Shown here piece by piece: positions 1-64,000 of a stretch of DNA of 64,000 nucleotides; the stretch's first letter is position 1; every line of letters begins with the position of its first letter. The DNA comes from Phyllobacterium myrsinacearum (GTDB taxonomy: Bacteria; Pseudomonadota; Alphaproteobacteria; Rhizobiales; Rhizobiaceae), in assembly GCF_014138285.1 (NCBI RefSeq), contig NZ_JACGXN010000001.1, positions 1,849,314 through 1,913,313 on the forward strand, in the 5' to 3' direction. The translations under genes and the position numbers were made by a program. A model generated the notes under the pieces. That model was not told the DNA's origin and made no database searches. It was given only the letters and a program-made list of their open reading frames with translations.

Positions 1-242
1 CGCTAGAAAGCTGCTCCATCGCGTCCGCTGATGCTGGTCAGCGCGGAAAATGATGCCCCTGCGCAATATTGCCTCCGTCCGTCTTAGACTCCTTTTCCGC
101 AGTTTCACATGCATTGTCAACGCGCTAATGGGCCGAACATGCCGTTCCTGTTGCCGTGTGACAAAAGAATGATGGTTGCATTCCCGATCAGGGCGTGAAA
201 CACAAAAAAATATCCTGAATAATCGCGCAAGAGAACGTTGAA
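1..242. other. Window-edge region without a recognisable gene
   Basis: No reading frame here could be tied to a protein family on either strand, and the short open stretches reaching the window edge are only 10 to 17 codons long. It may hold the tail or the control region of a gene lying upstream of the window. The last part is the leader of the N-formylglutamate amidohydrolase gene. I see no strong terminator or promoter. Confidence 0.4.
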
Positions 243-1037
243 ATGCCGTTTTCCCCCTTTCACCTTGTCGATGGCAACAATGACAGAGGTCTGGTGCTGC
301 TGGCTGATCATGCCCGCCGGGATCTGCCGGAGGAATATGGCTCTCTTGGTCTGCCGCAACAGCAGTTCGAACGGCATATTGCCTATGATATCGGTGTGGA
401 GCCGTTGACGCGAAAACTGGCTGAAATGCTCGGTGTTCCTGCGGTGCTCGGCGGTTTTTCCCGCCTGCTCATCGATCCGAACCGGGGGGAGGATGATCCG
501 ACGCTTATCATGCGCCTGTCCGACGGGGCGATCATTCCTGGGAACAATCCGTTGGTGGAAGCCGAGCATCAGAAACGCGTGAATGATTTCTATCGTCCCT
601 ATCACACGGCCGTCTCGGATATGATCCATGCGGTTGCCGAGGCGAGCGACAATGCGCCGCTGGTCATTTCCATCCATTCCTTCACGGCTTTCTGGAAAAT
701 GACGCCCCGGCCCTGGCATGCCGGTATTCTCTGGGACAGTGATCCGCGTGCGGTCTTACCGCTCATCAAGGCTTTGGAATCCGATCCGCAACTGGTCGTC
801 GGAGACAATGAGCCCTATGACGGAGCGCTGCGCAATGACACGATGTTCAAACATTGCATCGTGCCGGGGCTCGCCCATGCGCTGATCGAGGTGCGGCAGG
901 ATCTGATTGCCGACGAGAAGGGGGTTGATGAATGGGCAGACCGGCTCGCACCGATCCTTGAAGCCATCAACGCCGATCCCGATATGCATATAGCACGGCA
1001 ATATGGTTCGCGGACCGGTCCACTGGAAGAGGTTTGA
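243..1037 (+). CDS. N-formylglutamate amidohydrolase family protein
   Basis: The 264-residue product resembles the N-formylglutamate amidohydrolase family (COG3931 type), zinc-dependent hydrolases that release formate from N-formylglutamate, a late histidine-degradation intermediate. The N-terminal LLADHARRDLP stretch (about residues 19-29) and the internal VISIHSFT segment (about 140-147) match conserved metal/active-site blocks of the family. The ATG start follows a weak AGAG ribosome binding site. The stop overlaps the region of the next gene's start, so the two are probably cotranscribed. No other histidine-utilisation genes are nearby, so the physiological substrate could be another N-formyl amino acid. 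Family assignment is firm; the substrate is inferred. Confidence 0.85.
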   Translation: MPFSPFHLVDGNNDRGLVLLADHARRDLPEEYGSLGLPQQQFERHIAYDIGVEPLTRKLAEMLGVPAVLGGFSRLLIDPNRGEDDPTLIMRLSDGAIIPGNNPLVEAEHQKRVNDFYRPYHTAVSDMIHAVAEASDNAPLVISIHSFTAFWKMTPRPWHAGILWDSDPRAVLPLIKALESDPQLVVGDNEPYDGALRNDTMFKHCIVPGLAHALIEVRQDLIADEKGVDEWADRLAPILEAINADPDMHIARQYGSRTGPLEEV

Positions 1038-1039
1038 CC

Positions 1040-1345
1040 ATGAACAATTTCACCGATGAACAGCGCATCGCCTTCGAAGCGGCGGCGTTCCGGCGGCTGG
1101 TGGAGCATCTGCGGGAGCGCAGCGACGTTCAGAACATTGACCTAATGAATCTGGCTGGTTTCTGCCGCAACTGTCTGTCCAACTGGTATCGGGAAGCCGC
1201 TGAGGCGGCGGGTGTTTCCCTTTCAAAAGATGAATCCCGCGAGATCGTCTACGGCGAACCCTATGCCGAATGGCAGGCCAAGCATCAGCGCGAAGCCAGC
1301 GATGCACAGAAGGCTGCTTTTGAGACCAACAAGCCGTCGCATTGA
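1040..1345 (+). CDS. DUF1244 family protein
   Basis: A 101-residue cytoplasmic protein carrying the hallmark DUF1244 block DLMNLAGFCRNCLSNWY (about residues 34-50), which includes a CxxC pair that could bind a metal. The family is small, widespread in proteobacteria and of unknown function. I placed the start at ATG 1040, only 2 nt after the upstream stop; a TTG at 1034 would add two residues and overlap that stop. The tight spacing implies translational coupling with the upstream amidohydrolase gene. No membrane segment or signal peptide is visible. Confidence 0.85.
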   Translation: MNNFTDEQRIAFEAAAFRRLVEHLRERSDVQNIDLMNLAGFCRNCLSNWYREAAEAAGVSLSKDESREIVYGEPYAEWQAKHQREASDAQKAAFETNKPSH

Positions 1346-1370
1346 TCGCGGTTGCGCGAGGTAAACGGTT

Positions 1371-1504
1371 CGTGGTTCGACAAGCTCACCATGAGGGAGA
1401 GTGAGGACTTCAGGGAGTTCTATTCTGCGAGATTGCTCATAGCGCAATGTTTCCGATTGGCCTTGCAGCACCCCTCTCCCTCATGGACAGCTTGTCGAAC
1501 CACG
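1371..1504. repeat. Palindromic MITE-like repeat, copy 1
   Basis: Two 30-nt arms, 1371-1400 and 1475-1504, are inverted repeats of each other with two mismatches (core TGGTTCGACAAGCTCACCATG). They flank a 74-nt interior. The interior aligns with the reverse complement of the interior of the copy at 3550-3687, with shared blocks CAGGGAG, TTCTGC, AGATT, CTCATA and CCTTGCAG. So this is a family member, not a chance hairpin. It fills most of the gap between the DUF1244 gene and gapR. No coding potential is evident. Similar arms occur alone at 17675 and 25937. Confidence 0.8.
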
Positions 1505-1658
1505 CACCATGACCCGCAACCCACGAACCGCGCACCACAGACAGCTGAAACCGCCTTCATCCTGACTCTATTATCTTGACTCATTGCGCTGTGGTCGGGC
1601 ATCGGAACCACAGAGGCGGCGTTCCCGAGTCGCACAATCAATTTTTACGGAGCAAAAT

Positions 1659-1928
1659 ATGAGCATGGATGATGTAGCGCCACAGGGCGGTGTCGAAGGT
1701 GTTGCGGCTGCGGAATTGCGGCAGTTCATTGAGCGCATCGAGCGCCTTGAGGAAGAAAAGACCACGCTTCAGGACGACATCAAGGAAGTGATGGCTGAAG
1801 CCAAGGGGCGCGGTTACGACACCAAGATCATCCGCACGATCGTTCGCCTGCGCAAGAAGGACGCCAATGAGCGCAAGGAAGAAGAAGCGATCCTTGAGCT
1901 TTACATGAACGCGCTCGGCATGGTCTGA
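1659..1928 (+). CDS. gapR: GapR-family DNA-binding protein (DUF2312)
   Basis: An 89-residue protein matching DUF2312 along its whole length: an [17 protein letters not shown] coiled-coil start, the highly conserved [12 protein letters not shown] segment (about residues 47-58) and the [18 protein letters not shown] helix. The Caulobacter member, GapR, is an essential nucleoid-associated protein that clamps overtwisted AT-rich DNA ahead of replication and transcription and stimulates type II topoisomerases. I chose ATG 1659 because it follows an ACGGAG ribosome binding site and gives the usual family length; upstream in-frame codons lack such a site. A strong terminator follows directly. Confidence 0.92.
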
Positions 1929-1940
1929 GCCAGTTTCGAA

Positions 1941-1968
1941 AAACGCAGCCGCAAGGCTGCGTTTTTGT
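1941..1968 (+). terminator. Rho-independent terminator of gapR
   Basis: AACGCAGCC-GCAA-GGCTGCGTT hairpin followed by a T run, 13 nt after the gapR stop. The stem is 9 bp. Confidence 0.9.
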
Positions 1969-2125
1969 TTGGTTCCCAGCCTTTATAACCCTTGAACTGG
2001 CCGCTTGGCAGGTATAATCGTCAGCCCGCCCGCCTATTCTTTCACGATCCTCTTCTCTTTCGAATGATGTGATCTGCCGACATTCACGTTGGGGCAGCCG
2101 CCTCAGCCGTCAGGGAGTAAAATCA

Positions 2126-3475
2126 ATGTCCGTATCCACAGCGCCGCTGTCCATGCAGGCGCCTGCCAATTCGCGTTCCCGTGTCATTCTGGCCAGCCTG
2201 ATTGGCACTACGATCGAGTTCTACGATTTCTACGTCTACGCAACCGCTGCCGTTCTTGTTTTCCCGCATCTGTTCTTTCCGCCCGGCAACGAGACGACGG
2301 CCCTGCTGTCATCCTTCGCCATCTTTGGTGCGGCCATGGTGGCGCGGCCGCTGGGCGCGATCTTCTTTGGTCATCTCGGCGACAAGCGCGGGCGAAAGAT
2401 CACGCTGGTCGGCGCGCTCCTGACCATGGGCATTGCAACATTCCTTATCGGCGTTCTGCCGACATTTTCCAGCGTTGGCTGGCTGGCACCTGCCCTTCTG
2501 GTGGTGTTGCGCCTGGCACAGGGATTCGCACTGGGCGGTGAATGGAGCGGAGCTGCGCTCGTTGCCACCGAGAACGCACCCGAGGGGAAACGGGCAATAT
2601 ACGGTACCTTTCCGCAACTTGGCGCTCCTATCGGCTTCATCATCGCCAATGGCCTGTTTCTGCTCATCGCTGCCATCCTGCCATCGGATGATCCATCGCG
2701 GCCGTCCCTCGCGTTTCTCGATTGGGGCTGGCGGATTCCGTTCCTGTTTTCGGCTGTCATGGTGATCGTCGGTCTTTGGGTCCGGCTCAATCTCGTCGAA
2801 AGCACGGCGTTCGAGAAAACCGTCAGTAAAGGTCAGATCAAGAAAGTGCCGCTGGTCTCGGTTTTCCAGTCGCACTGGAAACAGCTTGTCCTCGGCACAT
2901 TCTACATGCTCGCCACCTATGTACTCTTCTACCTGATGACGACATTTTCGCTCAGCTACGGCCGCGCTGCCACGTCTGGACCGATTGCCGGCCTCGGTTA
3001 TGACTACACGACCTTCGTCCTGATGATGATCGTCGGGGTGGTGTTCTTTGGCATCTTCACCATGGCCTCTGGCCCATGGGCTGACCGCTGGGGTCGTCGC
3101 AAGACTCTGATCTGGGTAACGCTTGCCATCTCCGTGTTTGGCCTGTTGTGGGTGCCGATGCTGTCGCTGGGCACGGCCGGTGTGATGGCCTGGCTGATAT
3201 TGGGCTTTGCCTTGATGGGGATGACGTTCGGTCCGATGGGTGCCTTGCTGCCGGAACTGTTCCCGGTAAGCATGCGCTATACGGGCTCGGGTATTTCCTA
3301 CAATGTTTCGTCGATCCTCGGCGCCGCAGTTGCACCCTTTATAGCGATTGCATTGTGGAAGCTGGGTGGAGGCAGCCCGTTCTGGGTCGGTGTCTATCTG
3401 TCGGCCATGGCCGTGTTGACGCTGATTGCGCTGGTGATCGGCAAGGAAACCAAGGACGTCGATATCGAAGCCTGA
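2126..3475 (+). CDS. MFS transporter, MHS (metabolite:H+ symporter) family
   Basis: A 449-residue inner-membrane protein with about 12 transmembrane helices. The first helix carries the GTTIEFYDFYVYATAA signature of the metabolite:proton symporter branch (shikimate, 2-oxoglutarate, proline/betaine transporters). The loop 2-3 motif GHLGDKRGRK lies at residues 82-91 and is repeated as GPWADRWGRRKTL in the second half. The start at ATG 2126 has a CAGGGAG ribosome binding site 9 nt upstream; the 19 codons before it in frame are probably not translated. It stands alone between terminators, so the substrate cannot be inferred from neighbours; a carboxylate or amino-acid-like compound is likely. Confidence 0.9.
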   Translation: MSVSTAPLSMQAPANSRSRVILASLIGTTIEFYDFYVYATAAVLVFPHLFFPPGNETTALLSSFAIFGAAMVARPLGAIFFGHLGDKRGRKITLVGALLTMGIATFLIGVLPTFSSVGWLAPALLVVLRLAQGFALGGEWSGAALVATENAPEGKRAIYGTFPQLGAPIGFIIANGLFLLIAAILPSDDPSRPSLAFLDWGWRIPFLFSAVMVIVGLWVRLNLVESTAFEKTVSKGQIKKVPLVSVFQSHWKQLVLGTFYMLATYVLFYLMTTFSLSYGRAATSGPIAGLGYDYTTFVLMMIVGVVFFGIFTMASGPWADRWGRRKTLIWVTLAISVFGLLWVPMLSLGTAGVMAWLILGFALMGMTFGPMGALLPELFPVSMRYTGSGISYNVSSILGAAVAPFIAIALWKLGGGSPFWVGVYLSAMAVLTLIALVIGKETKDVDIEA

Positions 3476-3496
3476 GATCTTTCGATCTTAAAAATG

Positions 3497-3533
3497 AAAA
3501 GCACGACCAGATGAAAACCGGTTGTGCTTTTTT
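3497..3533. terminator. Bidirectional terminator
   Basis: AAAAGCAC..ACC / GGT..GTGCTTTT stem with a G-T wobble, followed by T residues on the plus strand and preceded by A residues, so it can also end the converging minus-strand transcript from the small secreted protein gene. Confidence 0.8.
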
Positions 3534-3549
3534 AATGGTTTGCATAACA

Positions 3550-3687
3550 ATTGTGCGTGGTTCGACAGGCTCACCATGAGGGAGTGCGTGGCTGCAAGGC
3601 TATTCGGGCGTATGAGTAATCTTGCAGAACTTGGCTCCCTGCAATCCTCAATCTACCTCATGGTGAGCCTGTCGAACCACGCACAAT
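3550..3687. repeat. Palindromic MITE-like repeat, copy 2 (inverted)
   Basis: Arms of 31 nt at 3550-3580 and 3657-3687 are perfect inverted repeats (core TGGTTCGACAGGCTCACCATG), enclosing 76 nt. The interior matches copy 1 at 1371-1504 only when reverse-complemented, so the element sits in the opposite orientation. It lies between the converging MHS transporter and small secreted protein genes. No open frame of note. Confidence 0.85.
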
Positions 3688-3704
3688 GGAAAGGCAGTCT
3701 GCGT

Positions 3705-4070
3705 TCAGTAATTCGGATCGTAGATCAGGCGATCATGGTTTGCCGGGCGGTCATAAACCGGCGCACGATTCTGATTCTGTTTGGCAAGCGATCCAACGAT
3801 GACCGCGCCGAGCGCCAATCCGGCAACACCGGCAATAATCGCCGTGTCGCGACCCTTGTGGCGGTCCGAGCGATTGGAACGGTAATCGCGGTCACGATAA
3901 TAATCATCGCCGCGATCACGGTAATAGCTGTCACGGTAGGAGCGATCGCCCGACCAGCCATCATAATCATCGGAATAGTAGCCGCCTGCCTGGGCCGGAG
4001 CCGAAGGGAGGCCAATTGCGCTGATCGAGACGGCAGCAACCAGCAGAGCAGCGAGATATTTTTTCATCAT
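3705..4070 (-). CDS. Small secreted Tyr/Asp/Arg-rich protein
   Basis: About 121 residues: a Sec signal peptide (MMKKYLAALLVAAVSISAIG..., probable cleavage after AQA), a low-complexity middle dominated by Y, D, R and S (repeats of YYRDR / YRDRDY), then one hydrophobic glycine- and alanine-rich segment resembling a glycine-zipper helix (GVAGLALGAVIVGSLA), and a short polar tail. The start is one of two adjacent ATGs at 4070/4067, both behind GAGGAC; an ATG further upstream at 4088 lacks a good site. Comparable exported proteins are common in Rhizobiales, function unknown. Membrane or envelope association is inferred from the hydrophobic segment. Confidence 0.75.
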   Translation of the reverse strand: MMKKYLAALLVAAVSISAIGLPSAPAQAGGYYSDDYDGWSGDRSYRDSYYRDRGDDYYRDRDYRSNRSDRHKGRDTAIIAGVAGLALGAVIVGSLAKQNQNRAPVYDRPANHDRLIYDPNY

Positions 4071-4152
4071 ATTGTCCTCAATGTTCATTTGTTGAGGACA
4101 GGAATAGAGCCTTCCGGCTGAACCGGTGATGAATGTCGCCGTTAGCTGCCGT

Positions 4153-5454
4153 TCACAAGGAGACTGTCCGGGCGTTCACATGCAGGGCGCGTCCCGCACC
4201 CCAACCAAAAATGGCAACGCCAATTCCCAGAAGAACAAACAGAATGGCGGTCGCAGCATAGCTTTCCGTCAGACTGTGGATGAGGCCGACAAGCAGGGGC
4301 CCGATGGCGGCGAGCATGTAACCAACGCATTGGGCCATCCCCGAGAGATGCGAAGCGACATGGGAGTCCAGCGAACGCAGGACGATCATGGTCATCGCTA
4401 TGGCAATGAGCCCACCCTGACCGATGCCCTGGATGATAGCCCACAGCCAAACCGTCGAGAGTGGCGCAAACAGCAATCCGAGCAGGCCAACAACAGCAAT
4501 CGTGACAAGCCCGACATTGATCAGGCTTTGATTCCGGCAGCGCACCGCAATCGATGGCACGAGAAGACAAGTGAAGACCTGTGCCATGACCGATACGGAA
4601 ACCACGACGCCGGCGGTTGTACCGTCAAGGCCGCGATCCCGCAGGATGGGCGCCAGCCAGCCAAAGACGCAGTAGGCGAGCGCCGACTGCAAACCCATGA
4701 ACAGGGTGACCTGCCATGCCAGGCGATCGCGCCAGAGACCCGTTACCTTGAAGCCCGCATGTTTCGTGCGGACTTTGCGGGCAAAGGCCTGCGGCAGCCA
4801 GATGGCGGCGACAACCAGAGCCGGCAGTGCCCAGGCGCTGAGCGCCAGGGACCATGACCCGCCAAGCATCTTCTGGACAGGCAGGGTCAGACCAGCAGCA
4901 CTGGCGGCTCCGGCGCACAGCGCCATGGTATAAAGACCGGTCATCATCCCTGTGCGGCTGGCAAAATCGCGCTTGACCAGACCGGGCAGGAGGACGTTGC
5001 CGATGGCAATGCAGCCCCCGGCGAGCGCTGTTCCGGCGAACAGCAAGGGCAGGGATTCCAGCCCGCGCAGGGCTGTGCCTAGGGCAAGTAAAAGGAGAAC
5101 ACCAAGGAGTGTGCGCTCCGCACCGATCCGCTGCGCAAGGCGCGGGGCCAAGGGAGCAAAGAGACCCAGACAAAGAACGGGTAGCGTGGTGAGCACGCCC
5201 GCGCCGAAAGACGAAAGGCCCGTCTGGGCAATGATCTCCGGCAAAAGCGCCGATGCGCTGGAGAAAACCGGGCGCAGATTGTAGGCGATGAGAACGAGAC
5301 TGAGGCCGAACAGGATCTGTGTGCCACGGCTTTTGAAATCCGGTATACGCGGCTGGGGAACACTATCCACTTCGGCATCGACAAGCTGTTCACCGGCAAT
5401 ATTGAGATCCGCAGCGAGGCGGCTGGAATGTTCAGACGGAAGATGCTGGTTCAT
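4153..5454 (-). CDS. CynX/NimT-family MFS transporter
   Basis: A 433-residue membrane protein with about 12 hydrophobic helices after a polar N-terminus of about 35 residues. The opening LIAYNLRPVFSSASALLPEI helix with the NLRP motif is typical of the CynX/NimT branch (cyanate, 2-nitroimidazole and related exporters). Its ATG overlaps the stop of the upstream FadR-type regulator by 4 nt (ATGA), so the two are translationally coupled and the regulator very likely controls this gene and responds to its substrate. No cyanase or nitrile-hydrolysing gene is adjacent, so cyanate is only one possibility. Confidence 0.85.
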   Translation of the reverse strand: MNQHLPSEHSSRLAADLNIAGEQLVDAEVDSVPQPRIPDFKSRGTQILFGLSLVLIAYNLRPVFSSASALLPEIIAQTGLSSFGAGVLTTLPVLCLGLFAPLAPRLAQRIGAERTLLGVLLLLALGTALRGLESLPLLFAGTALAGGCIAIGNVLLPGLVKRDFASRTGMMTGLYTMALCAGAASAAGLTLPVQKMLGGSWSLALSAWALPALVVAAIWLPQAFARKVRTKHAGFKVTGLWRDRLAWQVTLFMGLQSALAYCVFGWLAPILRDRGLDGTTAGVVVSVSVMAQVFTCLLVPSIAVRCRNQSLINVGLVTIAVVGLLGLLFAPLSTVWLWAIIQGIGQGGLIAIAMTMIVLRSLDSHVASHLSGMAQCVGYMLAAIGPLLVGLIHSLTESYAATAILFVLLGIGVAIFGWGAGRALHVNARTVSL

Positions 5455-6128
5455 GATGCAAGCAATCGATCGAGTTCGAGCAGAATAGGAGCCATAAAGG
5501 TGCGGGTGATCGATGCCGCTCGCTCGGGATTTCCTGAAGCAATCGCATCGATGATGGCGGCATGCGCGGCCATGTCAGGTTCGGGAAGCTCTCCGGTTAC
5601 CGTCGCGCGGATGACTTCCTGAATGGAAACGGAGAAGAATTCATACACTTCCATGAGGGCGACGTTGCCCGATGCCGCGACGACTGCCTTGTGGAAGGCA
5701 AGGTCGCGTTCAACATAAGAATCATGCCGGGCAGTATCATATTCACCGCGTTCAGTGAGCAATTGGCGCAGATCGTCAATCACCTCGGGCGTGTGGCGGA
5801 TGGCGGCCAGTCTTGCCGCTTCAACTTCGAGGGCACAGCGTGTCTCGACCTGATCGCGCAGGCCGGTGCGCCTGATCCGCAGCAGGCTTTCTTCGGGATT
5901 TGTGATCGAGCGGACATAGGTGCCGGAGCCCTGTTTGGTCTCGAGAAAACCTTGCGCCACGAGGACGCGCACGGCTTCGCGCACAGTACCCCGACTGACG
6001 CCGAGCATATCGGCCAGCGCTGCCTCGTTGGGTATGCGTTCTCCGACCGGCCAGCGATTGGTAATAATTTCGGCGCGGATATTATCAATGGCCGTATCGG
6101 CCAGATTGGTGCGGGCGGCGGGTTGCAT
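5451..6128 (-). CDS. FadR/GntR-family transcriptional regulator (FCD domain)
   Basis: A 225-residue regulator. The N-terminal winged helix (about residues 9-72) has the GntR signature GERIPNEAALADMLGVSRGTVREAVRVL split here as GERIPNEAALA and GVSRGTVREAV, ending in GSGTYVRS. The C-terminal helical FCD domain has the D..H...H type metal-ligand pattern (ERDLAFHKAV and later HAAIIDAI). It is first in a two-gene operon with a CynX-like transporter. An 11-bp inverted repeat lies just upstream (6136-6174) and is the probable autoregulatory operator. The effector is unknown, probably a small carboxylate or the transported compound. Confidence 0.88.
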   Translation of the reverse strand: MQPAARTNLADTAIDNIRAEIITNRWPVGERIPNEAALADMLGVSRGTVREAVRVLVAQGFLETKQGSGTYVRSITNPEESLLRIRRTGLRDQVETRCALEVEAARLAAIRHTPEVIDDLRQLLTERGEYDTARHDSYVERDLAFHKAVVAASGNVALMEVYEFFSVSIQEVIRATVTGELPEPDMAAHAAIIDAIASGNPERAASITRTFMAPILLELDRLLAS

Positions 6129-6135
6129 TCACTCA

Positions 6136-6174
6136 AGTCCCATAGTCATCGGATGACTTGATAACTATGGGACT
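6136..6174. promoter_or_regulatory. Palindromic operator of the FadR-type regulator
   Basis: AGTCCCATAGT and ACTATGGGACT form perfect 11-bp arms 17 nt apart, with a nested GTCATC-G-GATGAC inverted repeat at 6145-6157. It begins 7 nt before the regulator's start codon on the minus strand. Position and symmetry suit a dimeric regulator that represses its own operon; binding is inferred. Confidence 0.65.
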
Positions 6175-6220
6175 GCGGCGCCTTTGTCAAGGCGCCCGGT
6201 CTGGCCGACGGGAATCTAAT

Positions 6221-6550
6221 TCAGCGATAGATGACGAGAGGCCGCCGGTGGACAATAATGGGGGCCGGCCGCTCGATGATGACGGTTCTTGGCCCGAACG
6301 CTTCCAGTGGGAACCAATAACCGCGATAGAAACGATATCCGGGCCTGAAGTAGCCATAACCGCGATGGCCGTTGTAGTAGTAGCCGTCGTGCCAGCCATA
6401 ATAGCCGCGCCGCCAGTAGACCGGCTCAGCCTTGGATTGCAGATGCTCTCCCTGTACCGTCAGGAGCGGCATTGCGCTGGCGCTTTGCACTCCGGCCAGG
6501 GTGCCGGCCGCGACAAGGCCGGCGGTAATGATGCTCAATAGTGTTCTCAT
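6221..6550 (-). CDS. Small secreted Tyr/Gly/Arg-rich protein
   Basis: 109 residues with a clear Sec signal peptide (MRTLLSIITAGLVAAGTLAG..., cleavage near ASA-M), then a mature part rich in Y, G, R, H and W (WRRGYYGWHDGYYYNGHRGYGY) ending in a proline/valine/isoleucine-rich tail. No catalytic motif is visible. A GAGGTAAATC ribosome binding site precedes the ATG. It resembles the many short YG/RY-rich exported proteins of Rhizobiales, of unknown function. It lies 26 nt downstream of the DUF1501 gene on the same strand and might be read through from it. Confidence 0.7.
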   Translation of the reverse strand: MRTLLSIITAGLVAAGTLAGVQSASAMPLLTVQGEHLQSKAEPVYWRRGYYGWHDGYYYNGHRGYGYFRPGYRFYRGYWFPLEAFGPRTVIIERPAPIIVHRRPLVIYR

Positions 6551-6576
6551 GATTTACCTCTTCTGGGGTTAGTGGT

Positions 6577-7731
6577 TCAGGTGTTGATCAGTCCCTGCAG
6601 GGATCGGTCAAAGGGGCGGCTGGGAAAGAGCGTTTTCATGGTGCGCTCAGGTTCCAGACCAAATGTTTCTGCAGCGAGCGCTGCAATCAGGACGTCGAGA
6701 TCCATGGTGGGTTTCAGGTCGCGGTTTTCATAAAGCGCATTCGGCGCAAGGCCCGGCCAGTCGGTAAGGATGCGCCCGCCCTTGACGGCGCCGCCGAGAA
6801 TGAGCGCGGTTGTTGCCGTGCCGTGGTCCGTCCCGCCGGTGCCATTGGCGGCGGCAGTGCGGCCGAATTCGGTTGCCACAAGCACCGTTGTCTGCTGCCA
6901 GACATCGCCAAGCCCGTCGCGCATGGCATCGATCATGGTGTCGAGTGCCTTGAGCTGGCTGGCGAGCCGGTTTTCCTGGCCGCTATGGGTATCCCAGCCG
7001 CTGGTCTCGATCATGGCGATGCGTGGACCGTCGATCCGGGCGAGCGCTTCGGCCGCAGTTCTGCCCGCAGCGGCGGGGTTCTGACGCGTTTCCATGTCCT
7101 TGAAAAAGCCCCGCGCTTCCATGGCGGCACTCCAGACCGGGTGAAACTGCTGGTCCCGGTCGTAGAGTTGCGCAACCCGCAGCAGGAGATCATCCGGAGC
7201 TTCCGGCAGGTTCGACGGCGCATAGGAGGTAACGTCGGCGGAACCGCGCAAGGCGGCCGGTATGGTCGGGGCGAAGGCGATGGCCTTGTCAGCTGATTTC
7301 GGCAGCAGCGTCACAAGCCGGTTCAGCCAGCCGTCCCTGATCTGGTATGGACTGGTGCCGCCGGTTTCGAGAACGTTCTGGCCATCGAAGTGCGAGCGCT
7401 CGCGGTAGGGTGAGGCGACGGCATGGACGAACAGCGCCTGCCGGTTGCTGTAGAGCGTTCCCATGCCAGTGAGTGACGGATGCAGCGCAAAGGTCCCGTC
7501 AAGCTTGATGGCATCGGAAGTCTGGATCGCCAGACTGCCCCGCAACTGCGCATAGGCCGGGTCGGCATAGGGTACGACAATGTTGAGACCATCGGCGGCA
7601 CCGCGCTGAATGATGAAAACGAAACGGCGGTCGGTTGCGACATTGGCAAAGACAATGCGCGGTGCCACGAGCATCGATCCCGCACCGATGGCGGCCAGAC
7701 GCAGGAAATTACGGCGGTTGGTCATGCTCAT
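6577..7731 (-). CDS. DUF1501 protein, Tat-exported
   Basis: A 384-residue DUF1501 protein (COG4102; alkaline-phosphatase-like fold group). The N-terminus has a twin-arginine signal: RRNFLRLAAIG (R6-R7) followed by a hydrophobic stretch and an alanine-rich cleavage region, so it is expected to fold in the cytoplasm and be exported. The VFIIQRGAADGLN block (about residues 33-45) and the later ATEFGRTAAANG and GGTDHGTATT segments are family hallmarks. Its start overlaps the DUF1800 stop by 4 nt, and DUF1501/DUF1800 pairs are a widespread but poorly understood gene couple. It is probably under the ECF sigma factor encoded upstream (see promoter motif at 9160-9188). Confidence 0.9.
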   Translation of the reverse strand: MSMTNRRNFLRLAAIGAGSMLVAPRIVFANVATDRRFVFIIQRGAADGLNIVVPYADPAYAQLRGSLAIQTSDAIKLDGTFALHPSLTGMGTLYSNRQALFVHAVASPYRERSHFDGQNVLETGGTSPYQIRDGWLNRLVTLLPKSADKAIAFAPTIPAALRGSADVTSYAPSNLPEAPDDLLLRVAQLYDRDQQFHPVWSAAMEARGFFKDMETRQNPAAAGRTAAEALARIDGPRIAMIETSGWDTHSGQENRLASQLKALDTMIDAMRDGLGDVWQQTTVLVATEFGRTAAANGTGGTDHGTATTALILGGAVKGGRILTDWPGLAPNALYENRDLKPTMDLDVLIAALAAETFGLEPERTMKTLFPSRPFDRSLQGLINT

Positions 7732-9119
7732 CTCCGTTGAAAGTCGGGTGAAACAAGCAGAAGGGCGACGCCCGTCTGGATGGATTCGGCGCGGTTGATT
7801 TCCGTTGCCGTGGTGTCGGTCAACGCGTTTCCGAGCAGGTTGTCCGCCAGCTCCTGCGGTTTCAGCGACCGGTCGGCCTTTGCTGCCAGCCGCTGGGAGA
7901 CCTCGACGCGCCGCACCAGCGCATCGGGCGCAAGCCAGCTGGCGGCAATGTCGTCATAACCGGCAGGTGAGCGGGGCAGCCAGACCGGCTGTCCCAACTG
8001 GTCCAACAGGTTGGCGAAGTTGGCTTTGCCAAGGTCGGGATAGTCCAGCCCGCGCATGGCAGAGACCAGCCATTCCCATGGTGTCTTGATCTTGGAGGAC
8101 TGAGATGTCCACGCTTGGGGTGCCTGAACGAGTGCTTCATAAACGGTCGGTAAATTGCCGTCCGAGGCGAGAAATGCCTTGCTGACCCGGTTCACGACTG
8201 CATGCGGTGGTGTGTCGGAGATAAAGTGGCGGCAGAGTTTTGTCGCGATATGTTTCGCCGTTGCCGGATCGCTGGCAAGGTCTTTCAGGACGGCGCCCGC
8301 CTGATCTTCGCCTGTTGCGCCGTAAACGCGGTGGCGGATCAGCCGGTCGCCGGGCTGGTGCAGGCCGGGGCGATATTGAAAAACACCCGCCTCGTTGGTA
8401 TCGGCCTTGCCGCCCATGCGTCCCGCAGACCAGCCGGTGAGGGCCAGCGCAAACTCCGTGACATCCTTTTGCGTGTAACCGGACCCGACACCAACGGTGT
8501 GCAGTTCCATGATCTCGCGGGCAAGGTTCTCGTTGATCCCCGGCAGCTTATCGGCATTGCGCCGTTTGGCGCGTGCCGCCAGCGGACTGTCAGGGCCTGC
8601 CGAGCGGATCTGATCGAGATAGATCAGCATGGCCGGATGCTGCTCGACGGCAAACAGCAGATCGGTAAAGTGGCCTGTGATGTGCGGGCGGATCGCTTCC
8701 CGCTCGAAGGCGCCGGCAAGGCTCAACATGGGAGGGTTGTCGGCCGACACGGCAAAATGGTTCGACCAGAAATGGACGAGCGCTTCCATAAATGGCGTCG
8801 GTGTCTGCAAAGCATTGAGGCCGCGTGCCTCGATTTCGCTGCGGTAGAGCAGGCGGGCAGCTTTGTTCAGTTCCTGCTGCAGCGCAATTCTTTCATCCCC
8901 CGCGAGCGCCTGCAGTTTTTGCCGGTCATCGGCATAATTCGTCGCGATTTCTGGCGTGGTCTGCAACTGTGTAAAGGCCGAAGGATGCGGCTCATATTCA
9001 GCAATCTGATCCAGCAGCCAGCGGCGCGGTTCCGCAGGAAACGGCTCGCTTGCCCGCTTTCCCAAGCCAAAGCGATTGACTGCAATGGCAGCGGTCGCAT
9101 CGGGTGTGGTGGTGACCAT
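7728..9119 (-). CDS. DUF1800 protein
   Basis: A 463-residue DUF1800 protein (COG5267). Visible family features are AVNRFGLG near the N-terminus (about residues 14-21), the FWSNHFAVS segment in the first third, NENLAREIMELHTVGVGSGYTQKDV in the middle (split as NENLAREIMELHT and GVGSGYTQKDV) and FISDTPPHAVV. It has no obvious signal peptide, unlike its Tat-exported DUF1501 partner, with which it overlaps by 4 nt; joint export or complex formation is possible but unproven. A GCGACGGATT-N13-CGTTCA motif lies 40 to 70 nt upstream and matches one before the sigma-factor operon. Confidence 0.9.
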   Translation of the reverse strand: MVTTTPDATAAIAVNRFGLGKRASEPFPAEPRRWLLDQIAEYEPHPSAFTQLQTTPEIATNYADDRQKLQALAGDERIALQQELNKAARLLYRSEIEARGLNALQTPTPFMEALVHFWSNHFAVSADNPPMLSLAGAFEREAIRPHITGHFTDLLFAVEQHPAMLIYLDQIRSAGPDSPLAARAKRRNADKLPGINENLAREIMELHTVGVGSGYTQKDVTEFALALTGWSAGRMGGKADTNEAGVFQYRPGLHQPGDRLIRHRVYGATGEDQAGAVLKDLASDPATAKHIATKLCRHFISDTPPHAVVNRVSKAFLASDGNLPTVYEALVQAPQAWTSQSSKIKTPWEWLVSAMRGLDYPDLGKANFANLLDQLGQPVWLPRSPAGYDDIAASWLAPDALVRRVEVSQRLAAKADRSLKPQELADNLLGNALTDTTATEINRAESIQTGVALLLVSPDFQRR

Positions 9120-9159
9120 GGTCTTCTCCGTTCGCAGCCTGTCTGGCGTTGACAGTCAT

Positions 9160-9188
9160 TGAACGGGAGGACCGGAGAAATCCGTCGC
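9160..9188 (-). promoter_or_regulatory. Putative ECF promoter of DUF1800-DUF1501
   Basis: Read on the minus strand: GCGACGGATT, 13 nt, CGTTCA. The same arrangement with the same spacing (GCGACGGATT-N13-CGTTTA) occurs at 11097-11125 before the operon that encodes the ECF sigma factor. The predicted start site would give a leader of about 30 nt in both cases. No other copy was noticed in the intergenic regions checked by eye. Confidence 0.65.
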
Positions 9189-9193
9189 CGTGC

Positions 9194-9664
9194 CTATTCT
9201 TTTTTTGCCGGTGCTTGCCGCAGGATGATATTGCGCTTTTTCAGACCATCGACGAGCGCCTTGCGATCATCAGGCGAAAGGCTTTCGGCGAATGAGACGA
9301 TCGTCTGCTCGATACGGGTCCGCAGGGCAAAATCGGCGTCACGCGCCTTGGTCAATTCCGCGCTGATGGCCACGGGATCGACCACATCCTGCGCCAGCAG
9401 GCGGGCGATCTCGGTGCGGCTTGCCCGACCGGCATCCGCCAGCGGCACATTGTCTTTGCGCGCGGCCGACAGGCTCTGGCGTAGCGTCTTCTGCTGTTCC
9501 GGTGTCAGGTATTCGGCGGCAAAACGAACGCCGCGCCGGTTCTCCGTCGTCCAGGAATGCCCGAATGTGTGCCAGATATATCCGCCGCCGATCACGCCGC
9601 CCGCGATGAAGACATTCAGGGCGAGCGAGGCGATGAGAAGCATATTGCGGGATCGTTCGCTCAT
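9194..9664 (-). CDS. CpxP/ZraP-like periplasmic sensor protein
   Basis: 156 residues: one N-terminal transmembrane helix or uncleaved signal anchor (about residues 8-28, LLIASLALNVFIAGGVIGGG) and a helical periplasmic part with two LTxxQ-like motifs, LTPEQQKTLR and LSPDDRKAL. This matches the periplasmic heavy-metal-sensor/CpxP-Spy-like group that monitors envelope stress. Its ATG abuts the stop of the anti-sigma-like gene, so it is the last gene of the sigma operon. It could help the anti-sigma factor sense the periplasm; this role is inferred from position and fold. Confidence 0.75.
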   Translation of the reverse strand: MSERSRNMLLIASLALNVFIAGGVIGGGYIWHTFGHSWTTENRRGVRFAAEYLTPEQQKTLRQSLSAARKDNVPLADAGRASRTEIARLLAQDVVDPVAISAELTKARDADFALRTRIEQTIVSFAESLSPDDRKALVDGLKKRNIILRQAPAKKE

Positions 9665-10075
9665 TTACTCGTCCATTTCATCGGTAATGTTGAAAGCGGT
9701 GACCGCATAGGCCTGATCCTCATACCCACGTGTCTCGGCGGAGTGAATGACACCGATAAGGAGTGCTCCGGTGATCGCACCCGCGAGCCCAATTCCGGCG
9801 ATACCCGTGCCCTGCCACCACAGACGTGCCCGTCTCCAGCCAGACCAGGACTTGCCCGATGCGGCGATGATCTTTTCCCGCAGGACCGTGTCCGGCTGGG
9901 CAATCTGATAGCCCGACAGCAGGGTGTCGAGTTTTGCCGCTGCCGCGAGCGCGGGCCGGGCAAGATCCGGATAATCTTTGATGAATACCACTGCCGCTGT
10001 CTGCTCCGGCGGCGGCCATCGCCTGACATCGGCACCGTAGATTTCCGTCAATTCCTGAAAACGCTCCGGTGTCAT
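9665..10075 (-). CDS. Anti-sigma-factor-like membrane protein
   Basis: 136 residues: a cytoplasmic N-terminus of about 85 residues starting MTPERFQELTEIYGAD, one membrane helix (about residues 91-111, GTGIAGIGLAGAITGALLIGV) and a short periplasmic tail. The layout and the 4-nt overlap with the preceding ECF sigma gene are those of a single-pass anti-sigma factor. No zinc-binding HxxxCxxC motif of the ZAS class is present, so it would belong to a non-zinc class. The partner relation is inferred from coupling, not from a recognised domain. Confidence 0.7.
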   Translation of the reverse strand: MTPERFQELTEIYGADVRRWPPPEQTAAVVFIKDYPDLARPALAAAAKLDTLLSGYQIAQPDTVLREKIIAASGKSWSGWRRARLWWQGTGIAGIGLAGAITGALLIGVIHSAETRGYEDQAYAVTAFNITDEMDE

Positions 10076-10632
10076 CGTGATTCCTCCCGTTTCTCCGCCT
10101 CTTCCAGAATAGCCCGCAGATTGCGCCGGGCCCGCGCCAGGAGGCTTTCAAGTGCTTCAATGCTTATATTCATAATCTCGGCCGCCTCGATATTGGTGAA
10201 CTCCTGATAGTATTGAAGTACGATTGCCTCCCTCTGCCGGTCCGGCAGGGAGGCAAGTGCTTGTTGGATGCGGTCGCTTTCATCCTGGGTTGAAAGCGCT
10301 TCTTCGGGTCCCGGCGCGGTATCCGGCGTGTCAGGTGCCTCGGCGACCGGCTGTTCGCGATGGCGGCGCAGGCGGTCGTAACAGAGGTTGAGCGTGACCC
10401 GGTGCAACCACGTGTCGAAGGTGGCACGGCCGGATTGCCACTTCCCCGCCTGCCGCCAAAGCCTGACAAAGGCTTCCTGTGTCACGTCTTCGGCCTCGTG
10501 TCTGTCGCCAAGCATCCGCACTGCCATGGCAAGCAGGCGCGGCAACTTTCTGGTCACCATGGTGCGGACGGCAGCGTCGTCGTGCTGACCGATCCGGACC
10601 AGAAGTTCTTCATCGGTCTTGCGATTGTCCAA
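10072..10632 (-). CDS. ECF RNA polymerase sigma factor
   Basis: A 186-residue group-4 sigma factor. Region 2 spans about residues 25-90 with MLGDRHEAEDVTQEAFVRLWR and the RATFDTWLHRVTLNLCYDRLRR helix; a proline/aspartate-rich linker follows; region 4 (about 125-175) has ALASLPDRQREAIVLQYYQEFT and an ISIEALESLLARARRNLR recognition helix. Only two sigma domains are present and there is no SnoaL or other C-terminal extension. It follows the EF-hand gene by 18 nt and overlaps the anti-sigma-like gene by 4 nt. It probably transcribes its own operon and DUF1800-DUF1501 from the shared upstream motif. Confidence 0.93.
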   Translation of the reverse strand: MDNRKTDEELLVRIGQHDDAAVRTMVTRKLPRLLAMAVRMLGDRHEAEDVTQEAFVRLWRQAGKWQSGRATFDTWLHRVTLNLCYDRLRRHREQPVAEAPDTPDTAPGPEEALSTQDESDRIQQALASLPDRQREAIVLQYYQEFTNIEAAEIMNISIEALESLLARARRNLRAILEEAEKREESR

Positions 10633-10650
10633 TGTTTTGCACGCTTGCCG

Positions 10651-11058
10651 TTACTCCTGCGAACTGTCTGCAGCACCCTTCTTGTGCGGATGGCGCTCGT
10701 CCTTCGACAATTGACCATCGGCATTCTTGTCGAGACGCTCGAACCGCTTCTTTGATACAATATCCATTTCTGCTGTATCGATGAAGCCGTCATGATTGGT
10801 GTCGATGCGGTTGAACAGTGCCGTTGGGTCGCGCTTGGCATTCTTTGGGGCGGGGCGCTTCAGCCATTCTTCAAGCGACAGTTTACCGTCACCATCCGTG
10901 TCAAACTTGAGAAGCCGCGTCCGCGCTGCTGCCTGATATTCGTCCAGCGAAATCATGCCATCGCCGTTTGTGTCGGCTTTCGGCGCCGCCATTGCCATGG
11001 GCGCGGCAAGGGACAACGGCAGGAGGGCAACAAGAATAGCTGCTCGTTTCAATGTCAT
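10651..11058 (-). CDS. Secreted EF-hand calcium-binding protein
   Basis: About 135 residues with a signal peptide (MTLKRAAILVALLPLSLAAPMAMA) and four EF-hand loops in two pairs: DTNGDGMISLDEY, DTDGDGKLSLEEW, DTNHDGFIDTAEM and DKNADGQLSKDER. All four keep the D-x-[DN]-x-[DN]-G ligand pattern and a terminal E, so calcium binding in the periplasm is expected. Two adjacent ATGs (11061, 11058) follow AAGGA; I prefer 11058 for spacing. It is the first gene of the ECF sigma operon, an unusual companion that could be an output of the regulon or part of its signal sensing. Confidence 0.88.
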   Translation of the reverse strand: MTLKRAAILVALLPLSLAAPMAMAAPKADTNGDGMISLDEYQAAARTRLLKFDTDGDGKLSLEEWLKRPAPKNAKRDPTALFNRIDTNHDGFIDTAEMDIVSKKRFERLDKNADGQLSKDERHPHKKGAADSSQE

Positions 11059-11096
11059 CATTTTTCCTTTCGGGAAACTGTCATCTGTCATGGGCT

Positions 11097-11125
11097 TAAA
11101 CGGTCAAAGCGGGACAATCCGTCGC
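11097..11125 (-). promoter_or_regulatory. Putative ECF promoter of the EF-hand/sigma operon
   Basis: Read on the minus strand: GCGACGGATT, 13 nt, CGTTTA, ending 36 to 39 nt before the EF-hand start codon. It shares the first ten bases, the spacer length and the CGTT core with the motif before DUF1800 (9160-9188). The CGTT core resembles -10 elements of alphaproteobacterial ECF promoters. It would make the sigma factor autoregulated. Confidence 0.65.
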
Positions 11126-11357
11126 TTGTGGAAAAATTTTTTGAAATAGCGCGAGGGGGACGCTATTGTCCCCCTCCGGAGTGAGGCAGAGCAATGCCTG
11201 CGGGTGTCGCAATTGAACGGTATGAACCCACTGGAATCGTTGACCTTCTCTTGGGAGCACCAGCTCGCACAAAGTGCATAGACGGTTAACTTGATGGTTT
11301 TAGACGGATTTTTGATTCCACGCCGGAGACAGGCCGGGCACAGGCTGCGCTACAGAA
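11126..11357. other. Intergenic region between sigma operon and Pho box
   Basis: Besides the two flanking promoter elements it holds a perfect hairpin, GAGGGGGAC-GCTATT-GTCCCCCTC at 11153-11176, without a T run. It may insulate the divergent operons or bind a regulator. No gene, including phoR, is seen here. Confidence 0.5.
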
Positions 11358-11386
11358 CTGTAACATTACTGTCATATGACTGTTAT
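11358..11386 (+). promoter_or_regulatory. Triple Pho box of the pst operon
   Basis: Three 7-nt direct repeats, CTGTAAC, CTGTCAT and CTGTTAT, are spaced by 4 nt (ATTA, ATGA), giving the 11-bp period of PhoB binding units (consensus CTGTCAT-like). The site lies 67 nt before the pstS start. Phosphate-limited activation by PhoB, encoded at the end of this operon, is expected. Confidence 0.9.
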
Positions 11387-11452
11387 ATTGGTTCTATAGA
11401 CGGCAGACGACGTCGGAGGCGTCACACAGTTAATCCAACAGGAGCTGCTCCT

Positions 11453-12499
11453 ATGAACAAGCTTATTTCCACCACTGCTCTGATTGCGATCTCGGTGATT
11501 GCAACGACAGTTGGCGCATCCGCTCGTGACCAGATTCAGGTCAGCGGTTCATCCACTGTGCTGCCATATGCCAAGATCGTTGCTGAAGCTTTTGGCGAAA
11601 CATTCCCCAAGTTCAAGACACCCGTCGTTGAGTCAGGCGGTTCCGGTGCCGGCATCAAGGAATTCTGCAAGGGCGTCGGCGAAAACACCATCGACATTGC
11701 CAATTCCTCGCGTCCGATCAAGGACAGCGAACTGAAGTCCTGCGTTGATGCCGGCGTCAAAGACGTTGAAGAAATCCGCATCGGCTATGACGGCATCGTG
11801 TTCGCGACCGACATCAAGGGTCAGGACTGGGCCCTGGAACCCAAGGACATCTATACAGCTCTGGCTGCGCAGGTCGTTGTTGATGGCAAGCTCGTTGCCA
11901 ACCCCAACACCAAGTGGAACCAGGTCAACCCCAAGCTGCCTGATTGGGACATCGCTGCCTACATTCCTGGCGAAAAGCACGGCACCCGTGAAGTTTTCGA
12001 AGAAAAGCTGATGACCGGCGGTTGCAAGGCAACCGGCGCTGCTGACGCGATCAAGGCTGCCGGCCTTGACGAAAAGGCCGCTGCTGCTGCCTGCATTGCA
12101 ATCCGCAAGGATGGCAAGGCAATCGACATCGATGGCGATTATCCGGAAACACTGGCTCGTATCGATGCCAACAAGACTGGCGTTGGTGTATTCGGCCTCG
12201 CATTTTACGAAAACAATGCGGACAAGCTGAAGGTTGCAACCGTCAACGGCATCAAGCCAAGCACGGAAACCATTGCTTCGGGCAAGTATCCGGTTTCGCG
12301 CCCGCTTTTCTTCTACGTTAAAAAGGCCCATCTCGGCGTTATTCCTGGCCTGAAGGAATATGTGGACTTCTTCCTTGCTGACCAGATGGTTGGTCCGGAA
12401 AGCCCGCTGGTAGAGTACGGCCTGGTTGCTGCACCGGATGCAGAGCGCGAAGCTCAGCGCGCTGCATTTGCTGCTGGCAAGACCATGGCTGGCAAGTAA
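11453..12499 (+). CDS. pstS: Phosphate ABC transporter, periplasmic binding protein PstS
   Basis: 348 residues with a signal peptide (MNKLISTTALIAISVIATTVGASA). The mature N-terminus has IQVSGSSTVLPYAK and further on VESGGSGAGIKEFC, the phosphate-contacting loops of PstS-like proteins, followed by NSSRPIKDSE. The start at ATG 11453 follows AGGAG and gives the signal peptide at the very N-terminus; the long upstream open frame crosses the Pho box and is not coding. It is the first gene of pstSCAB-phoU-phoB and lies behind a Pho box. Length is typical of the alphaproteobacterial PstS subfamily. Confidence 0.95.
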   Translation: MNKLISTTALIAISVIATTVGASARDQIQVSGSSTVLPYAKIVAEAFGETFPKFKTPVVESGGSGAGIKEFCKGVGENTIDIANSSRPIKDSELKSCVDAGVKDVEEIRIGYDGIVFATDIKGQDWALEPKDIYTALAAQVVVDGKLVANPNTKWNQVNPKLPDWDIAAYIPGEKHGTREVFEEKLMTGGCKATGAADAIKAAGLDEKAAAAACIAIRKDGKAIDIDGDYPETLARIDANKTGVGVFGLAFYENNADKLKVATVNGIKPSTETIASGKYPVSRPLFFYVKKAHLGVIPGLKEYVDFFLADQMVGPESPLVEYGLVAAPDAEREAQRAAFAAGKTMAGK

Positions 12500-12510
12500 G
12501 TCAAAAATAA

Positions 12511-12539
12511 CCGGCGCGGACAGGATCTGTTCGCGCCGG
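12511..12539 (+). other. Stem-loop between pstS and pstC
   Basis: CCGGCGCG / CGCGCCGG arms extended by ACAG / CTGT around a 3-nt loop give a stem of about 13 bp starting 11 nt after the pstS stop. The following bases (GATATTTCTT) are not a strong T run. It likely protects the pstS mRNA 3' end or partly terminates, which would raise PstS over PstCAB. Confidence 0.6.
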
Positions 12540-12590
12540 ATATTTCTTGGGGCCTATGCTCTCGTTGCAGGACAGATCGGGGAAGCGTTG

Positions 12591-14057
12591 ATGTCCACCT
12601 TGTTGGTTGTATTGATTGTCATCGCCATTGGCATTGTCGGGTTCTTTCTTGGACGCCAGCGTGCCGTGCGCAGGGATGACAGAAGCATCAAGGCCCATTC
12701 CTTGCCGCATTATCATGGCTGGTGGGTTTTTCTGGTTTCCGTATTGCCTGCAGTCATCTTTATCGCCCTGTGGGCGGTGGCTTCGGGTTTTTACATTGAG
12801 CGTCAGGCTGTAGATAGTTTGCCGGCTCATAACAATGAAAGCGTGATTGCCAGCCAGAGTCTTGAAATCGGCATGGTCGCCGGTATTGCCCGCGGCCTTG
12901 ACAAGCTGAGCGATCAGGAACGCGCAAACCTGCCGACCACCTTTTCCGAATTGCGGCCTATTCTGTCCGACAAGGGTGTTGCCCTTGCGACGGAAGGTCA
13001 GGATTTCATGATCCCGATTGCCGTTCAGTGGAACAAGAGCACGGCACGCGCCCAGAACATCGGCGCTGTTATTGCCATCGCCCTTGCGCTCGCTGGCGCC
13101 ATTTTCGGCCTGTCGGGTGTCAATGTCCGCACACGCGCCCGCAACAATGTCGAGCGGATCATCCTCTGGGGGCTGCTGGCTGCGTCCACCATCGCCATCC
13201 TGACAACGGTCGGCATCGTCCTGTCGATGCTGTTCCAGACGATCACCTTTTTCCAGTCGGTAACCCCTTCGACGTTCTTCTTCGGCACCGTGTGGGACCC
13301 GCGCTTTGCTGCAGCGGGCAGCGATGGTGCACAGGGACAGTTCGGTCTGATCCCGCTGCTTGCCGGTACACTTTATATCGCGCTGGTCGCCATGCTTTTT
13401 GCCGTGCCGGTTGGATTGTTTGCCGCGATCTACATGGCGGAATATGCCAGCCGCACCGTGCGGTCCGTGGTCAAGCCGCTGCTTGAAGTGCTCGCGGGCA
13501 TCCCGACGATTGTCTACGGCTTCTTTGCTCTTGTCACGGTAGGGCCATTCCTGCGCGACATCAGTGCTGCCATATCAGGCGGTTATCCGTTCATCATGGC
13601 GCAAAGCGTGCTCACGGCCGGTATCGTCATGGGCGTCATGCTCATCCCTTTCGTTTCCTCCCTGTCGGATGACATCATCACCGCTGTTCCGGGATCGCTG
13701 CGTGACGGATCGCTCGGCCTCGGGTCGACGCGTTCGGAAACCATCCGCCGCGTTGTGCTGCCCGCCGCCTTGCCGGGTATTGTCGGTGCGCTGCTGCTCA
13801 CCGCTTCGCGCGCCATCGGCGAAACCATGATCGTCGTTCTGGCAGCCGGTGTTGCCGCCAACCTCAATATCAATCCATTCGATGCCATGACCACAATTAC
13901 GGTCAAGATCGTCAATCAGCTGACAGGCGATCTGGAATTCAATTCACCGCAGACGCTGGTGGCATTCGCCCTTGGCCTCACCCTTTTCTTCATCACTCTG
14001 GCGATGAACATTTTCGCGCTTTACATCGTGCGTAAGTACCGGGAGCAGTACGAATGA
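12591..14057 (+). CDS. pstC: Phosphate ABC transporter permease PstC
   Basis: 488 residues, in the long form usual in Rhizobiales. An N-terminal membrane helix and short conserved FFLGR segment, a second helix, a periplasmic stretch (about residues 80-150), then the permease core with six helices. The EAA-like coupling loop reads GSTRSETIRRVVLPAALPGIVGA near residues 379-401 (here GSTRSETIRRVVLPAALP). I set the start at ATG 12591, behind GGGGAAG; the upstream in-frame extension overlaps pstS. Its stop overlaps the pstA start by 4 nt. Confidence 0.94.
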   Translation: MSTLLVVLIVIAIGIVGFFLGRQRAVRRDDRSIKAHSLPHYHGWWVFLVSVLPAVIFIALWAVASGFYIERQAVDSLPAHNNESVIASQSLEIGMVAGIARGLDKLSDQERANLPTTFSELRPILSDKGVALATEGQDFMIPIAVQWNKSTARAQNIGAVIAIALALAGAIFGLSGVNVRTRARNNVERIILWGLLAASTIAILTTVGIVLSMLFQTITFFQSVTPSTFFFGTVWDPRFAAAGSDGAQGQFGLIPLLAGTLYIALVAMLFAVPVGLFAAIYMAEYASRTVRSVVKPLLEVLAGIPTIVYGFFALVTVGPFLRDISAAISGGYPFIMAQSVLTAGIVMGVMLIPFVSSLSDDIITAVPGSLRDGSLGLGSTRSETIRRVVLPAALPGIVGALLLTASRAIGETMIVVLAAGVAANLNINPFDAMTTITVKIVNQLTGDLEFNSPQTLVAFALGLTLFFITLAMNIFALYIVRKYREQYE

Positions 14058-15373
14058 CCGACACAACACTCAATCCTGCTGCAACTGCTCCAGCGAAAGC
14101 AGTTCGGCGCGACATTGGTCTCAAGCGCCGCTACGCTGCCGAACGCCGGTTCAAAATCTACGGCATCACGGCTATCGCCATTGGTCTGTTCTTTCTGGTT
14201 GCGTTGCTGTTCTCCGTGATCTCCAACGGCTACACCGCTTTCTGGCAGACGGAACTCAACCTGTCGGTCAAGCTTGACGAGAAGGTCATCGATCCCACGA
14301 ACAAGCGTGCGACCGATCCCGCCGTTCTGCTGACCGCGAATTATCCGCTTCTTGTGCGCAACGCCCTCGCCGAGAAACTGGGTATCAGTCTTGATGACAA
14401 GCCCGCCATCCGTGAAGTGAGCAAGCTTGTATCCGATGGCTCGCGCAGTCAGCTGCGTGAACTGGTTGCCGGAAACCCGGCACTGATCGGTACAACACAA
14501 AATCTCTGGGTGCTGACCGGCGGTGATATCGATTCCGCCTTCAAGGGACAGATCGATCTGACGGTCGATCAGGCAAATCGCAAAGTGTCGGACCGCCAGG
14601 TTGGCTGGATGAATACCCTGGCCAAAGAAGGTGCCATGGCACAGCGTTTCAATACGGGCCTGTTTACCTTCGGTGCATCGAGCCGTCCGGAAACATCGGG
14701 GCTTGGCGTTGCGCTTATCGGCTCGCTCTACATGATGCTGATTGTCCTGTGCCTTTCGCTGCCTATCGGCGTGGCCGCTTCGATCTATCTGGAAGAATAT
14801 GCCAAGAAGAGCCGCCTGACCGATATCATCGAAGTCAACATCAACAATCTGGCCGCGGTGCCGTCCATCGTCTTCGGTCTGCTCGGATTGGCCGTGTTCA
14901 TCAACTTCTTCGGCCTGCCGCGGTCCGCATCGCTGGTCGGCGGACTGGTCCTGACATTGATGACGCTACCGACAATCATCATCGCGACCCGCGCCGCCCT
15001 GCGCGCCGTACCGCCATCCATCCGTTCGGCGGCGCTGGGTATCGGCGCATCGAAGACGCAGATGGTGTTTCACCATGTTCTGCCGCTGGCCGCGCCCGGC
15101 ATCCTGACCGGCACGATCATCGGCCTTGCCCACGCGCTGGGCGAAACGGCGCCGCTGCTTCTGATCGGCATGGTGGCCTTCGTCGCCAATTATCCGGTCA
15201 CGCCGCTTGATCCGTCAACGGCCCTGCCGGTGCAGATCTACATGTGGGCGAACGAAGCGGAACGGGCTTTTGTCGAACGTACGTCCGGCGCTATCATCGT
15301 GCTGCTTCTGTTTCTTGCAGTCATGAACATCGGTGCCATCATTCTGCGTCGCCGCTTCGAGCGGCGCTGGTAA
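14054..15373 (+). CDS. pstA: Phosphate ABC transporter permease PstA
   Basis: 439 residues. After a cytoplasmic N-terminus rich in basic residues comes helix 1 (about 36-57), a large periplasmic insertion of about 160 residues, and the five-helix permease core with the coupling loop [22 protein letters not shown]. Long PstA proteins with this insertion are normal in alphaproteobacteria. ATGA overlap with pstC indicates coupled translation, consistent with PstC-PstA heterodimer assembly. Confidence 0.94.
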
Positions 15374-15386
15374 ACGGGAGCGAATT

Positions 15387-16208
15387 ATGAATCTCATGAC
15401 AGAACGATCTCTCGAAAAAGCGGTAAACGACAAAATGAGTGCACAGGTCAATACGATCAAAATGCAGGGCAAGGATGTCACCGTTCACTATGGTGAAAAG
15501 CAGGCCCTGTTCGGTGTCAGCCTTGATGTGCCTGAAAAGATGGTCACTGCGTTGATCGGCCCGTCCGGTTGCGGCAAGTCCACCTTCCTGCGCTCGCTGA
15601 ACCGCATGAACGATACGATTGAAGGCTGCAAGATTGGCGGCAAGATCACCCTCGATGACGAGGATATCTACAATCCGAAGATCGACGTGGTTGAACTGCG
15701 TGCCCGCGTCGGCATGGTTTTCCAGAAACCCAATCCGTTCCCGAAGTCCATCTTCGAGAACGTGGCCTATGGCCCGCGCATCCACGGTCTTGCCAAGAAC
15801 CGGCATGAACTGGAGGAAATCGTCGAGAAGAGCCTGCGCCGCGCGAGCCTGTTCGACGAAGTGAAAGACCGCCTGCATGAAGCCGGAACGGGGCTTTCCG
15901 GTGGCCAGCAGCAGCGCCTGTGCATTGCCCGCGCCATTGCCGTCAGCCCGGAAGTCATCCTGATGGACGAACCCTGCTCGGCGCTTGATCCGATTGCCAC
16001 GGCAAAGGTTGAAGAACTGATCGATGAACTGCGCCAGAACTACACCATCGTCATCGTCACCCATTCGATGCAGCAGGCGGCCCGCGTTTCGCAGCGCACG
16101 GCGATGTTCCATCTCGGAAACCTCGTCGAAGTGGGCGATACGGAAATGATGTTCACCAATCCGACGGAAAAGCGCACGCAGGACTACATCACCGGACGCT
16201 TCGGCTAA
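15387..16208 (+). CDS. pstB: Phosphate ABC transporter ATPase PstB
   Basis: 273 residues. Walker A GPSGCGKS at residues 58-65, Q-loop [10 protein letters not shown], signature [14 protein letters not shown], Walker [14 protein letters not shown] and the switch histidine in VTHSMQQA are all intact. The start at ATG 15387 follows ACGGGAG 13 nt after the pstA stop; the in-frame upstream extension would overlap pstA. It energises PstCA and takes part, with PhoU, in signalling phosphate status. Confidence 0.96.
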
Positions 16209-16231
16209 TCACGGGAAACAGGGATAAGAAT

Positions 16232-16957
16232 ATGACCGAGTCGCAGCATACCGTCCGTTCCTATGACGACGAACTGAAGTTCCTGACACACAAGATCGCC
16301 GAAATGGGCGGTCATGCGGAACGCATGGTTGAACAGGCCGTCACCGCCATGGTGAACTCCGACAATGCGCTGGCCCAGCGCGTTATTTCGGACGATCTCA
16401 TCCTCGATGCCGGACAGCGCGAGATTGACGAAAAGGCCATCACCATCATCGGCAAGCGCCAGCCCATGGCGATTGACCTGCGTGAAATCATCGGCGCCAT
16501 CCGTATTTCGTCCGACCTCGAACGGGTTGGCGATCTGGGCAAGAACATCGCCAAGCGCGTTGTCGCCGTCACCGATACGCGCCAGACGCTCTCGGTCTAT
16601 CGCGGCCTGCAGACCATTGCGGAACTCGCCCTGACCCAGCTCAAGGACGTGCTCGATGCCTATGCCACACGCTCCGTGCAGCAGGTCAATATCGTGCGCG
16701 AGCGCGATGATGAAATCGATGCACTATACACTTCACTGTTCCGCGAACTTCTGACCTACATGATGGAAGATCCGCGCAACATTTCCGCCTGCACGCACCT
16801 TCTCTTCTGCGCCAAGAATATCGAGCGTATCGGGGATCACGCGACGAACATTGCTGAAACGGTCTACTACATCGTGACGGGTGCGCAGCTTCCGGCTGAA
16901 CGCCCCAAGGAAGACCAGACCCACAGCATCGTCGTTGATGAAGCCAGACAGCCTTAA
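16232..16957 (+). CDS. phoU: Phosphate signalling protein PhoU
   Basis: 241 residues with the two PhoU three-helix repeats (about 17-105 and 120-210). Conserved acidic/metal positions are visible in DDLILDAGQREIDEKA and in CAKNIERIGDHATNIAE, the second repeat's E/D..RxxD motif. It follows pstB by 23 nt and precedes phoB, and would connect transporter status to the PhoR-PhoB pathway. The stop is TAA at 16955. Confidence 0.95.
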   Translation: MTESQHTVRSYDDELKFLTHKIAEMGGHAERMVEQAVTAMVNSDNALAQRVISDDLILDAGQREIDEKAITIIGKRQPMAIDLREIIGAIRISSDLERVGDLGKNIAKRVVAVTDTRQTLSVYRGLQTIAELALTQLKDVLDAYATRSVQQVNIVRERDDEIDALYTSLFRELLTYMMEDPRNISACTHLLFCAKNIERIGDHATNIAETVYYIVTGAQLPAERPKEDQTHSIVVDEARQP

Positions 16958-16971
16958 TTAGGATTCCAGCA

Positions 16972-17658
16972 ATGGCGATAGCTCCCAAAATCACAGTTGT
17001 CGAAGACGAGGAAGCGCTCAGCGTCCTTCTCCGGTACAATCTTGAAGCCGAAGGCTATGTCGTCGAGACAATCGCGCGCGGTGACGAGGCGGAAATTGCG
17101 CTGCGTGAAAAAGTACCGGACCTTCTCATTCTCGACTGGATGCTGCCGGGGCTTTCCGGTATCGAACTCTGCCGCCGCCTGCGGGCGCGGCGCGAGACGG
17201 AAATCCTGCCGATTATCATGCTGACGGCACGCGGCGAAGAAAGCGAGCGGGTGCGCGGTCTTGCGACCGGTGCTGACGACTACATGGTCAAGCCGTTCTC
17301 GACGCCGGAACTGCTCGCCCGCATCAAGGCCATGCTGCGCCGGGTCAATCCGAGCCTGCTGTCGCATGTGCTGAGCTTCGGCGACCTGAAGCTTGACCGT
17401 GAGCAGCACCGTGTATTCCGCAAGGAACGCGAGCTGAAGCTTGGTCCCACCGAGTTCCGCCTGCTGGAATTCCTGATGCAGTCCCCCGGCCGGGTGTTCT
17501 CGCGCGGCCAGCTCCTGGACAATGTCTGGGGCGCCGACATCTATGTGGATGACCGCACCGTCGACGTGCATGTCGGACGGCTGCGCAAGGCCATCAATAT
17601 CGGCCGCTCGATCGATCCGATCCGTACCGTGCGCGGTGCAGGGTATTCCTTCGGTTAG
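16972..17658 (+). CDS. phoB: Phosphate regulon response regulator PhoB
   Basis: 228 residues: receiver domain with acidic pocket EDEE (about 11-14), phosphoacceptor D55 in LILDWMLPG, the T of MLTARGEE and K of MVKPFS, followed by an OmpR-type winged helix (about 130-228) containing RTVDVHVGRLRKAI. It closes the pst operon and should bind the Pho box at 11358. No gene for the cognate kinase PhoR lies on either side of the operon in this window. Confidence 0.95.
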   Translation: MAIAPKITVVEDEEALSVLLRYNLEAEGYVVETIARGDEAEIALREKVPDLLILDWMLPGLSGIELCRRLRARRETEILPIIMLTARGEESERVRGLATGADDYMVKPFSTPELLARIKAMLRRVNPSLLSHVLSFGDLKLDREQHRVFRKERELKLGPTEFRLLEFLMQSPGRVFSRGQLLDNVWGADIYVDDRTVDVHVGRLRKAINIGRSIDPIRTVRGAGYSFG

Positions 17659-17674
17659 GGGATTAAAAGGCCTG

Positions 17675-17700
17675 CATGGTGAGCTTGTCGAACCACGCAC
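17675..17700. repeat. Solitary arm of the palindromic repeat
   Basis: CATGGTGAGCTTGTCGAACC and the following ACGCAC match the right arm of the elements at 1371 and 3550. Only one arm is present, in the 75-nt gap between the converging phoB and VWA-protein genes. It is probably a decayed or truncated copy. Confidence 0.75.
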
Positions 17701-17733
17701 CACTGCGAATGCAATCGTTTCAGCATCTCCCAG

Positions 17734-18924
17734 CTAGTGCCGGCGCGAGAGTTCGCGCGTTGCCCCTTCGATGCCTGCCAGGGTCATGGGGTACATGCGG
17801 TGCGCGAAAATCTTGCGGATCATTGCCGTCGAGGCGGTGTAATCCCAATATTGTTCCTTTGACGGATTGAGCCAGGCGGCGTTCTTCCAGTGGTCGAGAA
17901 CCCGCCCGAGCCAGACCGCGCCGGCTTCTTCATTCCAGTGTTCGACTGATCCGCCGGAATGGGAAACCTCGTAGGGTGCCATGGCGGCATCACCGACAAA
18001 GATGACCTTGTAGTCCGATCCGTATTTGTGAATGAGGTCAAGCGTCGGTATCCGTTCCGCGTGGCGGCGGCGATTGTCCTTCCACACACCCTCGTAGAGG
18101 CAATTGTGGAAGTAGAAATATTCCATGTGCTTGAATTCCGAGCGCACGGCAGAGAACAATTCCTCGGCTATCCGGATATGCTCGTCCATGGAGCCGCCGA
18201 CATCGAAGAACATCAGCAGCTTGACGTGGTTGCGCCGTTCGGGCCGCGTCTGGACATCGAGATAGCCGTGTTCGGCGGTCGATTTGATGGTGCCCGAGAG
18301 ATCGAGCTCGTCATCGGCGCCTTCGCGCACCCAGCGGCGCAATCGTTTGAGGGCAACCTTGATGTTGCGGGTGCCAAGCTCGACACTATCGTCAAAGTTC
18401 TTGAATTCGCGCTTGTCCCACACCTTGACCGCGCGGCGGTTACGGCTCTCGTCCTGGCCGATGCGCACGCCTTCCGGATTATAGCCATAGGCGCCGAAGG
18501 GCGACGTTCCAGCCGTGCCGATCCATTTGGAGCCGCCCTGATGCCGGCCCTTCTGCTCTTCTAGCCGCTGGCGCAGGGTTTCCATCAGCTTCTCGAACCC
18601 GCCCAGCGCCTCGATCAGCTTTTTCTCTTCTTCCGTAAGGTGTTTCTCAGCCAGTCGCCGCAACCATTCCTCGGGCAGATTGGCAACGTCGATACCATTG
18701 TCGCCGCCCAGCAGCTCCAGCCCCTTGAACACATGGCCGAAAACCTGATCGAAGCGGTCCATGTGGCGCTCATCCTTCACCAGGGCCGAGCGGGCGAGAT
18801 AGTAGAACCCCTCGACATCATAGGTCACCAAGCCTGCATCCAATCCTTCAAGCAGCGTCAGATATTCCCGCAGGGATACGGGAATCTTTGCTGCCTTGAG
18901 TTCGAGGAAGAAGGGGAGGAACAT
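17734..18924 (-). CDS. VWA-domain protein, CoxE-like
   Basis: 396 residues of the CoxE-like von Willebrand factor A family (COG3552 type). The N-terminal half contains KIPVSLREYLTLLEGLDAGL and the conserved YYLARSALVKDERHMDRFD block; the VWA part begins near residue 225 with LMFFDVGGSMDEHIR. The usual MIDAS pattern DxSxS reads D-V-G-G-S, so the first serine is replaced. These proteins act with MoxR AAA ATPases as chaperone-like pairs; the MoxR gene lies 0.9 kb upstream in the same operon. The client is unknown, since no CO dehydrogenase or methanol dehydrogenase genes are present. Confidence 0.88.
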   Translation of the reverse strand: MFLPFFLELKAAKIPVSLREYLTLLEGLDAGLVTYDVEGFYYLARSALVKDERHMDRFDQVFGHVFKGLELLGGDNGIDVANLPEEWLRRLAEKHLTEEEKKLIEALGGFEKLMETLRQRLEEQKGRHQGGSKWIGTAGTSPFGAYGYNPEGVRIGQDESRNRRAVKVWDKREFKNFDDSVELGTRNIKVALKRLRRWVREGADDELDLSGTIKSTAEHGYLDVQTRPERRNHVKLLMFFDVGGSMDEHIRIAEELFSAVRSEFKHMEYFYFHNCLYEGVWKDNRRRHAERIPTLDLIHKYGSDYKVIFVGDAAMAPYEVSHSGGSVEHWNEEAGAVWLGRVLDHWKNAAWLNPSKEQYWDYTASTAMIRKIFAHRMYPMTLAGIEGATRELSRRH

Positions 18925-18926
18925 GG

Positions 18927-19373
18927 CTAGACCCGCTTGTTGTATTCAATGAACGGCGTCAGTTCGCCGATCCGGTCGTAGAGTTTGCGGGCATTCGTGT
19001 TGTCATGGGCCGTGGTCCAATAGACATATTGCGAACCGGCCTTGGCCGCTTCCGCATGCACAGCCTCGATCAGGGCGCGGCCGATGCCTTGGCCCCGCAC
19101 CTCAGGATCGGCGAACAGGTCCTGCAGATAGCAGACGCCGTTCACGTTCCAGCAGTGACGATGAAACAGATAATGCGCGAGCCCAACCGGCTTGCCGTCA
19201 AGTACAGCCAGAAAGCCGCGATATTCATGTTCGCCGCCGGACAGCAGCCGGGAGAAGGTTGTCCGGTAGACATCCTCCGACACACTTGTCTCGTAGAATG
19301 TCAGATAAGCGGTCCAGAGGCGGCGCCATTCGGGTTCATCGGTTGCTGCGATGGGGCGCACAGTCAAAGTCAT
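18927..19373 (-). CDS. GNAT-family N-acetyltransferase
   Basis: 148 residues with a complete GNAT fold. The acetyl-CoA pyrophosphate loop is DPEVRGQGIGRAL (about residues 91-103), followed by the ARKLYDRIG C-terminal motif. Its ATG overlaps the upstream Nudix stop by 4 nt and it ends 2 nt before the VWA gene, so it is embedded in the MoxR operon. Substrate unknown. Confidence 0.88.
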   Translation of the reverse strand: MTLTVRPIAATDEPEWRRLWTAYLTFYETSVSEDVYRTTFSRLLSGGEHEYRGFLAVLDGKPVGLAHYLFHRHCWNVNGVCYLQDLFADPEVRGQGIGRALIEAVHAEAAKAGSQYVYWTTAHDNTNARKLYDRIGELTPFIEYNKRV

Positions 19374-19804
19374 GGGGATATCCGATCAAGCAATTGGTTC
19401 ATGCCGTATCCGAGCCTATCATTGGCTTGGGCAAGGCTCATCCAGAAAAAGCGGAAACGAACTGGGTTTCCCCCACCGTCAGGGAAATTCTCATGATGCT
19501 CCCACGTCTCCGCCAGAGGTGCATGGAGCGGGGTATGGAAAAAACTGCGGCGATGCCGGTGCAGCCCATCGCTCTTGTAAAAATCATAGAGAATGGTTGC
19601 CAGCAGGTTCATCTGGTCCGGGCAGGGCAGTCCGGTTTCTTCACAGAATTCCCGTTGCGCTGCTGCAAGAACAGCTTCGCCGGGATCAACCGTCCCGCCG
19701 GGAACCTGCAATTCGACATCGGGAAAATCCGGTTGATCAAAGACCAGCAGTCTTTGCCGGCACGTTGCGTAAATCAGTACTTTCTGGCGTTCGACGATGG
19801 ACAT
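19370..19804 (-). CDS. Nudix hydrolase
   Basis: 144 residues. A full Nudix box, G-x5-E-x7-REFCEETGL, spans about residues 38-60 (GTVDPGE then REFCEETGL), so Mg2+-dependent hydrolysis of a nucleoside diphosphate derivative is expected. It starts 1 nt after the MoxR stop and overlaps the GNAT gene by 4 nt. The substrate cannot be deduced. Its place inside a MoxR-VWA operon is discussed as a finding. Confidence 0.9.
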   Translation of the reverse strand: MSIVERQKVLIYATCRQRLLVFDQPDFPDVELQVPGGTVDPGEAVLAAAQREFCEETGLPCPDQMNLLATILYDFYKSDGLHRHRRSFFHTPLHAPLAETWEHHENFPDGGGNPVRFRFFWMSLAQANDRLGYGMNQLLDRISP

Positions 19805-19805
19805 G

Positions 19806-20645
19806 TCATCCCTGCCTCCTTGCCATGAAGGCCAGGCGCTCGAACAGATGCACGTCCTGCTCGTTCTTCAGCAGGGCGCCGTGCAGTTTCGGCAGGGCAT
19901 TCTTGGGGTCAGCCCGCAGGTCTTCCGGCGCGATGTCATCGGCGACCAGCAGGCGGATCCAGTCCAGCGCCTCGGAGGTCGATGGCTTCTTCTTCAGGCC
20001 GGGGACATCGCGGATTTCATAGAACTGGGTGAGGGCGGCACGGACAAGGTTCTGTTTGATACCGGGATAATGCACTTCGACGATCTTGGTCAGCGTGTCG
20101 ACGTCGGGGAAGCGGATATAGTGAAAGAAGCAGCGGCGCAGAAAGGCGTCGGGCAGTTCCTTTTCATTGTTGGAGGTGATGATGACAATCGGCCGATGTG
20201 TCGCGCGGATCGTCTCGCCTGTTTCGTAGACATGAAATTCGTTGCGGTCGAGTTCCTGCAAGAGATCATTGGGAAATTCGATATCCGCCTTGTCGATCTC
20301 GTCGATGAGCAACACGACTTTCCTGTCCGTGGTGAAGGCATGCCAAAGTTTGCCGGGTTTGATGTAATTACCGATATCGTTGAATTTCGCATCGCCCAGC
20401 TGCGAATCGCGCAGGCGGCTGACGGCATCGTATTCGTAGAGGCCCTGCTGTGCCTTGGTGGTGGATTTGACGTTCCATTCGATCAGCTCGAGATCGAGTG
20501 CTGCAGCAATCTGCCGGGCAAGTTCTGTTTTGCCGGTACCGGGTTCACCTTTGACCAGCAGCGGGCGCTCAAGCGCAATCGCCGCATTGACCGCTACCAT
20601 CAGATCCTTGTCAGCCACATAGGCCGCTGTTCCTTCAAACCGCAT
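19806..20645 (-). CDS. MoxR-family AAA+ ATPase
   Basis: About 279 residues. Walker A GEPGTGKT at residues 33-40, Walker B VVLLIDEIDKAD, sensor 1 in PIVIITSNNEKELPDAF and the arginine-finger region FLRRCFFHYIRFP are intact. I prefer ATG 20645 because AAAGGG lies at good spacing before it; an ATG at 20660 would add five residues. MoxR proteins remodel or activate client complexes together with VWA-domain proteins, here the CoxE-like protein at the end of the same operon. Confidence 0.92.
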   Translation of the reverse strand: MRFEGTAAYVADKDLMVAVNAAIALERPLLVKGEPGTGKTELARQIAAALDLELIEWNVKSTTKAQQGLYEYDAVSRLRDSQLGDAKFNDIGNYIKPGKLWHAFTTDRKVVLLIDEIDKADIEFPNDLLQELDRNEFHVYETGETIRATHRPIVIITSNNEKELPDAFLRRCFFHYIRFPDVDTLTKIVEVHYPGIKQNLVRAALTQFYEIRDVPGLKKKPSTSEALDWIRLLVADDIAPEDLRADPKNALPKLHGALLKNEQDVHLFERLAFMARRQG

Positions 20646-20660
20646 CGCATTCCCTTTCAT

Positions 20661-21105
20661 GATGGGCGAAGATTAGGGGGCGTGCGGGAGGAGGGCAAGA
20701 GGTCCGGGGAATGGCGCGATACACTTTCCCCGTTGCCACGCCCGCTTTTGCGTCTGGCTGTTGAAATGAAGAGAATGACGGGCGGTCCTTGGAGCGCGGG
20801 TCTGGGGTAGTCCGGTATGCGATGCTTGCGATCCAAGGACCACCCGCCCCGGCGATTTTACATTTTCCGCCTGTTCTGCCCTTTCACCGGACCCTTTCGG
20901 GGCCCTATGAAACTGTGGCAAAGGGGCGAAACCTCCCCGTCCCATGGGTTTTCTCCCCACGAGGCCGAAGCGCCGATCCTTTCCCGACTTTCGAAAGTTT
21001 CCGGAAGCATTCCCGCCGGAAAGGACACGATGAGAATAGCTCGGGTTGGGAAGTGTTGGATAAGTTGGCGTGGTTTTTCTGATCACGGCGAAATCTGATG
21101 ACCAA
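20661..21105. other. Intergenic region of unclear origin
   Basis: No convincing gene. It contains an imperfect inverted repeat (GGGCGGTCCTTGGA near 20778 against TCCAAGGACCACCCGCCC near 20833) and a TTTCCGG / CCGGAAA hairpin around 20998-21021. A 156-codon minus-strand frame spans it but also runs through the palindromic repeat, has no ribosome binding site and an unusual composition, so I do not call it. The block may be an old repeat element. Confidence 0.4.
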
Positions 21106-21270
21106 TTCACCCCCCTCTGTCCTGTCGGGCATCTCCCCCGCAAGGGGGGAGATCACATCACCATCGACCATCTCGCGTAATTTTCAACTCTTGAAGATTG
21201 ATCAAAATGAACATGAAGGCTGATCTCCCCCCTTGCGGGGGAGATGCCCGACAGGGCAGAGGGGGGTGAA
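21106..21270. repeat. Large RIME-like intergenic palindrome
   Basis: Arms of 50 nt at 21106-21155 and 21221-21270 are inverted repeats with a single mismatch. Each arm also contains its own small hairpin (CTCCCCC-GCAA-GGGGGGAG) and the block CTGTCGGGCATCTCCCCC. Repeats of this sequence type are scattered in intergenic regions of Rhizobiales genomes. It could form a long cruciform or RNA hairpin and end transcription from both sides. Confidence 0.85.
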
Positions 21271-21392
21271 AACACCATAGCTCTTGCGTAGCCGTACACC
21301 CACACAATGATTATGTGACAAAGGTTGTGTCAGACGCGGAAAATCGCATTTGGTGCACTGGTGCAATGCATGCATCCGTCCTATATTCGGAT

Positions 21393-21535
21393 TGGCGTTC
21401 TGCGCTTCTCGACAGGAGAGACATATTCCCCGGGGCCTTAATAATCCCTTAGGGAGCTGTCCCTGAGGAGGCCCGTGGGCTTCTTCACACGGCACCCACC
21501 TACTTTGTAGGTTCCCGGGATCGACTTCTCCATCG
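21393..21535 (+). ncRNA. ssrS: 6S RNA
   Basis: The segment has the alphaproteobacterial 6S RNA pattern: a 5' half with CCCCGGGGCCTTAATAAT and GGGAGCTGTCCCTGAGG around the open-promoter-mimicking bubble, and a 3' half with CACCCACCTACTTTGTAGG, TTCCCGGG and a closing strand TCTCC. GGAGA near 21416 pairs with TCTCC at 21527, and the two CCCGGG blocks pair. A TATATT -10 box lies at 21382. Its location directly before the 5-formyltetrahydrofolate cyclo-ligase gene is the classical one. 6S RNA binds the housekeeping RNA polymerase and dampens it in stationary phase. The ends are estimates. Confidence 0.88.
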
Positions 21536-21602
21536 GTTGTGTGGACGCCACTTTTGTTTCATTCCGAGCTGGCTGTTGCCAGCGCCTCATGAAATCAAGC
21601 CC

Positions 21603-22190
21603 GTGCAGCACCATTCCCCCATCAAAGAATTGAAGAAAAAACTGCGCCTGGAAGCGCTCGGCCGTCGCGATGCGCTGACAACGGAATTCCGCATTGAAGC
21701 CTCGATGCGTATTGCCGATTTCGGTCTGGCCGCGCTTGCCGTCGAGACGGGCGCTGTTGTTTCGGGCTTCTGGCCGATCCGCTCGGAGGTGGATCTGCGT
21801 CCCCTGCTTTTTGGCCTGCATGAGCGTGGCGCGCGGCTTTGCCTGCCTGTTATCATGGACAAGCAGACGATCCTGTTTCGCGAACTGGTGCCCGGTGCGC
21901 CCATGATCGATACGGGGTTCGGGACCGCAGGACCGCCCGAAGATGCTGCAGTGCTTGATCCATCCCTTATGCTGGTGCCGCTCGCGGCTTTTGATGTCAG
22001 AGGGCACCGCATCGGCTATGGTGCGGGTTATTATGACCGGGCAATTGCGCATTTACAGGTCAAAGGACTGAATCCGAACCTGATTGGCTTGGCGTTTGAC
22101 TGCCAGCAGGTTGAAACCGTACCCGATGAGCCTCATGATGTCCCGCTGGAGGCGATCCTGACGGAAAGCGGGTTGCGCCGTTTCGGCTAG
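21603..22190 (+). CDS. 5-formyltetrahydrofolate cyclo-ligase
   Basis: About 195 residues. It converts 5-formyl-THF to 5,10-methenyl-THF with ATP. The N-terminal IKELKKKLRLEALGRRDAL helix, the central FWPIRSEVDLRPL segment and the C-terminal GHRIGYGAGYYDRA phosphate-binding loop are family signatures. The start is uncertain; GTG 21603 fits the usual length, while a TTG at 21576 is possible. The pairing with the upstream 6S RNA gene matches the ssrS-ygfA arrangement seen in many proteobacteria, and cotranscription is likely. Confidence 0.9.
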   Translation: MQHHSPIKELKKKLRLEALGRRDALTTEFRIEASMRIADFGLAALAVETGAVVSGFWPIRSEVDLRPLLFGLHERGARLCLPVIMDKQTILFRELVPGAPMIDTGFGTAGPPEDAAVLDPSLMLVPLAAFDVRGHRIGYGAGYYDRAIAHLQVKGLNPNLIGLAFDCQQVETVPDEPHDVPLEAILTESGLRRFG

Positions 22191-22247
22191 ACAGATAAAT
22201 CGATCATTTCAAGCCAAGGCAAGGACCGGGGCTTTCTCTTTCAGGAT

Positions 22248-23078
22248 GTGCGCGTGAGATTACTCTTTCTTGGTGATATGGTGGGGCGCTCGGGCCGGAC
22301 GGCGGTCTATGAACGATTGCCGGGATTGATATCCGATCTGAAGCTCGATTTCGTCATCGTCAATGGCGAGAACGCTGCGGGCGGCTTTGGCATTACCGAA
22401 GAAATTTTCCACGACACGATCAATGCCGGGGCCGATGTGGTCACCACGGGGAATCATGTGTGGGACCAGAGGGAAGCGCTGGTCTTTGCCTCGCGTGAGC
22501 AGCGGTTCCTGCGTCCGGCGAATTTCCCGCTTGGTACAGCCGGCAAGGGTTCCGGTATGTTTCTCGCCAAGAATGGCGCGCGCGTCCTGGTTTCCAACAT
22601 CATGGGCCGCGTTTTCATGCATCCGGATCTGCATGATCCCTTCACCATCGGCGAGGAGATTCTCGCTGCCTGTCCGCTCGGCGAACAGGCCGATGCTGTC
22701 GTGTTCGATTTTCATGCGGAAGCCACCAGCGAAAAGCAGTGCTTTGGCCATTTCGTCGATGGCCGTGCCAGTCTCGTCGTCGGAACGCATACGCATGTGC
22801 CAACCGCCGACGCCCAGATACTCAATGGCGGAACAGCCTATATGTCCGACGCCGGCATGTGCGGCGATTACGATTCATCGCTCGGCATGGACAAAGAAGA
22901 ACCGCTGAACCGTTTTCTGTCGAAAGTGCCGAAAGGCCGTTTTGAAGCGGCCAGCGGCAAGGCGACGATCTGCGGCGTGGGTGTGGATATTTCCGACCGC
23001 ACCGGACTTGCCGAAAAGATTTCTCCCTTGCGGATCGGACCGCGGCTGGAGGAAACCATACCTGCTTTCTGGAAATAG
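22248..23078 (+). CDS. YmdB-family metallophosphoesterase (TIGR00282)
   Basis: 276 residues, starting with GTG. The metal-binding motifs LFLGDMVGRSGR (about residues 6-17), VIVNGENAAGGFG, TTGNHVWDQRE and the late VGTHTHVPTAD fit the YmdB group of calcineurin-like phosphodiesterases, whose members hydrolyse 2',3'-cyclic or 3',5'-cyclic nucleotides. It follows the cyclo-ligase by 57 nt and is probably cotranscribed. The in vivo substrate is not known from the sequence. Confidence 0.9.
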   Translation: MRVRLLFLGDMVGRSGRTAVYERLPGLISDLKLDFVIVNGENAAGGFGITEEIFHDTINAGADVVTTGNHVWDQREALVFASREQRFLRPANFPLGTAGKGSGMFLAKNGARVLVSNIMGRVFMHPDLHDPFTIGEEILAACPLGEQADAVVFDFHAEATSEKQCFGHFVDGRASLVVGTHTHVPTADAQILNGGTAYMSDAGMCGDYDSSLGMDKEEPLNRFLSKVPKGRFEAASGKATICGVGVDISDRTGLAEKISPLRIGPRLEETIPAFWK

Positions 23079-23158
23079 ATTGATATAACGCAACACAGCC
23101 TTCCAATTTCTCGCATCGGTTACCACCATCCGGTCTCTAACACGTCAGGAACGACCCC

Positions 23159-23902
23159 ATGGAAACCCTTATTTCGCATTTTGATTTCATCTATCAGCCA
23201 TCCGGTCTCATCGCTCTGGTCACACTTGTGGTCATGGAAGTGGTGCTCGGCATCGACAATCTGATTTTCATCTCCATTCTGACCAACAAGCTGCCCAAGG
23301 AGCAGCAGGCCCGTGCCCGCCGCATCGGCATCAGTGCCGCGCTTATCCTGCGGCTGGCGCTGTTGTTCACCATCTCGATCATCGTGCAGTTGACGGAACC
23401 TGTGTTCGAGGCTTTCGGCCATGCGTTCTCATGGCGCGACCTGATCCTGATTGCCGGCGGTCTTTTCCTGGTGTGGAAGGCCACGAAGGAAATTCACCAT
23501 ACGGTTGATCACGAAGACGCCAAGGAAGACGTGATCGGCAAGGCTGTCACGCTTACCATGGGGGCGGCGATCGCCCAGATTCTGGTGCTCGATCTGGTGT
23601 TCTCGGTGGATTCCATCATCACTGCGGTTGGTATGACCGACGAGATCGCCATCATGGTTATCGCCGTTATCGCTGCCGTTACGGTCATGCTGCTCGCCGC
23701 CGAACCGCTGTCGAAATTCATCGCCAATAATCCGACCATTGTCATGCTCGCGCTCGGCTTCCTGCTGATGATCGGCATGACGCTGATTGCCGACGGCTTC
23801 GGTTTCCATGTGCCCAAAGGCTATATTTATGCGGCGATGGGCTTCTCCGCGCTGGTTGAAGCGCTTAATATGCTGGCACGCAAGGCCAAGAAAAAACGTT
23901 GA
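23159..23902 (+). CDS. TerC-family integral membrane protein
   Basis: 247 residues with about seven transmembrane helices. The two TerC signature blocks are present: [13 protein letters not shown] in the first helix pair and [16 protein letters not shown] in the second, both carrying the buried aspartates typical of the family. Members have been linked to manganese or other metal efflux and to tellurite resistance. A histidine- and acid-rich cytoplasmic loop ([14 protein letters not shown]) could bind metal. It is monocistronic by spacing. Confidence 0.9.
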
Positions 23903-23950
23903 AACCGCATCACGCCTGATTTGTAACACTCGTTTGAGGATAGAACTTCA

Positions 23951-24532
23951 ATGACCCAGACAACTTTCCCCACTGCTCTCATGCCGCTGAAGCTGGCGGA
24001 GCGTTCCGTTGCATTCCAGGCTCTTGCCGTTCTGATTGGCACGGCATTTCTTGCTCTCAGCTCCTGGATCGAAGTGCCGATGTTCCCGGTCCCGGTGAAC
24101 ATGCAGACATTTGCCGTAACCATGGTGGGGGCTCTCTATGGCTGGCGTCTGGGCGGCCTGACCGTGCTGGCCTGGCTCGGCGAAGCCATGATCGGCATGC
24201 CGGTGCTTTCCGGTGGTGCAGGCGGGTTCCTTCACTTTGCCGGACCGACGGCCGGCTATCTCGCGGCTTTTCCGCTTGTGGCAGTCGCTGTTGGTTTCCT
24301 CGCTGAACGTGGTTTGACCCGCAATCCATTTGTCTCGGCAGCGGTTATGCTTTTCGGCAACCTGCTCTGCCTCGTTCTCGGTGCATCATGGCTGGCGCAC
24401 CTGTTCGGGATCGACACCGCGTGGGCCTCGGGCGTTGCACCATTCCTGATCGGTGCCGTGCTTAAATCGGCTCTGGCTGCGGCGACGATCGAAGCGCTCC
24501 GCCGCTCCGGCATTGCGGCCCGCCTGTTTTGA
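23951..24532 (+). CDS. bioY: Biotin transporter substrate-binding subunit BioY
   Basis: 193 residues with six hydrophobic helices. The VPMFPVPVNMQTFAV loop and GGAGGFLHFAGPTAGYLAAF segment are BioY hallmarks (S component of ECF-type biotin transporters). No bioM/bioN energising genes are nearby, so it either works alone or with a module encoded elsewhere. I see no TTATCTATAA-like BioR box in the 48-nt gap upstream. Its stop overlaps the following TTG start (TTGA). Confidence 0.93.
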   Translation: MTQTTFPTALMPLKLAERSVAFQALAVLIGTAFLALSSWIEVPMFPVPVNMQTFAVTMVGALYGWRLGGLTVLAWLGEAMIGMPVLSGGAGGFLHFAGPTAGYLAAFPLVAVAVGFLAERGLTRNPFVSAAVMLFGNLLCLVLGASWLAHLFGIDTAWASGVAPFLIGAVLKSALAAATIEALRRSGIAARLF

Positions 24533-24960
24533 CCATCCGTCTGCGTGCACATCATCTGCTGTGCATGCTGACTTACGTCGGTAAAGGCTACACGCCGGCC
24601 TTTACCGACAATTACGACAAAATCATCGCGCGGCTTGCCGCAGGTGAAGATATTCTGATCCAGGAGGGGCCGGACGATGTCTGCCAGCCCCTGCTGGGCG
24701 AGAAAGACCCGCACTGCTTCTGGGACAGTGTGGTGGAGCGCGACGCCAAGGCCGCGCAGGCTGTTGGTTTGCTGCTTGGCAAAACCATTGCATCCGGTGA
24801 TGTACTGACCCTCGACAGCGCGATCATCGCGCGTTTCCGCACAGCATTCCGGCAGGGAAGCACCCGCACAGCCTGTACAGGGTGCGAATGGTTCGACCTC
24901 TGTTCGGCCGTATCCAAAGCCGGCTATGCCGATACACGGCTGCAACTTCCCCCTTTGTGA
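24529..24960 (+). CDS. DUF1284 family protein
   Basis: 143 residues, starting TTG overlapping the bioY stop. The N-terminal IRLRAHHLLCMLTYVGKGYTPAF (split as RLRAHHLLCMLTYVG) is the DUF1284 signature, with a possible metal site; cysteines also occur in DDVCQPLL and RTACTGCEWFDLC, so iron-sulfur or zinc binding is plausible. Function unknown. Translational coupling to bioY suggests a link with biotin uptake or an enzyme that uses it. Confidence 0.85.
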   Translation: MTIRLRAHHLLCMLTYVGKGYTPAFTDNYDKIIARLAAGEDILIQEGPDDVCQPLLGEKDPHCFWDSVVERDAKAAQAVGLLLGKTIASGDVLTLDSAIIARFRTAFRQGSTRTACTGCEWFDLCSAVSKAGYADTRLQLPPL

Positions 24961-25103
24961 TTGCGCAGGTGCTGGACGAGGCGCCGGTTTTTACCTATAA
25001 GGGCGCCATTCCAGACGCATGTTTCCGGCTGAACAACCTGCAGACTTGGTTCGCAGGCTTCCGAGGGAAACGGCAGAACCATATCTAAGCACGCAGGGGT
25101 GCC

Positions 25104-25853
25104 ATGGCAGGCCATTCACAGTTTAAAAACATCATGCACCGCAAAGGGCGTCAGGACGCCGTTCGGTCGAAGATTTTCTCCAAGCTCGGTCGCGAAATTA
25201 CAGTGGCCGCCAAGCAGGGTTTGCCGGATCCGGCGATGAACCCGCGCCTGCGCCTGGCGGTACAGAATGCGCGCGCACAGTCCATGCCGAAAGACAACAT
25301 CGAGCGCGCCATCAAGAAAGCTGCGGGCGGTGATGCCGACAACTATGAAGAAGTGCGCTATGAAGGCTACGGCCCGGGCGGTGTTGCCGTCATCGTTGAA
25401 GCGCTGACCGATAACCGCAACCGCACCGCATCAAATGTGCGCGCCGCGTTTACCAAGTCCGGCGGTGCGCTGGGCGAAACCGGCTCGGTTGGGTTCATGT
25501 TCAGCCGTGTCGGCGAAATCACCTACAAGCCGGAAGCCGGCAGTGCCGACAAGATCATGGACGCCGCAATTGAAGCGGGTGCGGAAGACGCGCAGACCGA
25601 CGATGACGGCCACACCATCCTGTGCGCTTTCGAGGACATCGGCGATGTATCCAAGGCGCTGGAAAGCGCTCTGGGTGAAGCGGAGTCCATCAAGGCCATC
25701 TGGAAGCCGCAGACCACGGCCCCGGTCGATGAGGAAAAGGCTCAGTCGGTACTGCGTCTGATCGCGACACTCGACGATGACGATGATGTGCAGAACGTCT
25801 ATGCGAACTTTGAAGTCAGCGACGAAGTTCTGGCCAAGCTCAGCGCCGCCTGA
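25104..25853 (+). CDS. YebC/PmpR-family transcriptional regulator
   Basis: 249 residues with the family start [22 protein letters not shown] (split: [14 protein letters not shown]), the central [19 protein letters not shown] and [14 protein letters not shown]. The three-domain fold is complete. Members bind DNA and, in recent work, affect ribosome pausing. In many proteobacteria yebC sits next to ruvC; here ruvCAB lies about 20 kb away on the same strand. A strong bidirectional terminator follows. Confidence 0.94.
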
Positions 25854-25873
25854 TCAATCTTATTCTGAAAAAG

Positions 25874-25908
25874 AAAAGCCCGCAGGTTTCAGACCTGCGG
25901 GCTTTTTT
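25874..25908. terminator. Bidirectional terminator after yebC
   Basis: AAAAGCCCGCAGGT-TTCAG-ACCTGCGGGCTTTTTT. The stem is at least 12 bp, with T runs readable on both strands, so it can also end the converging permease transcript. Confidence 0.93.
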
Positions 25909-25936
25909 ATTGAGATGGTTGCAAATGCATGGTTCG

Positions 25937-25957
25937 TGGTGAGCCTGTCGAACCACG
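25937..25957. repeat. Solitary arm of the palindromic repeat
   Basis: TGGTGAGCCTGTCGAACCAC plus G, identical to the core of the arm at 3659-3679. A flanking GGTTCG (25931) can pair with the internal CGAACC, making a short hairpin. Probably a truncated copy. Confidence 0.7.
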
Positions 25958-25978
25958 GACGCTTTAGTGCAGGCTATC

Positions 25979-27403
25979 CTAGTTCACCGGGCCATCACCG
26001 CCGAGTGCTTCCATGTCCGGTTCTGACGGTGCGACGCCAGTGGCGCGGTTGACCAGGATGGTGACGACCCAGAGCACAACCCCGACTGCAATGAGCACGC
26101 CGGCGATCTTGTACTGGACCGGATCACGCCCGGTCCATGGACCCGCAAAGAAGGCGCAGGAGATTGCCCCCAGCACCGGCAGGATCGTCGGCGTGCGGAA
26201 GTGATCGTGCTCCACCGTCTCGCGCCGCAGGATGAGCACGGCAATATTGACCACCGTAAAGACGAACAGCAGCAGCAGCGCCGTGGTGCCGCCCAGAGCC
26301 GGGACTTCGCCCACGAACGTGATGAGGGCGAAGGCCAGCAGCGTGGTGAAGCCAATGGCGATATAGGGCGTGCGGCGTCCGGCATGGACCTTGCCAAGCA
26401 GCGGCGGCAACACGTGTTCGCGGCTCATGCCATAGACGAGGCGGCTGGCCATGAGCATGTTGATCAGGGCGCTGTTGGCCACGGCGAACATGGTGATGAA
26501 GCCGAATATCCATAGCGGGAAGTTGGGTGCTCCAGCCTGGACGACCTTCAGCAGTGGTGTTTCACCAATGCCGAGTTCCTCCGGCGAAACCAGCGTGATC
26601 GCCGAGATGGAAACAAGGACATAGATCGCGCCGGTGATGAAAAGCCCGATCAGAAGCACTTTCGGGAAGATCTTCGACGGGTCCTTACACTCTTCGGCCA
26701 TGTTGACCGAGTCTTCAAAGCCCACCATGGCAAAAAAGGCGAGCGTGGTTGCTGCCATGACGGACCAGAAGATGCTGGAGTCCGGCGACGTGGCGAACTG
26801 AGTGATGCGCGATACATCGCCCTGTCCGCCGACAATGGCCCAAAGTCCGATGAAGATGATGATCAGAAGCCCGGTCAGTTCAACAACGGTCAGCACCACA
26901 TTGGCCTTGACGCTCTCGCCGACGCCGCGAAAGTTTACGATCGCAACAATTGCCATGAAGGCCAGTGCAACGAGCGTGATGCCGATACCGGTTTCAAGAT
27001 TGAGCTGGAATGCCCCGGAAAGGTTCGCCGCGAAGGCACGCGATGCGGTCGAGGCGGATGTAATGCCGGAACACATCACCGTGAAGGCGACAATGAATGT
27101 AATGAAATGGATGCCGAAAGCTTTGTGTGTATAGAGGGCCGCCCCCGCAGCCTTCGGATACTTTGTCACCAGCTCAAGATAGCTCATGGCCGTGACAACA
27201 GCGACGATGAAGGCCACCAGAAAGGGCAGCCACACAACGCCGCCCACCTGTTTTGCCACCTGCCCGGTAAGGGCATAGATGCCGGTGCCAAGAATATCAC
27301 CCACAATGAAGAGAAGAAGAAGCCAAGGGCCCATCACCCTGTGAAGACTTGGCTCTATCGGCGCTGTTGCAGCACTGTTGCTACCTGTGGTCACGTCGGT
27401 CAT
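25979..27403 (-). CDS. APC-family amino acid permease
   Basis: 474 residues, about 12 transmembrane helices. The first helix has FIVGDILGTGIYALTG (the GxG substrate-binding break of APC transporters) and helix 6 has FFAMVGFEDSVNMAEECKDP, the typical FxGFE sequence. The N-terminus up to residue 25 is polar. It stands alone, divergent from the lysozyme-inhibitor-like gene, so its amino-acid substrate cannot be predicted. The start ATG 27403 is followed by TDVTTGSN; no better alternative nearby. Confidence 0.9.
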   Translation of the reverse strand: MTDVTTGSNSAATAPIEPSLHRVMGPWLLLLFIVGDILGTGIYALTGQVAKQVGGVVWLPFLVAFIVAVVTAMSYLELVTKYPKAAGAALYTHKAFGIHFITFIVAFTVMCSGITSASTASRAFAANLSGAFQLNLETGIGITLVALAFMAIVAIVNFRGVGESVKANVVLTVVELTGLLIIIFIGLWAIVGGQGDVSRITQFATSPDSSIFWSVMAATTLAFFAMVGFEDSVNMAEECKDPSKIFPKVLLIGLFITGAIYVLVSISAITLVSPEELGIGETPLLKVVQAGAPNFPLWIFGFITMFAVANSALINMLMASRLVYGMSREHVLPPLLGKVHAGRRTPYIAIGFTTLLAFALITFVGEVPALGGTTALLLLFVFTVVNIAVLILRRETVEHDHFRTPTILPVLGAISCAFFAGPWTGRDPVQYKIAGVLIAVGVVLWVVTILVNRATGVAPSEPDMEALGGDGPVN

Positions 27404-27617
27404 TTGGGTGTCCCCTCCCTTGCACGCAGATAAGCTTTTGAAAAGCTATGGGCGTTGTGCATCCTTGTCAAACCAGCAGCCTTTTACTTTGTCCTGTCCT
27501 TGGCAACGGATGCGGGCAGGGTTTTGTTGCAACAGCGCGGCAAAATTTGCGGGGGGCCTTCGATTTCGGAGGCTTTTCGCGTTATGAATCGAGCCTGCAA
27601 CCGCGTGAGGACGCATC

Positions 27618-27995
27618 ATGAAAAAACTGTTTGTCTCTTTGGCTTTCACCTGCGCACTTCTTCCCGCATTGCCTGCCATGGCGGCGGAACAGGCGGCTGA
27701 AGACCGGATTGAACAATCGACCTATCAGTGCGAGCGCGGTGTGATCGTTGACGCGACCTACATTAACACCAAAGGCGGTTCGTCCTTTGCCGTGATCAAT
27801 GTGGAGAACAAACTGGTCCCGATGCGGGCGTCGCAGAGCGGCTCCGGTGCCCTGTATATCGCTATTGATCAGGCAGACAGCTATCGCTGGCACACGAAGG
27901 GTGATGCAGCTGTTCTGTCCTATCTCGACGCAACGCCGGGGGCGCAGGAAAAGACACTGCTGTCCGAATGCAAGGCGAGTGACGCAGAGGAGTAG
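27618..27995 (+). CDS. C-type lysozyme inhibitor-like protein (MliC/PliC family)
   Basis: 125 residues: a signal peptide (MKKLFVSLAFTCALLPALPAMA) with an AMA-A signal-peptidase I site and no lipobox cysteine, so periplasmic (PliC-like) and not a lipoprotein. The mature domain has the MliC pattern: YQCERGVIVDATYIN, a SQSGSGALYIAID block and WHTKGDAAVLSY, with cysteines at each end for a disulfide. It would protect peptidoglycan from host or environmental lysozyme. The stop lies 1 nt from the converging acetyltransferase stop. Confidence 0.8.
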   Translation: MKKLFVSLAFTCALLPALPAMAAEQAAEDRIEQSTYQCERGVIVDATYINTKGGSSFAVINVENKLVPMRASQSGSGALYIAIDQADSYRWHTKGDAAVLSYLDATPGAQEKTLLSECKASDAEE

Positions 27996-27996
27996 G

Positions 27997-28467
27997 TCAG
28001 GCGAAGCGGGGAATGGGTTTGCTCATATGCACGGCGATTCCGCCCTTGAACGGCTCTTCCTTGTCAATGGTGTAACCCAGCTTGAGATAAAGCTGGACGT
28101 TCTCGGCAAACATCTTGTTGGTGTAGAGCCGCAATTTGCGGAAACCGAGGGAACCCGCGAGGGCCTCCGCATGGGTCAGAAGCAGCCTGCCATAGCCGCG
28201 GCCTTGAAACGCCGGGGAAACGGCAACGTTCTCGATCAACAGGCAACCGGGCTCCGCAATCATCTCGATGAGTCCGGCCAGTTCGCCGCCGGCATAGAGG
28301 AGATCGACAAGATGATGCGCGACGGCATGTTCATAGTCGGCCCCCATTGGTTTGGGTTCGCGCCCGATCACGGGTATCCACCTGGCATAGGATGAACGGA
28401 CAAGGTCGCGGACGGCGGTTGCATCATCAGGGGTTGCCCGTACCAGTCTTTCGTGTCCGTGCTGCAT
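27997..28467 (-). CDS. GNAT-family N-acetyltransferase
   Basis: 156 residues. The N-terminal LVRATPDDATAVRDLVRSSY is a typical GNAT opening; the acetyl-CoA loop is VSPAFQGRGYGRLLL (about residues 90-104), followed by LRLYTNKMFAENVQLYLKLGY. I chose ATG 28467 behind GGGAGGAT; the longer frame to 28524 lacks a site. Divergent from the methyltransferase gene. Substrate unknown. Confidence 0.85.
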   Translation of the reverse strand: MQHGHERLVRATPDDATAVRDLVRSSYARWIPVIGREPKPMGADYEHAVAHHLVDLLYAGGELAGLIEMIAEPGCLLIENVAVSPAFQGRGYGRLLLTHAEALAGSLGFRKLRLYTNKMFAENVQLYLKLGYTIDKEEPFKGGIAVHMSKPIPRFA

Positions 28468-28549
28468 CTTATCCTCCCTGCCGAATGGTGCGGGCAAGAA
28501 ACATGGTTTGAGATTCCTTTGCAAGTGTCAGGGACAAGACAGGAACCGC

Positions 28550-29287
28550 ATGCTGGATGATATTTATACCAACGGGGATCTTCCCGCTCTCTACGACGTC
28601 CTGAACCCGGCAAGGGAGGACACCGCGTTCTATATCCGTGTTGCGGGACGGCCGAAGCGCATACTGGATATCGGCTGCGGCACCGGCCTGCTCGCCTGCA
28701 TGCTGGCGGAACATGGTCACACGGTCACGGGCGTTGAACCCGCGCGGGCAATGCTTGATATCGCCCGGAACAGGCAAGGCAGCGAGGCAGTCACATGGAT
28801 CGAAGGGGATGCGCGGGCACTGGATCTGAGCCTGACGTTTGACCTGATCGTCATGACGGGCCATGTCTTTCAGGTTTTTCTCACGGATGATGATATCCGT
28901 GCCGTGTTGAAAACGGCCTACGCCCATCTTGCAAAAGGAGGATGCCTGATATTCGAAAGCCGCAATCCGGCGGTGAAGGCATGGGAAAGCTGGGTGCCGG
29001 AGAAGACAGCGCAGACAGTGTCAATCGCCGGTGTGGGCGACGTTGGCGTCCAACACCGCCTGATCGCGGTGAGAGGTGACCTGGTTGTTTTTGAGACCGA
29101 TCATTATTTTCACAGGACGCGTGAAACTTTGGTCAATCGCAGTGTGCTGCGGTTTTTGCCGCAGGCCGAAATCGAGACACAACTGCGTGATGCAGGATTG
29201 ACCCGAACGACGTGGTACGGCGACTGGTCTGAAGGCCCGGTCAACGCCGAAAGTTCTGAACTGATCGTTGTTGCGGAACGGGATTGA
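28550..29287 (+). CDS. Class I SAM-dependent methyltransferase
   Basis: 245 residues. Motif I ILDIGCGTGLLACMLAEHG (about residues 39-57) and VTGVEPARAMLDIA define the SAM site, with a WIEGDARALDL motif II and DLIVMTGHVFQ motif III. The C-terminal half carries a beta-rich extension with DHYFHRTRET. ATG 28550 has AGGA just upstream. The substrate is not evident; a small molecule seems more likely than RNA or protein. Confidence 0.85.
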   Translation: MLDDIYTNGDLPALYDVLNPAREDTAFYIRVAGRPKRILDIGCGTGLLACMLAEHGHTVTGVEPARAMLDIARNRQGSEAVTWIEGDARALDLSLTFDLIVMTGHVFQVFLTDDDIRAVLKTAYAHLAKGGCLIFESRNPAVKAWESWVPEKTAQTVSIAGVGDVGVQHRLIAVRGDLVVFETDHYFHRTRETLVNRSVLRFLPQAEIETQLRDAGLTRTTWYGDWSEGPVNAESSELIVVAERD

Positions 29288-29304
29288 TAGCTCCGCCACA
29301 AAGC

Positions 29305-29334
29305 AAAACGGCCCCGAATGAACGGAGCCGTTTT
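29305..29334. terminator. Bidirectional terminator
   Basis: AAAACGGC..CCG and CGG..GCCGTTTT form a hairpin between the converging methyltransferase and rpmE genes; A and T runs at both ends allow use on either strand. Confidence 0.85.
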
Positions 29335-29356
29335 GAAATCCGGTATGCCGAAGGGA

Positions 29357-29578
29357 TTAAATACCCAGATTGGCGAAGCGGCTCTTGAACTTGGAAACGC
29401 GGCCGCCACGGTCTGTGAGCTGCTGCGAGCCACCGGTCCATGCAGGATGCGTGGTTGGATCGATATCGAGGTTCATCGTATCGCCTTCCTTGCCCCATGT
29501 GGAACGGGTCGTGTATTCGGTACCATCGGTCATAACAACCTTGATGGTGTGGTAGTCTGGATGAATATTGGCTCTCAT
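29357..29578 (-). CDS. rpmE: 50S ribosomal protein L31
   Basis: 73 residues beginning [19 protein letters not shown] and ending with the conserved [11 protein letters not shown]. No CxxC zinc-binding cysteines are present, so it is a zinc-independent (C-minus) form, as is usual in this group of alphaproteobacteria. The ATG at 29578 gives family length; the frame upstream of it is not conserved sequence. It is divergent from the ABC exporter gene. Confidence 0.95.
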
Positions 29579-29783
29579 CTGTCTTATCCTGAACTTAAGG
29601 GGCACAAAACTGGAGCCACACAGGGTGTGGAGGGCCGGTTCGGAGCCGATTGGTAGAGATGAAGCCAAACGTCACATGGACGTGGGCTTCCAAAACTGTT
29701 GGCGAGCCTATACATCAGCCTTAAAACAATAACAAGGCCATCCGGCCGCAAAGTCGCGATGCGATACAGGAAGACTTGAAAAT

Positions 29784-31589
29784 ATGGCCGACATGGCTTT
29801 CGCAGAAGCAGAAAAGAAGCGGCGTTCGCTGAAGCCGCTGCAGCGTATCTTCCCCTATATGTCCCGCTACAGGGGCATGGTGATAGGCGCCCTGATCTCG
29901 CTCAGCATTGCGGCGGTGACAACACTCATCCTTCCGCTCGCCGTCCGCCGGATGATCGATCACGGTTTTTCCGGCTCGAACGGTGCCTTTATCGACAATT
30001 ATTTCGGTATGCTGATTGTTCTGGCTGCTGCGTTGGCTGTTGCATCTGCTGGCCGCTATTACTTCGTCATCACGCTCGGCGAGCGGATTGTCTCGGATCT
30101 GCGCCGGGACGTCTTCGCCCATCTGACAAAATTGTCGCCTGCTTTCTTCGACAGCACCCAATCGGGAGAAATCGTTTCACGCCTGACGGCCGATACGACA
30201 CAGATCAAATCGGCTGTCGGCGCTACGGCCTCCATTGCCCTGCGCAATCTTATTCTGGCTTTCGGCGCGATTGTCATGATGGTCATCACCAGCGCCAAAC
30301 TGTCCGGGCTGGTGATTGCCGCCATCCCGCTCATCATCATTCCGCTGGTCGCCTTTGGCCGGTCGGTGCGCCGCCGCTCGCGAACCGCACAGGACACGCT
30401 GGCCAATGCCACGGCCTATGCCAGTGAATCCATCATCTCCGTCCGTACCCTGCAGGCTTTCACCAACGAGGCATTGGCGACGGGGCGATTCGGGTCCGCT
30501 GTCGAGGATGCATTCACTGCTGCCCGTTCCTCGGTCAAGGCACGAGCCGTGCTGACGGCGTTTGCGATTTTCATGATCTTTTCCAGCGTTGTGGCTGTGC
30601 TCTGGTTCGGCTCGCGCGATGTGCTTGCAGGCACCATTTCACCGGGAACGCTCGGTCAGTTCCTGCTCTATGCGGTGTTCGCTGCGGGTGCCCTCGGGGC
30701 GCTTTCGGAGGTCTGGGGTGAACTGTCGCAGGCGTCGGGCGCAGCGGAACGGCTGATGGAGATCATGGCCGAAAAGCCGGCAATTGCCGCACCACTCAAA
30801 CCCGTTGCTCTCCCGGAGCCCCCGATCGGCTCGGTCACATTCACAGATGTGCAATTCAACTATCCGACACGGCCCGATGCACGGGCATTGCACGGTCTTG
30901 ATTTCAATATCAAACCGGGAGAAACCGTTGCGATTGTCGGCCCGTCCGGCGCGGGTAAAAGCACGGTGTTTTCGCTGCTGTTGCGCTACTATGATCCGGT
31001 ATCCGGCAGCATCCGGGTGGATGGTGTCGACCTGCGCGAAGCCGATCCCGCAGCGGTGCGGGCGCGCATTGCCATCGTCCCGCAGGATACGACCATTTTT
31101 GCCGCTACGGCACGGGAGAATATCGGGTTCGGCCGGCCAGGTGCCAGCACCGCCGATATCGAGGCGGCGGCCAAGGCAGCTCTTGCCCATGATTTCATAG
31201 AGGCGCTGGACCATGGCTATGAAACCCATGTGGGCGAACGCGGCGTGATGCTTTCCGGCGGCCAGCGCCAGCGTATCGCCATTGCACGGGCCATTCTGCG
31301 CGATGCGCCGATCCTGCTGCTTGATGAAGCCACATCGGCACTCGATGCGGAAAGCGAAATTCTGGTGCAGAAGGGGCTCGAACACCTGATGCAGGGCCGC
31401 ACGACGCTGGTCATCGCGCACCGGCTGGCAACAGTTCTCAAGGCCGACCGCATCCTTGTCATGAATGACGGCCGAATTGTCGAGGAAGGCACGCATCAGA
31501 GCCTCGTCAAAAAGAACGGGATCTATGCGAACCTCGCCAAACTGCAGTTCGAGGCGGGTGCGGACGCGTTCAAAGGCGCGGCCGAGTAA
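29784..31589 (+). CDS. ABC transporter, fused permease-ATPase (exporter type)
   Basis: 601 residues: a six-helix membrane domain (about 25-315) and an ATPase domain with Walker [10 protein letters not shown], signature [14 protein letters not shown] and Walker [16 protein letters not shown]. This half-transporter works as a homodimer. It resembles the MsbA/lipid-A and multidrug exporter group, including a [18 protein letters not shown] first helix. The gene is monocistronic by spacing and ends 3 nt from the converging dehydrogenase. Substrate unknown, a lipid or drug is likely. Confidence 0.92.
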
Positions 31590-31592
31590 ATT

Positions 31593-33251
31593 TTATCCTT
31601 TACCTGCTGCTGCCCGCCCGGCGGACCTGCCGGAAAAAATGCAGCCTCCGAGAAACGTGCCTTCCAGCGCGTTGTAACCCTGATAGCCGCCGCCGCCGAA
31701 GCCGGCGGCTTCGCCTGCTGCATAAAGGCCGGGCACAGGCACGCCCGCTGTGTCCAGCACCTGTGACTTCAGATTGGTGTGCAGGCCGCCGAGTGTCTTG
31801 CGGGTCAGAATATTGAGCCGTACGGCAATCAGCGGGCCGGCCTTCGGATCGAGAATCCGGTGCGGCTTGGCAATGCGGGTCAAGCGATCGCCGATATAAT
31901 TCTGTGCACCGCGCATAGCGGTGATCTGTGCGTCCTTGGAATATTTGTTGTTGATCTCCCGGTCGCGCGCCTCGATCTGGTATTTGAGATGGTCGTGGTC
32001 GATCAGGTTGTCTCCGGTCAGCGCATTCATGCCCTTGACCAGTTCCTGCAGATTGTCGCGGACGACAAAATCCTCGCCATGCTGCTTGAAGGCTTCTACA
32101 GGAGGCGGAGCGCCCTTGCCGAGGCGGTTTTTCAGCAGAAGCTTCCAGTCCTTGCCGGTCATGTCGGGATTCTGTTCGGAACCGGACAGGGCAAACTCCT
32201 TCTCGATGATCTTCTGGGTCAGGACGAACCAGGAATATTCATATCCGGTCGACAGGATGTGCTTGAGTGTCCCCAGCGTATCAAAGCCCGGAAGATAGGG
32301 CGCCGGGAAGCGGTTGCCTTTCGCGTCAAACCACAGGGAAGACGGCCCGGGCAGAATGCGGATGCCGTGGTTCGGCCAGATCGGGTTCCAGTTCTTCAGC
32401 CCTTCCGTATAATGCCACATGCGATCCGCATTGATGACGGCACCGCCAGCCTTGACCGTGATATCGATCATGCGGCCGTCTACATGATGCGGAACACCGA
32501 TGACGACATTTTCGGGCGGATTGCCGAGCCTGTCGCGCGGCCAGTTGCGTTTGACCAGTTCAGGATTGCCGCCGATGCCGCCCGATGTGACAATGACGTT
32601 TGCCGCCGAAAGCTCAAAACTGCCCGCCACATCACGGCCGGATTGCTGGCCACGGTCCACCTTGGAGGCCTCCAGTATATCGCCGCTGACGCCGGTGACT
32701 GCGCCATTGGTTGTGGTCAATGCGTTGACGCGGTGGCGGCATTTGAGCGTGATCAGGCCCTTGGCAATGGCCTCACGCACCAGCCGTTCGAAGGGCGCAA
32801 CAACACCGGGGCCAGTGCCCCAGGTCAAATGAAAGCGTGGAACCGAGTTGCCATGACCGCTCGCCAGCGCGCCGCCACGCTCGGCCCAGCCGACAACCGG
32901 GAACCAGCGCATGCCGAGAGAGTGGAGCCAGCTGCGCTTTTCACCGGCGGCAAACTGCAGATAGGCGTCAGCCCATTGTTTCGGCCAATGGTCTTCGGCA
33001 CGGTCGAATTGCGCCGATCCAAGCCAGTCCTGTCGGGCGAGTTCGAATGTGTCCTTGATGCCGAGCCTGCGTTGTTCCGGACTGTTGATGAAGAAGAGGC
33101 CGCCGAGCGACCAGAAGGCCTGTCCGCCGACGGAATTCTCGCCTTCCTGCTCAAGGAGAATGACTTTCTTGCCTGCCTGTGCCAGCTCATTTGCGGCCAC
33201 AAGCCCTGACAGTCCGGCCCCAACGATGATTGCATCGGCATCCATTGCCAT
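31593..33251 (-). CDS. FAD-binding dehydrogenase (ketosteroid-dehydrogenase-like)
   Basis: 552 residues. The N-terminal Rossmann motif is ADAIIVGAGLSGLVAANELAQAG (split as DAIIVGAGLSGLVA), followed by the VILLEQEGENSVGGQAFWSLGG FAD-contact region. The C-terminus has GLYAAGEAAGFGGGGYQGYNALEG. It is close to the long flavin-dependent dehydrogenases related to fumarate reductase and 3-ketosteroid dehydrogenase. ATG 33251 follows GGAGGGG; upstream codons in frame are not needed. No steroid genes are nearby, so the substrate is open. Confidence 0.9.
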   Translation of the reverse strand: MAMDADAIIVGAGLSGLVAANELAQAGKKVILLEQEGENSVGGQAFWSLGGLFFINSPEQRRLGIKDTFELARQDWLGSAQFDRAEDHWPKQWADAYLQFAAGEKRSWLHSLGMRWFPVVGWAERGGALASGHGNSVPRFHLTWGTGPGVVAPFERLVREAIAKGLITLKCRHRVNALTTTNGAVTGVSGDILEASKVDRGQQSGRDVAGSFELSAANVIVTSGGIGGNPELVKRNWPRDRLGNPPENVVIGVPHHVDGRMIDITVKAGGAVINADRMWHYTEGLKNWNPIWPNHGIRILPGPSSLWFDAKGNRFPAPYLPGFDTLGTLKHILSTGYEYSWFVLTQKIIEKEFALSGSEQNPDMTGKDWKLLLKNRLGKGAPPPVEAFKQHGEDFVVRDNLQELVKGMNALTGDNLIDHDHLKYQIEARDREINNKYSKDAQITAMRGAQNYIGDRLTRIAKPHRILDPKAGPLIAVRLNILTRKTLGGLHTNLKSQVLDTAGVPVPGLYAAGEAAGFGGGGYQGYNALEGTFLGGCIFSGRSAGRAAAGKG

Positions 33252-33349
33252 TCGCCCCTCCCAATGCTTTGTTCTGCTCATGATTGCGCGGCTAAGGTTG
33301 GCACGCAAGGGTGGAAATAGGGACACCAAGGGGTGAAAAGGGGACAAGG

Positions 33350-33700
33350 ATGATTGCAACAATTCTTATAGGACTGGTTGCCCTGCTGCATGTCTATTTC
33401 ATGTACCTGGAAATGGTGGTGTGGGATAAGCCACTGGGGCTCAAAACTTTCCGGCTGACGCCGGAATTCGCCTCGGCGTCCAAGGCCCTTGCGCTCAATC
33501 AGGGGCTTTACAACGGATTTCTGGTTGCGGGGCTAATCTGGGGGCTCTGGCTTGGCGAGGCTGGCTTTGCCATCAAGGCATTTTTTCTCGGCTGTGTGAT
33601 CGTGGCCGGGATCGTCGGAGGCCTGACCGTCAACCGCCGGATTTTCATCGTGCAGGGCGTGCCGGCGATTCTCGCGCTGGCAGCCCTGATTCTGCTGTAG
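33350..33700 (+). CDS. DUF1304 membrane protein
   Basis: 116 residues, four hydrophobic helices. The family pattern LHVYFMYLEMVVWDKPLG and LALNQGLYNGFLVAGLIWG is intact. The ATG at 33350 follows GGGGACAAGG. It ends 3 nt from the converging OmpA-like gene. Function unknown; members are small inner-membrane proteins found in many bacteria. Confidence 0.87.
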   Translation: MIATILIGLVALLHVYFMYLEMVVWDKPLGLKTFRLTPEFASASKALALNQGLYNGFLVAGLIWGLWLGEAGFAIKAFFLGCVIVAGIVGGLTVNRRIFIVQGVPAILALAALILL

Positions 33701-33703
33701 CGA

Positions 33704-34735
33704 TCAGCGTTCGGTCAGCTTGAGTTCGATGCGGCGGTTGCGCGAACGCACTTCTGGCGTATCGCCGGGCTCAAGCGGCTGGAACTCGCCAAAGCCTGCG
33801 GCCACCAGACGGTTGGCAGAAACACCGTTGGCGATCAGGAATTTTACCACCGAGATGGCGCGTGCGGCGGAAAGTTCCCAGTTGTCCTTGAACTGGCCCG
33901 TGCCCGAAAGCGCCACGTTGTCCGTATGACCGTCGACACGCAGGACCCAGTTTATCTCGTCAGGGATTTCCTTCTGCAGATCGATCAAGGCCAATGCGAG
34001 CTTCTTCATTTCCTCGCTGCCGGCCTCGTTCAGCACTGCCTGGCCCGATGGGAACAGCACTTCGGACTGGAAGACAAAGCGGTCGCCGACTATGCGGATG
34101 TTTTCGCGGTCGGAGAGGATTTCGCGCAGACGGCCGAAGAAGTCTGAACGGTAACGGTTGAGTTCCTGCACGCGCTGGGCGAGGGCAACATTCAGCCGCT
34201 TGCCGAGATCAGCGATCTTGGTGTTGGATTCCTTGTCCCGGGACTCCGATGCATTGAGGGCTTCTTCCAGCGCACCGATCTGCTTGCGCAGCGCCAGAAT
34301 CTGCTGGTTGAGAATTTCCACCTGCGAAAGGGCGCGGGCGCTCAGCTGCTTTTCGTTCTCCAGGCCGCTGGTGAGTTCGCTGATCTTGCCTTCCGCCGCA
34401 GCACCGGCACCTGCGCCCTGGGACAATACCGCCTGCAGACGGGATTGTTCATTCTGGGCCTTGGTCAGCGAAGCCTGCAGATTGGCAATGGTGTCTTCCA
34501 GATCCTGCTTGTTGCCCTGTTCGAGCGAAAGCATCTGGGTCAGTTCGTTGATCTGGGAATTCAGCCGGTTGAGCACAGCGTCCTTGCCGGTGATTTCCTG
34601 ACTGAGCAGGAACTGCGCCAGAACGAACACTGACAGGAGAAACATGATCGCCAACAGCAGTGTCGACAGCGCGTCGACAAAGCCCGGCCAATAATCCACA
34701 TGCCGGATAGCGCGGCGATTGCGACCGAGCGCCAT
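33704..34735 (-). CDS. MotB/OmpA-like peptidoglycan-binding stator protein
   Basis: 343 residues: a short basic N-terminus, one membrane helix (about 20-44) with a conserved D21 in GFVDALSTLLLAIMF of the type that carries protons in MotB/ExbD/TolR, a long coiled coil (about 50-195, rich in Q, N, E, L heptads), and a C-terminal OmpA domain with VDGHTDNVALSG and RNRRIELKL for peptidoglycan binding. It follows the MotA/ExbB-like gene by 2 nt and should form a proton-driven complex with it. It differs from TolR, encoded 16 kb away, in its long coil and OmpA domain. There are no flagellar genes around it. Confidence 0.85.
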   Translation of the reverse strand: MALGRNRRAIRHVDYWPGFVDALSTLLLAIMFLLSVFVLAQFLLSQEITGKDAVLNRLNSQINELTQMLSLEQGNKQDLEDTIANLQASLTKAQNEQSRLQAVLSQGAGAGAAAEGKISELTSGLENEKQLSARALSQVEILNQQILALRKQIGALEEALNASESRDKESNTKIADLGKRLNVALAQRVQELNRYRSDFFGRLREILSDRENIRIVGDRFVFQSEVLFPSGQAVLNEAGSEEMKKLALALIDLQKEIPDEINWVLRVDGHTDNVALSGTGQFKDNWELSAARAISVVKFLIANGVSANRLVAAGFGEFQPLEPGDTPEVRSRNRRIELKLTER

Positions 34736-34737
34736 TC

Positions 34738-35760
34738 TCAGTTGTCCTTGTTGCGGCTGACCGCATTGCTGAGTTTGGCGAGGGTCTCGCGCATGGATTT
34801 CTGCTCTTCCGCCTGCTTTTCCACCCAGTCTCGCATCAGCTGCTGCTCGGAACGCATGTTCTTGACCAGGCCCTGAATGCCTTCGGCCAAGCTGGCTAAG
34901 GCGGCCGTGGTGCGCTGGCTGGAGCCTCCGGTTTCCTGGATGTTCTGCAGGCGTTCGGACAGCGAGCGCAATTCATCTGTTGTGCCACTGTTGGCGCCAT
35001 CAAGCGCGTGCAGGTCCGAACCAAGATCTGTCACGCTCGACAGCCAGTTTTCCAGTTCGGTGTAAAAACGGTTCTGGGCGCGGCCGGCCTGCAAATCGAG
35101 AAACCCGAGGACAAGGGAGCCGGAAAGGCCAAACAGCGAGGATGAAAAGGCTGTGCCCATACCCTTGAGCGGTGATTGCAGGCCTGCTTTGAGCGCATCG
35201 AGGACACCGTTGGCATCACCCGCGCGCGGATCGAGCGACTGGATCGTCTGGCCAATGGAACCGATAGTTTCGAGCAGGCCCCAGAACGTGCCGAGCAGCC
35301 CGAGAAACACCAGAAGTCCGATGAGGTAGCGCGAGACGTCACGGGTTTCATCGAGACGGGTGGCGATGGAATCGAGCATGGAGCGCATGGCGTTGGTCGA
35401 AAGCGCCATGGATTGGCGTCGTCCGATCAGGGCCCGCATGGGGGCCAGCATGACAGGTTTGGAGTTCGGGTCCGAATTGCCTTCCCGGAAGGAATTTACC
35501 CAGCGAACTTCACGGAAAAGCCGGATGACCTGACCAAATGCCAGGAGAATACCGACGATGAGAACACCGATGATGAGGCCGTTCAGGCCGGGATTGGTGG
35601 TGAAAAACCCTGATATCTGGCGGAAGAGAATGGCGGCCAGAAAGGCGACAATCGCCAGAAAGATCGCCATCGACAGAAGCACAAGCCGCGGGCTGGAGAG
35701 CCTGTAGGGATCATAGTCGTCACCGTCCATGACCCGGCGGGTTGAACTGAAGTCAGCCAT
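34738..35760 (-). CDS. MotA/TolQ/ExbB-like proton channel protein
   Basis: 340 residues: two N-terminal helices (about 25-50 and 58-80), a cytoplasmic loop with VMLAPMRALIGRR, then the conserved pair GLLVFLGLLGTFWGLLETI and MGTAFSSSLFGLSGSLVLGF characteristic of MotA/TolQ/ExbB, and a long C-terminal cytoplasmic helix/coil (about 245-340). ATG 35760 follows GGAG at good distance. The extended tail and the OmpA-domain partner resemble ZorA-ZorB of Zorya defence systems in layout, but no ZorC/D/E-like gene is adjacent and this pair is widespread in alphaproteobacteria, so a housekeeping envelope role is more likely. Confidence 0.85.
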   Translation of the reverse strand: MADFSSTRRVMDGDDYDPYRLSSPRLVLLSMAIFLAIVAFLAAILFRQISGFFTTNPGLNGLIIGVLIVGILLAFGQVIRLFREVRWVNSFREGNSDPNSKPVMLAPMRALIGRRQSMALSTNAMRSMLDSIATRLDETRDVSRYLIGLLVFLGLLGTFWGLLETIGSIGQTIQSLDPRAGDANGVLDALKAGLQSPLKGMGTAFSSSLFGLSGSLVLGFLDLQAGRAQNRFYTELENWLSSVTDLGSDLHALDGANSGTTDELRSLSERLQNIQETGGSSQRTTAALASLAEGIQGLVKNMRSEQQLMRDWVEKQAEEQKSMRETLAKLSNAVSRNKDN

Positions 35761-36002
35761 TACATCGTCTCCGCATTCGTCACACGCCAAGCAACCTCGT
35801 TCGTGTCACTGGACGAACGGAAATCGCACAAACCCAAATCGGTTTATGCGACCCTAACCGAAATCAAGGTTAAAATGGAAGGTGCAATGCGGTTAGCGGA
35901 ACGAATTTGACCTTAGCCAAGCCACGCGAATGTCAGAATCGAACCACGAGAGCCGGATTTATTCTGATTTCGCGCTGCTTCAGCCGCCGGACCGGACAAT
36001 GC

Positions 36003-36794
36003 TCAGATTGGCTTCTTCAATGTCTTCAAAAGCGCACGCTGAATGGCTTCGTTGCCTGCGACAATGAACTTGCTTTCAACAACGTCCTGGCTGCCTTCGA
36101 GATCCGTGACGAAACCACCGGCTTCGCGAACCATGATGATGCCTGCACCCGTATCCCAGGGGGAAAGGCCATCTTCCCAGAAACCGTCAAAGCGGCCCGC
36201 AGCGACTGCTGCCAGATCGAGGGCTGCGGCACCCATGCGGCGAATACCGGAGACTTCGCCCATGACGTTGCGCAACTGCACGAGGTAATCGCCATGATGG
36301 CCGCGGCCAAGGTGCGGCACGCCCGTGCCGATGACGGAATCAACCAGCTTGATACGTCCGGAGACGCGCAGGCGGCGATCATTGAGGAATGCACCGCCGC
36401 CACGTTCTGCCGTATAGAGCTCGTCCATGGCCGGATTGAATATCACGCCTGCAACGATCTGGCCCTGACGCTCCAGTGCAATGGATACTGCAAACATCGG
36501 AATGCCGTGCAGAAAGTTGGTGGTGCCATCGAGCGGGTCAACGAGCCAGCGATGCTGGCCGTCGCTGCCTTCAACCGCGCCGGTTTCTTCCATCAGGAAG
36601 CTGTAGTCAGGACGGGCACGGCGCAGTTCGGTATAGATGATTTCTTCGGCCTTGCGGTCAGCCTGGCTGACGTAGTCGCCAGGGCCCTTGAGCGAGACCT
36701 GCAGATTCTGCACTTCGCCGAAATCGCGCGCCAGGGAGCGGCCAGCCTTCATAGCTGCCTGCACCATTACATTGAGGATCGCTGAACGCGCCAT
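36003..36794 (-). CDS. suhB: Inositol monophosphatase family protein (SuhB-like)
   Basis: 263 residues with the Mg2+-binding motifs DRKAEEIIYTEL, WLVDPLDGTTNFLHG (about residues 82-96) and SPWDTGAGIIMVREAGG. A conserved glutamate (MEETGA) completes the site. It hydrolyses inositol monophosphates and may have the SuhB role in rRNA antitermination. It follows efp by 68 nt on the same strand and may be cotranscribed with it. Confidence 0.93.
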   Translation of the reverse strand: MARSAILNVMVQAAMKAGRSLARDFGEVQNLQVSLKGPGDYVSQADRKAEEIIYTELRRARPDYSFLMEETGAVEGSDGQHRWLVDPLDGTTNFLHGIPMFAVSIALERQGQIVAGVIFNPAMDELYTAERGGGAFLNDRRLRVSGRIKLVDSVIGTGVPHLGRGHHGDYLVQLRNVMGEVSGIRRMGAAALDLAAVAAGRFDGFWEDGLSPWDTGAGIIMVREAGGFVTDLEGSQDVVESKFIVAGNEAIQRALLKTLKKPI

Positions 36795-36862
36795 TTCAGA
36801 TCATTCTCCGTCTGAATTCGTTGATGCGGGCGCCAGTCCATGCGGCGCCCGATATTGCCTGC

Positions 36863-37426
36863 TTAGTCAGCGCGGCGGACGTAGGTCAGTTCGTTGGTGT
36901 CAACGATGATGCGTTCACCCGACGAAATGAACGGTGGAACGAGAACGCGAATGCCGTTTTCGAGCACAGCCGGCTTGTAGGATGAAGCTGCAGTCTGGCC
37001 CTTGACGACCGGGTCAGCCTCGGTGATGGCGAGGGTGACGTAATCCGGCAGGGAAATGCCGATTGGACGTTCGTCGTAAAGTTCAACAGTAACCATCATG
37101 CCGTCCTGCAGGAACGCAGCGCGATCGCCGACGAAATCCTTCTGCAGTTCCAGCTGTTCGTAGCTGGTGGTGTCCATGAAAATCAGCGCTTCGCCCTGTT
37201 CGTAGAGGAAGGAGAAATCCTTCTGCTCGAGGCGAACCTTTTCAACGGTTTCAGCGGCGCGGAAGCGCTCGTTGAGCTTTGTGCCGTTGAGGAGGTTCTT
37301 CAGTTCGACCTGATTGTAGGCGCCGCCCTTGCCGGGCTTGACTGCGTTCGTTCTGACGGCGACCCAAAGGCTGCCATCATGCTCGATCACATTGCCAGGA
37401 CGGATTTCATTACCGTTGATTTTCAT
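36863..37426 (-). CDS. efp: Translation elongation factor P
   Basis: 187 residues, three beta-barrel domains. The modification-site loop reads [12 protein letters not shown] with K33 at the tip, so it is of the beta-lysylation (EpmA/EpmB) type and not the arginine-rhamnosylated type. Further family features are [17 protein letters not shown] and the C-terminal [16 protein letters not shown]. The start [12 protein letters not shown] at 37426 matches other EF-P; the extra upstream codons are not conserved. It relieves ribosome stalling at polyproline. Confidence 0.96.
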
Positions 37427-37532
37427 TTGTTTATCCGGATTGCTGTTGAGAACCGGGCGCCGACGTGTCGGCGGCAGCCGATATTGGGGCCTCCAAGACC
37501 ACAAAATCGCGCGATAGGCAAGAGAAAGCGCA

Positions 37533-37557
37533 AAAAGAGCCGGTTAAGGCTCTTTTC
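37533..37557 (-). terminator. Terminator of the M20 amidohydrolase gene
   Basis: On the minus strand AAAAGAGCC-TTAACC-GGCTCTTTTT, about 20 nt after the amidohydrolase stop and upstream of efp. Confidence 0.85.
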
Positions 37558-37575
37558 ACTGATACGACCACATGA

Positions 37576-38739
37576 TTATGCGGCGAGCGCCGTTTCCGCC
37601 ACGGAAACCCAATAGCTGATGCCGTAGGGGATGGCATCATCATTGAAATCATAGGCCGAATTGTGCAGGGCGGCCGTGTCGCCATTGCCAAGGAAAATGA
37701 AGGCGCCAGGGCGCTTTTCCAGCATGTAGGAAAAATCCTCGGCACCCATCACAGGCGGCATACTGGTGTTTACAGCGCTGTCACCGGCGATCAGCTGTGC
37801 GACGCCTGTGGCAAAATCCGTCTCGCGGTCATGGTTGAATGTGACGGGATAGCCCTGATCATATTTGACCTCGGCCCTGCCGCCAAAAACCGCAGCTGTC
37901 GCTTCGGCCACTTCGGTTACGCGTTTGCGGGCGAATTCACGTACTTCGGGCATGAGGGTGCGCACAGTACCCGACAGCGTCACGCTGTTCGGAATGACGT
38001 TGGTCGCATCACCTCCGTGAATCATGGCCACAGAAATGACGAGGGACTTGAGCGGATCGAGTTCGCGCGACACGAGCGATTGCAGGGCAAGCACCGTGTG
38101 CGCGGACATGACGACGGGATCGACCGTGGTATGCGGCTTGGCTGCGTGACCGCCGCGGCCGACGACCTTGATCTCGAATTCGTCCGTCGCCGCCATGATG
38201 GAGCCTTTGCGCAGGGCAAACTGGCCAACGGGCAGACCCGGCGCATTGTGCATGCCATAGACTTCCTTGATGGCGAACCGGTCCATCAACCCGTCATTGA
38301 TCATGGCCAGCGCTCCGGCGCCGCCTTCTTCAGCCGGCTGGAAGATGACGGCCACCGAACCGCGGAAATTGCGGGTTTCAGCGAGATACTGCGCCGCACC
38401 GAGGAGCATGGCAGTGTGGCCATCGTGACCGCAGGCATGCATTTTACCTGCCGTCTTCGAAGCCCATGGCTTGCCGCTAGCTTCAACGATCGGCAAGGCG
38501 TCCATATCGGCGCGCAGGCCGATTACAGGTCCGTCGCCGTGACGGCCTTGGATGATACCCACCACACCGGTCTTGCCAATACCTGTTTCTATCGTATCGC
38601 AACCGAACGACTGAAGTTTTTCAGCAACAAACCTTGCTGTTTCATGCACGTCGTAAAGGATTTCCGGGTTTTCATGCAGATGCCGGCGCCATTCGGCGAC
38701 ACTCGGTTGCATTTCATGGGCTCGGTTAATCAACGGCAT
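37576..38739 (-). CDS. M20-family amidohydrolase (hippurate hydrolase/aminoacylase type)
   Basis: 387 residues. Metal-binding and catalytic features are GLRADMDALPI (about residues 75-85), KMHACGHDGHTAMLLGAA, FQPAEEGGAGA and the late MGAEDFSYML. The WRRHLHENPEILYDVHET opening is typical of the IAA-amino-acid/hippurate hydrolase subgroup, which cleaves N-acyl amino acids. It is followed by its own terminator and appears monocistronic. The acyl-amino-acid substrate is not known. Confidence 0.92.
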   Translation of the reverse strand: MPLINRAHEMQPSVAEWRRHLHENPEILYDVHETARFVAEKLQSFGCDTIETGIGKTGVVGIIQGRHGDGPVIGLRADMDALPIVEASGKPWASKTAGKMHACGHDGHTAMLLGAAQYLAETRNFRGSVAVIFQPAEEGGAGALAMINDGLMDRFAIKEVYGMHNAPGLPVGQFALRKGSIMAATDEFEIKVVGRGGHAAKPHTTVDPVVMSAHTVLALQSLVSRELDPLKSLVISVAMIHGGDATNVIPNSVTLSGTVRTLMPEVREFARKRVTEVAEATAAVFGGRAEVKYDQGYPVTFNHDRETDFATGVAQLIAGDSAVNTSMPPVMGAEDFSYMLEKRPGAFIFLGNGDTAALHNSAYDFNDDAIPYGISYWVSVAETALAA

Positions 38740-38773
38740 TCTACATTTCCCACTTCTGGTTTGTCGTTGCGGT

Positions 38774-39877
38774 TCACCGCAACCTGTTGGCTTCCGTCAG
38801 AGCGGCCTTCATCTGGTCATCGTCGAGGCCGTCCATAAAAGAATCAAGTTCGGGATCGGTCAGCCCCGCGCGTCTGGCAACCATGTACCAGGCCGCGGCC
38901 TTGACGGAATCACCTTCAACCCCGAGGCCCTGATAGTAAAGCTTGGCGAGTTGCGCCTGTGCTGCGACATTACCGCCAACCGCCGCGCGCAAGGTCCAGC
39001 CGAAACCCGATACATAATCACGCGGACCGCCACGCCCTTCGACCAGCCAGCGGCCAAGATCGAGCTGCGCCGTGTCATAACCGCGGTTTGCCGCCTTGAT
39101 AAGATATCCGCGGGCCTTCACATCATCACGCGGAACAGCCAGCGTGCCATTGGCGAGAATCTGACTGACCGCATATTCCCCGTCGGGGAGCCCTTGCGCT
39201 GCCGCTTTCAGGAACCATGGATAGGCATTTTCGAGGCCCAACGCGCCCGGGTGCTCCTGCATAAGTATCTGGCCATAATTGAACTGTGCCCTCGCATTGC
39301 CGCCATCGGCTGCTGCCTTCATCAGGGTTTTGGCCCTGGCAGGGTCCTTGGATGCATATTTGCCCTGGAGCAGAATTGCGCCGTAACGGAACTGCGCTTC
39401 GGGAACGCCCTGCTCGGCTGCCTTGCCGTACCATTTTGCCGACTCAACCAGATTGACGGGTACGCCCAGCCCGCGCGCGAGCATATCGGCGATGAGCACC
39501 TGTGCCGCACCGTCACCGCTTTCGGCGCGGGGCAGGGCAAGATTATAAGCGGTCTTGTAAAGACCGCGCTGATAGGCACCGAATGCCTCATCGACAGGCG
39601 CTTTGCCGAAGCGTGTCGGATTGACAATGTCGAGGGTCGGATCACTCGCCAGCTTCGGCTTGTCCTGCTTCGGGGTGGTTTGCGGTGCTTCAAGCTGTTG
39701 CGGCGCATCAGTGGGCACCGAGGTCAACGGCGGCGCATGATTGACGGCGGGGGCAGCCGGTGTTTCAGTGGCCGTCGGTGCCGTTGTAGTCTGGGCAGCA
39801 ACCCCATGCGTCAAAACCGGGAAGGCTGCCAGCACTGCCGCAACGGCGCAAACGAGATTTCCTGATTTTGCTCCCAT
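38774..39877 (-). CDS. Exported Sel1/TPR-repeat protein
   Basis: 367 residues: a signal peptide (NLVCAVAAVLAAFPVLTHGVAA), a proline/threonine/alanine-rich spacer to about residue 90, then about six Sel1-like repeats, for example AAQVLIADMLARGLG, SAKWYGKAAEQGVPEAQFRYG, and ARAQFNYGQILMQ. I chose ATG 39877 after GAGGAC, 4 nt past the stop of the ThiE-like gene; the open frame continues upstream through that gene and is not coding there. Sel1 repeats mediate protein contacts; envelope-located members in Rhizobiales are often tied to exopolysaccharide or stress, here unproven. Confidence 0.85.
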   Translation of the reverse strand: MGAKSGNLVCAVAAVLAAFPVLTHGVAAQTTTAPTATETPAAPAVNHAPPLTSVPTDAPQQLEAPQTTPKQDKPKLASDPTLDIVNPTRFGKAPVDEAFGAYQRGLYKTAYNLALPRAESGDGAAQVLIADMLARGLGVPVNLVESAKWYGKAAEQGVPEAQFRYGAILLQGKYASKDPARAKTLMKAAADGGNARAQFNYGQILMQEHPGALGLENAYPWFLKAAAQGLPDGEYAVSQILANGTLAVPRDDVKARGYLIKAANRGYDTAQLDLGRWLVEGRGGPRDYVSGFGWTLRAAVGGNVAAQAQLAKLYYQGLGVEGDSVKAAAWYMVARRAGLTDPELDSFMDGLDDDQMKAALTEANRLR

Positions 39878-39881
39878 GGGC

Positions 39882-40538
39882 CTAGTCCTCAAATCGCGGT
39901 GCGTGCTCGTCGAGGAGCCGGTTCGCTTCCTTGATGGCTTCTGCCGGTTTGTCATGGCTGAAAACAGCGGCGCCGAGGGCGATGAATTCCGCACCGGTGG
40001 CGGCGGCGTCTGTAATACTTTCAAGTGTATTGCCAGCCTGAACAATACAGGGAATCTCGATCATCGATGCCCACCAATCGGCAAGTTCGACATTGCGCGG
40101 GTGGGCTTCCGGTGTTGTGTCCGCGCCAATCTTGCCGAAAAGGACGTAATCAGGCTGGGCTTCACCAATTTCGAGGGCGGTGTGGCGATTCTTGATATTG
40201 CCGGTACCGACAATGAGCTTGGGCGAGAACCGCTGGACGTTGGCAGCAAGGTCGCTGGCCGAGCCTTCCATGTGCAGGCCGTCAGCCTTTACCCGGCCCG
40301 CAACCTGTGTGTTTCCAACAATGATGGCCGCCGCTCCAGCACCCTGGATGATCGGAACAGCAGCTTCAGCCATGTTCTGGAACAAGGTTTCGTCGGTCTC
40401 GTAGGGAGGCAGGAGTACAGAAGCGACATCGCCGCCTGACAGGGCGTCGGTGAGTTTCCGGGCCAGTTCGTCTGTTGTCGCAGCGGGAGGTGCGATCAGA
40501 ACGATACGGCAGCGTTGGGGTGTCTGTTCATTATTCAT
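39882..40538 (-). CDS. ThiE/TenI-like protein (atypical thiamine phosphate synthase)
   Basis: 218 residues with the TIM-barrel layout of thiamine phosphate synthase: VGNTQVAGRVKADGLHMEG (about residues 75-93), then VGTGNIKNRHTALEIGEAQPDYVLFGKIG and ITDAAATGAEFIALGAAVF. The usual FGP-x-F-x-T-x-TK motif reads FGKIGADTTPEAHPRN, so the phosphate- and pyrophosphate-binding loop is altered. No other thiamine genes are near. It may be a true synthase of a divergent branch or a TenI-like relative. ATG 40538 is preferred over TTG 40547. Probably cotranscribed with the Sel1 gene. Confidence 0.75.
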   Translation of the reverse strand: MNNEQTPQRCRIVLIAPPAATTDELARKLTDALSGGDVASVLLPPYETDETLFQNMAEAAVPIIQGAGAAAIIVGNTQVAGRVKADGLHMEGSASDLAANVQRFSPKLIVGTGNIKNRHTALEIGEAQPDYVLFGKIGADTTPEAHPRNVELADWWASMIEIPCIVQAGNTLESITDAAATGAEFIALGAAVFSHDKPAEAIKEANRLLDEHAPRFED

Positions 40539-40774
40539 CGGCTGCAACCTTACAATCGTTCTCTATAGAATGGGCAATCGTGATGGAATTCGGGCATAGA
40601 GGATGGCTGTGCATTTGAACAGCCTTTTCGATGTCCCAAGCCATCATACCCTGTTGCATATTAGTCTTACGACGTAATTACTTAGTAGCAAACAGGTGGT
40701 TGTGGCCAAAAAGCATTTTTCAAGTGCCGATGTGATCAGTTAAGGATGGTGGACCCTCCTTGCGGATCTCCATC

Positions 40775-41542
40775 ATGCACGATCTCCTGTTGAACCCATG
40801 GTTCTATGCTGCCGCTGTTCCGGCTACGATTCTGATCGGACTGTCGAAAGGCGGGCTTGGCGGTGCCATGGGGCAGGTCGGTGTGCCGTTGATGGCGCTG
40901 GTCATGCCACCGGTGCAAGCAGCTGCCATCATGTTGCCGATCCTCATTATCATGGACGCGGCCAGCCTGTGGAGCTGGCGCGGCTATCGTGACACGAAGG
41001 CGCTGAAGTTGATGCTGCCGGGCGGATTGCTCGGTGTTGGGATCGGCTGGCTGACTGCATCGGTTGTCACCGATGACATGGTCAAACTCATCGTCGGTGC
41101 CGTCGCGATCATCTTTTTTGCGCGCTATATTTTTACAAGTGCCGCCAGGCGCGCAGCAGCGCAACCGCACAATGCGGCTGCCGCAACCTTCTGGTCAACC
41201 ATCGCCGGGTTCACAAGTTTTGTCGCCCATGCGGGCGGCCCGCCCTATCAGGTCTATGCGCTGCCATTGCGTCAGGATCCGAAGGTTTATAACGGTACGA
41301 GCGTGATTTTTTTCGCGATTATCAATGCGGTGAAAGTCATTCCTTATTTTGCTTTGGGCCAGTTCGACGCTGAGAATCTCAAGGCTGCTGCGGTTCTGGT
41401 GCCTATAGCACCGCTCGCAACTTTTGCGGGTGCATGGATTGTAAAACGCATGCGTCCCGAAGTGTTCTATCCCTTCATGTATATCATGATCCTATTGATG
41501 GGATTGAAGCTTTCGTACGATGGAATAGCCGCGTTGTTATAA
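40775..41542 (+). CDS. TauE/SafE-family anion exporter
   Basis: 255 residues, about eight transmembrane helices, with the repeated family motifs LIGLSKGGLGGAMGQVGVPLMAL in the first helices (split: IGLSKGGLGGAMGQVGVP) and SFVAHAGGPPYQVYALP in the second half. Members export or import sulfite, sulfoacetate or related organosulfonates. ATG 40775 is 15 nt inside the longest frame; neither start has a strong ribosome binding site. The gene is divergent from the ThiE-like gene and stands alone. Confidence 0.88.
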   Translation: MHDLLLNPWFYAAAVPATILIGLSKGGLGGAMGQVGVPLMALVMPPVQAAAIMLPILIIMDAASLWSWRGYRDTKALKLMLPGGLLGVGIGWLTASVVTDDMVKLIVGAVAIIFFARYIFTSAARRAAAQPHNAAAATFWSTIAGFTSFVAHAGGPPYQVYALPLRQDPKVYNGTSVIFFAIINAVKVIPYFALGQFDAENLKAAAVLVPIAPLATFAGAWIVKRMRPEVFYPFMYIMILLMGLKLSYDGIAALL

Positions 41543-41680
41543 TTATGAACGAAAGTTGATCGACCGAATCGCAACTTTCGGACTATGTAAACATTATCAA
41601 TCGCAACCGTCGAAGATCACTCCCACAAGGGGCCGGGAGTGCTGTGATTGAATCTTGCATGACAGGAATTGGTGAATGCT

Positions 41681-42898
41681 ATGACACAGACACAGCTCAA
41701 ACAGCGGGATACCCGCATCGATGTTTTCCGGGCTCTGGCACTGCTGACGATCTTCATCAACCACGTGCCGGGAACCGTTTTCGAACATCTTACCCATAAG
41801 AACCTTGGGTTTTCCGATTCAGCCGAGGCTTTCGTGCTGATATCAGGCATTGCCGTCGGACTGGCCTATGGTCCCAGGTTTGAAGCGGGCAATCGCTTCC
41901 TGTTGACGCTGAAAGCGTGGCGCCGCGCCGCGACGCTGTACAGCGCGCATATTCTGACGACGGTGGCGACACTGGCCATCTTCTGTGCTGCCGGCATCTA
42001 TCTCCAAAGGCCGGAATTCATGTCCTACATCAATATCGGGCCATTGATGGATCAGCCCGCCAAGGCGCTGATCGGGCTTGCGACGATGGGACATCAGCTC
42101 GGCTACAACAATATCCTGTCGATGTACGGCGTGCTGCTGCTTATGCTGCCGCTCTTCCTGTTCATGGCCAATATCAGCCTGTCGGCCATGGTCGGGTTTT
42201 CCGGCCTGTTGTGGCTTGTATCCGGTGTTTACCAGATTGCGCCGCCGAACTATCCGACTGACGGTGTGTGGTTTCTCAATCCGCTGTCGTGGCAGTTCCT
42301 GTTCGTTATCGGTATTGCAGGCGTGATGCATGTGCGCCGTGGCGGTCAGATTGCGTTCAATAAATATCTGTTCGGATTTTCCGTGGGTTACATCCTGCTT
42401 GCACTGATCTGGGTACGGGTGCCGCTTTGGGGTATCGATACATCCATGGGCCTGCCCATGGTGGTCACCGGCTTTGACAAGACCTTCCTGTCGCTGACCC
42501 GTCTCGCCCACGTTCTGGCATTGGCCTATGTGATTGTTTCGGTTCCAGCCATTTCGAATCTGGCGCGGACGCCGGAAGATCATCCGTTGGCCATTCTGGG
42601 CAAGCATTCGCTGCCCGTCTTCATTGCCGGGACAATTCTCGCCATGGTGGCGCAGATCGTCAAGGTGATGAACCCCGGCGATGTGCTTGATGACACGCTT
42701 CTGATCGCCAGCGGAATCATGGCGCAGTTTGCGCTCGCCTATTATCTGGAATGGCTGCCGAGCATCGGTTGGGGCAAGCGTCCGGCACAGGCCCCGCAAC
42801 AGGCAAAATCGAAACTCGTCGTGGCTGGCAGGCCGGTCCATGGCGCATCGATGAATTCGGGCATGAAATCCGGAACCGCCAAGTCAGCTGTTTCCTGA
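41681..42898 (+). CDS. opgC: OpgC-domain membrane protein
   Basis: 405 residues with about ten membrane helices. The N-terminal TRIDVFRALALLTIFINHVPG block with a conserved histidine in the first helix is the OpgC signature (acyltransferase-3 related). OpgC proteins succinylate osmoregulated periplasmic glucans, which in Brucella and relatives are cyclic beta-1,2-glucans. The synthase genes are not in this window. The C-terminal 35 residues are polar and low in complexity. The start could also be GTG 41672. A strong terminator follows. Confidence 0.88.
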   Translation: MTQTQLKQRDTRIDVFRALALLTIFINHVPGTVFEHLTHKNLGFSDSAEAFVLISGIAVGLAYGPRFEAGNRFLLTLKAWRRAATLYSAHILTTVATLAIFCAAGIYLQRPEFMSYINIGPLMDQPAKALIGLATMGHQLGYNNILSMYGVLLLMLPLFLFMANISLSAMVGFSGLLWLVSGVYQIAPPNYPTDGVWFLNPLSWQFLFVIGIAGVMHVRRGGQIAFNKYLFGFSVGYILLALIWVRVPLWGIDTSMGLPMVVTGFDKTFLSLTRLAHVLALAYVIVSVPAISNLARTPEDHPLAILGKHSLPVFIAGTILAMVAQIVKVMNPGDVLDDTLLIASGIMAQFALAYYLEWLPSIGWGKRPAQAPQQAKSKLVVAGRPVHGASMNSGMKSGTAKSAVS

Positions 42899-42924
42899 TT
42901 GACCCTTTGACTTGCCGGACTATT

Positions 42925-42957
42925 GGCCCGTCCTGATTTTCAGGACGGGCCTTTTAT
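42925..42957 (+). terminator. Terminator of opgC
   Basis: GGCCCGTCCTGA-TTT-TCAGGACGGGCC followed by TTTTATTT. The 12-bp stem is perfect. Confidence 0.95.
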
Positions 42958-43036
42958 TTGAGCGCGCGAAAAACCGTTAGCCATCATTTGCCGCGTTGGT
43001 CTAAGCTTTCATCATGCAATGCTTTGGGAGGCGTGT

Positions 43037-44683
43037 ATGGGTGGAATTTTTGATCGTGATCTTGAGCGCAATGCGGCGAACTATCAGCCGCTGACGCCGC
43101 TGACCTACCTGGAGCGTGCAGCGCGGGTCTATCCATCGAGAACAGCGATCATTCATGGCTCGCAGCGCGTTGATTACGGCACATTTTACCGCCGCACCCG
43201 GCAATTGGCGTCGGCATTGGCGCGCCACGGTATCGGCAAGGGCGATACGGTCACGGTGATGCTGTCGAACACGCCGCCCATGCTGGAGGCGCATTTCGGC
43301 GTCCCGATGACAAAGGCAGTGCTGCATTCGGTCAATACACGCCTCGATGCCGCGGTGATTGCGTTCCAGCTTGATCACGCGGAAACCAAGGTCGCCATTG
43401 TGGATACGGAATTCTCAGGCGTTTTCCGTGAAGCCCTGACGCTTGCCAAAGTCAAGCCACTGGTCATCGACTTCATCGACACGCAATATCCTGATGATGC
43501 GCCCTATCCGCAAGGCGAGCCGTTTGGCACCCTGGACTACGAAGCCTTCGTTGCCAGTGGCGATCCCGATTACGCCTGGTCGATGCCCGATGATGAATGG
43601 GATTCCATCACGCTCAATTATACCTCGGGAACGACAGGCGATCCGAAAGGCGTGGTCTACCACCATCGCGGTGCGGCGCTGATGGGTTACGGGAATGTGG
43701 TGGCCTCCGGCATGGGACGCTATCCGGTCTATCTCTGGACGCTGCCGATGTTCCATTGCAATGGCTGGTGTTTCCCGTGGACGCTGGCCCTGCAGTTTGG
43801 CACCCATGTCTGTCTGCGTTGGGTGAGGGCAAAGCAGATCTATGATGCCATTGCCGATCTCGGTGTGACGCATCTCTGCGGTGCGCCGATTGTCATGTCC
43901 GTGCTGATCAATGCGGCTGACAAGGACAAGCGCGGATTCCCGCAGACGGTGACCTTCAACACGGCTGCTGCACCGCCGCCGGAGTCGGTTCTGGCCGGGA
44001 TGGTTGACGCCGGATTTGCCGTTACGCATCTCTACGGTCTAACGGAAACCTATGGTCCTGCCGTCGTCAATGAATGGCAGGATGAGTGGGATGCGCTGGA
44101 AGTGTCGTCGCGCACGGCGAAGAAGGCGCGTCAGGGTGTACGCTATGCGGCACTGGAAGATCTGGCGGTGCTTGATCCCGAAACCATGCAACCCGTCCCT
44201 GCCGATGGCGAGACGATCGGCGAGGTCATGTTCCGCGGCAACATCGTCATGAAGGGCTACCTCAAAAACCGGACGGCCAGTGATGCGGCCTTTTCAGGCG
44301 GCTGGTTCCACTCCGGCGACCTCGGGGTCATGTACCCGGATGGCTACATCCAGCTGAAGGATCGTTCAAAGGACATTATAATTTCGGGCGGCGAGAACAT
44401 CTCCTCCATCGAAGTCGAGGATGCACTTTACAAGTTCCCAGCCGTCGGCGCCTGTGCCGTGGTGGCACGTCCGGATGACAAGTGGGGTGAGACGCCGCTG
44501 GCCTTCGTGGAACTCAAGCCGGGGCAGGCAGCAACCGAGGAGGAACTGATCGCGCATTGCCGGACTTTGCTCGCCCGTTTCAAGGTGCCGCGCCATGTGC
44601 TTTTCGAGGAAATACCGAAGACGTCGACTGGGAAAATCCAGAAATTTGAACTGCGAAAACGGGCGAAATTGATGGCGATCTGA
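43037..44683 (+). CDS. Acyl-CoA synthetase (AMP-forming)
   Basis: 548 residues of the ANL superfamily. The P-loop LNYTSGTTGDPKGV (about residues 192-205), the A5 motif HLYGLTETYGP, the A7 hinge region WFHSGDLGVMYPDGYIQLKDRSKDII (split: SGDLGVMYPDGYI and KDRSKDII) and the C-terminal catalytic lysine in KTSTGKIQKFELR are intact. Length and sequence fit the medium/long-chain fatty acyl-CoA synthetase branch. ATG 43037 has a GGGAGG site. Alone between terminators. Confidence 0.92.
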   Translation: MGGIFDRDLERNAANYQPLTPLTYLERAARVYPSRTAIIHGSQRVDYGTFYRRTRQLASALARHGIGKGDTVTVMLSNTPPMLEAHFGVPMTKAVLHSVNTRLDAAVIAFQLDHAETKVAIVDTEFSGVFREALTLAKVKPLVIDFIDTQYPDDAPYPQGEPFGTLDYEAFVASGDPDYAWSMPDDEWDSITLNYTSGTTGDPKGVVYHHRGAALMGYGNVVASGMGRYPVYLWTLPMFHCNGWCFPWTLALQFGTHVCLRWVRAKQIYDAIADLGVTHLCGAPIVMSVLINAADKDKRGFPQTVTFNTAAAPPPESVLAGMVDAGFAVTHLYGLTETYGPAVVNEWQDEWDALEVSSRTAKKARQGVRYAALEDLAVLDPETMQPVPADGETIGEVMFRGNIVMKGYLKNRTASDAAFSGGWFHSGDLGVMYPDGYIQLKDRSKDIIISGGENISSIEVEDALYKFPAVGACAVVARPDDKWGETPLAFVELKPGQAATEEELIAHCRTLLARFKVPRHVLFEEIPKTSTGKIQKFELRKRAKLMAI

Positions 44684-44766
44684 GTGATTTCGTGCCGCAT
44701 CACGGGCATGTTGGTTCGAATGCCGATGTCACCATTAACCAGTTGTTAAGCATTACAAGCTATAAA
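44684..44766. other. Intergenic region upstream of candidate sRNA
   Basis: No gene. It holds a TATAAA -10-like box at 44761-44766; a TTGTTA at 44743 is too close to be an ideal -35 element. It is taken here as the promoter region of the candidate RNA. Confidence 0.4.
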
Positions 44767-44772
44767 TTGATC

Positions 44773-44872
44773 ATCCAGTTTTCTGGATTCTTACCAAGTG
44801 GTTTGGCCACTTTGTTTGACGCCTCCCTGTTAGACTCCTGAGAGCCGCCATGTTTTGCGGCTCTTTTTTTTG
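44773..44872 (+). ncRNA. Candidate trans-acting small RNA with anti-SD motif
   Basis: About 100 nt with three successive stem-loops: ATCCAG-TTTT-CTGGAT (44773-44788), AAGTGG-TTTGG-CCACTT (44796-44812), and a Rho-independent terminator AGAGCCGC / GCGGCTCT with an eight-T tail (44841-44871). The single-stranded link between the second and third loops contains CCTCCCT (44822-44828), complementary to ribosome binding sites. The layout resembles the alpha-r8/MmgR-type (suhB RNA family) Hfq-binding sRNAs of Rhizobiales; that identity is a guess from architecture. A TATAAA box precedes it. Confidence 0.6.
44840..44872 (+). terminator. Terminator of the candidate sRNA
   Basis: AGAGCCGC-CATGTTTT-GCGGCTCT then eight T. 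It is 157 nt past the acyl-CoA synthetase stop, so it may end that message as well. Confidence 0.92.
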
Positions 44873-45037
44873 TTCATATCCACAGGACGGTCCTGACGTT
44901 AACCCTTTATTAAGGATAAACTTGCGCTCATGTGTGCATAGGGGCAGGTTGGTGGGGAATACTACCCGTTGGCCGTTGTGGTGAGCTGCTTGCTGTCCCA
45001 GTAAGAGAGCGCTGCTTTGAGAATCAGCGGATTTTTA

Positions 45038-45583
45038 ATGACAGGGCATAGAATGGTTGAACAGGAATTCCGCGTTAACAATACAATCCGGCTGGCTGAC
45101 CGTATGGTCCGTTCGGAAACGTTCAATCACATCTACGATGAGGGCATGAGCCTGGTGGAAGAGGCTGCCGCCTATCTCGATGGCGAAGGCCGTGCGGAAG
45201 CCAAGCGGCTGAGCCGCGTCGCAGCCACGCTCTATGCTGCAGAATCCATGCGCCTGACGACACGCTTGATGCAGGTCGCCTCCTGGCTGTTGCTGCAAAG
45301 AGCCTCGCGCAGCGGGGAAATGACTCAGGAGCAGGTCCTGTCGGAAAAGGCAAAGGTCCGTCTCGATACGGATTCTGCCCCCGAAACCGTATCGGGATGG
45401 GACGAGATTCCGTTCGACTATTGCGATCTGGTGCACCGGTCGCTGCGCCTGCAGGCGCGGGTTCGTCAGATGGATGATGAAATCTACAATGATGGTGCCG
45501 GGACCACGCAAAGGCGGGCTCTGACGACCAATCCGGTGTCCGACCAGATAAGCCTGCTTGCCACCGCATTCGCCCATCGCTGA
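45038..45583 (+). CDS. DUF1465 family protein
   Basis: 181 residues, mostly helical. The FNHIYDEGMSLVEEAAAYLDGEGR (split as FNHIYDEGMSLVEEAAAYL) and ESMRLTTRLMQVASWLLLQRA blocks are the DUF1465 signature, found almost only in alphaproteobacteria; some members were described as developmental or cell-cycle linked regulators. The C-terminus is polar (RQMDDEIYNDG). Start codons at 45038 and 45053 are both possible; neither has a strong site. It precedes ruvCAB by about 100 nt. Confidence 0.85.
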   Translation: MTGHRMVEQEFRVNNTIRLADRMVRSETFNHIYDEGMSLVEEAAAYLDGEGRAEAKRLSRVAATLYAAESMRLTTRLMQVASWLLLQRASRSGEMTQEQVLSEKAKVRLDTDSAPETVSGWDEIPFDYCDLVHRSLRLQARVRQMDDEIYNDGAGTTQRRALTTNPVSDQISLLATAFAHR

Positions 45584-45680
45584 TCCTCGCGCACGATAAT
45601 CGTGCACAACATCCGGATTTGTTTCTCTTTTGTTCACCTTTCTGCTGTCAAGTTCCCTGACAGCTCGATAAGGTCTCGAC

Positions 45681-46208
45681 ATGAAAGAAGCGATTCGCAT
45701 CATTGGAATTGATCCCGGCCTGCGGCGGACCGGATGGGGCATGATCGAGACGCTCGGCAATTCCCTGCGCTTTGTTGCCTCGGGTACAATCCTTTCCGAT
45801 GCCAAGCTGGATCTCGCATCGCGCCTTTGCCAGCTGCATGACGGGCTTGCCGGAATCATTCACGGCCAGATGCCCCACGAGGCGGCTGTCGAACACACCT
45901 TCGTCAACAAGGACGCCACGGCGACGCTGAAACTCGGACAGGCGCGCGGTATTGCTTTGCTTGTTCCGGCGCTGGCCGGATTGCCCGTTGCCGAATATGC
46001 TCCCAATGCGGTCAAGAAAGCAGTGATCGGGGTCGGGCATGGTGAAAAGAAACAGATTCACATGATGGTGAGAGTGCTTATGCCCAAGGCCACGTTCGAT
46101 ACGGACGATGCCGCGGACGCACTGGCCGTTGCCATCTGTCATGCGCACCACCGGCAAAGTGCCATCGGCCGTATTGCCATCGAACGTAAACTGGCGGCAC
46201 AGCTATGA
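45681..46208 (+). CDS. ruvC: Holliday junction resolvase RuvC
   Basis: 175 residues. Catalytic acids are visible: D11 in [15 protein letters not shown] in [12 protein letters not shown] (about residue 72), and the C-terminal pair in [17 protein letters not shown]. With RuvA and RuvB it resolves recombination intermediates. The stop overlaps the ruvA start by 4 nt. Standard length. Confidence 0.97.
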
Positions 46209-46822
46209 TCGGAAAGTTGAAGGGTACCGTCGACGAAATTGCCGAGGATCATGTGATCCTCGATGTGCATGGTGTCGGCTATGTTGCCTATTGTTCAGCG
46301 CGGACGCTGTCGAACATGCCCGGACCGGGTGAAGCGGCTGTGCTCCTCATCGAAACGTATGTGCGGGAAGACCTGATCCGGCTCTTCGGGTTCGGTACGG
46401 CGCTGGAACGCGAATGGTTCCGTCTGCTGCAGAGCGTGCAGGGCATCGGTGCCAAGGTTGCCCTCAGTGTTCTTGGGGTCCTGTCCCCCTCCGATCTGGC
46501 CAATGCCATTGCCCTGCGTGATATCGCCATGGTCAGCCGGGCGCCGGGTGTCGGCAAGAAGGTGGCCGAGCGCATCGTCATCGAGCTCAAGAACAAGGCA
46601 CCTGCCTTTGCGGGTGAGGCCATGGGCACTATTGGCCTCAAACAGGAACTGGGTGAGGGCGTGGCCCCGGCGCCGGTTACCGACGCCGTATCGGCCCTGA
46701 CGAACCTCGGCTATTCCCGCGATCAGGCCGCCAATGCCATCGCCGCCGCTTTGCGCGATGCGGGTGAAGATGCCGATTCCGCCAAACTGATCCGGCTTGG
46801 TCTGAAGGAACTTTCCCGGTGA
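46205..46822 (+). CDS. ruvA: Holliday junction branch migration protein RuvA
   Basis: 205 residues with the three RuvA domains: an OB fold ([21 protein letters not shown]), tandem helix-hairpin-helix motifs ([19 protein letters not shown] and [17 protein letters not shown]) and a C-terminal UBA-like domain ([17 protein letters not shown]) that contacts RuvB. ATGA overlap with ruvC. Confidence 0.97.
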
Positions 46823-46862
46823 TACGGTTGCCTGATACAGCACACTGTGCGAGGACATCCGC

Positions 46863-47906
46863 ATGAGTGATGTCAGCCGATTGATAACCCCCGACAAGCG
46901 TGGCGAAGACGCGGATACGTCACTGCGTCCGCAGACGCTGAACGATTTCGTCGGGCAGGCAGCGGCTCGCGCCAATCTGAAAGTCTTCATCGAAGCCGCC
47001 AAGTCGCGCGGCGAGGCGCTGGATCACGTGCTTTTTGTTGGGCCGCCCGGTCTCGGCAAGACAACGTTGGCGCAGATCATGGCCAAGGAGCTGGGCGTCA
47101 ATTTCCGCTCCACCTCAGGGCCTGTTATTGCCAAGGCGGGCGATCTGGCCGCGCTTTTGACCAATCTCGAAGAAAACGATGTTCTCTTCATCGATGAAAT
47201 CCATCGTCTCAATCCGGCGGTGGAGGAAATTCTCTATCCGGCCATGGAAGATTATCAGCTCGATCTGATCATCGGCGAGGGACCTGCAGCACGCTCGGTC
47301 AAGATCGATCTTGCCAAGTTCACGCTGGTGGCGGCGACGACGCGTCTCGGGCTGCTGACAACGCCATTGCGTGACCGTTTTGGCATTCCCGTCCGCCTCA
47401 ATTTCTACACGGTGGAGGAGCTTGAGCATATCGTCCGGCGTGGCGCGCGCATCATGGGCATTGGCGTGACCGATGACGGCGCGCTCGAAGTCGCACGGCG
47501 CGCCCGTGGTACGCCGCGTATCGCCGGACGGCTTTTGCGCCGGGTACGGGATTTCGCCATTGTCGATGGCAAGGATTCCATTGACCGGCAAACTGCCGAT
47601 TCGGCGCTTTTGCGGCTTGAGGTGGATGCGCTCGGGCTCGATCAGCTTGATCGGCGCTACCTTGCGATGATTGCGCATAATTTCGGCGGCGGACCAGTGG
47701 GTATCGAGACGATCGCTGCCGGACTTTCCGAGCCGCGCGATGCGATCGAGGACATTATCGAACCCTACCTGATCCAGCAGGGCTTTATCCAGCGCACGCC
47801 GCGCGGACGCATGCTGACGGCCAATGCCTGGAAACATCTCGGTCTCACCGCGCCAGCCGAAATCACCCAGCAGCAGGTCAGCCTGTTTCAGGATGATCAG
47901 GAATAG
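46863..47906 (+). CDS. ruvB: Holliday junction branch migration ATPase RuvB
   Basis: 347 residues. Walker A GPPGLGKT at residues 60-67, Walker [11 protein letters not shown], sensor 1 [10 protein letters not shown] and the arginine-finger sequence PLRDRFG are all present, followed by a winged-helix C-terminus with [10 protein letters not shown]. It drives branch migration with RuvA. It converges on the GH5 gene, 36 nt away. Confidence 0.97.
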
Positions 47907-47942
47907 GACTGCATTACCACGAACCACGCTAATGCCAGTGCT

Positions 47943-49178
47943 TTAGGGTGGAGTCAGACCCAGCCCTTTGAGGATAACCGGGTCCAGCTGGCGTTTGTCA
48001 TCATCAAGGGTAATGCCGAAGGCGCCGCCCCATGACCAGACTGACCATGCGAAGCCGCGCTTTTCCGCTGCTTGCGTCATGTCCTTGAGATAGGCAGCGC
48101 GCCACGCGGATGGCATGCGGAACTGTTTCCGGTATTCCTGCCGGATCATCCCGAATTCACCGAGATAGATGCGCTCCGGCGGTATGCCGTGCGCTTTGCC
48201 CCAGCTTCCAGCCTTCTGAAACGGCTCCTCCAGCTTCTCGCGGGCCTGCACAGCGTTCTTAACCCCGCCAGCCATACTGTCGAGCCCTGCGAGAAATGCG
48301 GATTTCCGATCTTCGGGCGTATTCTGCGCAATGGTCTTGCGAATGGCCGCCAATCGTTCGGCAAGGGCCTTTTCCCCCAGGAGATCCGGCGGGTAGGGCA
48401 GACCTTCGACGTAGCCCATCACGTCGCCCGTCCAGTCGGCGCCCTGATGCGTCAGGAAATAGGGCTCGTAGGTGTGGAATGTCCATATGATATTGTCATC
48501 GCCAAAGTCTGACGGGTTGATTTTGTCGAGGCCCCAGGCGCTGGACCAGCAGCCGCCTGACAGCACCAGGGTATGTGCGGGAGCTGCCCGGCGGGCGGAT
48601 GTATAAAGACGTTTCAGCATGGGCGGCCAGCGCGGCACCGCTCCCGGATCGCAGTCGATGACGGGTTCGTTCAGCGCCTCAAAGGCTGTCGTGGCGGGAT
48701 CGGTGGCGGCGAGGGCCTTGCCGACGCGCTCGACCATCAGGAGATACCGGTCAAACAGAGCCCTATCCGCAATCACCTGCTTGGTGCCGATCTTGCGGGA
48801 GTCACTTGGGATCAGGTGAAAATCCACAATCACCTTCAACCCTGCCTTGTGTAGAAGGTCGATGGCGGCGAGTGTCTCCGCGATCAACCTGCTTATGCGC
48901 GCCTCCGATGCGTCCTCCAGAAAGATCGCCGGATCAACTGGCATGCGGACAAAGTCAAAACCTGCTTTGCGGATATCGGCGAGAGTGCCTGTTGTCATGC
49001 CTTTTCGCCATTCCGGAAAATTCGCCAGAACCGCTTCGTCGTCCCAATGTTCGGGACCCGGCCAGGTGGTCCAGATATCGAGATTGAGGCCGCGCTTCAT
49101 GGTGAATGTTGCGGCTGGGACATTTGCAGTGAGCAGCAGAAAGCAGGCGAAGCAAAGGAAGACGCGTATGGCGGGCAA
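47943..49178 (-). CDS. Secreted glycoside hydrolase family 5 protein
   Basis: 411 residues: a signal peptide (MPAIRVFLCFACFLLLTANVPAA), then a cellulase-like TIM barrel. The opening MKRGLNLDIWTTWPG, the strand VRMPVDPAIF, the acid/base glutamate in TTAFEALNEP (about residue 180), the FHTYEP histidine-tyrosine pair and the nucleophile in IYLGEFGMIRQEY are GH5 hallmarks. The natural glycan is unknown (beta-1,4-glucan, mannan or a cell-envelope glucan). It sits on the opposite strand between ruvB and ybgC, in what is otherwise a same-strand block. Confidence 0.88.
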   Translation of the reverse strand: MPAIRVFLCFACFLLLTANVPAATFTMKRGLNLDIWTTWPGPEHWDDEAVLANFPEWRKGMTTGTLADIRKAGFDFVRMPVDPAIFLEDASEARISRLIAETLAAIDLLHKAGLKVIVDFHLIPSDSRKIGTKQVIADRALFDRYLLMVERVGKALAATDPATTAFEALNEPVIDCDPGAVPRWPPMLKRLYTSARRAAPAHTLVLSGGCWSSAWGLDKINPSDFGDDNIIWTFHTYEPYFLTHQGADWTGDVMGYVEGLPYPPDLLGEKALAERLAAIRKTIAQNTPEDRKSAFLAGLDSMAGGVKNAVQAREKLEEPFQKAGSWGKAHGIPPERIYLGEFGMIRQEYRKQFRMPSAWRAAYLKDMTQAAEKRGFAWSVWSWGGAFGITLDDDKRQLDPVILKGLGLTPP

Positions 49179-49251
49179 GCTCTGTTTCCTTCACAACCCA
49201 AGGTAATGGCTCTGGACAAAATGCCTGTCGTGCCTGCAAAAGGAAAGGATC

Positions 49252-49719
49252 ATGAGTGAAAACAATCTTTCTGTTTCGTCTGCCGGCGGTCTTGCCGGTG
49301 AGTTGACGCCCTTCGGTCATCGTCTGCTGGCCCGGGTTTATTATGCCGACACGGATTTCTCGGGGATCGTCTATCACGGGCGCTATCTGGAGTTTCTGGA
49401 GCGCGGCCGTACCGACTATCTGCGTTTGCTCGGGGTTCATCATTCGGAACTCGCCGACGGCAAGCATGGCGAGAGCATCGTCTGGGTGGTGCGGCGCATG
49501 GAAATCGATTTCAAGGGCGCGGCTCGCATTGACGACGTGCTGACAATCGAAACCCGCACTGCCGAGATATCCGGCGCCCGGGTCAGGATGGCGCAGATCA
49601 TCAAGCGGGGCGAGGATCTTCTGATTTCAGCCACTGTCGAAGCCGCGCTGATCAACAGCGCAGGGCGCCCGCGCAGGTTCCCGGCGGAATGGATCAAGCT
49701 TTTTCAACCTGAATCCTGA
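49252..49719 (+). CDS. ybgC: Tol-Pal associated acyl-CoA thioesterase YbgC
   Basis: 155 residues, hot-dog fold. The active-site sequence VYYADTDFSGIVYHGRYLEFLERGR (split: YYADTDFSGIVYH and YLEFLERGR) includes the catalytic aspartate. It usually starts the tol-pal cluster, as here, although a 350-nt gap separates it from tolQ. A start at ATG 49252 follows AAAGGA. It may act on acyl-ACP/CoA in phospholipid metabolism linked to Tol-Pal. Confidence 0.94.
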   Translation: MSENNLSVSSAGGLAGELTPFGHRLLARVYYADTDFSGIVYHGRYLEFLERGRTDYLRLLGVHHSELADGKHGESIVWVVRRMEIDFKGAARIDDVLTIETRTAEISGARVRMAQIIKRGEDLLISATVEAALINSAGRPRRFPAEWIKLFQPES

Positions 49720-50073
49720 TGCGAGGGCGTTTAAATGACGCACTGGCACTGAATCATAACTGATCCTTAACCATAACAAACCATGAATAAGGCACTGAAA
49801 CGGGGCGTTTCGCGTTAACGCCTTCGTTTTACCAAAATTAACCGTGAGAAGCCGCGGTATGAATACTGGAAAATGTCCGGTCTCAGAACGTGGCTCTCGG
49901 AATGTAGTCAGCAAGTATGGATGCCGGTCAGGCGTTCGGCCGAGTTCCAAAGAAATAAATTGGCGCGTGGCCGTATTGCCGAACCATTTATACTTCGGCG
50001 GACCATGCACGGGTACAAGAGACGATTGCAGCCCGGTTGAAATACCGGGTTTTCGGATTCGAGGGTAGTGGAT
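49720..50073. other. Intergenic region between ybgC and tolQ
   Basis: No gene is visible. A GGCGTT-TCGCGTT-AACGCC hairpin followed by TTCGTTTT at 49804-49830 could terminate ybgC. The stretch from 49830 to 50060 presumably holds the tolQ promoter; I could not identify it. A 127-codon minus-strand frame here lacks a ribosome binding site and family features. Confidence 0.5.
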
Positions 50074-50784
50074 ATGGAAAATTTAGCGGTTGCTGTTCAG
50101 ACATCAGACGTCTCCCTGTGGGGACTGTTCTGGCAGGCCGGATTTATCGTCAAGCTCGTCATGATCGGCCTTCTTGGTGCTTCTATCTGGACCTGGGCAA
50201 TTATCATCGACAAGGTGCTCGGATATGGCCGCGCCAAGCGGGCTTTTGACCGTTTCGAACAGATATTCTGGTCCGGCCAGTCCCTGGAAGAGCTTTACCG
50301 CAACCTTGGGGACAAGCGCACCACCGGCATGGGCTCGATTTTCATCGCCGCGATGCGCGAATGGAAAAAGTCCTTTGAGAAGGGCGCGCGTTCTCCCATC
50401 GCCCTGCAGATGCGCATCGACAAGGCCATGGATGTGGCTCTGTCACGCGAAAGTGATATCCTTGCCGCCCGTCTCGGCTTTCTGGCAACCATCGGTTCCG
50501 CCGGACCCTTTATCGGCCTGTTTGGGACGGTCATCGGTATCATGACCTCGTTCATGGGTATCGCCGGCTCCAAGTCTACCAGCCTCGCGGTCGTCGCGCC
50601 CGGTATCGCCGAAGCGCTTCTGGCGACGGCCATTGGTCTGGTTGCCGCTATTCCTGCGGTTATTGCCTACAACAAACTGTCAAGCGATGCAGGCAAACTG
50701 ACTGCACGTATGGAAAGCTTTGCGGACGAATTCTCCGCCATACTCTCGCGGCAAATCGATGAGAAGCTGGCGCCGCGTTCTTAA
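50074..50784 (+). CDS. tolQ: Tol-Pal proton channel subunit TolQ
   Basis: 236 residues, three membrane helices. The first is near residues 16-38 (LFWQAGFIVKLVMIGLLGAS); the conserved ATIGSAGPFIGLFGTVIGIMTSF and EALLATAIGLVAAIPAVIAYNKL segments form the ion pathway with TolR. I prefer ATG 50074 (GAGGG 8 nt upstream) to GTG 50068. It begins the tolQRAB operon that energises outer-membrane constriction at division. Confidence 0.96.
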   Translation: MENLAVAVQTSDVSLWGLFWQAGFIVKLVMIGLLGASIWTWAIIIDKVLGYGRAKRAFDRFEQIFWSGQSLEELYRNLGDKRTTGMGSIFIAAMREWKKSFEKGARSPIALQMRIDKAMDVALSRESDILAARLGFLATIGSAGPFIGLFGTVIGIMTSFMGIAGSKSTSLAVVAPGIAEALLATAIGLVAAIPAVIAYNKLSSDAGKLTARMESFADEFSAILSRQIDEKLAPRS

Positions 50785-50817
50785 GCAACTGATTTTAAAA
50801 GTGCGGGATTGAATGCC

Positions 50818-51264
50818 ATGGGCATGTCGATGGGTAACAAGGGTTCAGGTGGACGCGGCCGCCGCGGTCGTGCCAGCAAGGCGTTGATGAGTGAAATCAA
50901 CGTGACGCCGCTGGTCGACGTCATGCTCGTGCTCCTGATCATTTTCATGGTGACTGCGCCGATGATGACGGTGGGCGTGCCCATCGATATGCCGGAAACG
51001 CAGGCCAAGGCGCTGAACAGCGAAACCAACCCTATCTATGTAACGATCAACCAGAAGGGTCAGGTATTCCTGCAGGAAACCGAGATTCCGATCGAGGAAA
51101 TCGTTCCGAAACTCCAGGCCATCGCCAAAACCGGCTATGAGGAACGCATCTTCGTCAAGGGCGACAAGGCGGCTGACTACGGCACGATCATGAAGGTCAT
51201 GGCGCGTATCTCCGGTTCCGGATTCAAGAACATTGGCCTCGTCAGTCTTCCGGAAGGCAGCTGA
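50818..51264 (+). CDS. tolR: Tol-Pal proton channel subunit TolR
   Basis: 148 residues: a glycine/arginine-rich N-terminus, one membrane helix with the proton-carrying D34 in INVTPLVDVMLVLLIIFMV, and a periplasmic domain (EINVT..., ISGSGFKNIGLV). It pairs with TolQ. The ATG at 50818 is used because GCGGG precedes it; a TTG at 50809 is the only earlier start. Six nucleotides separate it from tolA. Confidence 0.95.
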   Translation: MGMSMGNKGSGGRGRRGRASKALMSEINVTPLVDVMLVLLIIFMVTAPMMTVGVPIDMPETQAKALNSETNPIYVTINQKGQVFLQETEIPIEEIVPKLQAIAKTGYEERIFVKGDKAADYGTIMKVMARISGSGFKNIGLVSLPEGS

Positions 51265-51270
51265 TCGGTC

Positions 51271-52371
51271 ATGAGGACAAGCGTTACATCCTCCGCCATT
51301 ATCCACGCCGTTCTACTCGGCTGGGGGCTGTTGAGCTTTTCGTCGCCGAAACCGATGGATCTGGCCAATTCTGAATCGCTGCCGATCGAGATTATCTCCG
51401 ATACGAGCCAGTTGCAGAAGGGCGATACAAAGGCCCCGAAAGCCGAAAAGGCCACACCGAAGCCGACCGAGAAGCCGCAGACGAAGCAGGATGCGCAGAT
51501 CATTGGCGATGCGGAGACGGATGTCGAAACCAAGCCTATTCCCACGACCAAGCCAAAGGTCGTAGAAGCGGCCGAGGCACCCAAGCAATCCGATGTGCCT
51601 GCTGTCAAGCCGGACCCCAAGCCGGAATTGCAACCGGAAACAAAACCGGTCCCGGTCCTGGCAACGGAAATCGCACCTCAAGCCAAGCCAAAGCAGGATG
51701 TCGCGCCTGATCCGATCACGGCTGCGATCAACGATTCAAAACCTGCCCCCACGCCTGATGCTCCAAAGGCAGAGCCGACCCCGCAGGCCGAAAAGCCCGC
51801 CGAGGAAGCTTTCAAGCTGCCTGAAAATGTAGCAAAGCCTGAGGACAAGCCAAAGCCAGCACAGGCCCAGACTGCGACGACACCCGAGCGCAAGGAAGTT
51901 AAGGAAACGCCGAAGCCGACGAAAACCGCTCCGACTCCTTCCAAGGAGAAGAACGGAATCGCTGATCAGGTTGCAGACTTGCTCAATCGTGAGAAAGCTT
52001 CCGGCGGTGGCGCAAAGCGTTCAACGGATCAGGCTTCTCTCGGTGCGACCAAATCCACTGGTGGTTCAAAACTGAGTAATAGTGAGATTGAACAAGTCCG
52101 TGCCCTCATACAAGGCAATTGGAATAAACCGGTAGGGGCACAGGATTATCCTGACATGATCGTTAGGGTGCAGTTTCGTCTCAACCAAGACGGTAGTATT
52201 GACGGTGCGCCCGAGGTTTCGGGAAGTGGCGGCGATCCAACTCTTTTGAGAACTGCAATTGAAGGGGCACGTCGCGCCGTATTGAAATCGCTTCCCTTCA
52301 ATTTGCCTCAGGATAAGTACCAAGATTGGGCGAAGAACGATTACACATTCCACCCAGGTGCAGAAGATTAA
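51271..52371 (+). CDS. tolA: Tol-Pal periplasm-spanning protein TolA
   Basis: 366 residues: an N-terminal membrane anchor (about 5-22, [19 protein letters not shown]), a long extended region rich in lysine, proline, alanine and glutamate (about 45-235) and a C-terminal TonB/TolA-like domain (about 265-366) with [21 protein letters not shown] (split: [15 protein letters not shown]) and [13 protein letters not shown]. It links TolQR to TolB/Pal. The repetitive middle makes sequence similarity low, so the call rests on architecture and context. Confidence 0.93.
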
Positions 52372-52408
52372 AAAAGCAATTGGCCAGCAACAAAAGGGCC
52401 CCGAACTG

Positions 52409-53725
52409 ATGAACAAAATGATCCGGACAGTTTTTTCAGCTTTTGCTGTGATTATAGCGATCGCAGCGATAACTACCGTGCCCGCTCGCGCGGACCTGAA
52501 ACTCGATTTCAGCAAGGGCAATGTCGAGCCTATGCCGATAGCCATCACGGATTTCCTTTCCGGAGATCAGCTTGGTACTAACATCTCGGGCGTCATCGCT
52601 GCTGATCTGGAGCGCTCCGGTCTGTTTGCGCCCATCGACAAGGGCGCGTTCATCGAAAAGATTTCCAATCCGGATGCAGCGCCGCGGTTTGAAGACTGGA
52701 AGGTCATCAATGCACAGGCTCTGGTCACGGGGCGCGTCACCAAGCAGCCGGACGGCAGGCTCAAGGCCGAGTTCCGCCTTTGGGATACATTTGCCGGACA
52801 GCAGCTTGACGGACAGCAGTTCTTCACTTCGCCGGACAGCTGGCGCCGCGTCGCACACATCATTGCCGATGCCATCTATCAACGCCTGACAGGTGAAAAG
52901 GGTTACTTCGATACGCGCGTCGTTTTCGTTGATGAATCCGGCACGCGCGAAAAACGCATCAAGCGTCTTGCGATCATGGATCAGGATGGTGCCAATGTGC
53001 GCTATCTGACCAATGGCAAGGATCTCGTCCTGACGCCGCGCTTTTCGCCAAGCCGTCAGGAAATCACCTATATGTCATTCGAGGGCAACAAGCCGCAGGT
53101 CTATCTGCTGCAGCTCGAAACCGGGCAGCGGGAGCTGGTCGGCAATTTCCCCGGCATGACGATCGCGCCGCGCTTTTCCTCCGATGGCCAGAAAGTTGCC
53201 ATGAGCCTTTTGCAGGATGACGGCAGCGCGAATATCTACACCATGGACGTGCGCAGCCGCACGACCACACGCCTGACCAGCACGAGCGCCATCGATACCG
53301 GTGCGTCCTATTCACCTGATAATGGGCAGGTTGTGTTTGAATCCGACCGCGGCGGCCGTCCGCAGATCTACAAGATGGGTGCCGATGGCTCGAACCCGCA
53401 GCGCATCTCCTTCGGCGACGGTTCCTACTCCACGCCGGTCTGGTCACCGCGCGGCGATCTCATCGCCTTCACCAAACAGTCGGGTGGTCAGTTCTCCATC
53501 GGTGTCATGAAAACAGACGGCTCGGGTGAACGTATCCTGACCAGCGGCTATCACGACGAAGGCCCGACCTGGGCACCGAACGGCCGCGTCCTGATGTTCT
53601 ACCGCTTCCCTCCCGGATCCAACAGCCCGCATCTGTTTACGGTTGATCTGACCGGGCGCAACCTGCGCCAGATCCAGACACCCAATCTGGCATCCGATCC
53701 AGCCTGGTCCCCGCTGCTTGAGTAA
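52409..53725 (+). CDS. tolB: Tol-Pal beta-propeller protein TolB
   Basis: 438 residues: a signal peptide ([25 protein letters not shown]), an N-terminal alpha/beta domain (about 30-165) and a six-bladed propeller of WD40-like PD40 repeats, such as [36 protein letters not shown] and [20 protein letters not shown] 52409 is chosen since the earlier frame overlaps tolA and lacks a signal peptide start. It binds Pal and TolA. Confidence 0.96.
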
Positions 53726-53755
53726 GCCGGTCCCGCTTTATTGCTGAATGATATC

Positions 53756-53832
53756 CATTCGCGGCGATGTTATTCGGGCATTTGATGGTATTTACCGCCG
53801 AATGCCCAGACATCGCCGCGAATGTCGTTTTT
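53756..53832 (+). terminator. Long hairpin terminator between tolB and pal
   Basis: Arms CATTCGCGGCGATGT (53756-53770) and ACATCGCCGCGAATG (53810-53824) pair perfectly over 15 bp; nested ATTCGGGCATT and CCGAATGCCC can pair inside. TCGTTTTT follows. It should separate tolQRAB transcription from pal. Confidence 0.82.
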
Positions 53833-53990
53833 CCGCCGCATTGTTTGCATTAAGGATGCAGGTCATTCTCAGATTTCGCTGTTAATCCTGGTGTTAAGAG
53901 TGGATTAACCCTGTTTCTTGAACTGGCCTTAACCTCGATATGGTTACTGCTTGTTCACCGAAACAATTCAATTCCTAAGGAGTCCAGGCT

Positions 53991-54494
53991 ATGCGCCGCT
54001 TCGAAATGATCGCCCGCAGTCCAGTTGTCGTCGCCCTCTTCATGGCTCTCGCTATTGCGGGCTGCGCGAAGAAACCCATCAATAGTGCCGGTGATCTTGG
54101 CCTTAACGGCGCTGGCAGTGCCCGCCCAGGCTCCACACAGGATTTCACGGTAAACGTTGGCGATCGTATTTTCTTCGACGTCGACTCCTCCGTTATCCGT
54201 GCCGACGCCCAGCAGACCCTCTCCAAGCAGGCTCAGTGGCTGCAGCGTTATCCTAACTACGCGATCACTGTTGAAGGTCATGCGGATGAACGCGGCACAC
54301 GCGAATACAATCTGGCGCTCGGCCAGCGCCGCGCCGCAGCGGCCCGCAACTTCCTTGCTTCGCGTGGCCTTCCGGCTTCCCGTATCAAGACAATCTCCTA
54401 TGGTAACGAACGCCCGGTTGCTGTTTGCGACGCAGACTCCTGCTGGTCCCAGAACCGCCGTGCCGTTACTGTTCTCGGCGGCGCCGGCAGCTAA
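53991..54494 (+). CDS. pal: Peptidoglycan-associated lipoprotein Pal
   Basis: 167 residues. A lipoprotein signal with lipobox AIAGC (C25) is followed by a flexible linker and an OmpA-like domain with FDVDSSVIRADAQQTL, VEGHADERGTREYNLALGQRRA and NRRAVTVL. It tethers the outer membrane to peptidoglycan and is the TolB partner. The start ATG 53991 follows AAGGAG. A terminator on each side suggests a separate transcript. Confidence 0.97.
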   Translation: MRRFEMIARSPVVVALFMALAIAGCAKKPINSAGDLGLNGAGSARPGSTQDFTVNVGDRIFFDVDSSVIRADAQQTLSKQAQWLQRYPNYAITVEGHADERGTREYNLALGQRRAAAARNFLASRGLPASRIKTISYGNERPVAVCDADSCWSQNRRAVTVLGGAGS

Positions 54495-54520
54495 GCCTTT
54501 CGTTCCGAATTGCACTTTGG

Positions 54521-54547
54521 AAAAGCGGCCTTCGGGCCGCTTTTTTT
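54521..54547 (+). terminator. Terminator of pal
   Basis: AAAAGCGGCC-TTCG-GGCCGCTTTTTTT, 26 nt past the pal stop; a UUCG-closed stem. Confidence 0.95.
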
Positions 54548-54658
54548 GTCTCACCCGCGATCACAACAAAATTTGGCCGAAGTCGCGTTGCTCGTGTTAG
54601 ATAGGTTCGCCGTAAATCATTGCGGTGTTTAAATTCCCATATCAGGGGCGGTAAAGGA

Positions 54659-55675
54659 ATGAACAAACGACTGAAAAGAATGGTTGTGGCTCTGGCGGTC
54701 TTGCCTTTTCTGGCGACCGGCGCAGCCCATGCCTCGAACTTTGACGGTAACTTTTTCCCGTCTGCGCCGAAGGCGAATATTGGAGCGGCGGATGCGCCGG
54801 TCCAGATGGCACAGGCAGGCGATCCGCGTGTCAGCCAGCTTGAAGAGCAGATCAGGCAACTGACGGGCAAGATCGAAGACCTGAATTTCCAGTTGCTGCA
54901 AATGCAGGAGCAGATGCGCAAGGTGCAGGAAGATAACGAGTTCCGTTTTCAGGAGCTGGAAAAGAAGGGTGGCGGCGGCAAGAAAACGGATGCCGGTGGC
55001 AAGGGCGACCGTACAGTTGCCGATGCCGCGCCGTCGCGGACAACGGGGGAGGCATCACCAGATGCCTCCGCTTATCCCTCGGCGCCGTCGCAGACATCCC
55101 CGTCCGACAGCACCGATTCCGCTGCTATTGATCCCCAGGCCAATGCTCCCACGACCGCGCAGCCAGGCGAACCGCCGCGCGAGCTTGGGCAGATCGAGTT
55201 TGACGCCAATGGCAACGTAATCGGTGGGACAAAGAACGAAAGTCCAGCTCCGGCGGCTCCCAACCCAAACCTTGCTTCGCTGCCACAGACGGACGATCCG
55301 AATGCGCTGTACAGGCAGGCCTATCAATTGTTTCTTTCGGGAGACTACCGCAACGCCGAGGCAGCTTTCCGCAGCCATATAGACCGGTTTCCGAAGGACC
55401 CCTCCAGCCCTGATGCCCGCTACTGGCTCGGTGAATCACTTTATGGGCAGGAGCGGTATCAGGAGGCGGCCTCTGTCTTCATCGATAACCACAAGCAATT
55501 TCCCGATTCCAAGAAGAGCCCCGAAAATCTTCTCAAACTTGGCATGACATTGGCGAAGATGCAGGATCATGATGTTGCATGCGCGACGTTCGCCACCGTG
55601 AGCACGCGTTATCCCAGTCTCTCAGCCGCGCTCAAAGAGCGCGTGAAGAATGAACGTGCCGCCAACAAATGCTGA
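54659..55675 (+). CDS. cpoB: Cell division coordinator CpoB (YbgF)
   Basis: 338 residues: a signal peptide (MVVALAVLPFLATGAAHA), a short coiled coil (about 60-95, SQLEEQIRQLTGKIEDLNFQ), a long serine/proline/alanine-rich linker, and C-terminal TPR repeats (about 220-335) with YRQAYQLFLSGDYRNAEAAF and DARYWLGESLYGQERYQEAASVF. It couples peptidoglycan synthesis with outer-membrane constriction. The ATG at 54659 has AAAGGA. Confidence 0.93.
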   Translation: MNKRLKRMVVALAVLPFLATGAAHASNFDGNFFPSAPKANIGAADAPVQMAQAGDPRVSQLEEQIRQLTGKIEDLNFQLLQMQEQMRKVQEDNEFRFQELEKKGGGGKKTDAGGKGDRTVADAAPSRTTGEASPDASAYPSAPSQTSPSDSTDSAAIDPQANAPTTAQPGEPPRELGQIEFDANGNVIGGTKNESPAPAAPNPNLASLPQTDDPNALYRQAYQLFLSGDYRNAEAAFRSHIDRFPKDPSSPDARYWLGESLYGQERYQEAASVFIDNHKQFPDSKKSPENLLKLGMTLAKMQDHDVACATFATVSTRYPSLSAALKERVKNERAANKC

Positions 55676-57041
55676 TAGTCGCTTTGATCCGGAAGAGATT
55701 TTCGGTGCGATCGATTTTGACGGGCTGACGACGGTTGTCGCCGCCGTTTCCGGCGGAAGCGATTCCCTCGCCCTGCTTTTCCTTCTCGATGATCTGCGCA
55801 GAGCGAGAGCGTCCTTCCCCCATATCGTCGCCGTGACAATTGATCACGAGTTGCGGCCGGAATCGGCTGACGAAGCATTGTATGTGGCCGATCTGTGCAG
55901 GGCGGCTGGCCTGACACATCGGGTTTTACGATGGACTGGGCCGAAGCCCGCATCCGGTATCTCTGCCAAGGCGCGGAATGTACGCTATGCGCTTTTGTGC
56001 AAGGCGGCCAGAGAGGCGGGAACCGACATGGTTTTGACCGGTCACACGCTCGATGATCAGAACGAGACCTTCATGATGCGCTCGGTGCGCGGCGGCGAAA
56101 GAGGGCTGGCCGGCATGGCGCCGGTAACTCTTCTGGAACGCGAAACATGGCTCGTCAGGCCGCTGCTTGGTTTAAGGCGCGAGCGGCTGCGCCAGTATCT
56201 TCGGGGCAGGCGTATCGAGTGGCGGGACGACCCCTCCAACACAAATCCGAAATACGAGCGGGTGCGGATCAGAGATGCCTTGCAAACACAGGACCGTGAC
56301 GACATTCAATTGCTTATCGCGGAAAAAGGCCGGAAGCGCCGCGCCCTTAATGGCGAGGCGGCCACGTTTCTGCAAAGCGGCGTCACCATATGCAATGGCA
56401 TTCGGGCGGACGTGGATGCGGTTGGCTTTCGAAATTGCCCGCATGACGCACAAGGTCTCATCGCCGGGGTTCTCGTGGCGGTGCTGGGCGGGCAATCATT
56501 TCTGCCACCGGCAGATGAGTGTGCCAAGGTTGTGCGGCATCTTTGCGGGGCAGATATTTCCGGTCGCATGAGTCTTGGCCGCTGCATCATTCAGCGGGGA
56601 AAGAATGGCGCGACAATCTACCGGGAGATGCGGTCGATCCCCGATGTCGTCGTCGCGCCCGACAGTACGCTCATCTGGGATGGTCGCTACCGGATATCGA
56701 ATGATTCGAATAAACCGGTGCGGATTGTGGCAAGCGGCGAGGAGGGATTGGCCTTCTTAAAACAGGGTGGAACCGAAAATATCCACCGGGCGTCGGTCAA
56801 GTCCAGCCCCATGCTGATCTGCGACGACAAGATCGTGGCCGTCCCAGCATTGACGGAACTTGGGCCGAATCTTGGGCCGGATCACGGGAAAGTGCCTGAG
56901 GGTTTTGAAGTGACCCGATACGTTGCCCTGTTCGATCATATCCTTTCAGGTTATGATGAAATACTTGCCGCCAGCGTGGCAAAATTATTCGGTTTGCGGG
57001 ATTACAAGCGATTTTCTGTAAACCAGATTGATAAGAAATGA
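55650..57041 (+). CDS. tilS: tRNA(Ile)-lysidine synthetase TilS
   Basis: 463 residues. The PP-loop SGGSDS at residues 34-39 binds ATP, followed by TIDHELRPESADEA, TGHTLDDQNETFMMR and the RGGERGLAGM loop. It converts C34 of tRNA-Ile(CAU) to lysidine and is essential. It overlaps the cpoB end by 26 nt, consistent with coupling. The C-terminal part is less conserved, as usual. Confidence 0.94.
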   Translation: MNVPPTNADSRFDPEEIFGAIDFDGLTTVVAAVSGGSDSLALLFLLDDLRRARASFPHIVAVTIDHELRPESADEALYVADLCRAAGLTHRVLRWTGPKPASGISAKARNVRYALLCKAAREAGTDMVLTGHTLDDQNETFMMRSVRGGERGLAGMAPVTLLERETWLVRPLLGLRRERLRQYLRGRRIEWRDDPSNTNPKYERVRIRDALQTQDRDDIQLLIAEKGRKRRALNGEAATFLQSGVTICNGIRADVDAVGFRNCPHDAQGLIAGVLVAVLGGQSFLPPADECAKVVRHLCGADISGRMSLGRCIIQRGKNGATIYREMRSIPDVVVAPDSTLIWDGRYRISNDSNKPVRIVASGEEGLAFLKQGGTENIHRASVKSSPMLICDDKIVAVPALTELGPNLGPDHGKVPEGFEVTRYVALFDHILSGYDEILAASVAKLFGLRDYKRFSVNQIDKK

Positions 57042-57137
57042 TCTCAGTTTGATTGCCAGCCTTGGCAAGGCCATGCTTCGAACCTATGTTACGTGTAAAT
57101 TCCGCGTCCTTGCGGTTGTGATTGATGGGACCCGATA

Positions 57138-59072
<1,935 letters not shown>

Positions 59073-59093
59073 TCGAGGCACTGCAGACCAAGC

Positions 59094-59120
59094 AACGGCC
59101 GGTATTCACCGGCCGTTTTT
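59094..59120 (+). terminator. Terminator of ftsH
   Basis: AACGGCCGGT-ATTC-ACCGGCCGTTTTT; a 10-bp stem followed by a short T run, 21 nt after the stop. Confidence 0.94.
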
Positions 59121-59285
59121 GCACCAATTGTTCACGGATGGAATGATAGTATAATCGACACATAATTTGTGAGATGCGAAGAGGAAGGTCTTCTGCAATA
59201 AGCGTGAAGATCAAGCACAAGCAAAATAGGGCTGAGCTCTGGCGCTGCCAGATGAGTGACGGCCGGTACAGTTTGGATAGACAAT

Positions 59286-60638
59286 ATGGCTCGGAAATAT
59301 TTTGGCACCGATGGTATTCGTGGACAGGCGAATGCCTACCCCATGACGCCGGATATCGCGATGAAAGTCGGCATGGCCGTCGGTCTCGCCTTCAAACGCG
59401 GCCACCATCGCAACCGGGTTGTGATTGGCAAGGATACCCGGCTTTCCGGCTATATGATCGAGAATGCACTGGTCGCGGGTTTCACCTCTACCGGCATGGA
59501 CGTGTTCCTGCTCGGTCCCATTCCCACACCCGCCGTGGCGATGCTTTGCCGGTCGCTGCGTGCCGATATCGGCGTGATGATTTCAGCCTCGCACAACCCA
59601 TACCACGATAATGGTATCAAGCTTTTCGGCCCGGATGGCTTCAAGCTGTCCGATGAGATCGAACTTGAGATCGAACGTCTCATGGACGAGGATCTGTCTG
59701 GCCGGTTGTCCAGTTTTGAAGCGCTGGGCCGGGCCAAGCGTGTCGATGGTGATATTTATCGCTATATCGAGTTTGCCAAGCGGACGATGCCGAAAAACAT
59801 ATCGCTCTCCGGCTTGAGGATCGTCGTGGATTGCGCCAATGGTGCCGCCTACAAGGTCGCGCCCGCTGCCCTTTGGGAGCTTGGCGCCGATGTCGTGACC
59901 ATCAATGACAAACCGAACGGCACCAATATCAATGAAGATTGTGGATCGACCCATCCTTTGAGCCTGATCAAGAAGGTGCATGAAGTCAGAGCAGATATCG
60001 GTATTGCCCTCGATGGTGACGCGGATCGTGTTCTCATCGTTGACGAAAAAGGGTCGATCATCGATGGCGATCAGCTCATGGCGGTGATTGCACAGTCGTG
60101 GCAGGAATCAGACCGGCTTGTCGGCGGCGGTGTTGTCGCCACCGTGATGTCCAATCTCGGCTTTGAACGTTTTCTCGGCGATCGTGGCCTGACACTGGCA
60201 CGCACCAACGTCGGTGATCGCTATGTGGTTGAACATATGCGCAATCACGGCTTCAATATTGGCGGCGAGCAGTCGGGGCATATTGTCATTTCGGATTTCT
60301 CGACGACCGGCGACGGTCTCGTTTCGGCCCTGCAGATTCTGGCCGTGGTTCAGGAGGAGGGGAAACCCGTCAGCGAGGTTTGCCGCAAGTTTGAGCCGGT
60401 GCCCCAGGTCCTCAAGAATATCCGTACGACAGGCGGCAAGCCGCTTGAGGACAAGAAGGTGAAGTCGGCGATTGATGATGCCCGCGACCGGCTTGGCAAA
60501 TCGGGACGTCTGGTTATCCGCCCATCCGGCACGGAGCCTCTGATCCGGGTTATGGCTGAAGGTGACGACAGCCAATTGGTCGACACGGTTGTGAATGACA
60601 TCATTTCGGTGATTTCGTCGGTCAAATCAGCCGCCTGA
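59286..60638 (+). CDS. glmM: Phosphoglucosamine mutase GlmM
   Basis: 450 residues. Catalytic S102 lies in [12 protein letters not shown]; metal ligands are in [13 protein letters not shown]; the sugar and phosphate loops are GGEQSGHIV and [11 protein letters not shown]. It makes glucosamine-1-phosphate for peptidoglycan and LPS. ATG 59286 starts at [13 protein letters not shown], matching the family; the ten codons before it are not conserved. Confidence 0.97.
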
Positions 60639-60663
60639 TTGTCAGCAATATCTGTGAAAATCA

Positions 60664-60684
60664 ATGGGCCCCGGTGGGGTCCAT
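60664..60684 (+). terminator. Probable glmM terminator
   Basis: ATGGGCCCC-GGT-GGGGTCCAT with one G-T wobble, followed by TTGCATTT. The T run is imperfect. Confidence 0.6.
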
Positions 60685-60849
60685 TTGCATTTATGCAACG
60701 ATGGCAGCCCGTTTGGTTTCCGTTAACCTTAATGAGTATGGTGAACAAACACGGTTAAGCGGGATTTAACTTTTTCCCCTCATATTGCCCTCTAGAACCT
60801 TAGTAGCAGTCGCTGCGTTTCGATTTTGGGCCTGATGAGGGATATGAAA

Positions 60850-61614
60850 ATGGGCATTTTCAATAAATATGCTGCGATGGGTGCAGCTCTACTGTGCCTG
60901 GGGGCAATCCCGGCCCAAGCCGCGGATCTTGTGGAAGCACCTGTCGTGGAAGTCCAGCAGTTCGGCGGATGGTACCTGCGCGGCGATATCGGCATGAGCA
61001 ATCAGCGCCTTGGCAAACTCGATTATTTCGATTTTGCCAATGCGGAGCAGCATGGCTTCCTGGATAAAGGTGATTTCGACTCCGGCATTACGGGTCAGAT
61101 CGGTATTGGTTACCAGTTCAATGATTGGCTCCGCGCTGATGTGACAGGCCAGTATCGCGGCAAGACCGAGTTCAGCGCCCTTGATTTCTACTCGAATCCA
61201 TCACTCGGTCAGTATGGAACGAATGAATATCACGCCAAGAAATCCGAATGGCTGTTCCTGGCCAATGCCTATGCTGATCTTGGCACTTTCAGTGGCATAA
61301 CACCCTATGTCGGTGCCGGTATCGGCGCATCGCGCAACACGATCTCCAACTTCACCGACGACAATGTGCTCAACAATGGCGGCGGTTATGCCGGTTCGGC
61401 ATCAAAATGGAATCTTGCCTGGGCACTGCATGCCGGCGTCGGCATCAAGGCTACCGACCGCATGACCATCGATCTCGGTTACAGTTATGTTGATCTCGGT
61501 GACGCTGAAACAGGCGCTGCCTACAATCTGAATGGCTCGACACGCAATCAGCCGTTCAAATTCAAGGACATTACATCGCATGATTTCAAGGTTGGCGTGC
61601 GTTACGCTTTCTAA
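60850..61614 (+). CDS. Omp25/31-like outer-membrane beta-barrel protein
   Basis: About 254 residues: a signal peptide (MGIFNKYAAMGAALLCLGAIPAQAA) and an eight-stranded barrel ending in VGVRYAF with a C-terminal phenylalanine. WYLRGDIGMSNQ, GIGYQFNDWLRADVTGQYR and YVGAGIGASRNTI are barrel strands of the Omp25/Omp31/RopB group of Rhizobiales. Starts at 60844 or 60835 are possible; 60850 has the best spacing from GAGGG. It is expected to be abundant in the outer membrane. A strong terminator follows. Confidence 0.88.
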   Translation: MGIFNKYAAMGAALLCLGAIPAQAADLVEAPVVEVQQFGGWYLRGDIGMSNQRLGKLDYFDFANAEQHGFLDKGDFDSGITGQIGIGYQFNDWLRADVTGQYRGKTEFSALDFYSNPSLGQYGTNEYHAKKSEWLFLANAYADLGTFSGITPYVGAGIGASRNTISNFTDDNVLNNGGGYAGSASKWNLAWALHAGVGIKATDRMTIDLGYSYVDLGDAETGAAYNLNGSTRNQPFKFKDITSHDFKVGVRYAF

Positions 61615-61635
61615 TTGAAACGACTTGGTTTTTCC

Positions 61636-61664
61636 AACGGCAGGAGCATCACTCCTGCCGTTTT
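61636..61664 (+). terminator. Terminator of the outer-membrane protein gene
   Basis: AACGGCAGGAG-CATCA-CTCCTGCCGTTTT; an 11-bp perfect stem. Confidence 0.95.
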
Positions 61665-61762
61665 AGTTTGAGCCTCGGCTGGCAGCAGGCGGTAAATTTA
61701 ATGTCGCACTCAAACATATTTCTTGACTGTGAACGACATTTCTCCTAGTTCCCGGAATGGGC

Positions 61763-61810
61763 CACCTCTCCCCAACGAGAGGCGTGCTATCTGTGAGGAT
61801 AGGAGAAAAC
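61763..61810 (+). promoter_or_regulatory. serC leader RNA motif
   Basis: Two hairpins stand right before the serC start: CCTCTC-CCCAAC-GAGAGG (61765-61782) and CTATC-TGTGAG-GATAG (61787-61802). The second stem's right arm overlaps the AGGAGA ribosome binding site (61801-61806). This fits the serC RNA motif reported upstream of serC in alphaproteobacteria and suggests translational control; ligand or effector unknown. Confidence 0.75.
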
Positions 61811-62986
61811 ATGACGACGCTTTTAAAGCCGGCGCAGCGCCCGGCTAACCCTAATTTTTCATCAGGTCCCTGTGCAAAACGTCCCGGATGGTCGCTTCAA
61901 GCGCTTTCCGACGCCCCGCTTGGCCGCTCGCATCGCGCGAAGGTCGGCAAGACAAAGCTGAAACAGGCGATCGATCTTACCCGCGAAATCCTGCAAGTTC
62001 CCGCCGACTACCGCATCGGCATTGTTCCGGCGTCCGATACGGGCGCCGTCGAGATGGCCCTGTGGTCACTGCTCGGCGAACGCGGCGTCGACATGGTTGC
62101 CTGGGAAAGCTTTGGTGCCGGCTGGATCACGGATGTGGTCAAACAGCTGAAGCTGGATGATGCCCGCGTCATCGAAGCCGGTTACGGTGAACTTCCCGAT
62201 CTTTCGAAAGTGGATTTCGACCGCGATGTCGTCTTCACCTGGAACGGCACCACCTCGGGCGTGCGTGTGCCCAATGGTGATTTCATTCCGGCAGACCGTA
62301 AGGGTTTGACCATCTGCGATGCCACATCGGCAGCTTTTGCGCAGCGTCTCGATTTTGACAAGCTCGATGTGGTCACCTTCTCCTGGCAGAAAGTGCTCGG
62401 CGGCGAGGGCGCACACGGCATGTTGATCCTCAGCCCACGTGCTGTCGAACGGCTTGAAACCTACAAGCCTGCGTGGCCGCTGCCGAAGATTTTCCGCCTG
62501 ACATCCGGCGGCAAGCTTATCGAAGGCATTTTCTCCGGCGAGACGATCAACACGCCGTCGATGCTCTGCGTCGAAGACTATCTCGATGCATTGAACTGGG
62601 CGCAGTCGCTTGGCGGTCTTGACGGGCTGGTTGGCCGTGCCGACAGGAATTTTGCTGCACTCGATGCCTTCGTCGAGCGCACGCCATGGATCGCCAATCT
62701 GGCAAAGGTTCCGGCAACCCGGTCCAATACCTCCGTGTGCCTGACGATTGTCGATCCCGAGATTACGGCCCTCGACAAGGAAGCACAGGCCAATTTCGCC
62801 AAGAACCTTGTTGCGGTTCTGGAGAAGGAAGGCGTTGCCTATGACATCGGCGCTTATCGCGATGCTCCATCGGGGCTTCGCATCTGGGCAGGTGCAACGG
62901 TCGAAACCTCTGATCTCGAAGCGCTGACGCTCTGGCTTGATTGGGCATTCCAGTCGCAAAAGGCCGCGCTGAAACAGGCTGCCTGA
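61811..62986 (+). CDS. serC: Phosphoserine aminotransferase SerC
   Basis: 391 residues, the longer alphaproteobacterial type. It starts [20 protein letters not shown]; the PLP-binding lysine is K194 in [15 protein letters not shown], and [16 protein letters not shown] and [12 protein letters not shown] contribute to the cofactor site. It makes 3-phosphoserine from 3-phosphohydroxypyruvate for serine and pyridoxal phosphate synthesis. ATG 61811 follows AGGAG inside a structured leader. serA follows by about 80 nt. Confidence 0.96.
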
Positions 62987-63001
62987 TTCTTTGGCTTGAT
63001 G

Positions 63002-63025
63002 TGACCGCATCCGGTGCGGTCACCC
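63002..63025 (+). other. Stem-loop between serC and serA
   Basis: GTGACCGCA-TCCGG-TGCGGTCAC gives a 9-bp perfect stem 16 nt after the serC stop, without a T run. It is probably a stabiliser or a partial terminator within the serC-serA transcript. Confidence 0.6.
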
Positions 63026-63064
63026 CCACTCAAATTTTTACTGATTCAACGATGGAGGCCATGA

Positions 63065-64000
63065 TGGCACCGCGCGTACTCGTATCTGATAAACTTTCCC
63101 CGACAGCCGTTCAGATCTTCAAGGATCGTGGCGTTGAAGTCGATTATTTGCCTGATCTCGGCAAGGACAAGGAAAAGCTGGCCGAAGTGATCGGTCAGTA
63201 TGATGGTCTCGCTATCCGCTCGGCCACCAAGGTCACGGAAAAGCTGATCGCCGCTGCGACCAATCTGAAGGTCATCGGCCGCGCCGGTATCGGCGTCGAT
63301 AATGTTGATATTCCCGCAGCATCCCGCCGCGGTATCATCGTCATGAACACGCCTTTCGGTAATTCCATCACGACGGCCGAACATGCGGTCGCACTGATGT
63401 TTGCGGTTGCACGCGAACTGCCGGAAGCCGATGCCTCCACCCGCGCAGGCAAGTGGGAAAAGAACCGCTTCATGGGTGTCGAAATCACCGGCAAGACGCT
63501 GGGTGTCATCGGCTGCGGTAATATCGGCTCGATCGTTGCCACGCGCGGTGTCGGCCTCAAGATGCATGTGATCGCGTTCGATCCGTTCCTGTCGGAAGGC
63601 CGGGCCGAGGAGCTCGGTGTTGAAAAGGTCGAGCTTGACGAGTTGCTGGCGCGGGCCGATTTCATCAGTCTGCATACGCCGATGACCGACAAGACACGCG
63701 GTATCATCAACGCGGAAACCATCGCCAAGATGAAGGACGGCGTGCGTATCATCAATTGCGCCCGCGGCGGTCTGATTGTGGAGAAAGATCTGGTTGCAGG
63801 TCTCAAGTCCGGCAAGGTTGCCGGTGCCGGTATCGATGTCTTCGAAGTCGAGCCTGCAACCGAGAACGAGCTGTTCGGCCTGCCGAATGTCGTCTGCACG
63901 CCGCATCTTGGTGCGTCGACAAGCGAAGCGCAGGAAAACGTCGCGCTGCAGGTTGCCGAGCAGATGGCCGACTACCTGATCAAGGGAGCGGTCTCCAATG
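63065..64000 (+). CDS. serA: D-3-phosphoglycerate dehydrogenase SerA (5' part)
   Basis: The first 312 residues are present; the gene continues past the window. The NAD-binding GxGxxG motif is GVIGCGNIGSI (about residues 148-158), with the substrate-binding IGRAGIGVDNVD near 71-82, the active-site arginine in INCARGG and the catalytic histidine in TPHLGASTSEAQ. Regulatory ASB and ACT domains would follow. Start 63065 has GGAGG 5 nt before it; ATG 63062 is the alternative. It performs the first step of serine synthesis, preceding the SerC reaction. Confidence 0.95.

Follow-up and report, generated by a model that had tools for sequence, protein, structure and literature searches.

In the 64,000-nucleotide stretch of Phyllobacterium myrsinacearum DNA analysed here (the window), an ECF sigma factor probably drives its own operon and the DUF1800-DUF1501 genes from two predicted GACGGA-N15-CGTT promoters; a periplasmic signal would free it from a putative anti-sigma factor. 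The features concerned follow each other on the minus strand in this order:

11097..11125, minus strand: predicted promoter 1, GCGACGGATT-GTCCCGCTTTGAC-CGTTTA (N13), heading the EF-hand/sigma operon; based on sequence, shuffles and conservation
10651..11061, minus strand: EF-hand protein; four stretches matching Pfam EF-hand models (EF-hand_5); N-terminus hydrophobic by hydropathy
10072..10632, minus strand: ECF sigma factor; PF04542 and PF08281; NF004113 (PRK05602); recognition-helix residue Glu159
9665..10075, minus strand: putative anti-sigma factor; one membrane helix at about residues 89-113; F..L...YG.....WP conserved in the N-terminal part
9194..9664, minus strand: Metal_resist protein; PF13801; N-terminal membrane helix (hydrophobic stretch)
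9160..9188, minus strand: predicted promoter 2, GCGACGGATT-TCTCCGGTCCTCC-CGTTCA (N13), heading DUF1800-DUF1501; based on sequence, shuffles and conservation
7728..9119, minus strand: DUF1800 protein; PF08811, E 7.7e-116
6577..7731, minus strand: DUF1501 protein; PF07394, E 5.1e-37; Tat signal, TIGR01409 above cut-off

The two GCGACGGATT-N13-CGTTYA sites described in the first-pass annotation were confirmed; they share their first ten bases and a spacing of 13 nt. CGTT lies 42 nt from the DUF1800 ATG at 9119; for the EF-hand gene the distance is 37 nt with a start at 11061 and 40 nt with one at 11058. These starts of the EF-hand gene are preferred to its first in-frame ATG at 11091, which lies only 7 nt past CGTT. 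The identities assigned to the DUF1800, DUF1501, ECF sigma and EF-hand genes were upheld by PF08811, PF07394, PF04542/PF08281/NF004113 and EF-hand_5. The account of the operon left the Metal_resist gene unnamed and did not include the published counterpart of the EF-hand/sigma loop.

The ECF protein consists of regions 2 and 4 only, scores 286.4 bits against NF004113 (curated cut-off 208) and is 91% identical to its counterpart in Phyllobacterium sp. OV277. The EF-hand protein is probably exported; against the NCBIfam lanmodulin model it gave E 1e-13 and 51.5 bits, far under the 135-bit cut-off. For the putative anti-sigma factor the conserved motif was taken from a 10-member alignment and the helix from hydropathy, which displayed one hydrophobic stretch. 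Neither the protein nor the alignment gave a Pfam match, and the alignment gave no match to PDB sequences. The Metal_resist protein is a possible periplasmic sensor, and its only match among PDB sequences was a non-significant one to CpxP (E 0.15). Its gene ends 5 nt ahead of promoter 2. Upstream of the operon, at 11358-11374, lies CTGTAACATTACTGTCA, which we take to be Pho-box-like and which precedes the divergent pstS gene adjoining the EF-hand/sigma operon.

The DUF1501 and DUF1800 genes overlap by 4 nt. A Pfam search with 52 DUF1501 members revealed no wider superfamily, the one weak match (Phosphodiest, E 0.27) occurring in a single member, and PDB sequence searches with DUF1501 and DUF1800 came back empty. 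GWDTH and TDHG stretches are invariant across the 52 DUF1501 homologues and look like metal ligands. Close relatives of both proteins are held by Paraburkholderia, Caballeronia and Delftia (P0051, P0053, P0168, P0182).

Searches for GCGACGGATT-N12/14-CGTT returned two matches in the window and none in 100 shuffles. The genome-wide search proposed in the first-pass annotation was carried out with the same pattern and gave three matches in the 5.97-Mb genome, with none in the reversed control. The third exact match was rejected as a promoter; it lies inside open frames (L001:1248-1557) and is absent from the other four of the five Phyllobacterium genomes compared. The looser form CGACGGA-N15-CGTTNA occurs at a chance level of about one per genome, with 12 matches in 15 sigma-negative Phyllobacterium genomes and 23 matches of the reversed control over all 20 genomes of the genus. 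The question of chance is settled by the conservation of the sites across Phyllobacterium loci.

Both sites were retained, with differing spacers, in all six Phyllobacterium loci examined (five genus genomes and L016). Orthologous upstream regions had been set beforehand as the place where the proposal could fail; the motif was not lost there, and besides the 6/6 Phyllobacterium loci both sites were present in 3/6 other family-level ECF genomes. The ECF gene occurs in 5 of 20 Phyllobacterium genomes and the window-type DUF1800 (at least 82% identity) in the same five, two of which also carry a remote second DUF1800. L016 (P. myrsinacearum DSM 5892) has a broken EF-hand gene, at 6754-7010, but retains the promoter site and the other genes of the sigma operon. 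Since the site was kept despite the broken gene, the EF-hand part is not essential everywhere. Phyllobacterium sp. 628 has the locus with an intact EF-hand gene.

The family-level sample comprised 121 genomes, seven of which, the window genome included, have the ECF gene at E 1e-40 or better. DUF1800-DUF1501 adjoins the sigma operon in four of the other six (G028, G088, G073, G107). Three of these (G028, G073, G107) have both sites, that at the G107 ECF gene ending in CGTC and that before the G073 DUF1800 gene lying 542 nt ahead of the domain, beyond the 300-nt range used at class level; G088 has the DUF1800 site only. In G009 and G113 the DUF1800 gene is unlinked and the sites are variants, with a CGTC ending before DUF1800 and CGTA at the ECF gene. 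No site was found at the 16 DUF1800 loci of sigma-negative genomes in the family sample, and the opposite strand carried one at 1 of 31 sigma-positive DUF1800 loci. With a matrix trained solely on ECF-upstream sites (25 with an exact GACGGA core), which misses other -35 types, a score of at least 12 was reached before DUF1800 at 13/31 sigma-positive versus 0/16 sigma-negative loci. One sigma-negative locus, L267, scored 14.6 on the other strand.

Among 385 genomes of the class Alphaproteobacteria, NF004113 was found at E 1e-40 in 140; it also occurs in C. vibrioides among the named controls. Sixty of the listed ECF places, in 58 genomes and taken largely from the head of the list, were inspected as stretches, some of them cut by contig ends. 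Profiles built for this analysis matched a Metal_resist protein in 57, the putative anti-sigma factor in 53, the EF-hand protein in 33 and DUF1800-DUF1501 in 4. In the 1200 nt ahead of the ECF domain, exact GACGGA-N15-CGTT was present in 18/60 stretches and the N16 form in 4/60, with none in the reverse-complement and reversed controls; spacings of 13, 14 and 17 gave no forward match and at most one in a control. With three -35 types (GACGGA 25, GCAGGA 9, GCAGGG 14), followed at N15 or N16 by CGT, a site was found upstream in 48/60 stretches versus 2/60 on the other strand, the GCAGGG type having been defined after inspection of 12 of these same 60 loci.

DUF1800 was found at E 1e-90 in 90 of the 385 class genomes, with 116 places listed. 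The ECF and DUF1800 genes co-occur (both in 53 genomes, ECF only in 87, DUF1800 only in 37, neither in 208; p 7e-7). We examined 106 of the 116 upstream regions, omitting nine further places in already represented sigma-positive genomes and a partial match in G208. Using GACGGA and CAGGA classes that, here as in the family sample, were likewise fixed after seeing the data, a site within 300 nt before DUF1800 was found in 18/53 sigma-positive versus 1/36 sigma-negative genomes (p 4e-4). When nine genomes with DUF1800 linked to the ECF gene were removed, the sigma-positive count was 17/44 (p 9e-5). The other-strand control gave 2/53 and 0/36, and addition of GCAGGG as a third type changed the counts to 20/53 versus 1/36. 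The proposed tie between sigma factor and DUF1800 is thus borne out by sequence comparison: unlinked DUF1800-DUF1501 genes of sigma-positive genomes carry predicted sites far more often than those of sigma-negative ones.

A GACGGA or CAGGA site before DUF1800 is lacking in 35 of the 53 sigma-positive genomes, or in 33 with the third type added. In the nine linked class genomes an own GACGGA/CAGGA site before DUF1800 occurs only in the window genome, and the eight other linked DUF1800 genes, which are among those 35, may be transcribed by read-through of the sigma operon. The single sigma-negative genome with a DUF1800 site, G489, consists of 440 contigs and is labelled with the genus of the sigma-positive G316 and G412; a sigma gene may therefore have been missed in it.

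To compare -35 types between the two promoters, a set of 59 sigma-positive genomes with DUF1800 was used (53 class, 6 family). In the 18 genomes with GACGGA or CAGGA at both promoters the type agreed in all (10 and 8, respectively), with p 2e-5 if genomes are exchangeable and p 0.008 when each family is counted once (5 and 4). Adding GCAGGG as a third type gained no agreeing pairs and four disagreeing ones (G231, G286, G354, G464). Of all columns of the sigma protein, the one separating GACGGA from GCAGGA loci best was Glu159 (window numbering), which the ECF model places in the region 4 recognition helix. This residue is acidic in 44/44 GACGGA rows and Gly in 9/9 GCAGGA rows; in the 14 GCAGGG rows it is Lys in 8, Ser in 4, Gly in 1 and Glu in 1. 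In the tree, 22 of the 23 GCAGGA or GCAGGG rows fall within one supported clade of 30. Since these rows mostly belong to one deep clade, the number of independent type switches is small. Two genomes, G313 (L206/L220) and G409 (L207/L218), have two copies of the sigma module each, with Pro at the helix position in one and Lys in the other, and DUF1800-DUF1501 adjoins the Lys copy only.

Further regulon members were sought with GACGGA-N15/16-CGTTNA, which gave 33 places in the five Phyllobacterium genomes. The only other place common to all five lies inside the gene for ribosomal protein L19, and one common to three lies inside a solute-binding protein gene of the window genome; both were rejected. 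The predicted Phyllobacterium regulon is small, with two conserved promoters only in the five genomes. The pattern CGACGGA-N15-CGTTNA had 37 matches in 18 other sigma-positive genomes, versus 14 for the reversed control. Thirty loci were looked at individually, and several of them proved to be sigma operons or fell within open frames. Among the genes next to the GACGGA-type sites were an HlyD/RND-type adaptor gene (G487, L404), two EF-hand genes (G259 and G229; L423 and L414) and an RcnB-like gene whose match is barely above the cut-off (G461, L409). A further neighbour in G487 encodes a protein that looks Metal_resist-like, without a Pfam match. These single predicted sites fit an envelope and metal theme, which is suggestive only.

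In the nickel/cobalt signalling system CnrYXH of Cupriavidus metallidurans, an ECF sigma factor, a short one-helix anti-sigma factor and a membrane-anchored periplasmic sensor are encoded together, and the window operon would work in a similar way. The window ECF protein is similar to CnrH (E 2.9e-13), and a membrane-anchored sensor of the Metal_resist type (PF13801) is encoded beside it. However, SigW and others are closer to it by sequence, the putative anti-sigma factor was not recognizable as a CnrY from Pfam or PDB sequence matches, and the EF-hand partner and DUF1800-DUF1501 target are additions. Because the anti-sigma candidate matches nothing known, we do not claim membership of the CnrYXH group.

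A published counterpart is found in C. vibrioides, where the periplasmic EF-hand protein CaBP is encoded ahead of sigV (PMC13171946). There the cabp start was mapped by 5'-RACE to 40 nt before the ATG, with -35 GGAAA, 13 nt and -10 CGTTCA; this promoter was weak in a sigV deletion, strong with extra SigV, and induced by EGTA and acid (PMC13171946). The window resembles this arrangement, with its EF-hand gene directly before the ECF gene and a GGAnn-N13-CGTTCA-like promoter at 11097-11125. The C. vibrioides promoter sequence was taken from the text of the paper; the primer 'cabp 5'' given there ends in gcgacgga, which suggests that the cabp promoter has the full GCGACGGAAA (PMC13171946). C. vibrioides has a DUF1800 gene and an NF004113 member, and the latter is presumably SigV. 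The systems differ in that cabp and sigV are reported as separate, monocistronic transcripts, and the sections of the paper that were available do not mention DUF1501 or DUF1800 (PMC13171946). In the published scheme the membrane component of the CaBP-SigV circuit is marked with a question mark (PMC13171946); the window's genes for the putative anti-sigma factor and the Metal_resist protein are candidates for this role.

DUF1501-DUF1800 operons, with the same gene pair as in the window, have been described beside bacterial chitin synthases, where a Tat motif was noted for DUF1501; the available part of that report makes no connection to a sigma factor (PMC5122149). None of the openly licensed papers searched links a sigma factor of this kind to DUF1501 or DUF1800. 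The EF-hand/sigma loop had already been published. No description of the DUF1800-DUF1501 arm, of the conserved membrane genes or of the covariation turned up in that literature.

By comparison of sequences, the promoter pair, its conservation, the co-distribution and the covariation can be regarded as established at the level of predicted sites. We infer sigma binding, the anti-sigma role, sensing by the Metal_resist protein, the signal and the function or use of DUF1800-DUF1501 as follows. At rest, the one-helix membrane protein would hold the sigma factor. A periplasmic signal, which could be calcium, another metal or acid envelope stress, would free the sigma factor, with the Metal_resist protein reading this signal and the EF-hand protein tuning it. 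The sigma factor would then recognize both GACGGA-N15-CGTT promoters, of which promoter 1 would drive the EF-hand protein, the sigma factor, the putative anti-sigma factor and the Metal_resist protein, and promoter 2 DUF1800-DUF1501. In this way it would amplify its own operon and induce the exported DUF1501 protein with its DUF1800 partner. An autoregulated ECF factor with DUF1800-DUF1501 as target is what the first-pass annotation had proposed, and conservation, co-distribution, -35 agreement and, by analogy, the SigV-dependent promoter of Caulobacter all argue for it.

Both sites could instead be served by EcfG, the general stress sigma factor known as SigT in Caulobacter, or by a different resident ECF factor. 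The EcfG general stress promoter, reported as GGAAC-N16-CGTT at about 79 transcription units in the species studied, resembles the window sites in its -35 GGA and its -10 CGTT, and in Caulobacter extra SigT is reported to raise sigV promoter activity and both promoters are called SigT/SigU-like (PMC13171946). However, the EcfG motif has GGAAC and a spacing 3 nt longer than that of the window sites, and no GGAAC-N15/18-CGTT was present in either upstream region of the window. Moreover, the sites track the local ECF family and its recognition helix, and cabp stays low in the sigV deletion (PMC13171946), so we consider service by EcfG or another resident factor unlikely.

The 35/53 sigma-positive genomes that have neither a GACGGA nor a CAGGA site before DUF1800 would agree with a sigma factor that only autoregulates, in which case the DUF1800 site would have another user or be left over from a local duplication. 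This is very unlikely in view of the sites with spacers of their own that precede unlinked DUF1800 operons in several families, and of the complete type agreement. A fortuitous match of two short elements, for which the frequency of the looser motif forms might be cited, has a negligible probability: it is already contradicted by conservation in Phyllobacterium, and the shuffles and the spacing and strand controls also speak against it.

With the local ECF factor preferred as the regulator of both operons, a broader reading can be offered tentatively, as a possibility that we would not yet favour over its negation. Alphaproteobacteria may possess an old envelope sigma pathway, tuned by calcium or metal, that has DUF1800-DUF1501 as its dedicated output. 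In it, one residue at the start of the recognition helix may set the -35 element (GACGGA with Glu or Asp, GCAGGA with Gly, GCAGGG with Lys or Ser), and the missing link from EF-hand protein to sigma factor may be the Metal_resist protein together with the YG..WP membrane protein. If one helix residue sets the -35 element, promoters would be predictable from the sigma protein, and the way in which -35 type and recognition helix change together provides a testable specificity rule. DUF1501 and DUF1800 are common families without known function, and their apparent control by a sigma factor places them for the first time in a regulatory context that can be tested. With so small and defined a regulon, calcium limitation, acid and metals suggest themselves as the conditions under which their function may be sought.
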